DNA from: Marivita sp. GX14005
Lineage (GTDB): Bacteria; Pseudomonadota; Alphaproteobacteria; Rhodobacterales; Rhodobacteraceae
Direction of reading: 5' to 3'
Assembly (NCBI RefSeq): GCF_023370775.1
Contig: NZ_JAMCCQ010000002.1
Location: forward strand, 1 to 64,000
Length of the DNA: 64,000 bases
The notes below the pieces were generated by a model that saw only the letters and a program-made list of their open reading frames with translations, ran no database searches and was not told where the DNA came from. Within the stretch, counting starts at the first letter, position 1, and every line of letters begins with the position of its first letter. The position numbers and the translations under genes were made by a program. This document shows, in pieces, positions 1-64,000 of the stretch.

Positions 1-6
1 AATTAT

Positions 7-83
<77 letters not shown>

Positions 84-196
84 AATCACCCTTTTCTTAC
101 TACCATTCTGCCCCATCGGTTCGGTTGATTTCGCCGCCGACAACTGGGGCCATAGAAGTGCTATCTCAGCCTTCGGTTTATGATACCAATGTTGTC

Positions 197-889
197 ATGA
201 AACCATTTGTCGTATTGGAACTGCGTATCGGGCAGGTCGCACCGCTTGGTCCGAACGGTATTTGTTCGGGAATCGACAAGATGTCTGTCGAAGCACCGAC
301 ACTGGCGCGGTTCACTGGAATGGCCGGGGACGCCCAAGGCGATAGACGCCATCACGGCGGTCCTGACAAGGCGCTTCATGCTTATTCGGTAAAGCATTAC
401 GATGCGTGGGCGCGCGATCTTAGCGGGGATGCACAGCGGTTCCGTCCGGGGGCATTCGGCGAGAATTTGGTCGTCTCCGATGTCAGCGAAGCGGAAATCT
501 GTCTTTTCGATCGGTTTCGTCTTGGTGAGGCCATCGTCGAAGTCAGTCAGTCCCGTCAGCCGTGCTGGAGGCTCAATCTGAGGTTCGGCCGCCAGGATAT
601 GGCGCGGCTGGTTCAGCGCTCCGGGCGTACGGGTTGGTACTTCCGTGTGCTACAGGAAGGCCGCATAGCGCCCGGCGATGTTGCCAAGCCTATTGCGCGA
701 CCTGCCCCGGGGTGGCCGCTGGATCGCGTCTGGACCTTGCTATACGACGATACGTTGAACCGGGCGGCCTTGACTGATTTCGCCGCACTACAAGGATTGC
801 CGGAGCGATGGCGGATCATGGCCGAAAACCGGCTCGCGCGGGGTGAAGTCGAGGATTGGCGGCGCCGTATTGAGACACCCGGCACATAA
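197..889 (+). CDS. MOSC domain-containing protein (YiiM-like)
   Basis: The protein of about 230 residues matches the MOSC fold, a beta-barrel related to the C-terminal domain of molybdenum cofactor sulfurases. Visible family features are the GDRRHHGGPDKALHAYS stretch, the GAFGENLVV segment and the QPCWRLNLRFG segment carrying the conserved Cys. YiiM-type proteins bind molybdenum cofactor and reduce N-hydroxylated compounds; that role is inferred from the family. The frame opens at a TTG at 125, but ATG 197 (MKPFVVLELR) is where similarity to the family begins, so I use it. No partner gene is adjacent. Confidence 0.8.
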   Translation: MKPFVVLELRIGQVAPLGPNGICSGIDKMSVEAPTLARFTGMAGDAQGDRRHHGGPDKALHAYSVKHYDAWARDLSGDAQRFRPGAFGENLVVSDVSEAEICLFDRFRLGEAIVEVSQSRQPCWRLNLRFGRQDMARLVQRSGRTGWYFRVLQEGRIAPGDVAKPIARPAPGWPLDRVWTLLYDDTLNRAALTDFAALQGLPERWRIMAENRLARGEVEDWRRRIETPGT

Positions 890-988
890 CCGGATTGTAT
901 TTCACCTTCTCTGCCGAGGTGCTATTGAGCCCGGACGAGTGATCTATTCGACCGGGCAGGATCGCGACCCGGCAGGGGTTTGCAGAGC

Positions 989-2665
989 ATGGCGGATTTC
1001 GCACAATCAACGACCCGGCGAAAAGGTATCGTCGGAGCAGGCTTTCTTTGGCTTGTCGCGGCGATCGCGGCCGCGATTTGCGTCCTGCCGCATGTCAGCG
1101 TCCTGATCGCGGCGTTCCTGGGCTCGACCGAAACACTGCAATCCCTGGCGGAGACGGTGCTGGGACGATATACGCGCGCAACGGTTGGCTTGCTTTTCCT
1201 TGTTGTGCTGTTCAGCACCCTGATCGGTACCGTTGCAGCCTGGCTCGTGACAACGACGGAGTTTTTCGGCAGGCGCGTTCTGGAGATTGCGCTTGTCCTG
1301 CCGCTCGCCTTTCCGGCTTATGTGCTTGCCTATGCCTACACGCATGTGCTCGATCATCCGGGTATCGTGCAGACCACGCTGCGCTCGGTAATGGGCTGGG
1401 GGCCTCGCGATTACTGGTTTCCGGAAATCCGATCCCTTGGCGGAGCGGCGGCGATGTTGACGCTCGTTCTCTATCCATATGTGTATCTTCTGGCCCGCGC
1501 TGCGTTTTCCGCGCAGAGCGCGACCACGTTCTATGCCGCCCGATCCCTGGGGCAATCGAGGATTGGGGCATTCTGGAGAATTTCCCTCCCTTTGGCCCGT
1601 CCTGCCATCGCTTCCGGCGCCATGCTCGTCGGTATGGAAACCATCGCGGATTTCGGAACGGTTTCCTATTTCGGTGTTCAGACGTTCGCGGTCGGTATTT
1701 ATTCGAGCTGGTTCACCTTCGCCGATCGCGCCGCTGCCGCGCAATTGTCGCTAGGGCTTCTGGCCTTCGCGCTGCTTCTCGCGATTGTCGAGCGGATCAA
1801 TCGCGGTGAGGCGCGCTATGCTTTTGGGCGCAAGTTCGAGCGGATGCCGAGGGTTCGGCTGACCAAGGGGAAATCCGCACTTGCGTTCCTCGCATGTTTC
1901 CTGCCGGCCTTTCTGGGCGGAGTCTGGCCCGTCGTCATGCTGGCCGAGATGGCAATGGGTTCGGAACAAAGCCTGTTCAGTCCGCGATATCTCAAATTCG
2001 TTCAGAATTCGATTACATTGGGCGTCGTGGCGGCGCTGGTCACTGTTTCGGTTGCGGTTCTTTTCGGCAGCCTCGCGCGGACGCGGAAATCGTGGTTTGC
2101 CACGATCATCCTATATATCGGTCGGCTGGGCTATGCGGTTCCGGGCGGCGTGATTGCGGTTGGCCTTCTGGTGCCGTTCGCGCTTTTCGACAACGCACTC
2201 GATGCCTATATGCGCACGACCTTCGGAATCTCGACCGGGCTGCTTTTCACCGGATCGATCTGGCTGCTTGTCTGCGCCTATATGATCCGCTTTCTGGCTG
2301 CGGCTATCGGTGCCTATGAGGGCGGCGTTTCGGTTATCAATCCGAACATGGACGCTGCCGCGCGTGTGCTGGGGCAGAACGAATGGGGATTGCTCCGCAG
2401 AATTCATTTTCCGTTATTGAGGCCCAGCCTGTTCACCGCCTTGCTCATCGTTTTCGTCGATGTGATGAAGGAACTGCCAGCGACGCTGATCATGCGGCCC
2501 TTCAATTTCGACACGCTCGCCGTGCAGGCGCATCGTCTGGCATCGGACGAACGATTGTCGGGAGCGGCGGTTCCGAGCCTCGTCATCGTGGCCATCGGAA
2601 TCTTGCCGGTGATTTTGCTGTGCCTGAGGATCCGAACGGAGCAAGACGTGAAAAAGGGCGCCTGA
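989..2665 (+). CDS. Iron(III) ABC transporter permease (FbpB/AfuB type)
   Basis: This inner-membrane permease of 558 residues is the fused, double-length type of the Fe3+ family: two binding-protein-dependent permease domains in one chain, each with about six hydrophobic helices. EAA-like cytoplasmic loops sit around the residues AARSLGQSRIGAFWRISLP (first half) and AARVLGQNEWGLLRRIHFP (second half), where the ATPase docks. It moves ferric iron delivered by a periplasmic binding protein, presumably the convergent gene at 2697. No ATPase gene is next to it. ATG 989 has AGGGG upstream and is preferred over a TTG at 980. The stop codon lies inside the loop of a terminator hairpin. Confidence 0.88.
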   Translation: MADFAQSTTRRKGIVGAGFLWLVAAIAAAICVLPHVSVLIAAFLGSTETLQSLAETVLGRYTRATVGLLFLVVLFSTLIGTVAAWLVTTTEFFGRRVLEIALVLPLAFPAYVLAYAYTHVLDHPGIVQTTLRSVMGWGPRDYWFPEIRSLGGAAAMLTLVLYPYVYLLARAAFSAQSATTFYAARSLGQSRIGAFWRISLPLARPAIASGAMLVGMETIADFGTVSYFGVQTFAVGIYSSWFTFADRAAAAQLSLGLLAFALLLAIVERINRGEARYAFGRKFERMPRVRLTKGKSALAFLACFLPAFLGGVWPVVMLAEMAMGSEQSLFSPRYLKFVQNSITLGVVAALVTVSVAVLFGSLARTRKSWFATIILYIGRLGYAVPGGVIAVGLLVPFALFDNALDAYMRTTFGISTGLLFTGSIWLLVCAYMIRFLAAAIGAYEGGVSVINPNMDAAARVLGQNEWGLLRRIHFPLLRPSLFTALLIVFVDVMKELPATLIMRPFNFDTLAVQAHRLASDERLSGAAVPSLVIVAIGILPVILLCLRIRTEQDVKKGA

Positions 2666-2675
2666 GCGCCCTTTT
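2651..2675. terminator. Bidirectional intrinsic terminator
   Basis: GGGCGC and GCGCCC pair around a CTGA loop, with A4-5 before and T4 after, so it can work on both strands. It separates the convergent iron permease and iron binding-protein genes. The permease stop TGA forms part of the loop. Confidence 0.85.
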
Positions 2676-2696
2676 ACGGTTTCATTCCGGATCGGC

Positions 2697-3722
2697 TTAT
2701 TTCCAGCCAACCTCGTTGAAGATTTTCTGTGCCGTCGGCACGTTCTTTGCCACGTCGGACAGGTCGACATCGTCGGGGCGGAACAGGCCAAGCTGCGCAA
2801 CCGAGTCCGACAGACCCACGCCGGGAACTGCCGGGTATTCGTCATTCCCGCCGGAAAAGTATTTCTGTGCCTGATCGGAAGCGAGGTATTCGAGAAACTT
2901 GACGGCGTTTTCCTTGTTCGGGGCATTGGCCGCGACACCGCCGCCCGAGAGGTTCATATGCGCCCCTTCGGCGTTCTGCGCGGGGAAGACCCAACCGATA
3001 TTCTCGCGTGCGTCGGCTGGCAGACCGTCGACATCTTTCCGGATCGAACGGGCGAAATAGTAGGTGTTGGCGATGGAAATATCACATTCGCCGGAAACCA
3101 AGCCGCGAAGCTGGTCGGTATCGCCCCCCTGGGGCTCGCGCGCGAAGTTGTCGACCATGCCCTGCGCCCATTCGCGCGCCTTTTCCTCGCCATGGTTCTC
3201 GATGATCGAGCTCAGCAAGGTCTGCGCGTAAACATTGGTCGAAGAGCGGTGGCAAACCATGCCCTTGTATTGCGGATCGGCCAGCGACAGGTAATCGAGC
3301 GGCGGATTCTCCACATCGGTCTTGTCGTAGAAGATGATCCGCGCGCGCTGGCTGAACCCGAACCACTCGTTGTCCTTGTCCTTGAGGGATTCGGGAATGC
3401 GTGCCGCCAGAACATCGCTTTCAACAGGCTGCAGAACACCGGCTTCCTTCGCACGTTCGAGCCGCGATGTGTCGACCGTCAAAAGAATATCGGCGGGGGA
3501 ATTCGCGCCCTCGGCTTCCATACGAGCGATAAGTTCATCGCCCTTGCCCTCGATGCGATTGACGGTGATGCCGGTCGCTTCGGTGAAATCGGAATACAGC
3601 CGCTCATCGGTGTCGTAGTGGCGCGAGGAGTAGAGGTTTACTTCTCCGTCTGCAAAAGCGACGGTGCCGAGCGCTGTTGTCGCCGCGAGCGCGAGGAGTG
3701 AAGTTTTAGTGAAAAAGGGCAT
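2697..3722 (-). CDS. Fe(III) ABC transporter substrate-binding protein (FutA/FbpA family)
   Basis: The 341-residue precursor has a signal peptide (residues 1-24, hydrophobic stretch then AFA cleavage site) followed by EVNLYSSRHYDTDERLYSDF, the typical start of class II ferric-binding proteins. The NTYYFAR segment near residue 220 carries the paired tyrosines that coordinate iron in FutA/FbpA proteins. It captures Fe3+ in the periplasm for the permease encoded convergently. The two genes share a terminator instead of an operon, so they need separate promoters. Confidence 0.9.
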   Translation of the reverse strand: MPFFTKTSLLALAATTALGTVAFADGEVNLYSSRHYDTDERLYSDFTEATGITVNRIEGKGDELIARMEAEGANSPADILLTVDTSRLERAKEAGVLQPVESDVLAARIPESLKDKDNEWFGFSQRARIIFYDKTDVENPPLDYLSLADPQYKGMVCHRSSTNVYAQTLLSSIIENHGEEKAREWAQGMVDNFAREPQGGDTDQLRGLVSGECDISIANTYYFARSIRKDVDGLPADARENIGWVFPAQNAEGAHMNLSGGGVAANAPNKENAVKFLEYLASDQAQKYFSGGNDEYPAVPGVGLSDSVAQLGLFRPDDVDLSDVAKNVPTAQKIFNEVGWK

Positions 3723-3838
3723 GGGGGTCTCCGTGCTGTTAAACCTTATCGAAAAGGTCAGTTACACGAATCCGCCACAGGTTCAAGACATTCCGACAGA
3801 AACACTCGGACTTGGGGCGCGGTGAAATGAGGTCAAGA

Positions 3839-3872
3839 AAATGGCCCGCCAAGTTGACTTGGCGGGCCATTC
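3839..3872 (-). terminator. Intrinsic terminator of the RTX protease gene
   Basis: A 14-bp near-perfect stem (AATGGCCCGCCAAG paired with its complement) around a four-base loop is followed on the minus strand by a T-rich run (TTTTCTT). It lies about 30 bases past the stop of the RTX metalloprotease. Confidence 0.85.
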
Positions 3873-3901
3873 TTCGACGAATCATCGATTGCTGACGCGG
3901 G

Positions 3902-6028
3902 TCAGACCGCGAACGGATCGTCGAGCACACCGACCAGCGGCATCAGGAATTCGCCATTTACGGCATCCATTGCCGCGCTGTGCATGATCTCGATCGCCTC
4001 GACCGCATCGGACAGGCTCTGTGCGCTGCCGTCGAACAGGGCAAGCGCTTGCGTCGCATTGTCGACGTTGGACATGCCCTTATGAACAGAGAAGAATGCT
4101 CCGAGATCGGTTTTCTGCTCCAGATAGAGCTTGTCCGCCGCTTGCCGGTCGAGGAAAGCCTGAGACGCGCCTGCCGGAGCTTCGGCATCGACGCCGCGCA
4201 GCACTTCGAGGATGAATTCGCCGCGGGTGACATGACCGTCGTCCAGCGCCTTGGTCCAGAATTGCAGGCCTTCGGAATCCGGCGAGCGACCCAACACGTT
4301 CTGATACACATCGTAAGTGAACTTGATGTTGTTGGTGCCTTCCGGATAGACCTCGATCGTTTCCTCCTGGTCGGCGAAGTAATCCGCGATCTCCTCAAGA
4401 CTCATGCCATCTGCGTATTGCGTGCCCCAATAGGCGAGCCCAAGCGCATCGGGTGCGCGGTTGAAATAGGCGATATACATCTCGATGAAGAATTCCAGCG
4501 CTTCGGAATCAAGGCCGGTATGGCCGCCGAACTCGTCCAGCGCCATCGCACCATCCAGCGCCGGAATTTCGGTGCTGAAATCGATCAGTTCTACCGAATC
4601 GAGAACGACCTCGCCCCCGTCCGCACGGTTGGCGACGGTTACACCGTTTGCGCTGAAGGAAATCGTGAAGTCCGACTGATCGCCGCCGAAAACAGCGGTA
4701 TCCACGCCGTCACCACCTTCAATCCGCTCGACATCCTCGGAAACAACCAACGAGTCGTTGCCCGATGTGCCGCTGTGCTTGCCCTCTATCAACTCGAAAT
4801 TCGTGGCTGTAAGCGGAGATCCGCTTTGGAAATCGTGGAAAACGTCCACGGTGGTGCCGTCGCTCAACGTCACGCGGGAGACGTTTTCGGCGGCTTTGGT
4901 GACGGATGCCGCGGCAGCGGCCGTCGTGTCGAAACCGCTGTCAATCAGGCGGATGGTTTCGGTCGCGACGTCGAAGTCGGATATGGTGATCCTGTCATCG
5001 TTTTTCGCGATCTCGAAGACGTCCTGTCCGCTTTCGCCGAACAGGGTGTCATTCCCGGCGCCGCCGCGCAGAATGTCGTTGCCGGAGCCGCCTGCAAGGT
5101 AATCGTCGCCATTGCCGCCGATAAGAATGTCGTTCCCGGACTGGCCGAACAGGATGTCGTTTCCCGCCCCGCCGAGGAGCCGATCGTCGCCGCCGTCCCC
5201 CTGAAGTGTATCGTCACCGACCAAGCCGTTGATCGTATCGTTCACATCGCGACCGAAGACCAATTCACCGCGATCGGTCACGATGGGAGGCGTCGTTCCT
5301 TGCTTCGAAAATCCCGTGATCTCGTATCCGATATCCGCCAGGATCGCCTTGTCCACATCGCTGACCAGAACGCGCGTGCCGTCTGTCAGGGACGGATCGA
5401 GCGATACCGCATCATCGGCGAAGCCATTGCGGACGTGTCCGCCATCGGACGTTGTCGGGATCGGTCTGCCATCATTCTCGGCGCGTGCATTCGGGCCGGT
5501 GAAGCTGCTGCCTGACAGCCATTGATCGAACGCGCCGGAGGTTCCCACGCCGAGGATATGGCCGATCTCATGAACCGCAACCGATACGAAATCGCTCTCG
5601 TACCGTCCCGGATTACCAAGGCTGAAAGACCAGTCTGCGCTGGTGTCGAAGGTAATGGTGCCAGCCCAGGGTTCGAAATCGGTGACGGCGCCGGTGCCGC
5701 GGAAATCATCGCTGATGCGGGCATCATAAACGTCGCCAGCAGCATCCGTGCCATCGGGGCCGGCCAAGGCCAGCGTTGCGCCAGCCAGGTTCCGTGCACC
5801 GACAAAGACGATCAGATCGTCGACGGCTTGTGACAGGGTGACGGTTTCAATCCTGTCCGTCGTCGGATTGCGAATCTCGAATTGTGTGCCGGCGGGAAGA
5901 TCGTCGAATTCGTCATCGATGACCGTTTCCCACTGCGCGGCGGCCATTTCGAGCGCGGCGCGGCGGTCCGGGCTGTCGAAGAACCCGGAACTGTCGAAGC
6001 GATAATCGAATTTGATCGTGAACGTCAC
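3902..6028 (-). CDS. Secreted RTX metalloprotease with DUF4214 domain
   Basis: The protein of about 708 residues has three parts. Residues 1-240 are a zinc-metalloprotease domain with HEIGH at about 153-157. Residues 270-332 are tandem RTX nonapeptides (GGxGxDxLx) that bind calcium and mark type I secretion. A DUF4214 region ([12 protein letters not shown] and [15 protein letters not shown] repeats) follows to the C-terminus. The usual matrixin/serralysin third histidine after HExxHxxG is missing (the chain reads [11 protein letters not shown]); a His in SDGGH about 45 residues after the HExxH is the likely replacement. GTG 6028 is chosen because AAGGGAA stands 9 bases upstream and the extra 40 residues of the longer frame (ATG 6148) look non-coding. 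There is no Sec signal and no type I secretion genes nearby. Confidence 0.82.
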
Positions 6029-6209
6029 GCCGTCATTTCCCTTTTGCTCTCGTTTCCGAAATCGGGCATTTGCCCGAAATTCCGGCGACGGTTGCACCCA
6101 TCTGGTTGGGAAGGCGTAAACGAGGAGTTTGGCGCTATCGTGATCCAATTGCGGCGAGAAACCCGCCGAATTGGAACAATTTTAGCGTTATGTCGGGCTT
6201 CGGAACGGG

Positions 6210-6629
6210 TCAGTCGCGCAGAACGAGCACCGATTTTGCCGAATGACGTACCAGCCGCGCGGCGTTCGAGCCGAGCAGATAATCCTTCAACTGAGGCTGA
6301 TGCGCCCCGATCAGGATCAGATCGACATCGAGCGAATTGGCCAGGGCGATGACCCGGTCATAGACGGTTCCCTTGAGCACATGCGCCTGCCCCGTAACGC
6401 CCGCCGCATCGATCTGACGTTTCAGCTCGGCTTCGGTCTCGACAAGGGCCGTTCTCTCGAACCCCTCATCGAGATAGGAGCCGACGATCGGCATGCCGAC
6501 ATTTGGAATGACCGACACGACATGCACCTCGCTGCCCCATTTCTCTGCAAAAAGCTTTGCGTGATTCAGCAGTTTCTCGGTTTCCCCCGGCAGGGAAACA
6601 TCCACCGGGACCAGTATTATGTCGAACAT
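6210..6629 (-). CDS. Universal stress protein, UspA family
   Basis: This 139-residue single Usp domain has the ATP-binding pattern GxxGx9GS near the C-terminus (GAHQ...LLGSNAARLVRHS), so it should bind ATP. It is the last gene of the TRAP-TAXI operon, starting 10 bases after the fused permease. UspA genes linked to TRAP transporters, such as TeaD of Halomonas, modulate transport activity; the same role is inferred here. It is cytoplasmic. Confidence 0.88.
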   Translation of the reverse strand: MFDIILVPVDVSLPGETEKLLNHAKLFAEKWGSEVHVVSVIPNVGMPIVGSYLDEGFERTALVETEAELKRQIDAAGVTGQAHVLKGTVYDRVIALANSLDVDLILIGAHQPQLKDYLLGSNAARLVRHSAKSVLVLRD

Positions 6630-6639
6630 GGAGCTCTCC

Positions 6640-9258
6640 TTAGAATGGGGGTTGGGTCATCCGGCGGCGTTGCAGCGCGACGACCATCAGAAGCAGCAGC
6701 AGGGCCGGGATGAAGAAAATCTCTTTCGGCAGCCTGTCATTCTCGATCTGAACCATCTCGATCTGCGCGGGCTTGTCGCCGTAGAAATCATACTCGTTCG
6801 CCAGCGTCTCGAAGAAGGGCGTTCCGGGGAACGGCTCCTCTAGCAGCAGCATGTCGCCATCCTCGATTACGCCAAGCCCGACCGCCTGAAGCCGTTCGAT
6901 GCCGGAGCCTTCGGCCTCAGGAGTGATCTGGATGGTCTTGGTTCCGACGATCCCGGTGTCGAAATCGGGAGCGGATACCGTGATCCGGGCTTCCTGTCCG
7001 ACAGGAAGCTCCCCGATTGCGGTCAATGCCGCCGGGCCCGTGTAGTCGGCATATCTCTCTTGCACCTGGTCGAGAAAAAAGCCGGGGCGGAACAGCATGA
7101 ACACCACGAGCATCATCACGACCGCTTCCCATTTACGGGTCTTGGCGATGAAATAGCCCTGGGTGACGGCCGCGAATGTCAGCATCGCGATGAGCGAAAT
7201 GAAGAAGACGAAAACAGCCTTCAGCGGTCCGACATCGATCAGCAGAAGATCGGTGTTGAAGATGAACATGAAGGGCAGAAGCGCCGTGCGGATGTCATAG
7301 GTGAAGCCCTGCACGCCGGTTTTGATCGGATCGCCCCGCGAGATCGCTGCCGCAGCATAGGCGGCGAGGCCGACGGGCGGCGTATCGTCGGCAAGGATGC
7401 CGAAATAGAACACGAACATATGCACCGCGATCAGCGGCACGATCAGACCCGCTTGCGCGCCGACGGAGACAATGACGGGTGCCATGAGTGACGAAACGAC
7501 GATGTAATTCGCGGTAGTTGGAAGCCCCATGCCGAGGATCAGTGACAGAACGGCCACGAGGAGCAAAAGGATGATGAGGTTCCCGCCGGAAATCACCTCG
7601 ATCACCTGCCCGATGATCTGATGCGCCCCGGTGAGCGAGATGGTCCCCACGATGATCCCTGCCGCGCCGGTGGCGACGCCGATGCCGATCATGTTGCGCG
7701 CACCTGCTTCGAGACCGAGGATGAAATCCTGCACGCCTGCGACGGCTCGATTGGCCAACTCGGATTCGCCCCGGAACAGCGCCTTGAGCGGACGGTGGGT
7801 AAGCGCAACGATGATCATCGCGATGGTCGCCCAGAAGGCCGACAGAGCCGGCGAGAGCCGATCCAGATGCTCGGTGCGCACCATGAGGTTCCAGACGAGA
7901 ACGAAGATTGGCAGCGCGAAATAGGCACCGCCGAGGAAGGTCGGCGTCAGCCGCGGGGCCGAAACGGCCTTTTCCTCGGATTTGTCGACCTTGAGATCGG
8001 GAAATTTCGAAGCGAGATAGACCAGCGCGATATAGGCCACGCCAAGCAGCACGAGCGCCGGATAGATCGTGGCGCCCGGCATCAGCGGCTCCAGCGCGGC
8101 GCGAAGCAGGACCACCAGATAGGTGATCGCGGCGAGCCCCAGAAAGCCCGACAGGAACAGAATGAGGATCAACGCGATGCCGATGTGACGACCGGGCTTC
8201 TCGAGCCCCTTCAGACCCAGCTTCAGGCTTTCCAGATGCACGATGTAAAGCAGCGCGATGTAGGAAATGACCGCCGGGAGAAAGGCGTGTTTGACCACAT
8301 CGATATAGGGAATGTTGACATATTCGACCATCAGGAACGCCGCCGCCCCCATGACGGGCGGCGTCAGCTGTCCATTGGTCGAGGAAGCGACTTCCACCGC
8401 GCCGGCCTTTTCGGACGAAAATCCGATCCGCCGCATTAGCGGGATCGTGAAGGTGCCGGTCGTCACCGTGTTCGCGATGGATGAGCCCGAGATCATCCCC
8501 GTCATCATGGAAGACAGAACGGCGGCCTTGGCCGGCCCCCCGCGCAGCGTGCCAAGCAAGGCAATGGCGACCTGGATGAACCAGTTGCCACCACCGGCTT
8601 TTTCCAGCAGCGCGCCGAACAGCACGAAGAGAAAAATCATCGAGGTCGAAACGCCGAGCGCAACGCCGAACACGCCTTCGGTCTGCATCCAGTAGTGGCC
8701 CATCGCCTTGGAGAAGGACGAACCGCCGTAATTGGTGATGCTGCCGATCCAACTCGAATAGCCGCCGAAGAAGGCAAGCGCGAGGAACAGCGACGCGATG
8801 ATGACCAGAGGCAGGCCGAGCGAACGATAGACCGCGATCATCAGGACGGTCATGCCGATGGCGGACATCACGATGTCTGTCGTGCTCCAGAGGCCGGGCC
8901 GCGCGGCGATATCGAAGCGAAAGACGATGAGATAAAGGCAGGCCGACACACCGAGGACCACGAACGCCCAGTCATAGATCGGAATCCGGTTGCGATGCCC
9001 GAAGATCGGAAATGCCAGCGTCGCAAGAGCGAGCGCGAAGGCGAGGTGAACGAAGCGCGCTTGCGCGACGATATTGGCGAAAAGCCCGATGCCGGTCGCC
9101 TGCGCCAGCACGCCCGGCAGTTTAGACGCGATATAAAGTTGGAACAGCGACCAGGCGATACAAAGCCCGAAGATCAGCGTGTCGGCGAAGATCCCGGCAT
9201 TGCGCGCACCGGTATCGGCTTCCGCAACCATGTCCTCGGCGGTTTTGGTCTCTGTCAT
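6640..9258 (-). CDS. TRAP transporter fused permease subunit (TAXI type)
   Basis: At 872 residues this is the fused DctQ-DctM membrane protein of TRAP-TAXI systems. Hydrophobic helices run through residues 25 to about 720, and the M-domain contains the glycine-rich GMGLPTTANYIVVSSLMAPV and FYFGILADDTPPVGLAAYAA segments typical of the family. A soluble C-terminal part of about 150 residues (TGIVGTKTIQ...) resembles the DUF3394 extension, ending in one more helix. It is an inner-membrane secondary transporter using an ion gradient; the substrate is unknown, probably an organic acid. It follows the binding-protein gene by 115 bases holding a hairpin, and precedes uspA. Confidence 0.9.
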   Translation of the reverse strand: MTETKTAEDMVAEADTGARNAGIFADTLIFGLCIAWSLFQLYIASKLPGVLAQATGIGLFANIVAQARFVHLAFALALATLAFPIFGHRNRIPIYDWAFVVLGVSACLYLIVFRFDIAARPGLWSTTDIVMSAIGMTVLMIAVYRSLGLPLVIIASLFLALAFFGGYSSWIGSITNYGGSSFSKAMGHYWMQTEGVFGVALGVSTSMIFLFVLFGALLEKAGGGNWFIQVAIALLGTLRGGPAKAAVLSSMMTGMISGSSIANTVTTGTFTIPLMRRIGFSSEKAGAVEVASSTNGQLTPPVMGAAAFLMVEYVNIPYIDVVKHAFLPAVISYIALLYIVHLESLKLGLKGLEKPGRHIGIALILILFLSGFLGLAAITYLVVLLRAALEPLMPGATIYPALVLLGVAYIALVYLASKFPDLKVDKSEEKAVSAPRLTPTFLGGAYFALPIFVLVWNLMVRTEHLDRLSPALSAFWATIAMIIVALTHRPLKALFRGESELANRAVAGVQDFILGLEAGARNMIGIGVATGAAGIIVGTISLTGAHQIIGQVIEVISGGNLIILLLLVAVLSLILGMGLPTTANYIVVSSLMAPVIVSVGAQAGLIVPLIAVHMFVFYFGILADDTPPVGLAAYAAAAISRGDPIKTGVQGFTYDIRTALLPFMFIFNTDLLLIDVGPLKAVFVFFISLIAMLTFAAVTQGYFIAKTRKWEAVVMMLVVFMLFRPGFFLDQVQERYADYTGPAALTAIGELPVGQEARITVSAPDFDTGIVGTKTIQITPEAEGSGIERLQAVGLGVIEDGDMLLLEEPFPGTPFFETLANEYDFYGDKPAQIEMVQIENDRLPKEIFFIPALLLLLMVVALQRRRMTQPPF

Positions 9259-9310
9259 CTTCCGTCCCCCCTGATCCGCACAATTGGCGTCTTGTTCTTA
9301 TCTTATACGG

Positions 9311-9346
9311 CAAAACGCCGGCGCATCCCAAGGACGCGCCGGCGCT
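9311..9346 (-). terminator. Intercistronic hairpin (attenuator) in the TRAP operon
   Basis: Nine-base arms CGCCGGCGC (9316-9324) and GCGCCGGCG (9336-9344) form a stem followed on the minus strand by TTTTG. It lies between the binding-protein gene and the permease gene. Partial termination or 3'-end protection there would yield more binding protein than permease, a common need in such operons. Confidence 0.6.
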
Positions 9347-9373
9347 GAATGTCAAATTGCAGGCAAAGGGGTG

Positions 9374-10345
9374 TTATTCCAACAGACCAAGCTCTTCGTA
9401 TGCCCGCTTGGCACCTTCATGCAGCGGAGCGGAGAGGCCGTCATTGACCATCTCTTCGGCCTTCAGATTGGCGAAAGCCGGGTGCAGGCCGCGGAAATCG
9501 TCGAGGTTGGACATGACCGCCTTGGCGACCGTGTAGGCCACCTCATCGGGTACATCCGCCCGCGTCACGAAGGTCGCGCCGACGCCGAAGGTCGTGGTAT
9601 CCTCGAAATTGCCGTTATACATGCCGCCCGGAATCGTGGCGACGCGGTAATAGGGGTTCTCCTCGACCAGCTTGTCGATCGGCTCACCGACAACATCGAC
9701 CAGGCGAACATCGCAGGTCGTCGTCGCTTCCTGAATGGCGGCGGCGGGGTGGCCGACGGTGTAGATCATCGCATCGATATTGTCGTCGCAGATCTGTTTG
9801 GCCATTTCGGAGCCCTTGTATTCCGTCGCCAGTGCGAAATCGTCCATGCCGATGCCGAACGCGTCCATCACGACTTCCATCGTCGCACGCTGACCGGAGC
9901 CGGGATTGCCGACATTCACCCGTTTGCCCTTGAGATCCTCGAAGGACTCGATGCCGCTATCGGCGCGCACCAGAAGCGTGAACGGTTCGGGATGGACCGA
10001 GAACATCGCGCGGATTTCCGGGAACGGGTTGTCGGCGAAGGTCGAGGTGCCGTTATAGGCGTGGTACTGCCAATCGGATTGCGCCACACCGAATTCAAGC
10101 TCGCCGGCCTTGATCGTGTTGATGTTGTAGACCGAACCGCCCGTGGATTCTACGGCGCAACGGATGCCATGATCCTTGCGCTCGCGATTGACAAGGCGGC
10201 AGATCGCGCCGCCGGTCGGATAATAGACGCCGGTGACACCGCCGGTGCCGATCGAGATGAACTGCTGATCCTGCGCGATGGCGGCGCCGCCAAAGGCGAT
10301 GGAGGCCGCTGCGACCAGACCCGCTGTGAACTTCTGATAGGTCAT
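9374..10345 (-). CDS. TAXI family TRAP transporter solute-binding protein
   Basis: The 323-residue precursor has a Sec signal peptide (MTYQKFTAGLVAAASIAFGG ... AIAQ) and then the family-defining FISIGTGGVTGVYYPTGGAICRLVN segment. TAXI proteins (TRAP-associated extracytoplasmic immunogenic) bind the solute in the periplasm and hand it to the fused permease downstream. ATG 10345 has GGGAGAG eight bases upstream; the frame continues 40 residues further upstream without family similarity. It is the first gene of the operon with the fused permease and UspA. Confidence 0.92.
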   Translation of the reverse strand: MTYQKFTAGLVAAASIAFGGAAIAQDQQFISIGTGGVTGVYYPTGGAICRLVNRERKDHGIRCAVESTGGSVYNINTIKAGELEFGVAQSDWQYHAYNGTSTFADNPFPEIRAMFSVHPEPFTLLVRADSGIESFEDLKGKRVNVGNPGSGQRATMEVVMDAFGIGMDDFALATEYKGSEMAKQICDDNIDAMIYTVGHPAAAIQEATTTCDVRLVDVVGEPIDKLVEENPYYRVATIPGGMYNGNFEDTTTFGVGATFVTRADVPDEVAYTVAKAVMSNLDDFRGLHPAFANLKAEEMVNDGLSAPLHEGAKRAYEELGLLE

Positions 10346-10569
10346 TTTTCTCTCCCAGGTGTTTTCCGGGCACAATCCCGGTTTGGATGAAACGCTGCCG
10401 ATGATTGCGCATCGCCCCGCCCATTTCCAGAGGGGCAGGAGATTTTTACGCGTTCCCAACCACATGAAACGTGATTCGCACCGAATGGGCCAGCCCGGCG
10501 GCCGAGGGGGTGCGGGAAATCTGCTCCGCGCCGGGGGGCAAACGGCCCTTGACGCAGCGCAAGAGGCTG

Positions 10570-10772
10570 GTGCAGATGGCGGTGCTTACGGTCCGGGCGC
10601 CCATGCGGCGTTCGGTGAAAAGGGAACTGCGGTGTTTCCGATGTCGGAAAATTCCGCGACTGCCCCCGCAACTGTGAGCGGCGAGCGATGCCGAAACTGC
10701 CACTGGCCCGAAAGGCTGGGAAGGCCGGCAAAGCGATGACCCGCAAGTCAGGAGACCTGCCGCAAGCCAACA
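10570..10772 (+). ncRNA. Cobalamin (adenosylcobalamin) riboswitch
   Basis: The conserved blocks of the B12 riboswitch are all present in order: CGGTGAAAAGGGAA (about 10613-10627), the GACTGCCCCCGCAACTGT block, GCCACTG, CTGGGAAGGC, GATGACCCGCAAG and the B12 box AGTCAGGAGACCTGCC (10746-10761). It lies 140 bases upstream of the btuB start and should repress btuB-btuF when cobalamin is plentiful. Confidence 0.95.
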
Positions 10773-10912
10773 CCCAGTCCGGACGCGGGGCGCGTCAGGG
10801 CGGCGGCACGTCCGCAGTGGTGTCCATCACCGTCTGCGGATGCGAGCCCCGTATCCCGGATATGTCGTCACTTCCCGGCGCAACGGCGCCGGCCCAGGCC
10901 AGGATACGCGTC

Positions 10913-12745
10913 ATGCCACGCCTTACCGCCAAACTTCTTCTTTGCAGCACGCTTGTCGCGCCGTCGCTTCTTTCGGCGCAGGATAGCGGCGGCCCCATCA
11001 CCGAACTCGACGAAATCGTCATCTTCGGCGGGCTGCTTCCCACCGATCTGAACACCACCGGCACCACGATCGACGTGATCGAACAAGATACGATCACCAG
11101 GCAGGGCATCGCAGCTACCGATGCGCTGGAGGCGGTGCCGGGCGTTGCTGTCAGCTCCAATGGCGGGCTCGGCGGCAGCGCGACGGTGCGCATTCGCGGC
11201 CTCGGCGGGCCTTATATCGGGGCGCGGGTCGACGGGATCGACGTCACCGATCCGTCGAGTGTGCAAACCTCGTTCAATTTCGGCACGCTGACCACCGGCG
11301 CCGTGGATCGCATTGCGGTGGTGAAAGGCGCGCAATCGGCGGTCTACGGCTCCGATGCGATTGCCGGCGTAATCGAGATCGAAACCTGGCGACCCGCTGT
11401 CGATGGCCTGTCCGGCCATGCGCAGCTTGAGCTTGGGAGCTACGACACACACTCCGGCGCGCTCAGCCTCGGTTATCTCGATGATCGCGCCGAACTCGCG
11501 CTAAGCCTTGGCCGCGTGGCAACCGAAGGGTTCTCGGCCCGTGTCACCGACGATGAAGATGACGGGTTCGAACAGAACAACGCCAGCCTCTTCGTCGCCT
11601 ATCGCGTAAGCGATGCGATCCGCGTCGGGCTGGCGGGACTCTGGTCGGACGGCACGGCGGAATTCGACCGTTCCGAAACGGACTCGTCCGGCGAGATCGA
11701 CGAGACCCGCAGGGGGCTGCGGCTTTTCAGCGAGATCCAGACCGGCGCATGGACGCATGAACTGAACCTGAGTTATTTCGAAACGGAACGGTTCGATGCT
11801 GACGGGTTCACCCGCGACTTCACCGGCGAACGCGATACGGTGTCCTATCTGGCGCGGGGCGATCTGTCTCCGAACCTTGCGCTTGCCTTCGGTGCGGACT
11901 GGACCGAAGAGCGATCCGATCTCGATGGCGATGATGCCGATGCGTCCAACTCGGCCGTCTTCGCCGAAGTCAAATCCACGCCGAACGACGCCGTCGAGTT
12001 GTCCCTGACGCTCCGCTACGACGACTACTCGGATTTCGACGGTCAACTCTCCGGCCGGGCGGCGCTGTCCTACCGGCTTAGCGATGCCACGACATTGCGG
12101 GCCTCGGCCGGAACGGGATACCGGGCGCCGTCGCTCTACGAACGCTTCGGCCCCTATGGCAATTCCGGCGGGCTGGAACCGGAGGAAAGCCGCAGCCTCG
12201 ATCTGGGCATCGATCACAGCTACGGCACGCGCGGGACGGTCAGCGCCACGCTGTTCTGGGCGGAGATCGACAACCTCATCGGTTTCGGCACAACGTCCGA
12301 TTGCCTGCCCTCGCAACCCTTCGGTTGCTACGTTCAGACCGACGGCACATCCACGACACGCGGGCTGGAGTTGAGCGGAAGCTACGAACTGACCGACCGT
12401 ATCCGCCTCTTCGGGGCATACACGCTTACCGATGCGGAGAACGACGGTGACCGTCTCGTCCGCGTGCCACGCCATGACCTGTCGCTGGCGCTTGAGGCGG
12501 ACGTGACCGATCAATTGCAGCTTGCCGTCAACATGACCCGCGTTGCCGATATGCTCGACGGGTTCGGAACGCCGACGCGCCTCGACGATTACACTCTGTG
12601 GGATCTGTCCGCGCGCTACGATTTGACCGAGAAAGCCTCGCTCTACGGCGCGATCGATAACGTCACCGATGTCGATTACCAGACGGTGCGCGGGTACAAT
12701 TCCCCCGAGCGGACCATCCGTTTCGGCATCGAAACCGCGTTCTGA
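10913..12745 (+). CDS. btuB: TonB-dependent vitamin B12 receptor, BtuB-like
   Basis: This 610-residue outer-membrane receptor has a signal peptide (residues 1-22, LLSAQ), a TonB-box-like segment (LDEIVIFG), a plug domain (IDVIEQDTITRQGI through VVKGAQSAVYGSDAIAGVIEI) and a 22-strand-type barrel ending in FGIETAF with the terminal Phe. The cobalamin riboswitch upstream identifies the cargo as B12 or a related corrinoid. ATG 10913 is preceded by AGGA at good spacing; the same frame is open further upstream through the riboswitch but that part is RNA, not protein. The btuF-like gene starts two bases after its stop. Confidence 0.93.
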   Translation: MPRLTAKLLLCSTLVAPSLLSAQDSGGPITELDEIVIFGGLLPTDLNTTGTTIDVIEQDTITRQGIAATDALEAVPGVAVSSNGGLGGSATVRIRGLGGPYIGARVDGIDVTDPSSVQTSFNFGTLTTGAVDRIAVVKGAQSAVYGSDAIAGVIEIETWRPAVDGLSGHAQLELGSYDTHSGALSLGYLDDRAELALSLGRVATEGFSARVTDDEDDGFEQNNASLFVAYRVSDAIRVGLAGLWSDGTAEFDRSETDSSGEIDETRRGLRLFSEIQTGAWTHELNLSYFETERFDADGFTRDFTGERDTVSYLARGDLSPNLALAFGADWTEERSDLDGDDADASNSAVFAEVKSTPNDAVELSLTLRYDDYSDFDGQLSGRAALSYRLSDATTLRASAGTGYRAPSLYERFGPYGNSGGLEPEESRSLDLGIDHSYGTRGTVSATLFWAEIDNLIGFGTTSDCLPSQPFGCYVQTDGTSTTRGLELSGSYELTDRIRLFGAYTLTDAENDGDRLVRVPRHDLSLALEADVTDQLQLAVNMTRVADMLDGFGTPTRLDDYTLWDLSARYDLTEKASLYGAIDNVTDVDYQTVRGYNSPERTIRFGIETAF

Positions 12746-12747
12746 GA

Positions 12748-13563
12748 ATGCGGCATCTTGCGGCGCTCGCGATCCTCGCGCTGGCCCCCTGCTGGGCCAG
12801 CGCAAAGGATCTGCCGCGCGTCGCCTCCGTCAATGTCTGCACCGATCAACTGGTGCTGATGCTCGCCGATCCGGAACAGATCGTTTCCCTCAGTGCGCTG
12901 TCGGACGCGCCGCGCATGTCGGTGATGGCCGGCGAGGCCGTGAAATATCCCAAGAACATCCCCCGCGCCGAAGCGATTGCCGTTGAAGAGCCCGATATCG
13001 TCGTTGCCGGCGAATTCAACGATCCCGCGTTCATCGCCATGCTGGAAAACACGGGAACTCCGGTAGAGACATTTCCGCTGACCGTGGCGCTTGAGGATGT
13101 TCCGGATGAAATCCGCATGATGGGACGGGTGCTGCAGCAGACCGAGCGTGCGGAAGACGTGGCGCGGGCGTTCGAGGTGCGGCTCAGCCGGATTGCGGAA
13201 CCCGATGAGGAGGCACCGCTGGCTGCGTTCTTCTTTCCGAATGGCTACGCGCTGGGCGCCGGCACGCTCAGCCACGACATTCTGACGGCGGGCGGGGCGC
13301 GCAATCTGTCGGCCGAACTTGGGCTGACCGGCAACAGCCGCCTGACGCTGGAGCAGATCGTGTTGCACAAGCCCGATTTCCTCGTTCAAGCCGCGCCCTA
13401 TGCCGGTGCGTCCCGATCCGAGGCCATGGCCGCACATCCGGTGCTTGACGGCATCCCGGTTCTGAACAGTTCGGTCAACTGGGTCTGTGCCGCGCCGCAG
13501 CTTTTCGATGCTGTCGCGGAGGTCGAAGGCATGGTCGCTCGCGTCAAGGAGGAGCGCGACTGA
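12748..13563 (+). CDS. Periplasmic cobalamin-binding protein, BtuF-like
   Basis: The 271-residue protein has a signal peptide (AALAILALAPCWASA) and the two-lobed helical-backbone fold of the BtuF/FecB family: RVASVNVCTDQLVLMLAD at the start, GEFNDPAFIAML in the middle and VLNSSVNWVCAAPQLFDAV at the end. It shares the riboswitch-controlled transcript with btuB, which supports corrinoid binding over heme or siderophore. The permease and ATPase (btuC, btuD) are not downstream; an alcohol dehydrogenase follows, so they must be encoded elsewhere or a shared transporter is used. Confidence 0.85.
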   Translation: MRHLAALAILALAPCWASAKDLPRVASVNVCTDQLVLMLADPEQIVSLSALSDAPRMSVMAGEAVKYPKNIPRAEAIAVEEPDIVVAGEFNDPAFIAMLENTGTPVETFPLTVALEDVPDEIRMMGRVLQQTERAEDVARAFEVRLSRIAEPDEEAPLAAFFFPNGYALGAGTLSHDILTAGGARNLSAELGLTGNSRLTLEQIVLHKPDFLVQAAPYAGASRSEAMAAHPVLDGIPVLNSSVNWVCAAPQLFDAVAEVEGMVARVKEERD

Positions 13564-13659
13564 GAGACCGCGCCTGCGTTGCTTGACCGCGCCAGGCCCG
13601 GCTCATACAAATCGCGGATAACGACGATCCTGTCCTGTCCACAACGAACGAGGTCTGCC

Positions 13660-14772
13660 ATGAGAACCCGTGCCGCCGTCGCGCTCGAAGCCGGAAAGCC
13701 GCTTGAAATCATGGAAGTGAACCTTGAAGGGCCGCGCAAGGGCGAGGTTCTGGTCGAGATCAAGGCGACAGGCCTGTGCCATACCGACGAATTCACCCGC
13801 TCGGGCGACGATCCCGAAGGCATCTTTCCCGCCATTCTGGGTCATGAGGGCGCGGGCGTCGTCGTCGAGGTAGGCGAAGGGGTCACATCGCTGGAAGTCG
13901 GCGATCACGTCATTCCGCTCTACACGCCCGAATGTCGCGAATGCGAATACTGCCTCAACCCGAAAACCAATCTTTGCCAGAAGGTCCGCGAAACGCAGGG
14001 GCAGGGGCTCTTGCCGGACGGATCGACGCGGTTCTCGATGCTCGATGGCACGCCGATCCATCACTATATGGGCTGCTCGACTTTCGCCAACCACACCGTC
14101 GTTCCGGAAATCGCGCTCGCCAAGGTGCGCAAGGACGCGCCGTTCGACAAGATTTGCTATATCGGCTGCGGCGTGACCACCGGTATCGGCGCGGTGATCA
14201 ACACCGCCAAGGTGGAAATCGGAAGCCGCTGCATCGTGTTCGGGCTCGGTGGTATCGGCCTCAATGTCATTCAAGGGCTGAAGCTTGCGGGTGCCGACCA
14301 GATCGTCGGTGTCGATCTGAATGATGACAAGGCGGAGATGGGGCGGCATTTCGGCATGACCGATTTCGTCAACCCCTCCAAGGTCGATGGCGACATGGTT
14401 GCGCATCTGGTCGAGTTGACCAAGGGCGGCGCGGACTACACGTTCGACGCCACCGGCAATGTCGACGTAATGCGCACTGCTTTGGAAGCCGCCCACAAGG
14501 GCTGGGGCGAGAGCATCATCATCGGCGTTGCGCCCGCCGGGGCGGAAATCAGCACCCGGCCGTTCCAACTTGTCACCGGCCGCGTCTGGCGCGGCACCGC
14601 CTTCGGCGGGGCCAAGGGGCGCACGGATGTGCCCAAGATCGTCGACTGGTATATGGACGGCAAGATCGAGATCGACCCGATGATCACCCACAAGCTGACG
14701 CTGGACGAGATCAACCACGGGTTCGAGCTGATGCACGAGGGCAAATCGATCCGCGCGGTCGTCGAGTTCTAA
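13660..14772 (+). CDS. frmA: S-(hydroxymethyl)glutathione dehydrogenase (class III ADH)
   Basis: The 370-residue length fits class III alcohol dehydrogenase exactly. Catalytic zinc ligands are visible in CHTDEF and GHEGAG, the structural zinc cysteines in [15 protein letters not shown], and the NAD-binding GLGGIGLN turn in the middle. It oxidises S-hydroxymethylglutathione, the adduct of formaldehyde and glutathione, to S-formylglutathione using NAD+, detoxifying formaldehyde from C1 and methylated-amine metabolism. No S-formylglutathione hydrolase gene follows; the next gene is convergent and the two stop codons overlap. ATG 13660 has GAGG upstream. Confidence 0.95.
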
Positions 14773-16181
14773 CCCAGAAATCGCCGGATCAGACCGACAA
14801 GCCGTTTCTTACGCCCGTCATACGGCGGAAAGAGAATCGGAAGCGGTGAGAACCGATTGCGCAGGATCGCGCGTTCATGGCTGAACGCGCGGAATCCGTA
14901 CTCCCCATGCGCCGCGCCGATGCCCGAGGTGTTCACTCCACCGAAGGGCAGACGCGGATGGGTGAATTGCATCACCGTCAGGTTGATCCCGACCCCGCCA
15001 GAGCTTGTGCTTTGCACGATCCTTTCGATCCGGCGCTTGTCCGTGTCGAAGATGTAAAGTGCCAGAGGCTTCGGATTGGCGTTGATGCGGTCGATCACAT
15101 CGGACAAATGCTCATATTCCAAGATCGGCAGGACCGGACCGAAGATTTCCTCGTTATCGACGCGCATTTCCGGCGTGACCGCCTCGATCAGCGTTGGGCC
15201 GATGCGGTTGCCGTCGCGCCCGCCATCGCGAAGGATCCGCGCGCCTTTGTCGGTCGCATCCTCGATCAACCCTGCCACGCGGTCCGCATGTCTGGCGTTC
15301 ACCATTCGCGTCAGATTGGCGCTCGCCGGTCCTTCGCCATAGGCTTCGGCAATCCGCGCCCGCAGCTTGGCGATGAACTCTGCCTTGATCGCGCGATGAA
15401 CGAAAAGATGATCCGGCGCGATGCAGATTTGCCCAGCGTTGGAGAATTTGCCGAACGTCACCCATTCCGCCGCGCGGTCGAGATCGGCATGCGGGCCGAT
15501 GATCGTCGGGGATTTCCCGCCAAGCTCCAGCGTGACGGACGCCAGAACCTTGCCCGCCGCCTGCATGACGATCCGCCCGACTTCGGGACTGCCGGTGAAG
15601 AAGATATGATCGAACGGCAATTCCAGAAGCGCGGTAGAGGCATCGACGCCGCCTTCGACAACGGTGACGAGTTCGGGCGGGAATGTTTGCGAAATCAGAA
15701 GCGCGATGAGCGACGAGGTTGCTGGCGTCATCTCGGAGGGTTTGACGATCGCGCTGTTTCCGGCGGCAAGGCAGGACACGAGAGGACCGAGCGCAAGGAT
15801 CAGCGGGTAGTTCCAGGGCGCAATGATGAGGCACACGCCGCGCGGCTCCCGCCGCACTTGGGCGCTCGTTCCGAAAGTCGCGAGGGACGGCGACCGCCAT
15901 GACGGCCGCATCCAGCGTTTTAGGTGCTTCAGCGTATGCCGGATCTCCTGCTGGAGCGGCAGGATCTCGGTCAGGATCGTTTCGGTCTCTGGCTTGCCGA
16001 AATCCTCTGTGAGCGCCGCTATGATCGCCGCCTCGTTCTGCCGGATCGCGTCGGACAGATCGCGCAGCGCGCGGCGGCGTTCGCGATAACCGAACGTGAC
16101 ACGGCGCTTTGCGGCCTGATCTCGCTGCCGCTCGAAACGGTTGCGAATCTCGTGAGGGGAAGGCTCGTCGGGTTCTTTCAT
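14769..16181 (-). CDS. Aldehyde dehydrogenase family protein (coniferyl-aldehyde type)
   Basis: The 470-residue enzyme shows the full ALDH set: the NAD-binding segment [22 protein letters not shown], the general base motif [11 protein letters not shown], and catalytic cysteine in [16 protein letters not shown]. The short length, absence of a targeting sequence and [23 protein letters not shown] near the end match the class 3/coniferyl aldehyde dehydrogenase branch. It oxidises aliphatic or aromatic aldehydes to acids. ATG 16181 (MKEPDEPSP) is chosen over an upstream start that adds a low-quality N-terminus. Its stop overlaps the stop of frmA on the other strand. Confidence 0.88.
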
Positions 16182-16426
16182 GAAGATGAAACCTATGGGC
16201 CTTTCGCTCGCGCGCAACAGGGTTAGTCGGGATGCTACCAATCGGCGCAGGCGCGATCGATCTTGGCAAAGCACCCAAAGCGCGCTGCGCGTCGCGCGAT
16301 GCGGGTTTGCTTCGGGTCACTTTCACCATCGGCTTGCAAAGCCGCACGAGTTTGACACAATGGAGCCGGTTTCGATTTTGACGCCCTTAAGGCGCAAGCA
16401 GAACCATCCATCAGAGGAGAATGAAT

Positions 16427-18043
16427 ATGAAACGTCGGACAATCCTATCCATGACGACAGCGGCCGTTCTGGCTCTTGGCCTGTCGCCAGCCCACGCCGC
16501 CACTGTTGCTGAGGGTGACACGCTCGCCGAGAACCAGACCTTTTCCTATCGTCTGCTCGACCAGTTCCCGACGCTCGATCCGCAGCTGAACGAGGAAACC
16601 GCCGGCAGCCATGTTCTGCGCCAGATCATGGAAGGTCTGATGACGCAGGACGCGCAAGGCAATCTGCGCCCCGGCGTCGCCACGGATTACGAGGCCAGCG
16701 AGAACAACACCGTCTACACGTTCAACCTGCGCGAAGATGCGCGTTGGTCGAACGGCGATCCCGTTACCGCGCAGGATTTCGTCAACGCTTGGCGTCGTGC
16801 CGCCGATCCGGCAACAGCCTCGCCCTACGCGTGGTATGTCGAGCTGACGCAGATGAAGAACGCGGCCGAGATCGTCGCCGGCGAGATGGACCCGAGTGAG
16901 CTTGGCGTCGAGGCGGTGGACGACCGCACGCTCAAGGTCACGTTGACCAAGCCTGTCCCCTATTTCCCGGCCATGACTTCCTATGCGACGCTGATGCCCA
17001 TCCACATGCCGACGGTCGAAGAGCACGGCAGCGATTGGACCTCCCCCGAGAACTATGTGGGCAACGGCGCCTACATGCTGGATGAACTGGCGCTCAACGA
17101 ATATTTCAAACTGGTCAAGAACCCCGAATATTGGGACGCCGAGAACGTCATCATCGACGAGGTGACCGGCCTTATCATCAATGACGTGAATCAGGCGCTG
17201 ACGCGTTATGAATCCGGCGAATACGACATGCTGGAGCCGCTCCCCGCAGGCACCTATCCGCGCCTGAAGGAAGAGCGCCCCGAGGAAGCGAAGTCCGTGC
17301 CCCGCCTGTGTTCCTATTATTACGCGATGAACCAGCGCCCCGAAGGGCCTCCCGAACTCAAGGATCCCCGCGTGCGCCGCGCGCTCAGCCTTGCGGTGGA
17401 CCGCGATATCATCGTCGATCAGATTCTTCAGGGTGGCCAGCAACCGGGCTATTACTTCACCCATAACGCGACCGCCGGGTTCGAGCCGCCCGAGATCGAT
17501 TATGCGAACTGGACGCAAGCCGAGCGGGACGAGAAAGCCAAGGAACTGATGGACGAAGCCGGTGTGGACGGGCTCGATCTCAAGCTGATCTACAACACCG
17601 ACGAGAACCACAAGAAGATCGCCACCGTCGTCAGCCAGATGTGGAAGCAGAAGCTCGGCATCGACGTGACGCTGTCGAACATGGAGTGGTCAACCTATCT
17701 CGACGTGCGCCGCGAAGGTAATTTCGACATTGCCCGCGTTGCATGGTGCGGCGACTACAACGAGGCCTCCACCTTCCTCGATATCCTGACCACCGGCCAG
17801 GAACAGAACGACGGCAAATGGTCGAACGAGGAATACGACAAGGTGATCGCGGAGTCCAAAACCTCCGGTGACCCTGCGGCAAATTACAAAAAAGCCGAAG
17901 AAATCCTTTCGGAGGATATGGGAATCATCCCGATTTACCATTATGCGAACACATTCCTGCTGAACCCGGCAATCAAGGGGTTCCCGATGGAGAACGTCGA
18001 GAACAACTGGTATGTCAAGGATTTCTATCGCGTCGCCAACTGA
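16427..18043 (+). CDS. oppA: Oligopeptide ABC transporter substrate-binding protein, OppA-like
   Basis: The 538-residue precursor has a Sec signal (TAAVLALGLSPAHA) and the SBP_bac_5 fold: YRLLDQFPTLDPQLNEETAG at the start, WSNGDPVTAQDFVNAWRRAADP, and the C-terminal YHYANTFLLNP segment. It binds peptides in the periplasm for the permease-ATPase complex encoded by the next four genes. GAGGAGA seven bases before ATG 16427 decides the start; an ATG two codons upstream is too close to the ribosome site. A hairpin separates it from oppB. Confidence 0.92.
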   Translation: MKRRTILSMTTAAVLALGLSPAHAATVAEGDTLAENQTFSYRLLDQFPTLDPQLNEETAGSHVLRQIMEGLMTQDAQGNLRPGVATDYEASENNTVYTFNLREDARWSNGDPVTAQDFVNAWRRAADPATASPYAWYVELTQMKNAAEIVAGEMDPSELGVEAVDDRTLKVTLTKPVPYFPAMTSYATLMPIHMPTVEEHGSDWTSPENYVGNGAYMLDELALNEYFKLVKNPEYWDAENVIIDEVTGLIINDVNQALTRYESGEYDMLEPLPAGTYPRLKEERPEEAKSVPRLCSYYYAMNQRPEGPPELKDPRVRRALSLAVDRDIIVDQILQGGQQPGYYFTHNATAGFEPPEIDYANWTQAERDEKAKELMDEAGVDGLDLKLIYNTDENHKKIATVVSQMWKQKLGIDVTLSNMEWSTYLDVRREGNFDIARVAWCGDYNEASTFLDILTTGQEQNDGKWSNEEYDKVIAESKTSGDPAANYKKAEEILSEDMGIIPIYHYANTFLLNPAIKGFPMENVENNWYVKDFYRVAN

Positions 18044-18066
18044 CGCGCTTTGAAATGACAGGCAGG

Positions 18067-18092
18067 GGGGCGGGTTTCCGCCCCTTTGCGTT
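18067..18092 (+). terminator. Hairpin with T-run between oppA and oppB (attenuator)
   Basis: GGGGCGG and CCGCCCC pair around a four-base loop, followed by TTTGCGTTTT. As the rest of the operon is downstream, it probably lowers read-through so that oppA is expressed above the membrane subunits. Confidence 0.65.
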
Positions 18093-18113
18093 TTCACAGC
18101 TCGAGAGGCGCTC

Positions 18114-19037
18114 TTGACCGCATTCATCCTCAAACGGCTCGCCATTGCCGTGCCGACCATTCTGCTTTTGATCGTATTCTCCTTCCTTTTGATGGAAGCC
18201 GCGCCGGGCAGCCCCTTTGCCACTGAACGCGGCGTGCCGCCTGCGGTTCTGGCTAATCTCGAAGCGAAATACGGGCTCGACAAGCCGCTGATTCAGCGTA
18301 TGGGCATCTACATCTACGACGTTGTGGTGAATTTCGATTTCGGTCCGAGCTTCAAGTTCAAGGACCGCACGGTCAACGATCTGATCGCGCAGGGCTTTCC
18401 CGTCACGCTGACCTATGGCTTCTGGTCCTTCGTCGTGGCCGTCGCGGTTGGCGGCACCCTTGGGGTTCTGGCGGCGGTGTTCCACAATTCCTGGCTCGAT
18501 TACCTTGCCGTCGGCATCAGCATCGGCGCGCAGGTTCTGCCCAATTTCGTGATGGCGCCGATCCTCGTTCTGATCTTCACGCTCTGGCTCGGATGGTTGC
18601 CGGGCGGCGGCTGGCGTGGCGGGCAGATCGAATATCTGATCCTGCCGGTGATCGCGCTGTCGACCTCCTATATGGCCAGCATCGCGCGGATCACGCGCTC
18701 TTCCATGCTCGAAGTGCTGAATGCCGGGTTCATCCGCACCGCGCGGGCCAAGGGGCTGCCGATGCGCCGTGTGATTCTGCGCCACGCGCTCAAGCCCGCG
18801 ATGCTGCCGGTGATCTCCTATCTGGGGCCGGCCTTCGTTGGAATGATCACCGGCTCTGTCCTGATCGACGTGTTCTTCTCCACCGGCGGGATCGGGCAGT
18901 TCTTCGTCAATTCGGCCCTGTCGCGCGATTATTCGGTGATCATGGGGATCACCATCCTGATCGGCACGCTGACCGTTCTCTTCAACCTTCTGGTCGATGT
19001 GATCTACGCCTGGATCGACCCGAAGATCCGGTATTGA
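18114..19037 (+). CDS. oppB: Oligopeptide ABC transporter permease, OppB-like
   Basis: This 307-residue inner-membrane protein has six hydrophobic helices and the cytoplasmic EAA-type loop NAGFIRTARAKGLPMRRVILRHALKPA that contacts the ATPase. The N-terminal MTAFILKRLAIAVPTILLLIVF pattern is typical of OppB/DppB. It forms the channel with OppC. The start is TTG 18114 with GAGAGG just upstream; no ATG fits. It follows oppA and precedes oppC by 11 bases. Confidence 0.93.
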   Translation: MTAFILKRLAIAVPTILLLIVFSFLLMEAAPGSPFATERGVPPAVLANLEAKYGLDKPLIQRMGIYIYDVVVNFDFGPSFKFKDRTVNDLIAQGFPVTLTYGFWSFVVAVAVGGTLGVLAAVFHNSWLDYLAVGISIGAQVLPNFVMAPILVLIFTLWLGWLPGGGWRGGQIEYLILPVIALSTSYMASIARITRSSMLEVLNAGFIRTARAKGLPMRRVILRHALKPAMLPVISYLGPAFVGMITGSVLIDVFFSTGGIGQFFVNSALSRDYSVIMGITILIGTLTVLFNLLVDVIYAWIDPKIRY

Positions 19038-19048
19038 GGAGCCCCGCC

Positions 19049-19975
19049 ATGCTCGCAGGACGCCCCGCAGTCGAAGCGGCCGAACAGGCCGCACATATGG
19101 AGCCGGTCAAGGGCCGCTCGCTCTGGCAGGACGCGCGCACGCGGTTCTTCCACAACAAGGCCGCCGTCGCCAGTATGGTGATCCTGGTGCTCGTCGGGCT
19201 CTTCGCCGCGTTCGGCCAGTTCGTCACGCCCTGGAGCAACGAGGAAATCGACTGGGCGCTGCTCGGCTCGATCCCCGAGCAGGGCGGGCCCTCATGGGAG
19301 AACCGGCACTATTTCGGCGTCGATGAAACCGGCCGCGATCTTTATGCGCGCGTCGTGCAAGGAACGCGCATCTCGCTGATGGTCGGCATCGTCGGTGCAC
19401 TGATTTCCGTGGTCGTCGGCACCGCTTGGGGCGCGATCGCGGGCTATGTCGGCGGGCGCGTCGATACGATCATGATGCGTATCGTCGATCTGATGATGTC
19501 GATCCCCTATATGTTCGTCCTCATCCTGCTGCTGGTCGTGTTCGAGCGATCGATCTTCATGCTCTTTATCGGCATCGGGCTGATCTCATGGCTAGATATG
19601 GCGCGGATCGCGCGCGGCCAGACGCTCAGCATCAAGAACAAGGAATTCGTCGAAGCGGCCATTGCCACGGGCGTCAGCACACCGCGCATCATCGCGCGCC
19701 ATATCGTGCCGAACCTGCTGGGCGTGGTGATCGTCTATGCGACGCTGCTCGTGCCGCAGATGATCATCTTCGAGAGCTTCATCAGCTTCCTCGGCCTTGG
19801 CGTGCAGGAACCCAGCACAAGCTGGGGCGCGCTCATCAACATGGGCGCGGACAACATGCGCAATCAGACGCCCTGGATGCTTGGCTTTCCGCTGGCCTTC
19901 TTCGTGGTGACGCTCTTTGCATTCTTCTTTATCGGCGACGGGTTGCGGGATGCGCTCGATCCGAAAGATCGGTGA
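19049..19975 (+). CDS. oppC: Oligopeptide ABC transporter permease, OppC-like
   Basis: The 308-residue protein has the OppC plan: a cytoplasmic N-terminus (SLWQDARTRFFHNKAAVASM), a first helix, a periplasmic loop with HYFGVDETGRDLYARVVQG, then five helices with the EAA loop KEFVEAAIATGVSTPRIIARHIVPN. It pairs with OppB in the inner membrane. ATG 19049 has GAGGAG 8-9 bases upstream; the same frame is open well upstream inside oppB, but only this start gives a normal OppC N-terminus. Confidence 0.93.
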   Translation: MLAGRPAVEAAEQAAHMEPVKGRSLWQDARTRFFHNKAAVASMVILVLVGLFAAFGQFVTPWSNEEIDWALLGSIPEQGGPSWENRHYFGVDETGRDLYARVVQGTRISLMVGIVGALISVVVGTAWGAIAGYVGGRVDTIMMRIVDLMMSIPYMFVLILLLVVFERSIFMLFIGIGLISWLDMARIARGQTLSIKNKEFVEAAIATGVSTPRIIARHIVPNLLGVVIVYATLLVPQMIIFESFISFLGLGVQEPSTSWGALINMGADNMRNQTPWMLGFPLAFFVVTLFAFFFIGDGLRDALDPKDR

Positions 19976-19979
19976 TAAC

Positions 19980-20945
19980 ATGGCCCTTCTCGATGTAGAT
20001 AATCTCGCGGTCTCGTTCCGCACGGCGGACGGTATCGTCAATGCGGTCAACGGCCTGTCCATTTCCGTCGATGGCGGTGAAACGCTGGCGATCGTCGGCG
20101 AATCCGGTTCGGGCAAGAGCCAGACGGCATTTGCCGTGATGGGCCTTCTGGCGCGCAATGGCTCCGCAAGCGGGTCGATCAAGCTCGACGGAACCGAACT
20201 TCTTGGCCTGTCGCAAGCCGAGTTGAACCGCAAGCGCGCCGAACAGGTGGCGATGATCTTCCAGGATCCGATGACCTCGCTGAACCCCTACCTGCGCGTT
20301 GGTGACCAGATGGTCGAGGTTCTGACCCTGCACAAGGGTATGAGCAAACGCGCCGCGCTCAAGGAATGTGTCGCCATGCTGGAGGCCGTGCGTATCCCAG
20401 ACGCAAGGGGCCGGTTGAGTATGTATCCCCACGAATTTTCCGGCGGGATGCGCCAGCGGATCATGATCGCGATGGCGCTTCTGTGCCACCCGCGTCTGCT
20501 GATCGCCGATGAGCCGACAACCGCGCTGGACGTGACGGTGCAGGCGCAGATCATGGAGCTTCTGGCCGATATCCGCCGCGATTTCGGCACGGCGATGATC
20601 CTCATCACGCATGATCTTGGTATCGTGGCCGATACCTGCGAACGAACGGTCGTGATGTATGGTGGCCGCGTCATGGAACAGGGCGCGACCGCCGATCTTT
20701 TCGCACGGCCCTCGCACCCCTACACGCTCGGCCTGCTCAAGGCGGTCCCGCGGCTCGATGTCGATCAGGACGAGCTGGAAACCATCCCGGGCGATCCGCC
20801 GGATATGTCGCGCCTGCCCAAGGGCTGCCCGTTCACTCCGCGCTGCGCTTTCCGGCTGGAGCAATGCGCCGATGTGCAGCCCGATTTGCTGCCGTGGCAG
20901 AACGTTCTGCGTGCCTGCCACGCCGATCCGGAGAAAGTGAAATGA
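19980..20945 (+). CDS. oppD: Oligopeptide ABC transporter ATP-binding protein, OppD-like
   Basis: The 321-residue ATPase has Walker A GESGSGKS (residues 40-47), the signature FSGGMRQR, Walker B LLIADEPTTALD and the switch histidine in LITHDLG. The C-terminal cysteine-rich tail (CPFTPRC, then C residues further on) is the oligopeptide/dipeptide family extension, which can hold an iron-sulfur cluster. It energises peptide uptake from the cytoplasmic face. It starts four bases after oppC and overlaps oppF by four bases (ATGA). Confidence 0.93.
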   Translation: MALLDVDNLAVSFRTADGIVNAVNGLSISVDGGETLAIVGESGSGKSQTAFAVMGLLARNGSASGSIKLDGTELLGLSQAELNRKRAEQVAMIFQDPMTSLNPYLRVGDQMVEVLTLHKGMSKRAALKECVAMLEAVRIPDARGRLSMYPHEFSGGMRQRIMIAMALLCHPRLLIADEPTTALDVTVQAQIMELLADIRRDFGTAMILITHDLGIVADTCERTVVMYGGRVMEQGATADLFARPSHPYTLGLLKAVPRLDVDQDELETIPGDPPDMSRLPKGCPFTPRCAFRLEQCADVQPDLLPWQNVLRACHADPEKVK

Positions 20946-21970
20946 CCCTGCTGCAAGTTCGCGATCTCGATGTCACCTTCGATGTCATGCCGCGCGGCGC
21001 ATGGCCGTGGACGAAGCCGAACAAGCTTCAGGCTGTGAGCCGCATGAATTTCGACTTGGAAGAAGGCCAGACACTCGGCGTCGTCGGGGAATCCGGTTCT
21101 GGCAAGTCGACACTGGCCCGCGCGATCATCGGCACCGTAGAGGCGACCGGCGGGCAGATCCTTTGGGACGGCACCGACCTGCGCACCATGTCCGCACGGG
21201 ATCGCCGCGCACATCGGCGCGAGGTGCAGATGATCTTTCAGGATCCGCTCGCCGCGCTCAACCCACGCATGACAGTGGGCGAAATCATCGCCGAACCGCT
21301 GACGACGCATCAGCCGGACGTTTCGAAAAAGGAAACCCGCAAGAAGGTCGGCGAGATGATGGAGCGGGTGGGACTTCTGCCCAATCTCGTCAACCGCTAC
21401 CCGCACGAATTCTCCGGTGGCCAGTGCCAGCGCATCGGCATCGCGCGTGCCCTGATCCTCGATCCGCGTCTGGTGATCTGTGACGAGCCGGTGAGTGCGC
21501 TCGACGTGTCCGTGCAGGCGCAGGTGGTCAACCTGCTCAAACGGTTGCAGCGCGAGATGGGTCTGTCGATGATCTTCATCGCCCATGATCTCAGCGTGGT
21601 AAAACACATCTCGGATCGGACGCTCGTGATGTATCTGGGCCGTCAGATGGAGCAGGCCGAGGCGCGCGAACTTGTCCGCGCGCCGCGCCATCCCTATACG
21701 CAGGCACTGATCTCATCGGTGCCGATCCCCGATCCGGTTCGCGAGGCGGCAAGGGAACGCCCCGTTCTGGAGGGCGAGCTACCTTCACCGCTCGATCCTC
21801 CCTCCGGCTGCGTCTTTCGGACACGATGCCCGAAGGCGCGCCCGGATTGCGCGAGGGCTCGCCCGCCGCTGGATGAGGTAGAGCCCGGCCATCTGGTGGC
21901 ATGTCCCTATCAGGAGGTCATCTCTCCGCTGGATACCCCGCTATCGGAACCCGCCGAGCCTGTAGGCTGA
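20942..21970 (+). CDS. oppF: Oligopeptide ABC transporter ATP-binding protein, OppF-like
   Basis: The 342-residue second ATPase has Walker A GESGSGKS (49-56), signature FSGGQCQRIGIARAL, Walker B LVICDEPVSALD and a His switch in IAHDLSVV. The C-terminal RCPKARPDC tail again marks the oligopeptide family. It forms a heterodimer with OppD. The coupled start ATG 20942 overlaps the oppD stop. It is the last gene of the operon; I see no clear terminator in the 116 bases before the IS remnant. Confidence 0.92.
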   Translation: MTLLQVRDLDVTFDVMPRGAWPWTKPNKLQAVSRMNFDLEEGQTLGVVGESGSGKSTLARAIIGTVEATGGQILWDGTDLRTMSARDRRAHRREVQMIFQDPLAALNPRMTVGEIIAEPLTTHQPDVSKKETRKKVGEMMERVGLLPNLVNRYPHEFSGGQCQRIGIARALILDPRLVICDEPVSALDVSVQAQVVNLLKRLQREMGLSMIFIAHDLSVVKHISDRTLVMYLGRQMEQAEARELVRAPRHPYTQALISSVPIPDPVREAARERPVLEGELPSPLDPPSGCVFRTRCPKARPDCARARPPLDEVEPGHLVACPYQEVISPLDTPLSEPAEPVG

Positions 21971-22086
21971 CCCCCTGCATGTGCGTGCGAGACGAAACCG
22001 AACCCGCATTTTTTCTGGAAGCCATGCGAGACGGACCTAAGCTTTTGAGCAAGGGGACGTAAATCGGAACGAGATCTTGCATGGAA

Positions 22087-23007
22087 TGACCTGCCACGGG
22101 ATTTTTTCTCCATTTGGTATTAGGGTCCGACCCTACGAAGGGACGGACATTAGAGCGATCGAGATACAGCGAAGCACAGATTATCGGCATCCTGACGGAG
22201 CATGAGGCAGGCGCGAAGTGTGCTGACCTGTGCCACAAGCATGGCGTCGCGGAAGGCACCTTTATGCTTGGAAAGCGAAGTTTGGGGGATAACGGTTTCC
22301 GATGCCAAGCGTCTGAAGACGCTCGAAGACGAGAACGTCAAGCTGAAGAAGTTTCTGGCCGAGCAGATGCTCGATGCCGCGGCGATGAAGGAACTTTTGG
22401 CAAAAGATGGTAAGGCCCGCCGTGAAGCGCGAAGCCGTCTAGCATCTACAGGTCAAGCTGGGCCTGTCGGAGCGGCGGGCCTGCCGCCTTGTCGGCGCGG
22501 ATCGCAACATGATCCGCTACAGTTTAGAAGGCCGCCCGAGATGGAACTGCGCCAACGGCTGCGGGACGTGGCCATAACCTCTAAGCAGCCCTCTTCCCGA
22601 CGTGCTATGGCACCGAACTGACCAGTAACGCGATCTTAACCTTTGCTACGAAACGCAAGATCGAATGGCTTTTCATCGCACCTGGCAAGCCGATGCAGAA
22701 CGGGTTCGTGGAGAGTTTCAACGGACGTATGCGCAACGAACTCTTGAATGAAACCATGTTCCGCAACATGCCCCACGCGCGCACTGCGCTGCGCGCCTGA
22801 GCGACAGACTACAACGAAGAAATGCCCCATTCGGCACTCGGATACGAAACGCCCAAAGCGCTTGCCGAGCGCCTCTCCGCCTCAACCGGGACCGGCGCTG
22901 CGCGAGATGAAAGCTCCGTGCCGCTGCCGGTTGTTCACATCGCGCCAATCGGCGTATCAACCAAACGGACTCAGGTTCAGCACGGATGAAAGTACAATGG
23001 CAGGTCA
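22087..23007 (+). mobile_element. Decayed IS3-family insertion sequence (IS407-like group)
   Basis: The element is bounded by a perfect 10-bp inverted repeat, TGACCTGCCA at 22087-22096 and TGGCAGGTCA at 22998-23007. At 921 bases it is shorter than the usual 1.2-1.3 kb because the middle of orfB is missing. I see no matching target duplication (left flank ...ATGGAA, right flank AGCTGG), so the flanks have changed or the copy rearranged. Confidence 0.85.
22135..22960 (+). pseudogene. IS3-family transposase OrfA/OrfB remnant
   Basis: Frame changes and deletions break this gene. OrfA begins in RSRYSEAQIIGILTEHEAG, shifts frame near 22265 and continues in VSDAKRLKTLEDENVKLKKF, the leucine-zipper part. 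OrfB begins near 22430 (VKREAV, then an in-frame stop, then HLQVKLGLSERRACRLVGA), loses its centre, and resumes near 22660 with [30 protein letters not shown], which holds the catalytic Glu. The two catalytic Asp residues fall in the deleted part, so no active transposase can be made. A further stop interrupts the C-terminus near 22798. Confidence 0.85.
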
Positions 23008-23279
23008 AGCTGGAGATCAATCGGTGGGCGGGGTTGGAAGGCAGCGAGTGATTGCTGCACGATGAAACCGCTTGGACGCGCCAACCGTCATAAATGAATA
23101 GCCTGACGTGGTGATATGGGTTCGTAAGTGCTGTTGCGGCCGTGAGCGTCACAAACGGAAATATCGCCAGCGAGTAAGATCATCCGCTGCAAAGTGCTAC
23201 TCAAATGATACCCACGTCTAATACAACAGAAAGCCCATTGCAAAAAAAGTTGCTAAGTTATTGCTTTCAGATTGTAAAA

Positions 23280-23325
23280 ATGGTGCCCGGGGGCGGAATC
23301 GAACCACCGACACGAGGATTTTCAA
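23280..23325. repeat. Left attachment site: tRNA-Phe 3' fragment
   Basis: These 46 bases are identical to 45475-45520 and contain the CCA end, T arm, variable loop and 3' anticodon arm of tRNA-Phe up to the anticodon loop. The sequence diverges immediately on both sides. It is the displaced tRNA end left by site-specific integration. No 5' half is present, so this copy makes no tRNA. Confidence 0.93.
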
Positions 23326-23478
23326 GCCGAAACGGCCTGATTTTCAGCGCCCTCCGATGCGGTCAGATAACCGCATTTCAGATATGATTTTTCAAATATC
23401 GCACTGTTTTTAATAGATAAAATATTACCTCGAGTCGCTCGAATCGAATTGTCTCGCATCGGGGTAGCTTGGCTTCTC

Positions 23479-23497
23479 TGTGCCACTGTTGTGCCAC
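23479..23497 (+). other. Paired TGTGCCAC motif, putative integrase arm site (left)
   Basis: TGTGCCAC occurs at 23479-23486 and again at 23490-23497, 11 bases apart in the same orientation. The same pair with the same spacing occurs near the right end of the island. This fits arm-type binding sites of a tyrosine integrase. It lies just upstream of the int start, so Int could also repress its own gene. Confidence 0.6.
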
Positions 23498-23540
23498 CAA
23501 GAAGCCCACCGCACATCCTTCTCGGAGCAGGAGAAATGTC

Positions 23541-24887
23541 ATGGCGAAAGTCGAACTTACCGAAAAATTCATCAAATCCAAGAAAGTCGCGAAGCGGACG
23601 GACATCACCGATACTAGGGAAACCGGCCTGATGATACGTATTTATCCTTCAGGGGTGAAATCCTTCGCATTTCGGCTGCGGGGTCCGGCCGGAGACCTCC
23701 AAAGCACACCGATCGGACACTTCGGCGACATTCGCCTTGCAGAGGCACGGCTGGCCGCCGCGGACCTGCGGCGGCGGTTGAAAGCCGGTGAGAACATCAC
23801 TGCCGCGGCAAAGAAGGAAGCCGCCGAGCGTGCCGCTGCAATGCAGTCCGCCATCCCGACCCTCCAAGAGCTTGTCGAAGAATATGAGAGGATCATGTCT
23901 ACGAAGCGGAAAACATGGCGACGCACGGTCAACGACAAAGGAAGCGAAGCACGCCGGCGCATCGAACGCGTTTTCCAACCGCACCTGATGACACAAGTAA
24001 CGGAGATAAGCCTGGATGATCTGGCCCACACCATGACGATATATGTGCCGCGATCCGGTAAGGGCACCGCGAATGGCCAAGTCGCGCGTGCGCGTTCCTA
24101 CCTGATGACAATGTTCGACTGGGCCGCCCATCGGAACAAGTTCAAACAGATCGGCTTGGGTAGGCGCCCGAAACTTGACGTGGTAGACGTGCGCCAGACC
24201 TATGATCCGTCTGTCGAAGATCATTCGATCACCGGCGAGCGGGACCGTGCTCTCGACCATCTGGAACTTGCACGCGTGCTTCCGCTGCTTGTCTGGCCCG
24301 CGCCCGAATGTCTTGCCATGAAGGCACGTCCGGAACTTAATGTGCGGCCGATAGCCCTGCGTTTCCTCCTGCTGACCGCCGCCCGCCTGTCCGAACTCGT
24401 CGACATGAGATGGGGCGACTTCAAGGAAGAGGTCGGTATTTGGCATAAGCCCTATGTAAAAACGATCTCAGGCCCGCCGAAGCAGCAGAACCTGCCGCTG
24501 TCCAACGCGGCCATTGAACTGCTGCGGGGGCTTCCAAATTTCGAGACCCGACAACGTGACGATCTCGTTTTTCCGAATGACGAAGGTGGTAGGCTCGGTA
24601 ACTGGCAGCGGATTACAGGAGCCGTGCATCGCGAGAGCGCGACGAGCGATTGGCATCGTCATGACCTTCGCAGGACTGCAGCGACGATCATGAAAATCCT
24701 GGGCATCTCGCCGCGCGTGATCGACGAGATCCTGGCGCACAATGCGTCCAGCAAGGACGAAGGGAGTTCTCGAGCCTTGGAAAACTATTTCGCGTCATCG
24801 CACCTGCTGGAGCACGTTGAGCACCCTCAGAAAGCGGCGCTGGACAAGCTGGCGGAGGCGTTAGAATTCATCGAGAGAAAAGAATGA
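23541..24887 (+). CDS. int: Tyrosine-type site-specific integrase (P4 family)
   Basis: This 448-residue recombinase has an N-terminal DUF4102-type arm-binding domain (GLMIRIYPSGVKSFAFRLRG), a core-binding domain, and a catalytic domain with Arg in TAARLSELV, HRHDLRR, His in ILAHNAS and the nucleophile Tyr in ALENYF. P4-type integrases recombine in the 3' end of tRNA genes, which matches the tRNA-Phe fragment 216 bases upstream. ATG 23541 has AGGAGAA ahead of it; 24 in-frame upstream codons run through the putative arm sites and are probably not translated. Confidence 0.93.
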   Translation: MAKVELTEKFIKSKKVAKRTDITDTRETGLMIRIYPSGVKSFAFRLRGPAGDLQSTPIGHFGDIRLAEARLAAADLRRRLKAGENITAAAKKEAAERAAAMQSAIPTLQELVEEYERIMSTKRKTWRRTVNDKGSEARRRIERVFQPHLMTQVTEISLDDLAHTMTIYVPRSGKGTANGQVARARSYLMTMFDWAAHRNKFKQIGLGRRPKLDVVDVRQTYDPSVEDHSITGERDRALDHLELARVLPLLVWPAPECLAMKARPELNVRPIALRFLLLTAARLSELVDMRWGDFKEEVGIWHKPYVKTISGPPKQQNLPLSNAAIELLRGLPNFETRQRDDLVFPNDEGGRLGNWQRITGAVHRESATSDWHRHDLRRTAATIMKILGISPRVIDEILAHNASSKDEGSSRALENYFASSHLLEHVEHPQKAALDKLAEALEFIERKE

Positions 24888-25358
24888 AATCGTATTATGG
24901 TAGGGATAGGGGTGGCCGCCTGCGCGGCAGCCTACCAAACTACAATACTGGTTAAGCGAACTTCGCTTCGATCAACTCTATGAGCGACAGCTGCTGCGTC
25001 GTCGTCAGCTTGTTCAGCTCATTCAAGAGATCTTTCAACTCGCCTACGCCCTTCCCTACCTCTGTCATGACCAAGCGCGCACCTATAACCCGGATAGCGG
25101 GGCGAGTTTCTGAGCGGGCCATCCAAGCGGCAGGAAGGAAGCTAACGCGTCAAGCAGGCTAGAGAGGTCTTGCTCAGTCGATCCCAGCGGGAGCCGAGGA
25201 GACGTTGGTCGCCTCCCCGGAAAGTTGTTACTAAAGCAATGTCGCGAAAGCCATAACGCAAAACACCGCGAAAACGATCACGATGGCAAGGCGTCCGGTT
25301 GCATTGGCTTCAAAACTTTCACCAATGCGGATGAGCAGCTTTTCCTTTTCATCCTGCA
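24888..25358. other. Intergenic region between int and the AIPR gene
   Basis: The region lies between the convergent int and AIPR genes. An imperfect hairpin near 24910-24940 (GGTAGG ... CCTACC with an inner CCGC/GCGG stem) may end int transcription. The only coding candidate I see is a minus-strand small frame at 24952-25122, listed separately. The rest shows no recognisable element. Confidence 0.5.
24952..25122 (-). CDS. Possible small protein of 56 or 38 residues
   Basis: A minus-strand frame encodes 56 residues from ATG 25122, or 38 from ATG 25068. The C-terminal part is an amphipathic, leucine-heptad sequence (GELKDLLNELNKLTTTQQLS) ending in LIEAKFA, which looks like a real helical small protein rather than random coding. 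No good ribosome site precedes either ATG. I do not recognise the family. Its position beside the integrase would suit a regulator or toxin-antitoxin-like partner, but nothing shows this directly. Confidence 0.3.
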   Translation of the reverse strand: MARSETRPAIRVIGARLVMTEVGKGVGELKDLLNELNKLTTTQQLSLIELIEAKFA

Positions 25359-26594
25359 TCATGCACCCCCAGCGGTCAGCCGCTCAATCTCAGACCGCAG
25401 GAAGTGGTTTTCGACGGTTCGATACAGGTTGGCCCAATGGTTGCGATTCTTGCCAAGCACGTCCGGGGCGTTGCCGATGGACTTGACCGCCTCTCGCGTC
25501 TCGAGAACAAGGTCTTTTCCAATCTCACCCCACACCACCTTCACGTTGTCGAACCCGCCAACCCATTCAGCCTGGTCGCTATCCGGGTTAATCCGAACAT
25601 AGTTTCGAAACGATCCAAGAATGGGGTATGCTGCGCCCTTTGTGAGCCGTCGATCATGTGGCTCGAGACCCGCAAACCGGAATTGGAAAACACCGGACTT
25701 CTTTGGCGCATCCTCAACGATTTTCAGTTTGGCCGCCTGGTTGCTGACTTCCTTAGAGTAGATACGAAGGAAGTCCCGGCGGATAATATCGTAAAGCTCG
25801 AGAACTTGCGGCAGGAGGGGTTCGAATTTCGCGTATTTGCGGCCGCCAGGTTCATCCCGGTTTTCCTTGAAATCGTCGCCATACTTTTTAAGCGGCGTTG
25901 ACCACTTCTCATAGGCCGCGATGGGATGCTTCCCGCTGCGGTTCGGAAAATCAATCACGTTGATGATCTCGAGTGCCGAAATCAATTCCCGAACGTCGAT
26001 TTCGCTACTGTCGCTTTCCTTATATGCAATGTCGTTCGACCACTCGAATGGAGCGACAACGTCTTTGATACCCTGGAAAGCTCCGTCCAGTTCAAAGATG
26101 GACTGCGGCTTCACGGCGATGCCCGTGTTCTGCCCACGCGCAATGTCCACCCGCATGGTATGCTCATTCGGACCTTCAACGCCGGTGATGATCTTCACCT
26201 CTACGTGCTGGCCCTCAGCGATGGTGTCGTCGTCTTGGCATTCCCAGATCAGGTTGGCCGTGTGGCCCCCGTTGGCGATACCATAGTCGTCGTCTATCAG
26301 GACCTCGAACACCCGCTTGTCGAGGGCCTTAACGTCCTCACCGATGATGGTGATGCCGAGATTGAGCAAGTCGAAGGAACCAGGCAAAGCCTCGTTGCCG
26401 CGCAGGCTTTCGCGAACGTCCTTATAGACGTTGCGGTTCATGCCAGTCGCTTCGCGCAAATTGGCTTTCTGCGGGATTTCCTTGGGCAACCGCGCTGCGG
26501 GGACCAGGAAGATGTGTTTTTGAATGTTGGGGAAATGAGGATGCTTGAAGCTGCGCGCTTCCGCGACCTCGAACCTAAACGGTCGAATAGCCAT
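25359..26594 (-). CDS. AIPR family protein (abortive infection phage resistance)
   Basis: The 411-residue protein matches the AIPR family (PF10592 type): FDLLNLGITIIGEDV around residues 74-88 and DYGIANGGHTANLIWE around 103-118 correspond to the family's N-G-I and NGxxT signatures. AIPR proteins occur in phage-resistance plasmids and defence islands; their biochemical action is not settled, and some branches are associated with DNA modification or restriction genes. ATG 26594 (MAIRPFRFEV) is preferred to an open upstream extension of 40 residues. It stands alone on the minus strand, downstream of an IS5 fragment. Confidence 0.75.
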   Translation of the reverse strand: MAIRPFRFEVAEARSFKHPHFPNIQKHIFLVPAARLPKEIPQKANLREATGMNRNVYKDVRESLRGNEALPGSFDLLNLGITIIGEDVKALDKRVFEVLIDDDYGIANGGHTANLIWECQDDDTIAEGQHVEVKIITGVEGPNEHTMRVDIARGQNTGIAVKPQSIFELDGAFQGIKDVVAPFEWSNDIAYKESDSSEIDVRELISALEIINVIDFPNRSGKHPIAAYEKWSTPLKKYGDDFKENRDEPGGRKYAKFEPLLPQVLELYDIIRRDFLRIYSKEVSNQAAKLKIVEDAPKKSGVFQFRFAGLEPHDRRLTKGAAYPILGSFRNYVRINPDSDQAEWVGGFDNVKVVWGEIGKDLVLETREAVKSIGNAPDVLGKNRNHWANLYRTVENHFLRSEIERLTAGGA

Positions 26595-27363
26595 AGAATG
26601 GCTCCTTTTTTCAGTGCCGACGATGCGGCCTATGTCCTGCGGGCGCGATGGCCCTCCACAGGGGACACGATGGTCCAATTCCAAATTAGCACAGGACAAT
26701 CGTCGGCACAACATCTCGTGTTGAAGGCGGGCGCACCCCCTATTTAGACATCGTTGGCTATCCCTACGTCCGTTGGTTCCTAGTTCGCAGCGTCAAAGAA
26801 ATGAAATCAACGCATGGACACCCCGAGCACCCGAACGATGTATCCTCTTTCCGCCGTCCGTGACGTGACGGACGTGAAACCCGGCAAGTTCCAACGCCAC
26901 TTTTACGGCGATGTCTTGGACCCTGGAACGCGACGGGGGGTTTCCGGCGCAAATATCGGCCCCCATGCGGGGCGTGGGGGTTGGGCGGTTAATGGCCTTG
27001 GACGGCGCGATCCGCCTAGAAGTGTTCTTCTGCCTCCAGTCCAGCGGAGGTCCTGCTCGCTGATCCAGATTATGATGCGGATTGGTATCGCGAAGCCCTT
27101 GTAGACAACGAAATTTCTCCGTTCATCCGACTAGATAAGTCCGTTAATGGAAATCATGCTCATTGATCGGATTGGCGCGCGACAATCGATCGGGTTCAAG
27201 TATTAAGTCTTGCGACCCGCAGACGGTGGTTCCGCCGACGCTGTTGCTACCGACCAAGATCGGATGTGGCCGAATAGCATTTCTGCGCGCTAAGCTACGG
27301 AAACTCTTCATTATCGAACGGCGAATTTCCACTTCGCTCCAATTCTACCAGATCTTGTATTTG
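26595..27363. other. Non-coding, decayed stretch between AIPR and hsdR genes
   Basis: No intact gene is visible in these 770 bases. Part of it is a transposase fragment (about 27026-27166). Short open frames elsewhere have no coherent protein features. It probably holds the AIPR promoter at its left edge and insertion debris. Confidence 0.6.
27026..27166 (+). pseudogene. IS5-family transposase fragment
   Basis: In one frame the DNA reads SPAEVLLADPDYDADWYREALVDNEISPF before diverging and stopping at 27164. This matches the conserved LLADRGYDADWFRDAL...GISPCIP block around the second catalytic Asp of IS5-family (IS427-like) transposases. The rest of the transposase and the terminal repeats are not seen. 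It is a relic showing that another element once landed here. Confidence 0.55.
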
Positions 27364-30327
27364 TCACCCCTCCCGCGCCTGCCGCTGAGCCCGCTTGAAA
27401 AAATGCCGCGTGGCCTGCTCGCGCGCGTCCTTGTCGGTCATCACGATGTTCCGCATCTCGTTGTCCTGCTGGAACATCTGCACCATTCCCTGAAAGAACG
27501 CTTGGGAAAAGGCATTGTAGACCACGTCGGCCGGGTTGTTGCGAACCATCTCGGTCATATCGTCATCCATTACCGTGCGGGTCACGCGCTCGAAGCGTAA
27601 GAAATCCTCACGTGAAAACTGGGTGCCGTGGCGTTCGTTGAACGCGTCGATGATTTCCGACAGCGATCGCTCCTCTTCCTCGGTGTAGGGGTTTGCGCCG
27701 AACTCGGTGATTGGCTGCAACTCGGAAGTTTCTTCGGGGTTTAGCGATGCGCTGCCTTCCTCACCCTTCTGCAACTTGAAGGCAGACAGGTTCAGCATAT
27801 CATCGGTGATCGTGATATCCGCCGGAACGTCCCGTGACGGCAGCAACCGTGACAGCCAGGATGTGTATGCATATAGTTTTTCCAGCCACGCATCGCCTAG
27901 CGAAACGACCTGCGCCGCGAACGCATAGAACCGCTGAAAGCTCTTGAGAAGCTGCCGAAATTCCTCTTTCTGCGCGTCATCTTCATCGAGTTCGAACCTG
28001 CCGACGGCGAGACGAACAATACCTTCGAGCTTGAGCCGATCTTGCGTTGTCAGATCACCTTTGAAGAACGCTTCCGCAAAACGCTCGACCTCATCCTTCT
28101 GCACATAGGTCGAGGACGCAATGCGCTGTTCCAGATCGTAAATCTGGTTGAGGTCCGTGCGCTCTTCCAGCGTGGTCGTCTCGAAGAACGGCGCGAACGC
28201 CTCCTTGATGTCCTCCATGGTGTTCTGGAAATCCAGCACGAAGGTTGGCTTGTCCTTGCCGTAGCTACGGTTCAGCCGCGCGAGGGTCTGCACAGCCTGC
28301 AACCCGGCCAGCTTCTTGTCGACATACATCGCGACGAGTTTCGGCTGATCGAAGCCGGTTTGATATTTCTCGGCCACGACAAGCACCTGGTATTCGTCCG
28401 TGTCGAATTTCCTTGGCAATTCCGTTTCGGCGAATCCGTTGGCCGTTGCTTCTGTCCAGACGTTGCCGTCGATTTCCAGATCGCCAGAAAAGGCCACGAG
28501 GGCCTTCAGCCCGGTATATCCCTTGTCCTCGATACATCGGTTCAACTGCTGCCAATACCGGAGCGCGTGTTCGCGGCTCTGCGTGACGATCATCGCCTTG
28601 GCCTGACCGTCCAGCTTTTCGGCAACATGGCGGCGGAAATGTTCGACGATCACCTCGACCTTCTGGTCGATCGCGGTCGGATGCAGCGAGGCATAGCGGG
28701 CAACCCGCGCCTGCGCCTTCCTGCCCTTGAAGGCCGGATCGTCCTCGATCGTCTTTTCAAGCTGATAATAAGCGCCATAGGTCGTGTAGTTCTTCAGCAC
28801 ATCAACGATGAATTCCTCCTCGATCGCCTGGCGCATCGAATAGAGGTGGAAGGGATGCGGCTTGCCATCTGGCCCGATGCGCCCGAAACGTTCCAGCGTC
28901 ACATTGCGCGGCGTCGCCGTGAAAGCGAGGAACGAAATGTTTTCTTGCGGTCCGCGCGCCCTCTGGAACGCAAGCACCATATCCTCGATGTCCTCGGAGC
29001 TGTTCGCATCGCGGGTCAGCGCGTCGCTCATGGCCTGCGCGGCCTTGCCGGACTGCGAGGAATGCGCCTCGTCGATGATCACGGCGAAATTGCGCCCCGC
29101 CTGGCCCGAGATCGTCGCCAGATGCTCCGTCCCGAACTTCTGGATCGTGGTGATGATGATCCGCGCGCCGCCAAGGATCGCGTCCTTCAAATCGCGAGAA
29201 GTGCCGTCGATCTTCTTCACAACGCCTTCGGTCTGGGCAAAGCCGCCGATGGTGTTCTGCAACTGCCGATCCAACACCAGGCGGTCTGTCACGATGATCG
29301 CGGTATCTAAAAGCGGCGCATCGTCCGCGTCATGCAGGTTGATGATCTGATGCGCGGTCCAGGCGATGGTGTTCGACTTGCCCGACCCGGCGCTGTGCTG
29401 GATCAGGTAGTTCCGGCCCGCGCCGTTCGCGCGCGCTTCCGCTAGCACTTTCCGCACCGCGTCGAGCTGCTGGAAACGCGGGAAAATCAGCACCTCCCTG
29501 CCACCCCCGCGTTCAAGATGGATATACCGCCCGATCAGGTCGAGCAGCACCTCACGGGAGAAAACCGCGCGCCCCTCGGGCAGATCCTTGTAGAGGTAGG
29601 CGGTGCGGTTCTCGCCTTCCACATCCGGGTTGCCCGCGCCACCATCGCGGCCGCGGTTGAAGGGCAAGAACCGCGTCTTGCCATTCATCAGGCGGGTGGT
29701 CATCGACACGTTGTCTTGGTCCACCGCGAAATGCACGATGGCGCCGCGCTTGAAGGTCAAAAGCGGCTCACCGGCGGGGGAGCGGTCCTGCCGATACTGT
29801 TTCTCGGCGTGCTTCACGTTCTGCCCGGTCAGCAGGTTCTTAACCTCCAGCGTCGCCACCGGGATGCCGTTGACGAAAGTGACAAGGTCGATGGATTTCT
29901 TCGGATCCTTGGCGCTGTAATGCACCCGCCGCATCACCGACAGGATGTTCGCCTCGTAAAGCCGCATGAGGTCGGGGTTCAGGTTCGACGCGGGCTTGAA
30001 ATGGCAGAGCGCGAAGTTAATGTTCGGCACCAGCTTGATGCCCTGCCGCAGCACCACATGGGTCGGGTTTTCCTTCAGCGCCTTTTCCAGCCGCTTGAGC
30101 ACCTCGGCTTCGGCCTGCGCGCGGTAATGATCCTCCAGCACCTGCCACGCCTCGGGCTGCGTCGTCTTGAGGAAGCGAAAAAGCAATTCGGGGTCGAGCG
30201 CGTGGGCCACGTCATACTGCGCCGGGTCGCGTTCGATGTAGCCCTGTTCGCCGGTCAGGCAGGCGACGAGATGCGCCTCGAAGACCTTTTCGCGGTGGAT
30301 GTCGGCGGTGGTGTGGGTGTCGGTCAT
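27364..30327 (-). CDS. hsdR: Type I restriction enzyme R subunit (HsdR)
   Basis: The 987-residue motor-nuclease has an N-terminal PD-(D/E)xK nuclease (Asp147 and E161-V-K163), a superfamily 2 helicase with Walker A HSAGSGKS (about 311-318) and DEAH at 419-422 (IIDEAHSSQSG), motif VTDRLVLDRQL, and the QTLARLNRSYGKDK motif VI-like segment. It translocates DNA with ATP and cuts unmodified DNA away from the recognition site when bound to HsdM and HsdS. It is the last gene of the operon and overlaps the 136-aa gene by four bases. Confidence 0.95.
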   Translation of the reverse strand: MTDTHTTADIHREKVFEAHLVACLTGEQGYIERDPAQYDVAHALDPELLFRFLKTTQPEAWQVLEDHYRAQAEAEVLKRLEKALKENPTHVVLRQGIKLVPNINFALCHFKPASNLNPDLMRLYEANILSVMRRVHYSAKDPKKSIDLVTFVNGIPVATLEVKNLLTGQNVKHAEKQYRQDRSPAGEPLLTFKRGAIVHFAVDQDNVSMTTRLMNGKTRFLPFNRGRDGGAGNPDVEGENRTAYLYKDLPEGRAVFSREVLLDLIGRYIHLERGGGREVLIFPRFQQLDAVRKVLAEARANGAGRNYLIQHSAGSGKSNTIAWTAHQIINLHDADDAPLLDTAIIVTDRLVLDRQLQNTIGGFAQTEGVVKKIDGTSRDLKDAILGGARIIITTIQKFGTEHLATISGQAGRNFAVIIDEAHSSQSGKAAQAMSDALTRDANSSEDIEDMVLAFQRARGPQENISFLAFTATPRNVTLERFGRIGPDGKPHPFHLYSMRQAIEEEFIVDVLKNYTTYGAYYQLEKTIEDDPAFKGRKAQARVARYASLHPTAIDQKVEVIVEHFRRHVAEKLDGQAKAMIVTQSREHALRYWQQLNRCIEDKGYTGLKALVAFSGDLEIDGNVWTEATANGFAETELPRKFDTDEYQVLVVAEKYQTGFDQPKLVAMYVDKKLAGLQAVQTLARLNRSYGKDKPTFVLDFQNTMEDIKEAFAPFFETTTLEERTDLNQIYDLEQRIASSTYVQKDEVERFAEAFFKGDLTTQDRLKLEGIVRLAVGRFELDEDDAQKEEFRQLLKSFQRFYAFAAQVVSLGDAWLEKLYAYTSWLSRLLPSRDVPADITITDDMLNLSAFKLQKGEEGSASLNPEETSELQPITEFGANPYTEEEERSLSEIIDAFNERHGTQFSREDFLRFERVTRTVMDDDMTEMVRNNPADVVYNAFSQAFFQGMVQMFQQDNEMRNIVMTDKDAREQATRHFFKRAQRQAREG

Positions 30328-30734
30328 GTCATTAATTTCTCAAGGATTGCGCGCGCGTCGTCGATCGAGCGCAAGCCCAGACGCGTGATCGGTTTGGTTC
30401 GAAACTCGTCGTAACCCTTGAGGTTACTATTCGCACCGTCGCGCCCCTTGCGCGCCGGATCGGGGTCTTTGTCCTGCCAGCCAGAGCCCGTCCAGACCTT
30501 CTTTGCGACGTCCACAGTGGTGGGGGGCGCCGGAGGGGTATACATGCTGACGACCCAGAGGTTCACGCGATCCTTGTGATCGAGTTCGACACCGATTGCG
30601 CGGCGCCGCCCTCGTGTAGTCCAAACCGAAAGATGCACTTGTTGACTGTTGGCGGTCTTCGGCGGGACGGGATCGCATTGCGCGGCAAGCTGGGCGCGGA
30701 TGAAGGACTTGAGGTCTGCAATAGAGTCGCTCAT
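30324..30734 (-). CDS. Uncharacterised 136-aa protein inside the type I RM operon
   Basis: I do not recognise this protein. It is soluble, starts with a short helix (SIADLKSFIRAQLAAQ), has a beta-rich middle (HLSVWTTRGRRRAIGVELDHKDRVNLWVVS) and ends in a helix (SIDDARAILEKLM). It overlaps hsdS by four bases and hsdR by four bases, so translation is coupled to both. Such tight coupling suggests it acts with the restriction complex, for example in controlling HsdR or in self-protection; this is inference from position only. Confidence 0.8.
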   Translation of the reverse strand: MSDSIADLKSFIRAQLAAQCDPVPPKTANSQQVHLSVWTTRGRRRAIGVELDHKDRVNLWVVSMYTPPAPPTTVDVAKKVWTGSGWQDKDPDPARKGRDGANSNLKGYDEFRTKPITRLGLRSIDDARAILEKLMT

Positions 30735-32035
30735 GCGCTCATTTCCTTTTGAATGGCGTCGAGACGGCGGTCGGGCGTGCCGGATCTGGCGTAGGCCGTC
30801 ACGTCGATCTGCCCCGTGACAGCGGCGGTGATCAGGGCAGAGCGGTATTCCTTGAGGCGGTCGATGGATTTCTCGGTGCTTTGCTGCACCCGGATTATCC
30901 GCTCGCGTTCTCTTTCTGCCGAGGTTGCCCGACGAAATTGCTCGCCCCTCTCGACGTATTCGAACCTGAATGAATTCACTTGATCGGGACTTATGTGTGG
31001 GACGCTTACGCCAGTCATGATCGGTTCAAAATAAGCCAAGAATTGGCGACTGGTGAGCAGCAGTTTCATGAACTTCTTGTCCAACGTCGTTCGTGGTTCG
31101 ATCCGACAAACTCGTTGTAACAGCAGGGCAGGCGCATCTTGCTCTGTCACTTCCGCAACGCGGATACCCGATGAGATCCATGGACGGTCCATGCCAAGCA
31201 CAACATCACCAGAAGCCAGCAAGAATCGCGACACCTCGCCAAGCCGATCACGGGACCAATAGACGGTATCGTCCCACCTGATCGAACCGGGCGAGACATT
31301 TGCCCCTCTCAGCAGTCGAATGTTACCTGGATCAGTTGAGAAATCGCTACTCGGGAACGCATAACCCGACAGAATGTCAATGTGGTGGCCGAGTTTCGTC
31401 CGCTTGCCTTTTGTCGAGATCGCGTTCTCGACGACACTCGCCCATTTGTCCGCCAGCAACGCCACCAACCGCTGCTTTTTCTCGCTTAGCAGATCTATTC
31501 TTGCGGTCTCACGGTCCAGAAAATTGGCAATCCGGCGTTGGGTCGCAAGGTCGGGACGGTAGACCCAATCGTTTGGGAAATCTGCGAACTTCACAGACTG
31601 ACGAACGCCGCTGCCAAGCGAATAGTAATGCTTCGCCAGATCAAGCGCGAGCAGCGAGTAGAACCAGAAGCGCGGATCGTTGTCGCGCTGAACCTCGACC
31701 GCATCATAGGCAGAGGTGATGATACCCCGTTGAGTGACCAGACCTTGCCGAAGGCTGCGTTTGTCGTTTTGAAGATCGGTCAGTCGAAGCACGATATTGC
31801 CCGGTTCAACGATCTGATAGCCTTCGAAATTCTCCGGCAGCAGGCCATCGGCAGTCTCGATATCCTTCTGGACGATCCGCCCATAGCTGAGCGACAACAG
31901 GTTGTCTTCCCGCATCCCGGTATTCTTGTTGCCGCGCCGAACGCGAAACACCTGATGCAACTTGTCCCATTGCCAGCTTTCTGGCTTGGGCGCGGCATGG
32001 ACGCGTTCTTGCAGGGTGATAATCTGGCTTTTCAT
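30731..32035 (-). CDS. hsdS: Type I restriction enzyme specificity subunit (HsdS)
   Basis: The 434-residue protein has two target-recognition domains separated and followed by conserved helical spacers: DLATQRRIANFLDRETARIDLLSEKKQRL after the first and STEKSIDRLKEYRSALITAAVTGQIDV after the second. It sets the bipartite DNA sequence that the complex methylates or cuts. The start ATG 32035 overlaps the Abi_2 stop (ATGA) and has GGAGG nine bases upstream; 11 more in-frame residues upstream are unlikely to be used. Specificity cannot be read from sequence alone. Confidence 0.93.
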   Translation of the reverse strand: MKSQIITLQERVHAAPKPESWQWDKLHQVFRVRRGNKNTGMREDNLLSLSYGRIVQKDIETADGLLPENFEGYQIVEPGNIVLRLTDLQNDKRSLRQGLVTQRGIITSAYDAVEVQRDNDPRFWFYSLLALDLAKHYYSLGSGVRQSVKFADFPNDWVYRPDLATQRRIANFLDRETARIDLLSEKKQRLVALLADKWASVVENAISTKGKRTKLGHHIDILSGYAFPSSDFSTDPGNIRLLRGANVSPGSIRWDDTVYWSRDRLGEVSRFLLASGDVVLGMDRPWISSGIRVAEVTEQDAPALLLQRVCRIEPRTTLDKKFMKLLLTSRQFLAYFEPIMTGVSVPHISPDQVNSFRFEYVERGEQFRRATSAERERERIIRVQQSTEKSIDRLKEYRSALITAAVTGQIDVTAYARSGTPDRRLDAIQKEMSA

Positions 32036-32940
32036 CGAGCGACCCTCCATGAAGGTCTGGTTCGCCATTCGTCAGGAAACCCCATGCTGGCAGGGTCCGC
32101 CAGAGGGCATCCGTCGATCAATGCAACAACGCGGCTTCGCCATTCATTTTCCGGCGCGATCATCAGCAACAAGTAATCCAGCATCGCCAATGTGTTGTGC
32201 AGGTGGCGGGGGTCGGCACCCTTGACCGCAAGCTCCAGCTTTGCCGGACTTTTCGGCGTGGCCATTGTCACCGTGAACCGCTTGTTCCAAAGCCGACCGT
32301 GATGCGCACAAATGTTACGGATATAGCTCATGTGGTGGCAAAAAGACGTCAGAACCCGCTCGTCCAGCCCGAAAGGCTTGGCAATCGCGTTACGATCCGC
32401 CCGCCGCTCGAGGTTGAATATCCACTTTGACAGTTGTCCGAACGAAATCGTCTCTGCCGCCATCCAGATCGGCGGAAGGTTGGGTGACGTATATGTGCGG
32501 CGGTAGTGTTCGGCGAAGGTCTCGCGGGAGCGTTTGAACTCTTCGGTCAGGGTCGTCACCGCTTTGGCGTGACGGTCTTTACGATGATAGAGCCCCTGAT
32601 CAAGATATCCGTGCGGCCCATGCGCCATTGCCATGTAATGCGCCCATTGCGCGCGCAAGGCGACCTCAACCCGTTCGATGGCGTCCAGAACAAGGAGCCG
32701 CAGCTCACGGTCGAAAATGTAGAGCGTGAGAACATCTTCGAAGTTGGTGCCATCTTGAAAGGCGTGCTGGCCGTTTTCCTTGGCGGGAACCTCAAACGGC
32801 AGCCAATAGGCGCGCAACCTGTAGTAGGAGATGAAGCGCAGATAATGCTGCGCGCGCGCATCGTCATCGACAACCATGCCGCGGTTTTTTAAAAGCTTGA
32901 TTTGGTCGGGGATCGATGTGGAGGGTTTTTCAAACTTCAT
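32032..32940 (-). CDS. Abi_2 (AbiD/AbiF) family abortive infection protein
   Basis: The 302-residue protein matches Abi_2: KPSTSIPDQIKLLKNRGMVV at the N-terminus, YYRLRAYWLPF, and YIRNICAHHGRLWN near residues 206-219. The R208-N-x3-H213 motif is the RNase signature of the HEPN superfamily. Related lactococcal AbiD and AbiF proteins stop phage growth, probably by RNA cleavage on infection. It lies between hsdM and hsdS and is translationally coupled to hsdS, so it may serve as a backup that fires if restriction fails. A promoter-like sequence precedes it in the hsdM-abi gap. Confidence 0.88.
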   Translation of the reverse strand: MKFEKPSTSIPDQIKLLKNRGMVVDDDARAQHYLRFISYYRLRAYWLPFEVPAKENGQHAFQDGTNFEDVLTLYIFDRELRLLVLDAIERVEVALRAQWAHYMAMAHGPHGYLDQGLYHRKDRHAKAVTTLTEEFKRSRETFAEHYRRTYTSPNLPPIWMAAETISFGQLSKWIFNLERRADRNAIAKPFGLDERVLTSFCHHMSYIRNICAHHGRLWNKRFTVTMATPKSPAKLELAVKGADPRHLHNTLAMLDYLLLMIAPENEWRSRVVALIDGCPLADPASMGFPDEWRTRPSWRVAR

Positions 32941-33049
32941 GCAGCGACACTCCGCTGATGAAGGGATACCCCAAAAACAAGTAACCCGCCGGGGTGCGCA
33001 GTGCGAAACCGAGGTTCCGTCCGAGGCGTGGCGGGTCTTGTTGAAACAA

Positions 33050-33078
33050 CATATAGGGAGTGTCCCTTACCAAAGCAA
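33050..33078 (-). promoter_or_regulatory. Putative promoter ahead of the Abi_2 gene
   Basis: On the minus strand TTGCTT and TATATG are separated by 17 bases, in the 166-base gap between hsdM and the Abi_2 gene. It could let abi-hsdS-hsdR be expressed independently of hsdM. This is a sequence match only. Confidence 0.35.
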
Positions 33079-33106
33079 TAAGAAACCGAACGGACCAGGA
33101 CAGGAA

Positions 33107-35128
33107 TCAATCGACCACCTCTTGCAACAGCCCGGCGATCTCGGCTTCCAGCGACTTCAGCTCCGCGTCAATCTCTTCCAGCGGGCGGGGTGGCACGTAT
33201 TTGTAGAAGTAGCGGTTGAAGTTGATCTCATAGCCTACGCGCCCCACGCCGCCGTCCTGCGCGTCGGTATGGCTCTCGTCCACCCAGGCATCGGGCACGA
33301 AGGGCAGCACCTCGCGCGCGACATAGTTTTGCCAATCCTCGACCAGCGGCACCAGTTCGTGATCGCGCAGGTCGGTGTCGGGCTCGGGATTACCCTTCTT
33401 GTCGGTGCAAATCTCGGCGTCCTCATCCCGCTCCGACAGGGCCGACAGGATCGCCTTGCGCACCGGCGCACCGATCTTGACGCGCGCCTCCCTGAGCGCA
33501 GCGGTGAGCGCGATGTCGAAATCGTCGCGGCAGGTCCACCTCTCATCGTCGGGCAGATGATCCTGCAATGCGCCAATCACGCGGGCCTGCGTATCATCGT
33601 CAAGCTTCAGGAACGGCTTGGCATCGCGCAGCGTCTCCAACGCTTCCGACGTCACGGCAAAGGCGAGCTTCAAGGGGCGTTCGACACGGATTTCCCGGTA
33701 TCCGAAATCGGTCGTGTCGAAGATCTTTGATACATCCGACCAATCGCTGTCGCCGTTCAGCATCTCGGCATAGATGCGGGCGATCTCCTCGGTGGCCTCC
33801 TCGGGGATTTCGCGGCGTTTCGATCCCAGCGACTTGCGCATGGATTTCCAGAACCGCTCCCCGCTGGCGTCGATCAGCTGCACCTTGCCGCGCCGGGCCG
33901 ATTCCTTGCGGTTGGTCAGGAGCCAGACGTAAGTCTGGATGCCCGTGTTGTAGAAGAGGTCCGTCGGCAGCGCGATGATCGCCTCGATCCAGTCGTTCTC
34001 CAGCATCCAGCGGCGGATCTCGCTCTCGCCCGAGCCGGCCCCGCCGGTGAACAGAGGCGAGCCGTTCATCACGATCCCGATGCGCGATCCCTGTTCGTCG
34101 TTGCGCATCTTGGAGATCATGTGCTGCAGGAACAGAAGCTGCCCGTCCGAGATGCGCGGCAGCCCTGCGCCGAAGCGCCCGCTCATCCCGTCTTCGGCGG
34201 CCTCGTCCTTGATCGGGTCGGCGTATTTCTTCCAATCCACGCCGTAAGGGGGATTGGACAGCATGTAGTGAAAGCAGCGGTTCGCGTGGGCGTCCTGGGT
34301 CAGCGTATTGCCGAAGGCGATGTTCTCGGGGTTGTGGCCTGTCACCAGCATGTCGGATTTGCAGATCGCGAAGGACTCGGGGTTCAACTCCTGCCCGAAC
34401 AGCTCGACCCGGATGCGTTCGTTCAGCGCCTTCATCTCCATCTCGGCAATCGCCAGCATCCCGCCCGTGCCGGCAGCGGGGTCATAGACCTGCCGGATGA
34501 CGCCCGACCCGGTCAGCGCGTCCTTGTCGTTGACCAGGAGGAGCGAGACGATCAGGCGGATCACCTCGCGCGGGGTGTAGTGCTCCCCTGCCGTCTCGTT
34601 CGAGATTTCCGAGAAGCGGCGGATCAGGTCTTCGAACAGATACCCCATCTCGAGGTTCGAAATGGCATCGGGGTGCAAGTCAATCTGCGTGAACTTGTCG
34701 AACACCTGGTAGAGCAGGCCCGCGTCATTGAGCCGCTTGAGCTGATCGGTGAACAGGAACTTGTCGAGGAAGATGTCGCGGACGTTGCCGGAGAACTTGG
34801 TGATGTAATCGAGCAGGTTCTTGTGGATGTCCTTGGCGTCCTGCCCCTTGAGCGAAGCGAAGGTAAACCGCGACAGGTTGTAGAGACGAATGTCCTGACC
34901 TACTGCGCCGGACAGCAACGTGTCGCGCGCGTCATCGTCCATATCATCCGGCAGCGACTTCGCCATGTCGAGCACGGCGTGCTTGGTTTCCTCGAGGATG
35001 CAGTCAAGGCGGCGCAGGACGACGAAGGGCAGGATGACCTTGCCATATTCCGATTGCTTGAAATCGCCACGCAGGAGTTCCGCAATGGACCAGACAAACG
35101 ATCCGTGAGATTTGATGTCCGCGCTCAT
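33107..35128 (-). CDS. hsdM: Type I restriction enzyme methyltransferase subunit (HsdM)
   Basis: The 673-residue protein has an N-terminal HsdM helical domain (LRGDFKQSEYGKVILPFVVLRRL), the SAM-binding motif DPAAGTGG (216-223) and the catalytic NPPY (292-295) of N6-adenine methyltransferases. With HsdS it methylates the host recognition site and forms the core of the restriction complex. A C-terminal coiled-coil (LEEIDAELKSLEAEIAGLL) is present. ATG 35128 is preferred to an ATG six codons upstream. It is the first gene of the leftward RM operon. Confidence 0.95.
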   Translation of the reverse strand: MSADIKSHGSFVWSIAELLRGDFKQSEYGKVILPFVVLRRLDCILEETKHAVLDMAKSLPDDMDDDARDTLLSGAVGQDIRLYNLSRFTFASLKGQDAKDIHKNLLDYITKFSGNVRDIFLDKFLFTDQLKRLNDAGLLYQVFDKFTQIDLHPDAISNLEMGYLFEDLIRRFSEISNETAGEHYTPREVIRLIVSLLLVNDKDALTGSGVIRQVYDPAAGTGGMLAIAEMEMKALNERIRVELFGQELNPESFAICKSDMLVTGHNPENIAFGNTLTQDAHANRCFHYMLSNPPYGVDWKKYADPIKDEAAEDGMSGRFGAGLPRISDGQLLFLQHMISKMRNDEQGSRIGIVMNGSPLFTGGAGSGESEIRRWMLENDWIEAIIALPTDLFYNTGIQTYVWLLTNRKESARRGKVQLIDASGERFWKSMRKSLGSKRREIPEEATEEIARIYAEMLNGDSDWSDVSKIFDTTDFGYREIRVERPLKLAFAVTSEALETLRDAKPFLKLDDDTQARVIGALQDHLPDDERWTCRDDFDIALTAALREARVKIGAPVRKAILSALSERDEDAEICTDKKGNPEPDTDLRDHELVPLVEDWQNYVAREVLPFVPDAWVDESHTDAQDGGVGRVGYEINFNRYFYKYVPPRPLEEIDAELKSLEAEIAGLLQEVVD

Positions 35129-35486
35129 GCCCGCCGTCTGCCCCAAGCTATTGTTTCCGCGCGGGTATCCTCCCGCTCTCGTGTTGGTTGCACGCTAGCA
35201 TGAGGTTTGCCCCGCGGCCAAGGCAGGAAAGTTCCCCGCGTCACCATTCCGAAAGTATCCGTAAAACGGAATTGCCACCTGTTTCCTATAGGTTCTAATC
35301 CCGGGATCCATTTAAGCCCGACCTGGAATACTGCATGGGGCGGCGTCGAACGTCGATGCTTCTTCGGCAGGGTGAATTGGGAAGGGCGAAGTGCAGGTCC
35401 AAGCTCTCATCCGGTTTTCCACAACATTCGAACACCCTAATCGATCTACCGGCTCATCAACTGATGACGACGGGCGGGATATTCAT
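35129..35486. other. Divergent intergenic region between hsdM and mob genes, possible oriT
   Basis: The region separates leftward hsdM from rightward mobilization genes and should carry both promoters. It has an inverted repeat ATTCCG/CGGAAT (35246-35251 and 35267-35272) and a CCCGGG palindrome near 35303. Origins of transfer commonly lie just upstream of mobC-relaxase operons, so this is the best place for one. I cannot identify a nick site with confidence. Confidence 0.35.
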
Positions 35487-35855
35487 ATGTGTGTTTCTGA
35501 GAAGGCTCGCGAGGCCGGTAAGACGATGGGAAACAAGATGAATGCCAAACCGAAAAAGCGGCCGAGAAACGTTTACGCATACGACGATCAATGGGAGAGG
35601 ATCGACACGGCACAACGCGATCAGGGATACTCGACACTTTCCGAATACATGGTCAACCGCGCCATGTCAGAGCATGGCTGGATCCTCGGTGAGGTGGCAT
35701 TCCATCTCGGCCAGCTCGCAACGATCTGCAACGAAGTGCTGACCTCGGTCGAGCATGATGTCCCGACGCAGGCGGATCGCGAAGCGGTGGTGAAAGCGGT
35801 CGAGAAGGTGATCGGCGCCTGCGATAAGGTGCTCGATATCTTGAGAAAGGGATGA
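35487..35855 (+). CDS. Mobilization accessory protein, MobC-like
   Basis: The small protein of about 122 residues has a basic N-terminus (KMNAKPKKRPRNVYAYDDQW) followed by helical segments (STLSEYMVNRAMSEHGWILGEVAFHLGQL, then EAVVKAVEKVIGACDKVLDIL). This arrangement resembles the ribbon-helix-helix and MobC relaxosome proteins that bind oriT and help the relaxase melt it. Start choice is uncertain: ATG 35487, 35526 and 35538 are all possible. It ends three bases before the relaxase start, so the two are one operon. Confidence 0.65.
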   Translation: MCVSEKAREAGKTMGNKMNAKPKKRPRNVYAYDDQWERIDTAQRDQGYSTLSEYMVNRAMSEHGWILGEVAFHLGQLATICNEVLTSVEHDVPTQADREAVVKAVEKVIGACDKVLDILRKG

Positions 35856-35858
35856 TCG

Positions 35859-37301
35859 GTGCGACCCTTCCTCACCTCACACGATACCGCTGAGCAATTC
35901 CTGGTTTACATGTTGCGGCCCGGCTCAGAGCCGCTCGGCGGCACCGTGCCGATCAAGAACCGGAAGGATGTGATCAGACGTTTCGAACGGCTCCGGCCGC
36001 CCGGCGACATGTCCAGCCCATTTCGGCATATCACCCTGTCGTTGCCTGAGGAATACATCGCCGACAAGCAAATCTGGCTCGAGATCGCTCAGACGGCAAT
36101 CAAGGCGCTCGGCCTGGATCCTATGCGCATGCCCTGGATTGCCGTGCGCCATACAGACAGCAATTGCGATCACATCCATATCGGCATATGTCTTTGTGAT
36201 TTCACCGGGCGCATTCATCGCATCTCGTCGCCCGAAGCCCGCTGTGAAAAGGCACACGCTTATTTGTGCGACATGCTCGGATTACCGGCCCCCGGCTACT
36301 TCGACCCCACCGCACCGCCACGCCTGGATCCGGTTACTCCGGAACGCCGGCTGACATCCGAACAGGCGCGGTTACTGCACACGGATTTGCAACATGTATT
36401 CCGGCATTCTCAGCCGGAGAGCCTGCCGGAACTTGATCGGGCTCTTTCATCACGCCCGGGAGAATTTCGAGCCGAGATAACGCCCAACAAATCCGGCCGA
36501 CCCTCATTCGCATTTACGAACCCGGAGAGCACGATAAGGGGCGGTGAACTCGGAAAGGCCTGGTGGCCGAAGTTCTTGAACGCCCGCCTCTCTTTCGCGC
36601 GCGCGCTCCGACGTCTTCGTCACAACCTCGGCCTGGATCATCTAACCCAGATTCTCACACAGCCACACATGGAGAAGCTCCTTGAAAACCTCATCAAAGT
36701 CACAGACCAAGCTCGAATTGCCAGAAGATTTGCAGATAATCTACGAGCTGATCAAGATTACGGACGCGAACGTCGTGGCTCTGCATTCCTTGCTGAACCT
36801 GTTGGATCGCCCGGACGATCAACAACAGACGCTTGGGGAACGGCTAGCCACCCTGATGCAACACCTGACGGATTCGCAGATTCAGTATCAGGAACAGCTG
36901 ATAGCGATGACTTCGGAAATGGCGGCACTGCGGGACGACCTGAAAGCGGCAATCGGGACCCAGAAAGAAGATCGGCGGAGACAGGAAAAGAAACTGGATC
37001 GCGTCTTGTCGCTCCTGAACCTGCCCATGGATTGACGATGGGCGCGCTCATTGCACGAGCTTGCGAAGCGGCCAGACGGGGCACACCGGGGTGGCGCATA
37101 AGACCGCTCGTGAAATCGAGGGGAGTCGCCGTGGCCTTTCATGATCGTAGCGCAGCACTTGCCGGCGTGGGCGGCGCGGAAATCGTGAAGGCAGGCGCTG
37201 CGGCCGAGATGTTTTCGAACGAATACAACGCCATCTTCAAAGACAATGAGGCTGGTGAACCCGCCTTGGATGAGGAGGCAAAACTTGGGCTGGGGGCCTG
37301 A
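35859..37301 (+). CDS. Relaxase / mobilization nuclease
   Basis: The 480-residue protein has the three-histidine relaxase motif HTDSNCDHIHI (H98, H105, H107), with a likely catalytic Tyr17 in FLVYML. These residues bind a metal and nick one strand at oriT for transfer. The N-terminal 200 residues form the relaxase domain; the rest is low-complexity, rich in G, S, D and R, then a helical end. The start is GTG 35859, three bases after the MobC-like stop. The low-complexity part coincides with a second gene in another frame (36682-37035). No coupling protein or type IV secretion genes are in the island, so a helper plasmid would be needed. Confidence 0.85.
   Translation: MRPFLTSHDTAEQFLVYMLRPGSEPLGGTVPIKNRKDVIRRFERLRPPGDMSSPFRHITLSLPEEYIADKQIWLEIAQTAIKALGLDPMRMPWIAVRHTDSNCDHIHIGICLCDFTGRIHRISSPEARCEKAHAYLCDMLGLPAPGYFDPTAPPRLDPVTPERRLTSEQARLLHTDLQHVFRHSQPESLPELDRALSSRPGEFRAEITPNKSGRPSFAFTNPESTIRGGELGKAWWPKFLNARLSFARALRRLRHNLGLDHLTQILTQPHMEKLLENLIKVTDQARIARRFADNLRADQDYGRERRGSAFLAEPVGSPGRSTTDAWGTASHPDATPDGFADSVSGTADSDDFGNGGTAGRPESGNRDPERRSAETGKETGSRLVAPEPAHGLTMGALIARACEAARRGTPGWRIRPLVKSRGVAVAFHDRSAALAGVGGAEIVKAGAAAEMFSNEYNAIFKDNEAGEPALDEEAKLGLGA
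36682..37035 (+). CDS. Nested mobilization-type protein overlapping the relaxase gene
   Basis: This 117-residue frame lies wholly inside the relaxase gene, shifted by one base. It begins at TTG with GGAGAAG seven bases upstream. The protein is strongly helical and coiled-coil-like (ELPEDLQIIYELIKITDANV, LTDSQIQYQEQLIAMTSEMA, EDRRRQEKKLDRVLSLLNL), whereas the relaxase frame here is disordered. In ColE1-type plasmids mbeB and mbeD lie inside the relaxase gene mbeA in the same manner, and MbeB/MobB stabilise the relaxosome. A similar function is inferred from layout; I do not recognise sequence identity. Confidence 0.6.
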   Translation: MKTSSKSQTKLELPEDLQIIYELIKITDANVVALHSLLNLLDRPDDQQQTLGERLATLMQHLTDSQIQYQEQLIAMTSEMAALRDDLKAAIGTQKEDRRRQEKKLDRVLSLLNLPMD

Positions 37302-37332
37302 TGGTTCACAACCTTGGGAATTCATAACGGAC

Positions 37333-37358
37333 GCTCCGCCAAGTTGCCTTGGCGGAGC
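37333..37358. terminator. Strong hairpin between convergent genes
   Basis: GCTCCGCCAAG pairs with CTTGGCGGAGC around a short loop, 11 bp in all. It lies 30 bases after the relaxase stop and 27 before the stop of the convergent gene. Neither side has a T-run, so it may be an mRNA 3'-end hairpin rather than a classic terminator. Confidence 0.5.
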
Positions 37359-37384
37359 CCTTGGTCCTCGATCGAATCATCGGT

Positions 37385-38758
37385 TTACTGAAGAACAAAT
37401 ATGATTGGCGTTCTGTTTTCTGCACCTTCAACAGCGAACAGCGCGATCTCGCGCTTGATCGGATTGACTCCCCTGGTGTTTTCCAACGGATCGTAGAACG
37501 GTTCGCCCTCCCGGGTTTCGCCCGCACCCGCAACGTAGGCCGCCACGCCACCCGAGTCCTCATACTGGGCCGCAGCGCCATTCTTCAATGCGATCGGATC
37601 GTAGCCGAGCTTCGCGGTGAAACCATTGAAGGCTCCTGCGGCTTCGGCACCGACGAGACTTTCAACCGCGGCTTCGGTTGACGCCGCGCGGTCGAGTTCG
37701 ATCACACCGTAAGCGCGAGTCAGAACATGTCCGCCCTCAGTCGGCGAAAATTCGAGCACCGCGCAGCGATCATTCTTTTCCGGCGTATAGCAAGCCAGAC
37801 CTGGCCCTGTGCCCTTGATGTCGACGGAGTAAAAGCTGTTCATGCCGGCGAGAACGCTGCTCCCGCTGAACCCGGTCGTTTTTCGCCACGGGCCATCGAC
37901 CTGCTGGAGAAAGACGCGGAACGTCCGACCCGCTTCGTGCTCGGCATCGGTCACGATAGCACCTTCGTCTACCCTGAAGGCAACCTTCTTGCCGCTATCC
38001 AGATACGCGAAATCATCGCTGGCCGCATATGGGTAAGACTGTATCAGCATGCCCTTTGCGTCGGCCCAGGACGTGCCAAGCTCGGGAATTCCTGCCTTCT
38101 CGATAATGGTGGCCCTCGCATCGGCAACCATACTTGTCGCGGCATCGGGCGAAAGCGCAGCGTCTTCGACCGCGGTAAATTCGCCCAAGGGCAGGCCGTC
38201 CGGTGCGAAGTAGGCGACTTTCGTGATGAACGCATTGTAAGCGTTGGGCCGCGTTTCGGACTTCCGGAAATTGGTCATCGTGACCTCGGCCGCGATCTGG
38301 CCCTGGCTCGTTCGCGCACGAATCTCTTTGCCCTGTTCGATAGTGGCCGGGAAGATGTTGTAGTCATCCCAATTGCGGAAGAACAGCTTGTTGAAGCCAA
38401 GCCGCATGTGCATGTTCTGCGCGAAAAGGTTCACAGGAAACCCGCCGTTTTCAGAGCTGTAATCGCCGAACTTTGCTCCGAATGCGACTTTGACCTCGGT
38501 TTCTGGCACATCGAACTCTGCCTGCTCTTCCTTCAGCCGCGCAATGACGTTCTTCAGCACCTCCGCACGGGTAAATTCACTTGCGGCAAGATATTCAGGA
38601 TCTTTTTTCGCCAACGCTTCAAAGTCAGGCTGTGCCCCCTCAACCGCTTGGAAGAATTTACCCCACCACCTCTGGTCGGGGTTTTCATAGGTTTCCGAAA
38701 AACTTGGAGAACCAAGGATGAGCGCAAGGCCGGTTGCCAATGCGAATCTTGTAATCAT
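37385..38758 (-). CDS. Uncharacterised secreted protein of 457 aa
   Basis: The protein has a clean Sec signal peptide (ITRFALATGLALILGSPSFS) and a mature part of about 435 residues with no further membrane helix. I do not recognise a family. Segments such as VNLFAQNMHMRLGFNKLFFRNWDDYNIFP and DQRWWGKFFQAVEGAQPDF look structured, with mixed alpha and beta. It is presumably periplasmic. ATG 38758 is chosen because it begins the signal peptide; the open frame runs 28 residues further. It sits in the island with two other envelope-directed unknown proteins on the same strand. Confidence 0.75.
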   Translation of the reverse strand: MITRFALATGLALILGSPSFSETYENPDQRWWGKFFQAVEGAQPDFEALAKKDPEYLAASEFTRAEVLKNVIARLKEEQAEFDVPETEVKVAFGAKFGDYSSENGGFPVNLFAQNMHMRLGFNKLFFRNWDDYNIFPATIEQGKEIRARTSQGQIAAEVTMTNFRKSETRPNAYNAFITKVAYFAPDGLPLGEFTAVEDAALSPDAATSMVADARATIIEKAGIPELGTSWADAKGMLIQSYPYAASDDFAYLDSGKKVAFRVDEGAIVTDAEHEAGRTFRVFLQQVDGPWRKTTGFSGSSVLAGMNSFYSVDIKGTGPGLACYTPEKNDRCAVLEFSPTEGGHVLTRAYGVIELDRAASTEAAVESLVGAEAAGAFNGFTAKLGYDPIALKNGAAAQYEDSGGVAAYVAGAGETREGEPFYDPLENTRGVNPIKREIALFAVEGAENRTPIIFVLQ

Positions 38759-38864
38759 GCTGCGATCCTTTCGGTGTTTAGTGCGTGGGGAAAGACCGAT
38801 CAGCGCCGCAGAGGTGATGCATGCGCCGAGACGAAATTTCATTTCGACATTTTCTTGGCTGCGC

Positions 38865-39440
38865 TCAGTCGTCAGTCAAAAGCCTGAAGATCGAAATTGC
38901 GTGGTCTTGCTTGAGGTTGCGCGCCAGGGTGACGACCTTGGAGCCATAACGTGCCCGCACGCGAAAACGCCGCTTTGCGGAAGACCGCGAAATAGCAAGA
39001 TTCGCCCCGACCACGGCAGAAGTTGCGGCATGAGTCATTGCGCCCATTGCAGCGACCGAGGCTCCGGCTACGCCGGTTCCACCGACGATCAGCGAAGGTT
39101 GACCCACGATCTCAATGCTTTTGTCCATGGGGTTGTCGATTAGAATTTCGGAGATCCTGTCTTGCTCATACTCTACGCCGTTCTTGATGACGCCATTTGG
39201 CGTCAGCGTGAAGCTCTGCTTCTGGAACATGAGATAAATCAGGTAGCCCATTCCGATGAGCGCGATGATCGGGATAGGCCAGAGGAACGGCACAGGCAAG
39301 GTGAAGCCTAGGATAACCAGAAAGCCGATCGGAAAAACTACATAAGCGGCCCAGGAAATGCCATCTCCGCGGAATGTGACGAGCCGGTTCTCGCCGTCCG
39401 GCTCGATCTCGTAGCCTTGATTGAATTTTGCTTTCTTCAT
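38865..39440 (-). CDS. Uncharacterised membrane protein with two N-terminal helices
   Basis: The 191-residue protein has two close hydrophobic helices (WAAYVVFPIGFLVILGF and FLWPIPIIALIGMGYLIYLM), a beta-rich PH-like stretch (QSFTLTPNGVIKNGVEYEQDRISEILIDNP) and a glycine/alanine-rich segment. The layout recalls bacterial PH-domain membrane proteins, but I cannot confirm this. It lies between two secreted unknown proteins with gaps of about 100-140 bases. Confidence 0.7.
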   Translation of the reverse strand: MKKAKFNQGYEIEPDGENRLVTFRGDGISWAAYVVFPIGFLVILGFTLPVPFLWPIPIIALIGMGYLIYLMFQKQSFTLTPNGVIKNGVEYEQDRISEILIDNPMDKSIEIVGQPSLIVGGTGVAGASVAAMGAMTHAATSAVVGANLAISRSSAKRRFRVRARYGSKVVTLARNLKQDHAISIFRLLTDD

Positions 39441-39578
39441 GAAGCACTCCTATAGCGGAAGTTGTTTTTCATGCGCACTGCGCGGACGACTAAACCGCCT
39501 TACGAACGGCGTCGTCTGGTTGGTAATTGCTGGTGGCTATCGGTCTGGACCGGGCCGTTCCGGTTGATGTCGCCGCGT

Positions 39579-40157
39579 CTATTCCCGTCGGCATTCCAGC
39601 GTGTCGCCACTCGCCGGCGAGTGCCACAGCAAGCTTGATCCGGTGACGTTGAGAAGCGAAAAACGATATCCGTCCGCTAATGTGACGCCGAAATTGTTAT
39701 CGCCGAACGGCTCAATCGAACGGAAACCCGCACCGTTATACTTGTTGGCGTCGAGCGTGAAGCTCATGTGCTCGCAGTCCCACGACCCGTAAGGCATTGC
39801 CTGTGCGGTATCGCTGGTCCGAGTCGCACAGATCCGGGCATTTTCATTCACCCAACACGCACCATCGCGCTTCAGCTTACCCAGCGGATTGTGCGCACGA
39901 GGAATGCCTCCACCCCCGTTCCAGTGGGCGGAAGCGGTATTTGCCCCTTCGATGTAAACGTAGGCGAAAGAGTCGCCATCGGGCTGGGTGATCTGAAAGC
40001 TACCATCGTTCCCCGACAGAAACCGGAAATTGCATGGTCCGTCGATGTAGGATTGCCCTTCGACCTCAAGCACGCAGGCGACATCCGCTGCACCCGCGGA
40101 ATGCGAAATGGAAAGCGCCATCAAGGAAGCCACACACAAAGAAATCCTAGTAGACAT
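39579..40157 (-). CDS. Uncharacterised secreted protein of 192 aa with cysteines
   Basis: A signal peptide (ISLCVASLMALSISHSAGA) precedes a small mature protein with six cysteines, likely disulfide-bonded in the periplasm or outside: DVACVLEVEG, GPCNFRF, DGACWVNENARICATR, DCEHMSFTL and a final LECRRE. The segment GACWVNENARICA looks like a lysozyme-inhibitor or C-type-lysozyme-inhibitor-like motif, but the match is too short to name it. It is the leftward gene next to the regulator at 40317. Confidence 0.7.
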   Translation of the reverse strand: MSTRISLCVASLMALSISHSAGAADVACVLEVEGQSYIDGPCNFRFLSGNDGSFQITQPDGDSFAYVYIEGANTASAHWNGGGGIPRAHNPLGKLKRDGACWVNENARICATRTSDTAQAMPYGSWDCEHMSFTLDANKYNGAGFRSIEPFGDNNFGVTLADGYRFSLLNVTGSSLLWHSPASGDTLECRRE

Positions 40158-40263
40158 TACTCAATCCTCCTTAATCACAAGCCCACCCATCTAACGTCTA
40201 CGCGCATGATAAAGCTGGGATGTTCGACGCAATCCCGATCGGACAATAGTCCAAGCTAGGATT

Positions 40264-40298
40264 TTGTAGAGTATACTCCGTGGATATATGCTCTACAA
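40264..40298 (+). promoter_or_regulatory. Palindromic operator upstream of the XRE regulator (C-box-like)
   Basis: Perfect 8-bp arms TTGTAGAG (40264-40271) and CTCTACAA (40291-40298) surround a centre that is itself partly symmetric, TATACTCCGTGGATATA. CCGTGGAT recurs at 40300-40307. C-protein operators of restriction systems have this kind of layout with a TCCGTGGA-like centre, and lie directly before the regulator gene as here. It probably mediates autoregulation. Confidence 0.6.
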
Positions 40299-40316
40299 CC
40301 CGTGGATGTCTCGAAA

Positions 40317-40562
40317 ATGAATATTCGAGAGACATTCGCGCGAAATCTGCGCCAGGCACGTCGCGTCAAGGGCTTCTCACAGGAAGAACTCGCTGACAGA
40401 GCCGAGCTTGACCGGACCTACATCAGCGCCTTGGAGCGGTCTGTCTACAATGCCACGATCGAGGTTGTTGAGCGGCTTGCGACGGCGCTCGAGATTGAAC
40501 CGGCCGCCCTGCTTCAGCGTCAGAAAGATCAGGCGTCGAAATCCGACCAGCTGGGCCGATAG
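40317..40562 (+). CDS. XRE-family regulator resembling restriction controller (C) proteins
   Basis: The 81-residue protein is a single helix-turn-helix of the Cro/C1 type: RNLRQARRVKGFSQEELADRAELDRTYISALERSVYNATIEVVERLATALEIEPAALL. Size and the RTYIS-LER recognition helix match controller proteins of restriction-modification systems such as C.AhdI. The palindrome just upstream is the likely operator. ATG 40317 (MNIRETF) is chosen; a GTG at 40302 lies in the repeat. It could control the island's RM operon or the flanking genes. Confidence 0.8.
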   Translation: MNIRETFARNLRQARRVKGFSQEELADRAELDRTYISALERSVYNATIEVVERLATALEIEPAALLQRQKDQASKSDQLGR

Positions 40563-40572
40563 AGCAAAACGC

Positions 40573-40761
40573 TCATTCTCTGTCGAAGCTCTTCTCTTCT
40601 AGCCATTCCGCGAGACCGCGCCGGATCATCTCCGGCCGCGTCGGCAGGTCGTTCTCGCGCCGCCGTAGATCATCGATCGCATCGATCATCTTGCGCGGCA
40701 GGCGCAAGTTCACGGCTTCCGTATCAACGCGCGGTCTACCTTTTTTCGATTTTTCGCTCAT
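40573..40761 (-). CDS. Ribbon-helix-helix DNA-binding protein (CopG-like)
   Basis: The 62-residue protein has a basic N-terminus (SEKSKKGRPR), a beta strand (AVNLRLPRKM) and two helices (IDAIDDLRRRENDLPTRPEMIRRGLAEWL), the RHH fold used by CopG/ParD/MetJ-type repressors. No toxin gene follows in the same direction; the XRE gene is convergent, ending 10 bases away. The start codon lies in one arm of an ATGACACC/GGTGTCAT inverted repeat, a possible autoregulatory site that also overlaps the promoter of the rightward gene at 40878. Confidence 0.75.
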   Translation of the reverse strand: MSEKSKKGRPRVDTEAVNLRLPRKMIDAIDDLRRRENDLPTRPEMIRRGLAEWLEEKSFDRE

Positions 40762-40803
40762 GACACCGAATCTCCGTTTGACTTAATGGTTTTATGGTGT
40801 CAT
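40760..40803. promoter_or_regulatory. Divergent promoter/operator between RHH gene and rightward module
   Basis: On the plus strand TTGACT (40778-40783) and CATATT (40801-40806) are separated by 17 bases, a good promoter for the gene at 40878. ATGACACC at 40760-40767 and GGTGTCAT at 40796-40803 bracket it, and ATGGT occurs twice inside. The RHH protein is the likely ligand, linking it to control of the 40878-44629 module. Confidence 0.5.
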
Positions 40804-40877
40804 ATTGTGCGGACGGAAGCAAGGACTCCTACACCCCTGCGACCGTCCTAACCAAGTCGATCTGATAGGAGATCAAG

Positions 40878-41405
40878 ATGGCTACCCAAACCGTTATCAC
40901 GCCCCCGAGGGCGAATGAAGCCCCGCGCGAAACCCCTGCTTCCAGGACATTTCCCATGCTTCTCGCCGCGCTTCACGATTTCATCGCGGCAGAACGCGAT
41001 CTGGAAGAAATCAGCTACAACCAGGATCCGGCTTATAGTGCATGGATGCGCGATGCTGAGCTTGCGCATGAGCGCCTAACCGAGACCTTGCGCAGCTTTC
41101 ATGGGTTGGACGCGGAAGTTCGCGAGGACCAGCCCCTCAAGCGGATGGCGAAAGTGATCGATGAAATGCTGGGGCATGAGGAGCCCGGAGGCGCCCGCCG
41201 TTTGCACCTGGCCATGCAGGTGGCGTTCTTCACCCGTTTTCAAGCTTCGGGTATCGGCGCGACGGCAATGCACCGGAACGGACTCTTGGTTCAGGCCCGA
41301 CATCTCGTGACAGCAATGATCCAGTTGCCGCTCTTCGATAGCGCCTCTCTCGAGGAGGCTGCCAGCGAGCATGATGCGGAAACCGAAATGTGGGCCGCCT
41401 TCTAG
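40878..41405 (+). CDS. Uncharacterised helical protein of 175 aa
   Basis: I do not recognise this protein. After a Pro-rich disordered start (TVITPPRANEAPRETPASR) it is nearly all helical (LLAALHDFIAAERDLEEIS, SAWMRDAELAHERLTETLRSFHG, LKRMAKVIDEMLGHE, AMQVAFFTRFQASGI). No signal peptide or membrane helix is present, so it is cytoplasmic. It is the first gene of a rightward set with the GIY-YIG-like and AAA-M41 genes and has a good promoter upstream. TAGGAGATC seven bases before the ATG supports the start. Confidence 0.75.
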   Translation: MATQTVITPPRANEAPRETPASRTFPMLLAALHDFIAAERDLEEISYNQDPAYSAWMRDAELAHERLTETLRSFHGLDAEVREDQPLKRMAKVIDEMLGHEEPGGARRLHLAMQVAFFTRFQASGIGATAMHRNGLLVQARHLVTAMIQLPLFDSASLEEAASEHDAETEMWAAF

Positions 41406-41549
41406 CGCTGACTTTTTCTGGCAGTTTCTCTTCCGGCCTACGCGGGAAGAGAAGCACCATCCGCTCATCATTCCACAAAGAATTTCAGTCTCTTAGCGCC
41501 GCGATCAATGACGCGTGTGCCAAGAGTCAACCTCACCGGAGGAACTTCT

Positions 41550-42482
41550 ATGACTCAAACCCTTATGATCGCCGGCAGCCCTGTTCCTGTCTTTCCCGGG
41601 GAAATCCTGCCGCACTGGATCGAAGCCGCACGTGCAAAAGGCTACGAACTTGTTGCTAGAATCTCCGACCGCCTCCATGTCGCACTTCGCTGTTCCCAGT
41701 GCGGCGCATTGATCAGGGTTCGCATCTATACGTTGATGTCCGCACATCCGCTGTGCCCGGCTTGCGTTCAGGCTGGCTGGATCACGACGGCGCAGGCCGC
41801 AGGTCTGACATATCTCGGTCGTTGCAGTGAGGATCGGCACTATGCGATCTATCGCGCGCAGTGCGGCCATCTGGTCCGTCGGCAGTTTGAACTCGTTGAG
41901 CGGTCTGCGGCTGGAAAGACGCGCATCCGTTGCGAGGTTTGCCATAACGATTACGAAAAACAGGAAGCGGCAAAAGAAGGCTGGACGCTGCTCGGTTCTG
42001 ACCCGGAAGGCAACATAAGTTACCGCAGTTACCAGCATGATGCATGCGGGCATATCCAGCGTCTTGCGAGAGCCAACATTCAGACCGGCCGGGTGTCCTG
42101 CGGATCCTGCGGCGACCAGTGGCCCGCCGCACCGAGCCATCTTTATGCAATGCGGTTCGTTTTGCCAAACAGCCATGAGTTGGTCAAATTGGGTTACTCG
42201 AACAACCCGCACAGCCGCTTGCACCATCAGTTAATCAAGGACCCGGACCTGCCCTGCGCCATCCTGCGCACCGTCCCCGTGGCGTCGGGACAGGTGGCCA
42301 TCCAGACCGAAAAGGCTCTGCATCGGAAACTCCGCCGTGAGCATCCCGAAGCCGTTGTCGATCCGAAAATTTATAGGGATGCACTCCGTGTGAAGTCCGA
42401 GATCTACGACGCCGATCTGACACCCATGATCGTCGCCGAGCTGGACAAGATCGCCGCGCGAAACTCACCGACCGTCTCCTAA
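41550..42482 (+). CDS. GIY-YIG-like (T5orf172/MUG113) protein with repeated Cys pairs
   Basis: The 310-residue protein has two parts. Residues 40-190 hold three zinc-ribbon-like units: CSQC (48-51) with CPAC (69-72), CGH (105) with CEVC (128-131), and CGH (166) with CGSC (184-187). Residues 197-280 look like a T5orf172/GIY-YIG nuclease domain: HLYAMRF, then VKLGYSNNPHSRL, then IQTEKALHRKLR with the likely catalytic Glu. The Cys units probably bind DNA and direct the nuclease. Homing and defence proteins share this layout. ATG 41550 has GGAGG at good spacing; 14 in-frame codons upstream are not needed. Confidence 0.75.
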   Translation: MTQTLMIAGSPVPVFPGEILPHWIEAARAKGYELVARISDRLHVALRCSQCGALIRVRIYTLMSAHPLCPACVQAGWITTAQAAGLTYLGRCSEDRHYAIYRAQCGHLVRRQFELVERSAAGKTRIRCEVCHNDYEKQEAAKEGWTLLGSDPEGNISYRSYQHDACGHIQRLARANIQTGRVSCGSCGDQWPAAPSHLYAMRFVLPNSHELVKLGYSNNPHSRLHHQLIKDPDLPCAILRTVPVASGQVAIQTEKALHRKLRREHPEAVVDPKIYRDALRVKSEIYDADLTPMIVAELDKIAARNSPTVS

Positions 42483-42505
42483 CCTCGATCGATCGCACAT
42501 CTCTT

Positions 42506-42528
42506 TCCCTCCGGCCAAGCCGGAGGGA
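42506..42528 (+). terminator. Hairpin between the GIY-YIG-like and AAA-M41 genes
   Basis: TCCCTCCGGC and GCCGGAGGGA form a perfect 10-bp stem with a three-base loop. No T-run follows, so it may protect the upstream mRNA or partly stop transcription before the protease gene 32 bases on. Confidence 0.5.
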
Positions 42529-42559
42529 GCGCCCCCTAGCTTATACGGAGTATCCGCCC

Positions 42560-44629
42560 ATGCCTGTCTCAACCGAAAGAAACCCCTCTTGGTTCACCTA
42601 CGCCAACAAACTGATCGACTGCCTGCGGCATCGCCACGGTGTCCGCCAGTTACCAAGAAAGAATGACGCTGAACCGTCTGAACTCGATAATCTTTTTCAG
42701 AAACTTGAGGGGCCGGAGCCTGGCGACACCTTTACGGACGCGCCATATGCTTCTTCGCGTCAAGTCCCAGCCCGCCAGCTTCTCACAGTCATCAGGCTCG
42801 CCGCGACTATCGGATCGCAAGATCGCGAGCGCGACTGCATGAGATGCGGTGCGCTGACCGTGATCAACGGAATTGACGTCGATGACACGCAGAATTTGAA
42901 AGAAGTGGCGACCGAGGTTCTGCCGTCACGGTTGGCGATCTTCTCTCCCGACATCTTGGAGGGAGCACTGTCGAAATCTGCTCAACCCCGTTTCGAGCGC
43001 GCGATTGGAGAAGCCCTTGATCGCATCGATCCGGCACTCATTCTCCAAGCCGACGGCGTCAAGCCGCCCAAGGCCGTGACTGCCAGCGCACCGACCGTGC
43101 TGACATTCGCCCCGGTCACAGGTGACGTGATCCTCAAGTTTATCGAGGCCGGACATCTGTCTGACCATATCACGGACCGCGGCAAGCTGCGCGATGCGCT
43201 CTGCTCTGATGAGGTTTTGGCTAAACTGTCGACAGCTGAAATCTGCGCCGCCCTCCGGGCACCTTCTCTTCACCAGGCCATCGCTCAATTGAGCCAGCTT
43301 GCTCAACGAGATCGCCGCACCGATGGGCCTTGTCTGGAAGACATGACCGGTGACGCTCCGGCGCTCGAAGCCGCGCGTCGTATCGTTTCCGACCTGCGGG
43401 CCTGGAGCGCAGGCAAAGCCGAATGGAATGAACTCAGTCATTCCCTCCTGTTCTATGGCGTGCCCGGCACCGGCAAAACTTTTCTCGCGCAAGCCATGGC
43501 CAACAGTTCCGGCATATCGCTGGTCACGGGCAATTTCGGCACCTGGCAGGCAGCTGGCCATCTTGGCGATATGCTTAGGGAGATGCGCGCAACGTTCACG
43601 GAAGCGCGGCGGCGGGCACCCTGTTTGCTGCTGATCGACGAGATCGATGCGGTCGGGTCGCGATTCGACACGGACCGGCATGGGAGCAACTACCGGGCGC
43701 AGGTGATCACCACCTTCCTCACCGAACTCGACCGGATCGGCAGCGAGGAAGGCGTTGTTGTGGTTGGGACATGCAATGAAATAGACCGCATCGACCCCGC
43801 CGTCATTCGCGCGGGAAGGATGGATGTCAAAATCGAGGTTCCGTTGCCCGATGCCGAGGCCCTTCTTGCCATCCTGCGTTACCATCTGTCGGAAGACATC
43901 GCAGACCACGAACTGCGCGTCTTGTCCCGGCGTGCTTTGGGAAAAACGGCGGCGGATATCGACGCCGCTATCCGGGCCGCGCGCTCGGATGCGCGACATC
44001 AGCGCAAGCTGTTGACCACGGCAATGCTGAAGAAACAACTGCACGTCGATTCCGCGATGGAAAACCGCGATCTGACATGGCGCATCGCAGTCCATGAAGC
44101 CGGACACGCCGTAGTCGCAACGGCACTCGGAACGGGCGACGTCGAGCGGATCTCGATCACCGAGGAAGGCGGGAAAATCTGGTGCCGTCCTCGGCGTCAC
44201 GAGAGCCGCCTTTCGGATCTGGAGGCCGAGGTGACCTACTCTCTGGCGGGACGCGCAGCCGAGCGGCTCCTGCTTGATGAGATCTCCGCCGGTGCGGGTG
44301 GCCCCGCGCATTCCGATCTTGCGCAGGCCACTCGTCAGTCGATCGACATCGAAACCAGGTTCGGGCTCGGTTACGAAGGCCCAGTTTGGCATTCCAAGCC
44401 CGAAGCGGTCTACCTCGCGACTCCTCAAATCCGGGACAAGGTTCGTCAGAGGATCATCCGCGCAGAACGCCACGCGGGTGAAATCCTGACGCGAAATCAG
44501 CACCACCTTGAGGCATTGGCACGCCATTTGGTCGAGCACCGGTCCATGAAGGCGCAAGCCGTTGCTCGGTTGCTGGAGTGTGTCTCGTCTCCACCGCCGA
44601 AGCAACCCGGTCAGGACATATCCGCCTGA
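42560..44629 (+). CDS. Soluble AAA+ ATPase with M41 (FtsH-like) zinc protease domain
   Basis: The 689-residue protein has a unique N-terminal region (1-280), an AAA+ module with Walker A GVPGTGKT (300-307), Walker B CLLLIDEID (355-363), sensor GTCNEIDRID and arginine-finger region DPAVIRAGRMD, then a C-terminal M41 peptidase with HEAGH (512-516) and the third zinc ligand Asp586 in PAHSDLAQAT. FtsH proteins carry two N-terminal membrane helices; none is seen here, so it should be cytoplasmic. It presumably unfolds and degrades specific proteins, with the N-terminal region choosing targets. In a mobile island this may serve phage defence or element control; that is inference. Confidence 0.85.
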   Translation: MPVSTERNPSWFTYANKLIDCLRHRHGVRQLPRKNDAEPSELDNLFQKLEGPEPGDTFTDAPYASSRQVPARQLLTVIRLAATIGSQDRERDCMRCGALTVINGIDVDDTQNLKEVATEVLPSRLAIFSPDILEGALSKSAQPRFERAIGEALDRIDPALILQADGVKPPKAVTASAPTVLTFAPVTGDVILKFIEAGHLSDHITDRGKLRDALCSDEVLAKLSTAEICAALRAPSLHQAIAQLSQLAQRDRRTDGPCLEDMTGDAPALEAARRIVSDLRAWSAGKAEWNELSHSLLFYGVPGTGKTFLAQAMANSSGISLVTGNFGTWQAAGHLGDMLREMRATFTEARRRAPCLLLIDEIDAVGSRFDTDRHGSNYRAQVITTFLTELDRIGSEEGVVVVGTCNEIDRIDPAVIRAGRMDVKIEVPLPDAEALLAILRYHLSEDIADHELRVLSRRALGKTAADIDAAIRAARSDARHQRKLLTTAMLKKQLHVDSAMENRDLTWRIAVHEAGHAVVATALGTGDVERISITEEGGKIWCRPRRHESRLSDLEAEVTYSLAGRAAERLLLDEISAGAGGPAHSDLAQATRQSIDIETRFGLGYEGPVWHSKPEAVYLATPQIRDKVRQRIIRAERHAGEILTRNQHHLEALARHLVEHRSMKAQAVARLLECVSSPPPKQPGQDISA

Positions 44630-45031
44630 TACGCCTCAATACCTTTTTCGCCACATCAAAACCCACACCTCCCCTTCGAGAAGGAGCCAAACCCTCACCC
44701 CAGCCAACTCACAGTTATAGAAGAAACAGCGGGGCTTAGCCCCGCATTTTCGCGACGCCATAGCGTCCTCAGTAGGCGAAACCTTTTATGGCTTCGCCTC
44801 GATCGGCGGTCACTTGGGACCGCCCCAAGAACGATAAGCGAAATAAAATGGGAGCAACCCAAGCGCAATCCACAGGATTCCACCCCTGAAGGCATGAATA
44901 TCCCGACCTAGGCCGTGCCGCACCATCGCGGATGTCTTATCTTTCTTGGATACGCGGCACCTGCCGCTTCAATACACCCGGTCAGCACTTCTCAACCGCT
45001 GAAAACGGCAACAGGCAAGAGGAACCGAACC
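44630..45031. other. Intergenic region before the AlpA-like gene
   Basis: Apart from the hairpin chain at 44729-44824, these 400 bases show no gene. The right part must hold the promoter of the AlpA-like gene. Short frames here lack ribosome sites and protein-like composition. Confidence 0.5.
44729..44824 (+). ncRNA. Chain of four stem-loops after the AAA-M41 gene
   Basis: Four hairpins follow each other: GCGGGGC/GCCCCGC (44729-44745, then ATTTT), GACGC/GCGTC (44754-44767), AGGCGAAACC/GGCTTCGCCT with one mismatch (44774-44799) and GGCGGTC/GACCGCC (44805-44824). The first could end transcription of the protease gene. The other three have no T-run and may form a structured RNA or protein-binding DNA. 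No known RNA family is recognised. Confidence 0.5.
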
Positions 45032-45367
45032 ATGTCAGACACCAACACCTTTCTCCCCAAATGGCTTGCCAAACGGCACTACTGCACGATCAAGGATCTG
45101 ATGAGGCTCTTCGAGGTGTCGCGGCCCACCATCGACCGCTGGCACCGCGAGAACCCGTCCTTCCCGCGCAAGCACAAGATCGGCAACCCGTTCAACGAAA
45201 ACTGCAGCACGCGCTTCATCGTCGCCGAGGTGAACGCCTATGTTGCGAGCATCCAGTGTCCGCGGGCAGAGTGGACGAGGCAGTTCGATCTGGTAGATTC
45301 GGATGAGAACGAAGATGACCGCGCCGACGCGGGCCCCTCGGGGTCGGTTGCGATGCCGCCCATGTAA
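45032..45367 (+). CDS. AlpA-like regulator / putative excisionase
   Basis: The 111-residue protein has a winged-helix AlpA/Xis motif: HYCTIKDLMRLFEVSRPTIDRWHRENPSFPRKHKIG, followed by RFIVAEVNAYVASI. AlpA proteins activate integrase genes or act as directionality factors that bend DNA at the attachment site for excision. It sits 108 bases from the right attachment repeat, between paired TGTGCCAC motifs and the cargo. GAGGAA nine bases before ATG 45032 decides the start; an open extension upstream has no ribosome site. The acidic tail (DSDENEDDRADAG) is unusual. Confidence 0.8.
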   Translation: MSDTNTFLPKWLAKRHYCTIKDLMRLFEVSRPTIDRWHRENPSFPRKHKIGNPFNENCSTRFIVAEVNAYVASIQCPRAEWTRQFDLVDSDENEDDRADAGPSGSVAMPPM

Positions 45368-45374
45368 CATGCTC

Positions 45375-45393
45375 TGTGCCACCCGTGTGCCAC
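45375..45393 (+). other. Paired TGTGCCAC motif, putative integrase arm site (right)
   Basis: TGTGCCAC occurs at 45375-45382 and 45386-45393, 11 bases apart and in the same orientation, matching the pair near the left end. Eighty-two bases separate it from the right core repeat. The most likely role is arm-type binding by the island integrase. Confidence 0.6.
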
Positions 45394-45474
45394 TGAGGGG
45401 AAAAACAGCAAAATCAGGGAGAGCGATGCCCATGAACGCAAGCGCGCAAGATACTGAAATTAAGATATTTTTTT

Positions 45475-45520
45475 ATGGTGCCCGGGGGCGGAATCGAACC
45501 ACCGACACGAGGATTTTCAA
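45475..45520. repeat. Right attachment site within tRNA-Phe
   Basis: This 46-base copy of the direct repeat forms the 3' part of the intact tRNA-Phe gene, from the base after CCA to the anticodon loop. The island brought its own copy of the tRNA 3' end, so the gene stayed functional after integration. Confidence 0.93.
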
Positions 45521-45550
45521 TCCACTGCTCTACCCCTGAGCTACCCGGGC
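45476..45550 (-). tRNA. tRNA-Phe (GAA)
   Basis: The minus strand folds as a complete 75-base tRNA with 7-bp acceptor stem GCCCGGG/CCCGGGC, anticodon GAA in loop TTGAAAA, T loop TTCGATT and encoded CCA at 45478-45476. It is the integration target of the island. The 28:42 position of the anticodon stem is a T-T pair, which occurs in related tRNA-Phe genes. Confidence 0.95.
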
Positions 45551-45726
45551 ACGGGTGAACATTCGCATGTTCGGGTGGCCGCGTTCTAGGCGACGGTTCG
45601 GGGCGTGTCCAGTGGGATCTCGCGGGAATTTCGCGGAAATTCGGTGTTGGTCCAAAACGGTTCGGTTTGGGCGCGGAGCGACCGGAGAATCCTTGTCAAA
45701 CCCGGCAGAATCCGCAAATTGCGCGC

Positions 45727-46356
45727 ATGTGGCCGAACTTCGATTTCGAGCAGGAGCAGTGGAGCCGGGGCGCGATCCGTGTCGGCGGGGTCGATGAGGC
45801 CGGGCGGGGGCCGTTGGCGGGGCCTGTGATCGCGGCTGCGGTGATCCTTGCGCCGGAGGCCGTCCCTGAGGGTATCCGCGATTCCAAGACACTGCCGGCA
45901 GACAGGCGCACCAGCATTTTGGCGCAGATCACGGCGCAGGCGGATGTCGGCATCGGGGAGGCATCGGTTGAGGAAATCGACCGACTCAACATCCTGCGCG
46001 CCAGCCATCTGGCGATGTGCCGGGCGGTCGAGGCGCTGCGGCAGCGCCCATGCCACGCACTGATCGACGGCAACCTCATACCGCGCGATCTGGCGCTTCC
46101 TGCGACGGCCATCGTCAAGGGGGACGCGCTTTCGCTGTCCATCGCGGCAGCCTCGATCGTGGCCAAGACGCGGCGTGATGCGATCATGTGGGATTTGGCG
46201 CAACAGTATCCCGGCTATGGTTGGGAGACCAATCAGGGCTACCCGACGAAATGTCACAAATCGGCGCTCGAAAATCTCGGTGTTACCCCACACCATAGAC
46301 GTTCGTTCAAACCGGTCTACCAGATATTGTGCCAAGAGAATTTCGTAACTTCTTGA
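45727..46356 (+). CDS. rnhB: Ribonuclease HII
   Basis: The 209-residue protein has the RNase HII active site: GVDEAGRGPLAGPV with the catalytic Asp-Glu, the DSKTLP segment, LIDGN with the third Asp, and the KSALENLGVTPHHRRSFKPV tail. It removes single ribonucleotides and RNA-DNA hybrids. ATG 45727 (MWPNFDFEQEQW) begins the family similarity; an upstream open extension overlaps the tRNA-proximal spacer. It is followed by ccrM about 90 bases on. Confidence 0.93.
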   Translation: MWPNFDFEQEQWSRGAIRVGGVDEAGRGPLAGPVIAAAVILAPEAVPEGIRDSKTLPADRRTSILAQITAQADVGIGEASVEEIDRLNILRASHLAMCRAVEALRQRPCHALIDGNLIPRDLALPATAIVKGDALSLSIAAASIVAKTRRDAIMWDLAQQYPGYGWETNQGYPTKCHKSALENLGVTPHHRRSFKPVYQILCQENFVTS

Positions 46357-46373
46357 TTCAAAAAAGAAATTGA

Positions 46374-47552
<1,179 letters not shown>

Positions 47553-47606
47553 CGCGGCTCAGGTTACCGCCAGTGCCAGCGCTCCATCAGCGCGGCACTC
47601 GACTTG

Positions 47607-47636
47607 CCCCGCCGGAGATCCGGCGGGGTTTTTTAT
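47607..47636 (+). terminator. Intrinsic terminator after ccrM
   Basis: CCCCGCCGG and CCGGCGGGG pair around AGAT and are followed by six T. It ends ccrM transcription immediately before the stop of the convergent OLD-family gene. Confidence 0.93.
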
Positions 47637-49115
47637 CTAAATCTCTATTTTGCTCTTTAGATACGTAAGGAAGTCGCTAACTTCAGCTCGGTAAGTTTCG
47701 CTCCATATTGTCGAAAAGGCCATTTGTACAGTTTTCTCTGGCACAAAACCAAGTCTTTCGCCAATTTGATTGAATAAAACGTGTTCATCCAAATTGGCCA
47801 GACGAGTTTCCGTAAGAACCTGGTGGACTTTATCGGTGTTCTCAAATTTTTGTAGAAGAGCTACCGTGAGTCGTCCTCCAACTACTGCCCATTTTTCTAG
47901 CACGCGATCAAATACATATCCTTCTGGCATCTGGCCAGGAAGTCGGAATGCGTAATCCAACAATGTGTGATCCTGCTCGCTATCTCCATCGATAACGACT
48001 AAAGCCGGATTTTTTATGGCTGGATTCTCGTTGTGGGACACTGCCATTTTGTATGCGTTCCCATCTCCGTGAAGTGCATGGATTTCGACTTGATCGAGGA
48101 AACTAGTGTTTTCTACCCTTAGGATAGCCTCCACCCAAGTTTTGGCAAAATCATCCTCGACGAAAATTGCAATTTTCTTTTCAATTTTTCCAGATATCGC
48201 TCGAAGGGATTCAACGTCCATTTTACCCTGAAAGATTCGATCTGGCGTCGCTACCCAAATCGCTTTATCGGGTAGGACTCCCAAAGCATCATTTGAGTGG
48301 GTTGTGAATACTACTTGCGAACTCTTCTCTTTAGCAGCAGAGATAAGATAGTCTACTAATCTCACAGTTGCCACTGGATGCAGGCCGTTCTCGATTTCCT
48401 CTATAAGGATCAGCGAATTTTTGTCGGCTGACTCTATTTGCGCAATCATTCGAATAACACTAGATTCGCCCGCGCCGAAATGAAACTCGGAATAGGACGA
48501 TCCATCCTTGGCGCTGCCCGCCAAGAAGATTACCTTTCCCAACTCGTCTACCTTGAGCCGTTTGAAGAGGGAAATATCTTTCCCGATGACCCGTGAGGCG
48601 GCGGAAATTACCTTATCGTTAAAAAGCTCCTCATTTTCTATTGGAACCTGAAAGCTATTAGACGCATATTTTCTGAATTCTTTCTTTTCGGATGCCGGAA
48701 CAGTTCTGTTAACTCCGAAAATAAGAACGTCACGGATTAGTGAGTCTCTATTCCATCTGAATTGACGGAAGCGTGCTGTTCTTTGAACTGTGCTATTTTT
48801 GCTTTCGTCTCGATCAACGAGTTCATACGTGATTTTCCAGTCTTGCATCGTGTCGTCATACTTACCTCCTTTTGGGAAAAAGCGGCCAGGCGGAACACTT
48901 TTATAAATCAAGGCGGCCGCACCTAGAATAGTAGTTTTGCCTCCGCCGTTTGGGCCGATAATCGCGGTGACTGGAAATTCAAAATTAACTCGTTGATCGC
49001 GTACGCCACGAACAAAATCTAAGTTAAGCGATGCTAAGTATTTCCCGTACTTCTTTTCTCTTACCTTTTCTAGAAGTTGGTTTATATCCGATGTTCGAAT
49101 GTCACTTCTGATCAT
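47637..49115 (-). CDS. OLD-family AAA ATPase-TOPRIM endonuclease
   Basis: The 492-residue protein joins an SMC/ABC-type ATPase with Walker A GPNGGGKTT (54-62), signature FGAGESS (213-219), Walker B LILIEEIENGLHP (235-247) and His switch TTHSND, to a TOPRIM nuclease with FVEDD (Glu320) and VVIDGDSE (Asp376, Asp378). This is the plan of class 1 OLD nucleases, which cut DNA and defend against phages, as P2 Old does against lambda. No UvrD-like partner (as in Gabija) is present. The DNA is markedly AT-richer than neighbouring ccrM and aroC, so it is a recent acquisition outside the island. Confidence 0.85.
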   Translation of the reverse strand: MIRSDIRTSDINQLLEKVREKKYGKYLASLNLDFVRGVRDQRVNFEFPVTAIIGPNGGGKTTILGAAALIYKSVPPGRFFPKGGKYDDTMQDWKITYELVDRDESKNSTVQRTARFRQFRWNRDSLIRDVLIFGVNRTVPASEKKEFRKYASNSFQVPIENEELFNDKVISAASRVIGKDISLFKRLKVDELGKVIFLAGSAKDGSSYSEFHFGAGESSVIRMIAQIESADKNSLILIEEIENGLHPVATVRLVDYLISAAKEKSSQVVFTTHSNDALGVLPDKAIWVATPDRIFQGKMDVESLRAISGKIEKKIAIFVEDDFAKTWVEAILRVENTSFLDQVEIHALHGDGNAYKMAVSHNENPAIKNPALVVIDGDSEQDHTLLDYAFRLPGQMPEGYVFDRVLEKWAVVGGRLTVALLQKFENTDKVHQVLTETRLANLDEHVLFNQIGERLGFVPEKTVQMAFSTIWSETYRAEVSDFLTYLKSKIEI

Positions 49116-49141
49116 TATTACTCCTTAGCCATCGCGATGAG

Positions 49142-50233
49142 TTATTTCCCATTCCCCCCAACCTGCCCCCGGTGCAGCAACAGATGATCCAGCACCACGC
49201 AGGCCATCATCGCCTCGCCCACCGGCACCGCTCTGATCCCGACACACGGATCGTGTCGCCCCTTGGTAATGATCTCGGTTTCCTCGCCCGATTTGGTGAT
49301 CGTGCGGCGGGGGGTGAGGATGGAGGAGGTGGGTTTGACGGCAAACCGCACGACGATGTCCTGCCCGGTCGAGATGCCGCCCAGCACGCCGCCGGCGTGG
49401 TTGGAGCCGTAGCGGGGGCCGTCTTCGCCCATGAAGATCTCGTCCGCGTTGGCCGTCCCGGTCAGCATGGCCGAGGACATACCGGCGCCGATCTCCACGC
49501 CCTTGACCGCGTTGATGCTCATCATCGCGGCGGCGAGGTCCGTATCGAGCTTGCCATAGATCGGCGCGCCCAGACCGGCCGGCACGCCGCGCGCCACCAC
49601 CTCGATGATCGCGCCGACGCTTTCGCCGGATTTGCGCAGGGTGTCGAGACAGTCGGCCCAGCCGGCCGCCGCCTTTGCATCGGGGGCCCAGAACGGGTTG
49701 CGCTCGATCTCGTCCCAGTCGAAGCGGCCCCGGTCGATGGCATGCTCTCCCATCTGCACCATGTAGCCGGTGATCCGCACATCCGGCAGCAGCGCCCCGA
49801 GCGTGGCGCGCGCCAGACCGCCCGCCGCCACCCGCGCCGCGGTTTCGCGCGCCGAAGACCGCCCGCCGCCGCGATAATCGCGGATGCCGTATTTCTGCCA
49901 ATAGGTGATATCGGCATGGCCGGGGCGGAATTTCTCCATGATTTCGGAATAATCCTTTGACCGCTGATCGGTATTCTCGATCATCAGCTGCACCGGGGTT
50001 CCGGTCGTCTGCCCCTCGAACACGCCCGACAGGATCTTGACCTCGTCGGCCTCGCGCCGCTGCGTGGTGTATTTGTTCTGCCCCGGTTTGCGCCGGTCGA
50101 GCCAGTGCTGGATCACCCCTTCGTCGATCGGAACGCCCGGCGGGCAGCCATCCACCGTTGCACCAAGCGCCGGGCCGTGGCTTTCGCCCCATGTCGTGAC
50201 GCGAAAGAGATGTCCGAACGTATTGAGGCTCAT
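49142..50233 (-). CDS. aroC: Chorismate synthase
   Basis: The 363-residue enzyme shows the family signatures [18 protein letters not shown] at the N-terminus, the [18 protein letters not shown] block and [18 protein letters not shown]. It converts 5-enolpyruvylshikimate 3-phosphate to chorismate with reduced FMN, the last step of the shikimate pathway. ATG 50233 ([18 protein letters not shown]) has AGGGAG at good spacing; a TTG two codons upstream is less likely. Its stop lies 26 bases from the start of the OLD gene on the same strand. Confidence 0.95.
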
Positions 50234-50329
50234 GCGCAAACTCCCTGTGTTGAGGCTGTGTTAGGGCAGGGCGGCATGGCGCTCAAGCGGTTTCGGCTTG
50301 AACAAGAGGCGCGGCAGGGCTAGGTCTTG

Positions 50330-50418
50330 ACCCACCTCGGGGGGCCAGTTCCTGGCTGAGATGCATGTTGCGGACCCGTTGAACCTGAACCGGTTAACAC
50401 CGGCGGAGGGAAGGTCTG
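50330..50418 (+). ncRNA. TPP riboswitch (THI element)
   Basis: The conserved THI-box elements are present: CTCGGGGGGCC, GGCTGAGAT, ACCCGTTGAACCTGAACCGGTTAACACCGGCGGAGGGAA split over 50374-50413. It lies 50 bases upstream of thiB and turns off thiamine uptake when thiamine pyrophosphate is abundant. Confidence 0.95.
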
Positions 50419-50463
50419 GATCCGATCCTGTCTTGCCCTCTCGCCGCAAAACAGGAGGATGCC

Positions 50464-51453
50464 ATGAAACCGGCCCTTGCCTTTGCTGCGGGATTGATCG
50501 CCAACACCAGCCTCGCGCTGGCGGACGAAAAGCCCGTTCTCACCGTTTACGCGGGTGATTATATCGTCTCCGAATGGGGCCCCGGCCCCCGGATCGAGGA
50601 AATGTTCGAGGCGCAATGCGATTGCGATCTGCAATTCAAGCCCGGCGATCTGCTTCCGCGCATCCTGCTCGAAGGGGCGCAGACCAATGCCGATATCGTC
50701 TTCGGGCTGAACACCGACGTGACGAAGAAGGCGCGCGAAAGCGGGCTTTTCGCCCCGCATGGGCAGAATCTTTCGGCGCTTACCCTGCCGATCGATTGGC
50801 AGGACGAGATCTTCCTGCCCTTCAATTACGGCCACACCGCCTTCGTCTATGACGAGACCCGCGTTGAAGAAGTGCCCGAGAGCTTCGATGCCCTGCTCGA
50901 CGCGCCGGACGATCTGAAGATCGTGATCCAGGATCCGCGCGCCTCTGTCTCGGGTCTGGCGCTGGTGCTCTGGGTCAAGGCGGTTTACGGCGATGAGGCG
51001 GAAGCGGCCTGGGAAAAACTGGCGCCGAAAATCCTGACGGTCACCAAAGGCTGGTCCGAAAGTTACGGGCTCTTCACCGATGGCGAGGCCGACATGGTGC
51101 TGAGCTATACCACATCCCCAGCCTATCACATCATCGCAGAGGAGGATCGGACCAAGAAGGCGGCGATCTTCCCCGAGGGGCATTATTTCATGGTCGAGCT
51201 TTCGGCAAAAGTCGCCGGAACGGACGTGCCCGAGCTTGCCGACCAGTTCCTGGAGTTCCAACTTTCCGAGGATTTCCAGACCATGATCGCCACCGGCAAC
51301 TGGTCGTTCCCCGCAGCATTGCCTCAGGAAAAGTGGCCGGAGGGCTTCAAGGAACTCGCGCTGCCCGAAAAGGCGCTCTTTTACACCGAGGACGAAGCGG
51401 CGGCATTGCGGGCGGAAGCGGTTGAGGAATGGCGGCGCGCGTTGTCGCGATAA
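50464..51453 (+). CDS. thiB: Thiamine ABC transporter substrate-binding protein
   Basis: The 329-residue precursor has a signal peptide (AFAAGLIANTSLALA) and the ThiB pattern: LTVYAGDYIVSEWGPGPRIEEMFEAQCDCDLQF, ADIVFGLNTD, FNYGHTAFVYDE and ADMVLSYTTSPAYH. It binds thiamine and its phosphates in the periplasm. The TPP riboswitch just upstream confirms the substrate. AGGAGG lies immediately ahead of ATG 50464, and the gene overlaps thiP by 25 bases. Confidence 0.94.
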   Translation: MKPALAFAAGLIANTSLALADEKPVLTVYAGDYIVSEWGPGPRIEEMFEAQCDCDLQFKPGDLLPRILLEGAQTNADIVFGLNTDVTKKARESGLFAPHGQNLSALTLPIDWQDEIFLPFNYGHTAFVYDETRVEEVPESFDALLDAPDDLKIVIQDPRASVSGLALVLWVKAVYGDEAEAAWEKLAPKILTVTKGWSESYGLFTDGEADMVLSYTTSPAYHIIAEEDRTKKAAIFPEGHYFMVELSAKVAGTDVPELADQFLEFQLSEDFQTMIATGNWSFPAALPQEKWPEGFKELALPEKALFYTEDEAAALRAEAVEEWRRALSR

Positions 51454-52940
51454 TCGCAGGGCTCAGCGTGGCCGGGCTGGTGATTGGCCCGGTCATCGCT
51501 GTTCTGCTGCGCGCCGAGACGTTTTCCGGCTTCGGCCCCGCCGATTGGCAGGCGCTGCGCTTCACCTTGGTGCAGGCGTTGCTTTCGGCGGCGCTCAGCG
51601 TGCTCTTTGCGATTCCACTGGCGCGCGCCTTGGCGCGGCGCCGGTTTGTCGGGCGTGGCCTGCTTGTCGCGTTGCTTGGCGCGCCCTTCATACTTCCGGT
51701 TATCGTGGCGGTTCTGGGGCTTCTTGCTGTATTCGGCCAATCCGGGCTGCTTAACCGGGTTCTGAGCCCGCTGGGCGCGCCGCAGCTGCAAATCTACGGT
51801 TTGCAAGGCGTTCTTGTGGCGCATGTGTTCTTCAACCTGCCGCTGGCGACGCGATTGTTCCTGCAAGGCTGGCTGGCGGTTCCGGGCGAACAATTCCGGC
51901 TTGCGGCGTCGCTCGGCATGGGGCCGAGGGCGATGTGGCGCGCAATCGAATGGCCGCTGCTGAAACGCATCGCGCCGGGCGCGTTCGCGGTGATCTTCGT
52001 GATCTGTCTGTCGTCATTCGCAGTCGCACTTACACTTGGCGGAGGCCCGCGCGCTACCACGCTGGAACTGGCGATCTATCAATCGGTGCGGTTCGACTTC
52101 GACCTCGGACGGGCAGCGGCGCTCGGTCTGGTGCAACTTGCGCTTGCCCTGGCCGCCGGGCTCGTTGCATTGCGTGTGGCCTCCGTTCCGGTGGCGGCGC
52201 GCGGGCTGGACCGGATGGTTCCGAGATGGGACGGGCAGGGCAAGGGCGCGCGTATGCTCGATGGCGTCTGGATCGTGGTGGCGGCCGTGTTCCTGCTGAT
52301 CCCACTGGCCATGGTTGTGCTCAATGGGGCGTCGGGAATTTTGACGCTCGGCGGCTCGGTATGGGTCTCTGCCGCGCACTCCCTTGCCGTCGCGCTTGGT
52401 TCGACTGTCTTGTGCCTCGCGTGGGCCTTGCCGCTGACCACACGCTGGGGCGAATGGCTGGGGTTGTCTGGTATCGCTCTGTCGCCGCTCGTGCTTGGGA
52501 TCGGCCTGTTCCTGATCGTCAGACCGTTCACCAATCCGTTCGAACTGGCGCTCTATGTCACGGCCACGGTCAACGCCTTCGTCAGCCTGCCCTTCGTACT
52601 GCGCATCCTTCGGCCCGAAGCCGAAGCGATCCGCGCGGATTACGGGCGGCTTGGCGGTGCTCTCGGCCTGTCGGACTGGGCCTGGCTGCGCTGGGTGCTG
52701 CTGCCCCGTCTCAAGCGTCCGCTCGGGTTTGCCGCTGGCCTGACCGCTGCGTTGTCCATGGGCGATCTCGGCGTCATTGCGCTGTTTGCCGATCCGGACA
52801 GGGCGACACTTCCGCTCAAGATCTATCAACTCATGGGAGCCTACCGCATGGAACAAGCCGCCGGCGGCGCATTGCTACTTCTGCTCCTGAGCCTGAGCCT
52901 GTTCTGGGCGTTCGACAGGGGAGGTCGCGTCGGTGCTTGA
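51429..52940 (+). CDS. thiP: Thiamine ABC transporter permease
   Basis: The 503-residue inner-membrane protein is a double permease: two sets of about six helices with EAA-type loops AASLGMGPRAMWRAIEWPLLKR and GGALGLSDWAWLRWVLLPRLKR. This duplicated form is standard for ThiP. It transports thiamine handed over by ThiB. Its start overlaps the end of thiB by 25 bases and its end overlaps thiQ by 8 bases, so the three genes are translated in a coupled way. Confidence 0.93.
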   Translation: MAARVVAIIAGLSVAGLVIGPVIAVLLRAETFSGFGPADWQALRFTLVQALLSAALSVLFAIPLARALARRRFVGRGLLVALLGAPFILPVIVAVLGLLAVFGQSGLLNRVLSPLGAPQLQIYGLQGVLVAHVFFNLPLATRLFLQGWLAVPGEQFRLAASLGMGPRAMWRAIEWPLLKRIAPGAFAVIFVICLSSFAVALTLGGGPRATTLELAIYQSVRFDFDLGRAAALGLVQLALALAAGLVALRVASVPVAARGLDRMVPRWDGQGKGARMLDGVWIVVAAVFLLIPLAMVVLNGASGILTLGGSVWVSAAHSLAVALGSTVLCLAWALPLTTRWGEWLGLSGIALSPLVLGIGLFLIVRPFTNPFELALYVTATVNAFVSLPFVLRILRPEAEAIRADYGRLGGALGLSDWAWLRWVLLPRLKRPLGFAAGLTAALSMGDLGVIALFADPDRATLPLKIYQLMGAYRMEQAAGGALLLLLLSLSLFWAFDRGGRVGA

Positions 52941-53628
52941 ACTTGACGCTATAGAGGCGCGGTCGGGTTCGTTCACGCTGACCGCCGATTTCGGGATCGA
53001 GGCAGGTGCGCGGGTCGCGATCATCGGCGCGTCCGGATCGGGCAAATCGACCTTGCTCGACGTGATTGCGGGCTTTCTCAAGCCTCGATCCGGTCATGTG
53101 CTTTGGAAGGACGCGGACTTGACCGACCTTGCGCCTGCGCGACGTCCTGTCAGCGTATTGTTCCAGGATACGAACCTCTTTCCGCATCTCACAATCGAAC
53201 GGAACCTCGCGCTTGCGCTCAATCCGCGCAGCGGCACGTTGCGCAAGGGGGATGCCGCCCGGATCGAAGACGCCTTGGCGCGCGTGGGACTCGCCGGTTT
53301 CGCGCCGCGCCGCCCATCCGAAATGTCCGGCGGGCAACAAAGCCGCGCCGCGCTCGCGCGCGTTCTCTTGCAGGATCGCCCCGTCCTGCTGCTTGATGAA
53401 CCCTTCGCCGCGCTGGGCCCGGCGCTGAAGGTCGATATGCTGGATATGGTCGCCAAGGTTGCGGATGCGGAAGCGCTGACCGTGCTTCTGGTCACGCATG
53501 ATCCAGCGGACGCCCGGCGGTTCGCGGATCAGACGCTGCTTGTCGAGAATGGCATTGTCGGTACACCGCAACCGACGCAAGCGTTGCTTGACGATCCACC
53601 AGAAAGCCTGCGGACCTATCTCGGGTGA
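52933..53628 (+). CDS. thiQ: Thiamine ABC transporter ATP-binding protein
   Basis: The 231-residue ATPase has Walker A GASGSGKST (32-40), Q-loop FQDTNLFPHLT, signature MSGGQQSRAALAR, Walker B VLLLDEPFAALGP and His switch LVTHDPAD. It powers ThiP at the cytoplasmic face. The start is GTG 52933, overlapping the thiP stop; no ATG fits the family N-terminus (MLELDAIEARSG). The operon ends at the terminator 10 bases downstream. Confidence 0.93.
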   Translation: MLELDAIEARSGSFTLTADFGIEAGARVAIIGASGSGKSTLLDVIAGFLKPRSGHVLWKDADLTDLAPARRPVSVLFQDTNLFPHLTIERNLALALNPRSGTLRKGDAARIEDALARVGLAGFAPRRPSEMSGGQQSRAALARVLLQDRPVLLLDEPFAALGPALKVDMLDMVAKVADAEALTVLLVTHDPADARRFADQTLLVENGIVGTPQPTQALLDDPPESLRTYLG

Positions 53629-53635
53629 CCCGCCA

Positions 53636-53671
53636 ATAAAAAAGCCCCGCGTCCAGCGCGGGGCTTTTGCG
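53636..53671. terminator. Bidirectional terminator between thiQ and the bc1 operon
   Basis: GCCCCGCG and CGCGGGGC pair around TCCA, with A6 before and T4 after. It ends both thiBPQ (plus) and petABC (minus). Confidence 0.92.
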
Positions 53672-53685
53672 TTCGGCTCGATGCC

Positions 53686-54477
53686 TTACGATTTCTTGAT
53701 CCGGTTCTTGACCGGCGCCCAAAGACGCTTGTTGGTCAGGTAGAGCAGGACCGATAGGATCGTCAGGAAGATCACCCCGACGAACCCCGCTTCCTTGCGG
53801 GCCATCATCTTCGGCTCCGCCGCCCACATCAGAAATGCGGCGACATCCTCGGCTTCCTGCCGAATGGTGGCTTCGGTGTTGTCCGAATACTCGACATCGT
53901 CACCGTAGAGTGGCGGCGCCATCGAGATCCAGCCGCCGGGGAAGGCGGTGTTCTCGTAAAAGAGCGTGCCGGCTTCCTCCTTCTCCTCGCCGGTATAGCC
54001 GACGAGAAGGGAGGCGATGTATTCCGCGCCGCCCATGCCCTTGAAGAGCTGGTTCAGGCCGAGCCCGTAAGGCCCGTGGAACCCTGCGCGCCCCTTGGCC
54101 ATCAGGCTGAGATCGGGCGCGCCGGCGGCAGTGTTGGCCGGAAAATTGTCGGACGGCTTCGCCGGACGCCAATCGTCCAGTTCCTCGTCGAACACTTCGT
54201 ATGTCTGCTCGGCATAGGCGCGCACCGCGTCTTCCGACAGGCCGACACCCCCTTCGTCATGCAGCGTCCGCAGCGGGACATACTGCAACCCGTGGCAGGA
54301 TGCGCAGACCTGGGTATAGACCTGCAGACCGCGCTGCAGCTGCGCCTGATCGTAGGTGCCGAACGGTCCCTCGAACGAGAAATCGAAATCCTCGACATGG
54401 CCCTCCGCCCCGGCGGCGTAAGCGCCGGACGCGGATGTCAATGCCAGGGTCGCCGCAAGGGCAAGTTTCTTAAACAT
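53686..54477 (-). CDS. petC: Cytochrome c1 of the bc1 complex
   Basis: The 263-residue precursor has a signal peptide ([17 protein letters not shown]), the heme-binding CASCH, the axial-ligand region with [10 protein letters not shown] carrying the ligand Met, and a C-terminal membrane anchor ([20 protein letters not shown]). It passes electrons from the Rieske centre to soluble or membrane cytochrome c in the periplasm. ATG 54477 (MFKKLALAA) has AAAGGA at good distance; an ATG three codons upstream abuts the ribosome site. Confidence 0.95.
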
Positions 54478-54495
54478 TGGTTGCATGTCCTTTTC

Positions 54496-55842
54496 TTACT
54501 CGGCCGGGGTCGGATCGACGAGTGTTTTGGTGCCACCGGTCTTGGAGTAATGCTCGACGAAATCCTCTTCGATCGTATCCGGCTGCGGCAGCGGCTTTTC
54601 GAGCACGCCGAGCAGCGGCAGGATGACGAGGAAATAGGCGAACCAATAGGTCGCGCCGAGCAGGGCGATATAGGGGTAGATACCTTCGGCCGGGCGCGCA
54701 CCAACCCATGTCAGCACGACGAAGTTGATCACGAAGACCCAGAACCACCACTTGAACATCGGACGATACCGGCCCGAACGCACCGACGACGTGTCGAGCC
54801 ACGGCACCAGCGCCATCACGATGATCGCGCCGAACATCGCGAGAACGCCGAAGAACTTCGCATCGATGATGCCGCCGGTCAGCCAGTTGGCAGCGATAAC
54901 GACCCAGACTTCGGAGTCGAAGGCACGCAGGATCGCGTAGAAGGGCAGGAAATACCATTCCGGCACGATATGTGCGGGCGTCACCAGCGGGTTCGCTTCG
55001 ATGTAGTTGTCGGGGTGGCCGAGGTAATTCGGCATGAAACCGACGACCGCGAAGAAGATCGCGAGAATCACCGCGAGCGCAAAGAGGTCCTTGATCACGA
55101 AATAGGGCCAGAAGGGCAGGGTATCCTTCTCGGCATCGGCCTTGGACGTGCGCCGCACCTCGACCCCGGTGGGGTTATTGTTGCCGGTGCTGTGGAACGC
55201 CCAGATATGGACGATCACCAGCGCTGCGATCACGAACGGCAGCAGGAAGTGCAAGGAGAAGAAGCGGTTCAGTGTCGCGTTGTCCACCGCGGGTCCGCCA
55301 AGCAGCCATGTCTGAATCGACTCGCCGATGAGCGGGATCGCGCCGAAGAGGCCGGTGATCACGGTCGCGCCCCAGAAGGACATCTGACCCCAGGGCAGAA
55401 CGTAGCCCATGAAGGCGGTGCCCATCATCAGCAGATAGATAAGCATGCCGACGATCCAGGTGATCTCGCGCGGGGCCTTGTAGGAGCCGTAATAGAGACC
55501 GCGGAAGATGTGCAGGTAAACGGCGAAGAAGAACAGCGATGCGCCGTTCATGTGCAGGTAGCGCAGCATCGCGCCGCCATTCACGTTGCGCATGATATGC
55601 TCGACGCTGGCGAAGGCCATGTCGATATGCGGCGTGTAGTGCATCGCCAGAACGATGCCGGTGGCGATCTGCAGGACCAGACAGAAGGCGAGAACGATGC
55701 CCCAGATCCACATCCAGTTGAGGTTCTTGGGCGTCGGGATCATCAGCGTGTCATAGAGCAGGCCGACAACCGGAAGCCGCGTGTGCAGCCACTTTTCGCC
55801 GCGCGTCTTCGGTTCGTAATGATCGTGGGGAATTCCGGACAT
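54496..55842 (-). CDS. petB: Cytochrome b of the bc1 complex
   Basis: The 448-residue protein has the eight-helix bc1 plan with heme-ligand histidines in the second and fourth helices ([23 protein letters not shown] and [27 protein letters not shown]) and the Qo motif PEWYFLP. It holds both b hemes and the Qo and Qi quinone sites for the proton-motive Q cycle. The gene lies between those for the Rieske protein and cytochrome c1, the usual fbcFBC order. Confidence 0.97.
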
Positions 55843-55854
55843 TCGGGTGTCTCC

Positions 55855-56433
55855 TTATCCCAGCTTGATTGTTGTATCGTCGACGAATTCCGCCGGCGGA
55901 ACGTGCAGGTTCTCGGGTGCAGGTCCTTTGCGGATGCGTCCCGACGTGTCGTAATGCGAGCCGTGGCACGGGCAGAACCAGCCGCCGATACCGCCCTCGA
56001 CCGTGTAATCGCCGGCGCCGACGATCGGCACGCAGCCCAGATGAGTGCACACACCGATCTGCACCAGCCATTCGCCGGTATCGTCGAGCGCGCGGTTCTC
56101 ATCCGTCGCGGCGGCCGCACCGTCGAGATTGGCGTTGCGCGCGATCTGGTCGGGCAGGTCGGCCAGATCGACGGCCTTGGCGGCCTCGATCTCGACCTCG
56201 GTGCGGCGACGGATGAAAACCGGCTTGCCGAGCCATTTGACCGTAAGTTGCGTTCCTTCGGCTACGCCCGACACGTCCACGCGGATCGAGGACAGCGCCA
56301 GAACGTCGGCGGAGGGGTTCATCTGATTGACCAGAGGCCAGACGGCGGCACCGGTCGCGACAACGCCGGCTCCGGCGGTCGCATAATACAGGAAGTCCCT
56401 CCGGGTGCCTTCGTGGTGTTCTGCGTTGGACAC
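55855..56433 (-). CDS. petA: Rieske iron-sulfur subunit of the bc1 complex
   Basis: The 192-residue subunit has a Tat-type N-terminus ([16 protein letters not shown]) serving as a membrane anchor and the cluster motifs CTHLGC and CPCHGSHY that bind the [2Fe-2S] centre. It swings between cytochrome b and c1 to carry electrons. GTG 56433 ([14 protein letters not shown]) matches the Rhodobacter protein start and has GGAG eight bases upstream; longer starts at ATG 56451 or 56469 are open but unlikely. Confidence 0.95.
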
Positions 56434-56652
56434 GAGGTTTTCTCCATTCATCGCCATGACGGCGGCCACAATAGGGGTGACGCCCCGGCATCCCGGGACT
56501 TGTGAGGCGCTATTTAGCGGGATGACCCTTTGCAGTCCACCTCATCACGGGCTAGGTGAGTGAGAAGCGCCGATGTGTCGCGGTAAAAACGCGGCGCATG
56601 TCGACCAAGACGCCTATATGCTGCAAACAACCACGCGACTGGACGATTCCGC

Positions 56653-57315
56653 ATGAAGAAAACGATTCTCTCAGGTATTCTGGCGCTGGGCGCCACGACC
56701 GCTCCCGCGCTCGCCGAAACCGAACTGTCGATCTACACCGGATGGCAGACCGCGCCGCACAGCCGGGTGGAAGGCGACTATCCCGGAACCGGAGCCGAGT
56801 TCGACAAGCTCATCGGCTGGGAAGGTCGCTCTTTCGAGATGCCGCCCTATTACGGTATTCGCGGAACATGGTGGAAGAACGAAACGCTGGGCTTCGGACT
56901 CGAATTCACCCATACCAAGGTTTACGCCCCCGACGATGAAAAAGCCGATATCGGCTTTTCGGACCTTGAATTCACCGACGGGCTGAACATCGTGACGGTC
57001 AACGCCTATCGCCGGTGGCCGGGCCTTTGGGCGGATGGTGCGCTGACGCCCTATGTCGGCGGCGGTGTCGGTGTGGCCGTGCCGCATGTGGATATAGACA
57101 CCACGACCGGGATCGACACTTATGAGTTCCAGTTGACCGGTCCCGCCGCAAGGCTGACCGCCGGTGCGTCCTATAGCATCAATGACCGCTGGGCGGTGTT
57201 CGGCGAATACCAGTTCACCTATTCGAGCAATTCCGTCGATCTTCCAGACGGCGGATCGCTCGATACCGACATCAAGACGAATGCGCTCAATGTCGGTCTT
57301 TCGCTCAAGTTCTGA
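56653..57315 (+). CDS. Outer-membrane beta-barrel protein
   Basis: The 220-residue precursor has a signal peptide ([18 protein letters not shown]) and alternating beta-strands ending in [11 protein letters not shown] with a C-terminal Phe, the insertion signal of outer-membrane barrels. The pattern ([51 protein letters not shown]) is of the OmpA-barrel/OmpW-like 8-strand kind. I cannot assign a transported substrate or enzymatic role. It stands alone between the bc1 operon and pssA. Confidence 0.75.
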
Positions 57316-57333
57316 AACGCGGCGCAGCGCGGC

Positions 57334-58098
57334 TCATGGCTCGCGCGGCGCCTTTTCCTTTGCCAGTGCGCGGCGCGAGCTTGGCAGCATCCAGACAACG
57401 GCCGAGATATAGACCACGCTCAGGAGCGCGAGCGCGACCCAGGTATAGATCGCGATCGCCGCACCGATGGCGGCGAACCCGACGAGGAACATCTTTACCC
57501 GCCGCTGGCTGATTTGCGTCGTCTTGAACGACCAGACGGGAAACCGCCCGATCATCAAAAGCCCGATCACCGCGATGTAAATCGCCAAGAGCGCATCCGG
57601 CAGGATGGAGGACCGCTCCATCGCGAAAGAGACATACATCGGCAACATCACGAGGATCGCCCCGGCCGGGGAAGGGATGCCCATGAAATAGGCGTTTTCC
57701 GCCCCCGCTCCATCCTCGGCCTTGCGCGCGACGTTGAAGCGCGCCAGCCGCGTGACCGCGCAGACCGCATAAACCAGAACGGCCAGCCAGCCGAGCGAGC
57801 GCGTATCGTCGAGCGCCCAGACATAAAGCAGCATCACCGGCGCGACCCCGAAATTCAGGAAATCGGCCAGCGAATCAAGTTCCGCGCCCATCTTGCTGTC
57901 GCTGCCGAGCGCGCGCGCGAGACGGCCATCCACACCGTCGAGGATCGCCGCAAGCAGGATAAGCTGAACCGCCAGTTCATAGTTCCCCTGAAGGCCGAAC
58001 CGGATCGCCGTCAGCCCGGCGCAGATCGCCGTGACCGTCAGCATGTTCGGCAAAAGCTGGATCAGCGTCAGGTGATGCGGGTCGCGTTTCGGGCTCAT
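57334..58098 (-). CDS. pssA: CDP-diacylglycerol-serine O-phosphatidyltransferase
   Basis: The 254-residue integral membrane enzyme has the CDP-alcohol phosphotransferase motif D-G-x2-A-R-x8-G-x3-D-x3-D, seen in [23 protein letters not shown]. It makes phosphatidylserine from CDP-diacylglycerol and serine, the first step to phosphatidylethanolamine. Its start overlaps the psd stop by four bases, so both enzymes of the pathway are co-translated. Confidence 0.94.
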
Positions 58099-58757
58099 GC
58101 GCGCAGATCCGCGATGACGGATTCGCCGGCGACCATCGTCTGTCCGATCTTCACCGAGGGCTCCACCCCCTCCGGCAGGTAGACATCGAGCCGCGAGCCG
58201 AAGCGGATGAGCCCGAACCGTTCGCCGCGGTCGAGCACCGCGCCTTCTTGCGTGAAGCTGAGGATGCGCCGCGCGACCAGCCCGGCGATCTGAACGACGA
58301 CGAGATCGCGCCCATCCTCCATTCGCAGGATCAGTGAATTACGTTCGTTATCCTCGCTCGCCTTGTCGAGCGACGCATTGAAGAACTTGCCTGGCCGGTA
58401 GGCGATCTTTTCGACCTTGCCGGCGGCAGGGGCGCGGTTCACATGGCAGTTGAACACCGACATGAACACGCTTACCCGCATGAGCGGCGTATCGGGCAAC
58501 CCCAGTTCGCGCGGCGGTATCGCGGGTTCGATCAATGAAACGATCCCGTCTGCCGGACTGACGATCAGGCCTGGCCTGTCCGGCACCACCCTGTCGGGAT
58601 CGCGGAAGAAATAATAGCACCAGATCGTCAGCCCCACACCGATCCAACCGAGAAAATCCTCGACCAAAAACAGCGAAAGCGTGATCGCCGCGAATATCGC
58701 CACGAATTTGCGCCCCTCGGGGTGCATCGGTTTGATGAATGTATCCGTCATCCGCAT
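58095..58757 (-). CDS. psd: Phosphatidylserine decarboxylase (small, archaeal-type)
   Basis: The 220-residue proenzyme has the self-cleavage site Gly-Ser in [12 protein letters not shown], where Ser becomes the pyruvoyl cofactor, and the conserved [18 protein letters not shown] segment. N-terminal hydrophobic helices anchor it in the membrane. It converts phosphatidylserine to phosphatidylethanolamine and is coupled to pssA. Start could be ATG 58757 or 58751. Confidence 0.94.
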
Positions 58758-58823
58758 CGCGGTATGTATCCTTCGATTCCGTTACGTTCCGGTAAGCCGC
58801 CGCGCGAACGCCGGCAAGGCGGC

Positions 58824-59423
58824 TCAGGGCGCGGTTTCGATCATACTCTGGCGCTTGGCGAAACGGTCGAACCAATCCGCCAGCGCATCGCGCCCGGTGC
58901 GCCAGCCGCGCTCCGCATGTCTGAAATCCAGATAGGCAAGCGCGCAGCCGATTGCGATATGTCCCATGTCCAACCGCCCGGCCAGATGGCTCATCCAGCG
59001 GGTCTCGACCGCATCCAGAGAGCGCGATACCTTGGCCCACTGACCTTCGACCCACGGAGCATACACCATGTCCGCGGGCCGGAACCGCGCTTCATAGACC
59101 ATCAGCACGGCGGCATCCATCATACCGTCGGCGGTCGCCTCCAGCGTCAACGTGTCCCAAAGCCGATCTTCCGGATAAAGCCCGGCCTTCGCGCGATGAT
59201 CGAGATAGCGGCAGATCACCCGGCTGTCATAAAGCGTCGGTCCATCGGACCGGATCAGCGCAGGGATCTTGCCCACCGGGTTGGCGGATGTAAGGCGGGT
59301 ATCCGGCTCGACGGGAGAGGCTGCGACGTCGATCTGCTCGACCTCGTGGACCTGTCCGGTTTCATGCAAGGTTACAAGCACCTTGCGTACGAAAGGGGAT
59401 GGTCCGGCCCGGAGAAGTTGCAT
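58824..59423 (-). CDS. Glutathione S-transferase family protein
   Basis: The 199-residue protein has an N-terminal thioredoxin-fold domain (MQLLRAGPSPFVRKVLVTLHETG, with NPVGKIPALI and the cis-Pro, then LYDSRVICRYLDH) and an all-helical C-terminal domain. The Ser in PSPFVRKV is the likely catalytic residue. It conjugates glutathione to electrophiles or reduces them; the substrate is unknown. ATG 59423 begins the fold; the open frame extends 27 residues upstream through repeat-like DNA. Confidence 0.87.
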   Translation of the reverse strand: MQLLRAGPSPFVRKVLVTLHETGQVHEVEQIDVAASPVEPDTRLTSANPVGKIPALIRSDGPTLYDSRVICRYLDHRAKAGLYPEDRLWDTLTLEATADGMMDAAVLMVYEARFRPADMVYAPWVEGQWAKVSRSLDAVETRWMSHLAGRLDMGHIAIGCALAYLDFRHAERGWRTGRDALADWFDRFAKRQSMIETAP

Positions 59424-59490
59424 CGAAAAAGCTCCTTGTTGGATGGTTCCTAGGCTATGATCCGGGCGCGCCGATTGCAAAGCCTTGCAA

Positions 59491-59540
59491 ACTGGGGGTT
59501 TCACCCCCAGACCCCCGAAGGTATTTTTGGCCCAAAGAAG
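59491..59540. repeat. Rhodobacterales-type intergenic palindromic repeat
   Basis: CTGGGGGT and ACCCCCAG (59492-59510) form a hairpin followed by CCCCCGAAGGTATTTTTGGCC and an AAAGAAG stretch. This combination, a GGGGG/CCCCC hairpin then GTATTTTTGG, recurs between genes in many Rhodobacteraceae genomes. Here it lies just after xerC, where it may also end transcription. Confidence 0.6.
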
Positions 59541-59550
59541 CGGGGGCGGT

Positions 59551-60477
59551 TCAATTGGCTTTGGGGTGCGTGGCCTCGTAGACCCTCATCAGATGGACGG
59601 TATCGACCGATGTGTAAGCTTGCGTTGTCGAAAGCGACGCATGGCCCAGAAGTTCCTGTATCGCGCGCAGATCGCCGCCGGCGGACAAAAGATGCGTGGC
59701 AAAGCTGTGCCGCATCGCATGCGGGGTGGCTGTGGCAGGCAGGCCAAGCTGCAATCGCGCCCTTTCGGTGACCTTCTGCACCAGTCTCGGATTGAGCGGG
59801 CCGCCGCGTGCACCGCGAAAAACCGGCGAGTCCCCGGTGATCTCGAACGGACAGATGGCGACGTAGCGCTCTACCGCTGCACGGGCCACCGGCAAAAGCG
59901 GCACGATCCGTTCCTTGCTGCCCTTCCCGAGGATACGCAGCGTATCGCCGAGCGGCAGATCGCGCCCGGTCAGGCCCAGCGCCTCGGAAATGCGCAACCC
60001 GCAGCCGTAAAGCAATGTCACGACAGCCATGTCCCGCACGCCGATCCAGCTCTTGTGCGATTGCGCACCGACCGTGTCGATCATCGCGCGGGCCGCATCT
60101 TCTTTCAGCGGGCGCGGCAGCTTCTTTTCGAATTTCGGTGCGCGCGCGGACAGAACAGCGGTCGGCTCGAAACCCTCGCGCTCAGCCAGCCAGCGATAGA
60201 AGGATTTGACCGCCGAAAGCTTGCGCGCCAGCGATCGCGCGCCGATCCCTTCACTGCGCGTTCGCGCCATCCAGGCGCGCATGTCGGTCACGGAAATTTC
60301 GGCCAGCGGGGAAAGGCCCAGCGGCGCGCCCTTGTAGCCTGTCATGAAAGCGATGAAATCCACCACATCCGAACGGTAAGCTGCTATCGTCGCGTCCGCG
60401 GTTCCGTTCAGGGCGCGGCTCGACGCCAGCCATCCCTCCAGCGCATCGCGCGCGGCCGGAGAGATCTCCGTCGTCAC
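59551..60477 (-). CDS. xerC: Chromosome-dimer tyrosine recombinase XerC
   Basis: The 308-residue recombinase has the SAM-like N-terminal domain (LNGTADATIAAYRSDVVDFIAFM) and catalytic residues: Arg in LLYGCGLRISEAL, Lys in GKGSKERIVP, His-x2-Arg in PHAMRHSFATHLL, His in LLGHASLSTTQAY and the Tyr nucleophile in YTSVDTVHL. It resolves chromosome dimers at dif. The start is GTG 60477, overlapping the DUF484 stop (GTGA); longer reading into the DUF484 gene is not needed. Confidence 0.92.
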   Translation of the reverse strand: MTTEISPAARDALEGWLASSRALNGTADATIAAYRSDVVDFIAFMTGYKGAPLGLSPLAEISVTDMRAWMARTRSEGIGARSLARKLSAVKSFYRWLAEREGFEPTAVLSARAPKFEKKLPRPLKEDAARAMIDTVGAQSHKSWIGVRDMAVVTLLYGCGLRISEALGLTGRDLPLGDTLRILGKGSKERIVPLLPVARAAVERYVAICPFEITGDSPVFRGARGGPLNPRLVQKVTERARLQLGLPATATPHAMRHSFATHLLSAGGDLRAIQELLGHASLSTTQAYTSVDTVHLMRVYEATHPKAN

Positions 60478-61178
60478 GACAGCCAGCGCCGCATCTGGCG
60501 CTCGAAGACGCCGGTGAAGAACGCCAGCAGGTCGGTGCCTTGCTGCGGCGTGAACTGGTGCGGATCTTCCGCCCCGAGCGCGAGCAAACCGGGCAACCGT
60601 CCGGGTCCGAAATCGAGCTTCAGGCACGCCTCCGAACGAATCCAATCCGCCTTTTCGCCGTAGATTTCCGGCTCTCCGCTATCGATTTGCCGCAGCGTAA
60701 CCTGTCGCAGCGGCGCATTGCGTCCGCCGTTGAGATAGCCCTCGATGAACCCCGGTGCGGCGACGGACAGGACCGACCCGAGGCGCTTGATCGCCGGATC
60801 GTCATCGTTCTGCACCGATTCCAGCACCAGCTTGACGACATCGACGCGCAGGATCTCGGCAACCTCTCCGCCCAGATCGCGCAGGAACGGCTCGAATTCG
60901 ACCGGATCCATCAGCCGCAGGATCGCGCGATGGACCTGGTTGGTGCCGGCAAGGTTCTCGTAGGCTGCGGCGATGACCGAGCGATGCGTGTCTTCCAGCC
61001 GGTCGAGCCGCGCCTCCAGACGGTCCATCGCGATGCCGCGCAGATCGACGATATTGCCTCCCATCGCCCGCTCGTTCGCCGCGATCAGGGCGCGCATCAG
61101 GTCGGGATCTTCAAGGATCACGTCCGGGCGCGTCATGATCGTTTCGCGCAGATCTTCGTCGATACGGGGGCTGCTCAT
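60474..61178 (-). CDS. DUF484 family protein
   Basis: The 234-residue protein has the DUF484 pattern: an N-terminal helix, ILEDPDLMRALIAANERAMGGNIVDLRGIAMDRLEARLDRLEDTH, then a GAF-like domain ending in LLALGAEDPHQFTPQQGTDLLAFFTGVFERQMRRWL. Function is not established in the family; it is often encoded directly before xerC, as here with overlapping codons. ATG 61178 (MSSPRIDEDLRE) starts the conserved part. Cytoplasmic. Confidence 0.88.
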   Translation of the reverse strand: MSSPRIDEDLRETIMTRPDVILEDPDLMRALIAANERAMGGNIVDLRGIAMDRLEARLDRLEDTHRSVIAAAYENLAGTNQVHRAILRLMDPVEFEPFLRDLGGEVAEILRVDVVKLVLESVQNDDDPAIKRLGSVLSVAAPGFIEGYLNGGRNAPLRQVTLRQIDSGEPEIYGEKADWIRSEACLKLDFGPGRLPGLLALGAEDPHQFTPQQGTDLLAFFTGVFERQMRRWLS

Positions 61179-61280
61179 GCCATACTCGTTTTTATCTGTT
61201 CGCGAACCGTAGCAGGCGAGATGAAGAGATGCGCCCCTTTTCTCCGGGAAACGCATCCTTGCCGAACGACCTGTGACAGA

Positions 61281-61934
61281 TCAGACGATCTTGATATTAG
61301 CGGCTTTCGCGTCCTTGACGAACTGATCGAGGCCCTTGTCTGTCAGAACGTGGTTCGCCATCGCCTTGATCACCGCGGGCGGCGCGGTGGCGACATCCGC
61401 ACCGATCTTGGCGCAATCGCTCATGTGATTGGCGCTGCGGATCGAGGCCGCGAGGATGTTCGTTTCGAACCCGTAATTGTCGTAGATCTCGCGGATATCG
61501 GCGATCAGCTCCAGCCCGTCCAGATTGAGATCATCCAGACGCCCGATGAAGGGGGAAATGAAGGTCGCCCCCGCTTTCGCCGCCAGCAGCGCCTGATTGG
61601 CGGAAAAGCAGAGCGTGACATTGACCATCCGGCCCTCATCCGTGAGCACCTTGCACGCCTTCAGACCATCCCAGGTGAGCGGCACCTTGACGGCGATATT
61701 CTCGGCGATCCCGGCCAGCTTGCGCCCCTCCGCGATCATGTCATCGGCTTTGAGCGCGATCACCTCTGCGGAAACGGGGCCATCGACGAGATCGCAAATC
61801 TCCTTCGTCACTTCGAGAATGTCGCGCCCCGATTTCTTGATCAGCGAGGGGTTGGTGGTCACACCATCCACCATGCCCAGATCGTTGAGCTCGGCGATGG
61901 CGTCGATCTCGGCGGTATCGACAAAGAATTTCAT
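61281..61934 (-). CDS. tal: Transaldolase / fructose-6-phosphate aldolase
   Basis: The 217-residue length is that of the short transaldolase/Fsa family. [34 protein letters not shown] at the N-terminus and [16 protein letters not shown] with the Schiff-base Lys (about residue 86) are typical. It transfers dihydroxyacetone units in the pentose phosphate pathway. No operon partner is adjacent: DUF484 lies 100 bases away and priA is divergent. Confidence 0.93.
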
Positions 61935-62013
61935 GGGGCAGCGTCCTTCGATGGGTTGGCCTTTTCTGCCCCGCGCTTTACCCCAAGATGAGGATCACCG
62001 AAAGCCCGAACTC

Positions 62014-64000
62014 ATGATGCAGACGCAAGGCTATTTCGATCAGGGCGCGCTGATCGGCGTGCTGACCACGCAACCGCTGGACCGCGTGCTCGACTATCGC
62101 GCGCCCGAGGGCGGCTGTCATCTGGGCGCCTTCGTCGAGGTGCCGCTGGGGCCGCGCAAGGTGCTGGGCGTCGTCTGGGGGGAGGGGCGCGGCGATTGGG
62201 ATCTGTCCAGGGTGCGTTCGGTCATCCGGGTTCTGGACGCGCCGCCGATGCGTGCCGAACTGATGAGCTTTCTGGACAAGGCCGGTGCCTACACGCTCAC
62301 TCCGATGCCCGCCATGTTGCGCCTTGCGACGCGCGCACCGGGCTTGGGCGATCCGCCATCCATGCGCAGGGTCTACCGGCTCGGCGATACCGAACCCGTC
62401 CGCATGACCGATGCGCGCCGGCGCGTTCTGGAGGTGCTGCGCGACATGGGCGGGCTGTCGCTGACGCTCAAGGAACTGGCCGAGGCCGCCGGCGTGACCA
62501 CGTCCGTCGTCAAGGGGCTCGTCAAGCACGGAGCGGTTCGGGAAGAGGACAGCCCGCGTGACACCCCGTTCCCGGCGCTCGATCCCGATCTTGGCGGCAA
62601 GACCCTGACCGAAGATCAGCAAGCCGCCGCAGCAAGCCTGCGCGCGCGTGTCGCCGCGCGGCGCTACGGCACGACGCTGCTCAAAGGCGTGACAGGTTCG
62701 GGCAAGACCGAAGTGTATCTCGAAGCGGTGGCCGAATGTCTGGCGCAGGGTCGACAGGCGCTGGTGCTGCTGCCGGAAATCGCGCTGACGGCGGAATTCC
62801 TTACCCGGGTCGAGGCCCGCTTCGGCGCGCGCCCCGCCGAATGGCATTCCGGCGTGACCATGACAGACCGCCGCCGTGTCTGGAAGATGGTGGCGCAGGG
62901 CGGCGCGCAGCTCGTCGTCGGCGCACGCTCCGCGCTCTTCCTGCCATTCCGCGATCTGGGCCTGATCGTCGTCGACGAGGAACACGATACCTCCTACAAG
63001 CAGGAAGACGGCGTTCTTTACAACGCGCGTGACATGGCGGTCCTGCGCGCCTCGATCTGCGACGCGCAGGTGGTGCTCGCCTCCGCCACCCCAAGCCTTG
63101 AAAGCTGGGCCAATGCCGAGGCAGGCAAATACCACCGGCTCGAACTGACCTCGCGTTTCGGCGCGGCGGTGCTGCCCGACATGCGCGCCATCGACATGCG
63201 CGCCGAAGACCTCCCCGCCTCGAGCTGGATCTCCCCGACGCTGGCCCGGGCGGTGCAACAGCGGCTGGACCGAAAGGAACAGTCGCTCCTCTTCATCAAC
63301 CGGCGGGGCTATGCGCCCGTCACCATCTGCCGCGCCTGCGGCCATCAGATCGGTTGCGATCACTGCGATGCGCGCATGGTCGAGCACCGCTTCGTGAAAC
63401 GGCTCGTCTGCCATCAATGCGGCGAAAGCAGACCGCTGCCGCAAGCCTGCCCTTCCTGCGAGGCCGAGGACCGGCTCGCCCCCGTCGGCCCTGGTGTCGA
63501 GCGGCTGGCCGAAGAGGCGCAGGCGCGTTTCCCGGATGCGCGTCTCGCCGTGCTGTCGTCGGATATGTTCGGCTCCGCCCGCGCGCTCAAGGCCGAGATC
63601 GAGAGCATCGCCTTAGGCGGCGCCGATCTGATCATCGGCACGCAGCTTGTCGCCAAGGGTCACAACTTCCCGCTCCTGACGCTGGTGGGCGTGATCGACG
63701 CCGATCTGGGCCTGCAAGGCTCCGACCTGCGCGCGGCGGAACGCACGTTCCAACTCATACGTCAGGTCGCGGGCCGCGCCGGGCGTGCCGACAAATCAGG
63801 CGAGGCGCTTCTGCAAACCTTCCAGCCCGAACACCCCGTCATCCGCGCCATCCTGTCCGGCGACGAGCAGAATTTCTGGAGCGCCGAGGCCGAAGAGCGC
63901 CGCGCCGCAGGCGTGCCCCCCTATGGCCGTTTGGCCGGGATCATCCTTTCCTCGACCAATGCACAGGAGGTCTTCGATCTGGGCAACGCGCTCGCCCGTC
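62014..64000 (+). CDS. priA: Primosomal replication helicase PriA, 5' part (runs off the window)
   Basis: The frame is open from ATG 62014 to the window end, giving about 662 of the usual 730 residues. It shows the 3'-DNA-binding N-terminal domain (VLTTQPLDRVLDYRAPEG), Walker A KGVTGSGKTEVYLEAV, VLLPEIALT, DEEH (VVDEEHDTSYKQEDG), the zinc-binding cysteines CRACGHQIGCDHCDARMV ... CHQCGE ... CPSCEAE, and PGVERLAEEAQARFP. PriA restarts stalled replication forks by loading DnaB. ATG 62017 is an alternative start. Confidence 0.95.
   Translation, partial: MMQTQGYFDQGALIGVLTTQPLDRVLDYRAPEGGCHLGAFVEVPLGPRKVLGVVWGEGRGDWDLSRVRSVIRVLDAPPMRAELMSFLDKAGAYTLTPMPAMLRLATRAPGLGDPPSMRRVYRLGDTEPVRMTDARRRVLEVLRDMGGLSLTLKELAEAAGVTTSVVKGLVKHGAVREEDSPRDTPFPALDPDLGGKTLTEDQQAAAASLRARVAARRYGTTLLKGVTGSGKTEVYLEAVAECLAQGRQALVLLPEIALTAEFLTRVEARFGARPAEWHSGVTMTDRRRVWKMVAQGGAQLVVGARSALFLPFRDLGLIVVDEEHDTSYKQEDGVLYNARDMAVLRASICDAQVVLASATPSLESWANAEAGKYHRLELTSRFGAAVLPDMRAIDMRAEDLPASSWISPTLARAVQQRLDRKEQSLLFINRRGYAPVTICRACGHQIGCDHCDARMVEHRFVKRLVCHQCGESRPLPQACPSCEAEDRLAPVGPGVERLAEEAQARFPDARLAVLSSDMFGSARALKAEIESIALGGADLIIGTQLVAKGHNFPLLTLVGVIDADLGLQGSDLRAAERTFQLIRQVAGRAGRADKSGEALLQTFQPEHPVIRAILSGDEQNFWSAEAEERRAAGVPPYGRLAGIILSSTNAQEVFDLGNALAR

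Follow-up and report, generated by a model that had tools for sequence, protein, structure and literature searches.

A three-gene unit on an integrative element

Within the window (the whole 64,000-nucleotide stretch of Marivita sp. GX14005 analyzed here), three consecutive rightward genes were present as open reading frames (Table 1), and their parts were as a preliminary description had given them: a helical protein (HEL), a GIY-YIG-like nuclease (GIY), and an AAA-M41 protease (AAA-M41). The triplet was placed close to the right end of a 22-kb integrative mobilizable element at tRNA-Phe, bounded by 49-bp repeats, which also encodes a type I RM system and AbiD/AbiU-like genes.

Table 1. Features of the triplet, its upstream region, and its carrying element
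Feature	Position	Strand	Details
Left attachment repeat	23280-23328		49 nt; 98% vs copy in tRNA-Phe
Integrase (context, outside module)	23469-24887	+	phrog_1 integrase, 1.8e-32
MobA/VirD2-type relaxase (context)	35859-37301	+	PF03432, 3e-11
XRE gene	40302-40562	+	Outside module
RHH (CopG-type) regulator	40573-40761	-	Divergent from HEL; PF01402, 5.4e-07
Promoter-like site	40778-40806	+	RHH/HEL intergenic; sigma-70-like, TTGACT-17-CATATT
HEL (gene 1)	40878-41405	+	175 aa; small, all-helical
GIY (gene 2)	41508-42482	+	324 aa; GIY-YIG nuclease, T5orf172/MUG113-type; alternative start 41550
AAA-M41 (gene 3)	42560-44629	+	689 aa; soluble AAA+ ATPase fused to M41 zinc metalloprotease
Right attachment repeat	45475-45523		Overlaps tRNA-Phe gene 45476-45550 (-)

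Both regulator genes said to adjoin the triplet were present. A divergent RHH homolog occurred in 50 of 73 related loci, and on this gene order we assign the RHH gene to the module; an XRE homolog, in contrast, lay within 6 kb at only 1 of 79 loci, and we place the XRE gene outside it. The good promoter that had been claimed ahead of the triplet stood in part: the site exists, and its TTGACT was invariant across 6 aligned loci (the window and 5 close relatives), but chance alone would account for the two sigma-70-like sites counted over 4.35 kb (mean in shuffles, 1.4).

HEL was predicted to be a helical bundle (AlphaFold2, mean pLDDT 90.0), with helices at residues 20-43, 51-75, 82-99, 103-115, and 128-148. 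GIY probably starts at 41550, with GGAGG upstream, rather than at 41508. The window protein matched T5orf172 at E 0.077 and 14 bits, under the Pfam cut-off of 20; the nuclease call is weak from this protein alone but holds for the family, because, at E up to 0.1, T5orf172 was matched by 7 of 13 members (best 1.4e-5) and MUG113 likewise by 7 of 13. GIY also matched the PHROG family phrog_681 “endonuclease” (1.5e-14). Conserved columns included Y213, K227, G229, and S231 (each 118/118), R237 (117/118), and E268 (115/115), corresponding to the Tyr, K-x-G-x-S, Arg, and Glu that we take to be the catalytic-module residues of GIY-YIG proteins of the T5orf172/MUG113 type. Three Cys/His zinc sites were also found, whose 12 ligand columns were each kept in 114 to 118 of 115 to 118 sequences.

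AAA-M41 combined an AAA domain (PF00004, residues 296-429, 4.1e-31) with a Peptidase_M41 domain (PF01434, residues 508-670, 7.2e-16), both above the curated cut-offs. K306, D360, E361, R417, R420, H512, E513, H516, and D586 were invariant across 45 sequences, and the N-terminal region (about residues 1-255) was variable. The succession of AAA and Peptidase_M41, the latter with an HExxH motif (H512, E513, H516), resembles FtsH. FtsH is membrane-anchored, however, whereas AAA-M41 showed no strongly hydrophobic, transmembrane-like segment (maximum Kyte-Doolittle over 19 residues, 1.33), scored 172.8 bits against FtsH_fam (cut-off, 600), and sits in an operon with a nuclease. The family was set apart by bit score, with members at 300 or above and other AAA-M41 proteins, taken as FtsH, below 260.

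Conservation, carriers, and surroundings

A total of 79 related loci were compared, with proportions counted only where the flank was long enough. A HEL homolog lay 5' of GIY in 65 of 73 such loci and AAA-M41 lay 3' of GIY in 59 of 63 (GIY stood without it in 4/63), while the full order HEL-GIY-AAA-M41 was kept in 51 of 58. Against the possibility, raised with the preliminary description, that the genes do not co-occur elsewhere, this neighbor analysis found the triplet shared by many genomes. Across 390 genomes sampled separately, AAA-M41 was directly downstream of at least 48 of 65 GIY matches, a lower bound in that some misses fell at contig ends, two AAA-M41 candidates were scored per genome, and three scored misses (G014:C39, L082, and L083) do carry AAA-M41. 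The three genes are a conserved unit, and their linkage is far beyond chance. That they are unlinked and neighbors by accident has next to no probability and was rejected on these co-occurrence counts, all the more as, of the 139 genera in an order-level sample, 26 had HEL and 30 had GIY; no observation favored it. Purifying selection acted on all three genes: in 25 of 26 comparisons dN was lower than dS, and the lone exception was a near-identical pair without synonymous change.

The carriers differ, from the tRNA-Phe element here to plasmids elsewhere, in marine and soil bacteria, and the module therefore looks like cargo. One viral contig encoded HEL and GIY, with AAA-M41 absent within the 9 kb examined, which is consistent with HEL being a dedicated partner of the nuclease; of two scans of viral contigs, the first gave 15 pattern matches and no relative, the second 1 relative of 70. 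Among 50,697 phage records, 2 gave a weak partial match to GIY (25% identity). The same genome holds a second copy of the module in which HEL and GIY are kept, the nuclease gene being open, and the AAA-M41 gene is broken; loss of AAA-M41 is therefore tolerated, at least beside an intact paralog.

The setting had been called a defense-rich island, which is apt for the carrying element, with its type I RM and AbiD/AbiU-like genes, but the flanks of relatives were not clearly enriched. Here, 148 of 155 called genes around 18 relatives were compared with 148 of 176 at 18 control stretches. At E 1e-20, 14 PADLOC models matched one gene each (1 to 14 proteins) of the 148 flank genes, against 1 model and 1/148 in controls that were drawn from arbitrary positions on large contigs and so differ in setting from the accessory regions. 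Of 75 modules, 3 had HsdR at a distance of 20 kb or less, one of them the window locus, versus 0.66 expected for an assumed 4-Mb genome (P 0.029), a weak signal. Mobile genes among the 148 comprised Resolvase (4), Recombinase (4, probably the same genes), rve (2), and relaxase (2), with one each of IS66, IstB, DDE_Tnp_1_4, and a T4SS coupling protein; these families were absent among the control matches listed (25 of 102 families), which include a phage portal.

Exchange of the nuclease between HEL and AAA-M41

The 390 genomes contained 90 AAA-M41 places, 48 with GIY and 42 without. Among the 29 of these 42 that were examined, 19 encoded a PD-(D/E)XK protein, 1 a CoiA-like protein, and 9 no recognized nuclease upstream; the remaining 13 fall outside this count, several of them starting no more than a few hundred bases into a contig. 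The 19 PD-(D/E)XK loci carried a single family in the same slot as GIY (one example was split in two open reading frames), with the D...QxK motif (D131, Q144, K146) invariant in 17 aligned sequences. When PF11645 was compared with 10 middle genes, 1 matched above the cut-off, 5 below it, and 4, including the CoiA-like protein, were unmatched. The only good PDB match of the family profile was 2ost (3.6e-4, “Putative endonuclease”), presumably the homing endonuclease I-Ssp6803I.

Mapping GIY and PD-(D/E)XK labels onto the AAA-M41 tree of 56 loci required 9 changes, at least 6 of them forced by starred branches. With the “none” and CoiA labels added, 17 changes were counted over 86 rows, compared with a shuffled mean of 26.7; the label is clustered on the tree, and the swaps were therefore repeated but not free. 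HEL followed nuclease type no more closely than AAA-M41 did (8 versus 9 changes, 56 loci), in a tree with long branches and with eight HELs of PD-(D/E)XK loci chosen by position, not profile. These analyses indicate that the nuclease has been replaced repeatedly between a constant HEL and a constant AAA-M41.

A role in element biology, in which the nuclease would aid movement, homing, or processing of the element and AAA-M41 would clear proteins off DNA, is improbable. The match to 2ost, that of GIY to phrog_681, and the viral contig with HEL and GIY all point that way, but the different carriers make the module cargo-like, and swaps between unrelated nucleases are unexpected for a dedicated mobility function.

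A possible conflict module and its relation to known systems

Nuclease swapping, a kind of exchange often seen in molecular weapons, points to a conflict system more strongly than any other observation, and it lay beyond the reach of the preliminary description. Together with gene order, catalytic residues, purifying selection, and mobile surroundings, it forms the basis of a tentative reading, held at a little short of even confidence, of the locus as a conflict module carried on mobile elements, directed against phages or plasmids and possibly abortive, with a protease-controlled nuclease. The middle nuclease would be the effector and presumably the killer, with invaders as the target; HEL may be its cognate partner, holding it inactive or aiming it; the soluble AAA-M41 unfoldase-protease would act as the switch, removing HEL (or the nuclease) once an invader was sensed; and the RHH protein may repress the operon.

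An RHH gene and HEL adjoin the nuclease, and RHH regulators are typical of type II toxin-antitoxin operons. A toxin-antitoxin-like addiction module that stabilizes plasmids and integrative elements, protecting the carrier and not the cell, is a less likely reading. The nuclease would be the toxin, HEL the antitoxin, AAA-M41 the means of turning over one of them, and RHH the autoregulator, consistent with the presence of RHH, with mobile genes in the relatives' flanks and none of those families among the control families listed, and with the rarity of a nuclease without AAA-M41 beside AAA-M41 without a nuclease in 9 of the 29 non-GIY loci examined. However, an addiction pair would not need two large enzymes whose catalytic residues are so strictly conserved, and the genome survives with the second copy's open nuclease gene despite its broken AAA-M41. 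For the conflict reading, we counted on the opposing side the few PADLOC matches in flanks, the weak HsdR signal, the non-GIY loci without a nuclease, the failure of HEL to follow nuclease type more closely than AAA-M41, and that same broken gene.

In line with the proposal that the three genes together form no known defense system, no model or paper naming the triplet was found in PADLOC (three window proteins), NCBIfam, or the open-access literature searched. IetAS, an anti-phage pair of an AAA ATPase and a subtilisin-like protease, similarly joins an ATPase to a protease, and PADLOC IetA models matched the AAA domain (2.6e-24). That match was confined to residues 291-494, though, and AAA-M41 scored 81 bits against NCBIfam IteA (cut-off, 510); the module's protease is M41 and fused, a nuclease and a helical gene are additional, and PADLOC found no IetS match among the three window proteins. 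Lamassu, with an SMC-type ATPase among its control genes, and other variable-effector systems share the logic of a variable effector beside constant control genes; the control genes differ, and the three window proteins had no such PADLOC match. HerA pairs with various effectors, Sir2 among them. In the DUF4297-HerA defense complex, a nuclease is activated through a ring ATPase (PMC11291478). HerA, unlike AAA-M41, is no protease, and the complex is not known to include a helical gene; our analysis found no homology between it and the module.

To our knowledge, few prokaryotic conflict systems have an FtsH-type protease as their control unit. The module may represent an undescribed class of immune system, a suggestion we make with less than even confidence. 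Its constant sensor-switch would be a soluble FtsH-like protease, and unrelated nucleases would be plugged in via a fast-evolving helical adaptor; the pluggable weapons would be GIY-YIG, PD-(D/E)XK, CoiA-like, and perhaps other enzymes in Rhizobiales. If so, the pairing of one lasting protease chassis with exchangeable nucleases would tie regulated proteolysis to cleavage of nucleic acid from invader or host, and would give meaning to Rhodobacterales plasmid genes annotated “AAA family ATPase,” “GIY-YIG nuclease family protein,” and “hypothetical protein.”

Among the Rhizobiales loci with AAA-M41 homologs, no HEL homolog was detected in the 14 proteins tested. Some of these homologs adjoin a 300-aa protein that had no Pfam nuclease match above cut-off and in which E, TPD, and D-K were invariant in 4/4. 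In four Rhizobiaceae plasmids, AAA and M41 were separate open reading frames, unlike the fused AAA-M41, and in two plasmids a metallophosphoesterase and a DUF6634 protein were encoded alongside the homolog.

Conservation of the HEL-GIY-AAA-M41 unit

The three genes encode a 175-aa helical protein (HEL), a GIY-YIG nuclease (GIY; a 324-aa ORF, probably 310 aa long from a start at 41550 with GGAGG just upstream), and a soluble AAA+ M41 metalloprotease (AAA-M41; 689 aa), whose AAA (residues 296 to 429) and M41 (508 to 670) domains both exceeded the Pfam cut-off. Co-transcription is plausible because the intergenic gaps of 102 and 77 bp contain no terminator-like site on the + strand.

Features of the triplet and the surrounding region
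Feature	Position	Strand	Remarks
HEL-GIY-AAA-M41 triplet	40878-44629	rightward	three ORFs
Stem-loop, first gap	~41424-41457		folding z-score -2.67
Stem-loop, second gap	42506-42528		folding z-score -1.55
Direct repeat, 49 bp, left copy	23280		integrase adjoins
Direct repeat, 49 bp, right copy	45475		overlaps tRNA-Phe
AbiU/Abi-alpha-like protein	25359-26714	-	PADLOC 2e-8, partial; in 22-kb element
AbiD protein	32032-32940	-	PADLOC 6e-73; in 22-kb element beside type I RM system genes
HEC-04 protein, defence candidate	47637-49115	-	PADLOC 4.5e-207; just right of 22-kb element, outside

The preliminary description proposed that the three genes belong together, and their neighborhoods in other genomes bore this out: they are a unit. 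In a separate collection of 79 loci (by title mostly Rhodobacterales plus Martelella), counting only those with sufficient flank, HEL was present at 65/73, AAA-M41 at 59/63, and both at 51/58. Five of the eight HEL-less loci had a 156- to 162-aa ORF in the HEL position with a similar N-terminus that the profile had missed; three did not. Across 390 genomes of the order, with AAA-M41 counted at ≥300 bits, GIY was found in 49, HEL in 42, AAA-M41 in 67 (90 places), and at least one of the three in 73. For the 65 GIY matches (one split match joined into a single entry; another gene, in two fragments, entered twice), AAA-M41 lay downstream of at least 48, HEL upstream of at least 42, and both flanked at least 32; these are lower bounds, with AAA-M41 scoring limited to two candidates per genome, and at least 3 of the 17 apparent misses (G014:C39, L082, and L083) do have AAA-M41. 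The two regulators described as neighbors fared differently: the divergent CopG-type RHH gene, 116 bp left of HEL, recurred at 50/73 loci, whereas a homologue of the XRE gene beyond it was near only 1 of 79.

Catalytic residues were conserved. GIY retained Y213 and K227 (each 118/118), R237 (117/118), E268 (115/115), and three near-invariant Cys/His zinc sites. Invariant in 45 AAA-M41 sequences were K306 (Walker A), D360/E361 (Walker B), the arginines R417 and R420, H512-E513-H516, and D586. Of 26 gene comparisons across nine locus pairs, 25 had dN lower than dS, the sole exception being HEL of one pair (L093/L094) with zero synonymous changes. HEL diverges fast (20 to 43% identity to the window HEL among 31 relatives); its predicted fold is a confident helical bundle for which no telling relative was found. 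A second, diverged triplet lies on another contig of the same genome (identity: HEL, 33%; GIY, 54%; AAA-M41, 54 and 52% in two frames); its HEL and nuclease ORFs are open, and its AAA-M41 frame is broken at an exact 92-bp tandem duplication (L007:8933-9116).

Exchange of the nuclease gene

Loci with AAA-M41 and no GIY often had HEL, a gap of ~0.8 to 1.1 kb, and then AAA-M41. At the 29 of 42 such places that were fetched, the slot held a PD-(D/E)XK nuclease of one family at 19 (split into two ORFs at one), a 512-aa CoiA-like protein at 1 (its similarity to CoiA nuclease weak, at E 0.13, and short of the cut-off), and no recognized upstream nuclease at 9, one of them a HEL plus AAA-M41 pair. D131, Q144, and K146 were invariant in 17 aligned PD-(D/E)XK sequences, including two (L014 and L075) from outside the fetched places; the family profile matched PDB entry 2ost at 3.6e-4, and 1 of 10 middle genes tested (L075) exceeded the PF11645 cut-off. 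On an AAA-M41 tree of 56 loci (GIY or PD-(D/E)XK, with HEL), the nuclease label changed 9 times, at least 6 of them forced by starred branches, against a shuffled mean of 13.4; with 86 rows and four labels, there were 17 changes against 26.7 (FastTree, long branches flagged). These changes show repeated replacement of GIY-YIG and PD-(D/E)XK by each other on a constant chassis, with the label still clustered on the tree.

Four loci (L052, L053, L073, and L077) had HEL ORFs of 319 to 353 aa with two tandem HEL-like halves (two matches each); three are PD-(D/E)XK loci, and the fourth runs into a contig end.

The preliminary description had also called the triplet no known defence system, and library searches agreed. 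HEL reached no family with E better than 0.1 in profile searches including Pfam, NCBIfam, PADLOC, and PHROG; among the window proteins, neither HEL nor GIY matched PADLOC at E 0.01. GIY matched only zinc-finger models in NCBIfam, all below cut-off, and three further GIY, three PD-(D/E)XK, and the CoiA-like protein had no NCBIfam match at 0.01. AAA-M41 matched FtsH, IetA, and other AAA models, the NCBIfam ones under every cut-off shown. No description of the module was found in the open-access literature; variable-effector logic is already known, and the HEL/AAA-M41 chassis appears undescribed.

Putative mechanism and role

In variable-effector systems, the effector is the exchanged part, and by analogy the exchanged nuclease would resemble such an effector. 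HEL is taken as its partner because it lies directly upstream, varies fast, and is kept with GIY on a viral contig with no AAA-M41 in the 9 kb of sequence examined. As a soluble machine, AAA-M41 would be expected to unfold and degrade a substrate, for which HEL would be the likeliest candidate, its removal freeing the nuclease. Conversely, the protease might act as a safety catch on the nuclease, a reading that fits the scarcity of nuclease without AAA-M41 (4/63 loci).

The 49-bp repeats, tRNA-Phe, integrase, and a relaxase gene mark a 22-kb integrative mobilizable element carrying the triplet. The defence-rich setting proposed earlier applies to this element, with its type I RM system (PADLOC matches for R and S; hsdM also present), AbiD, and AbiU-like protein, but the flanks of relatives showed no clear enrichment of defence genes. 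Those flanks do carry mobile genes; for the control stretches, the 25 families shown out of 102 included a phage portal but none of the relatives' recombinases. The module may serve defence or carrier maintenance (addiction), both being compatible with the present data.

Wider relatives

In samples searched at E 1e-85, with three candidates scored per genome, the AAA-M41 family turned up in no class but the genome's own (12/337 in a class sample and 13/349 in a phylum sample). Both counts include this genome, and the phylum count includes four from its taxonomic family. On Rhizobiales plasmids, AAA-M41 relatives adjoin a 300-aa protein with no Pfam match reaching cut-off, its E, TPD, and D-K residues invariant in 4/4. 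In two plasmids (Bradyrhizobium and Bosea; L165 and L168), metallophosphoesterase and DUF6634 genes adjoin AAA-M41 relatives, possibly another enzyme on the AAA-M41 chassis; at two further relatives' loci, one from Azospirillum, neither kind of partner was recognized. On the viral contig with HEL and GIY (IMG/VR; L195:2303-4113), a nearby 659-aa ORF is tape-measure-like by eye.
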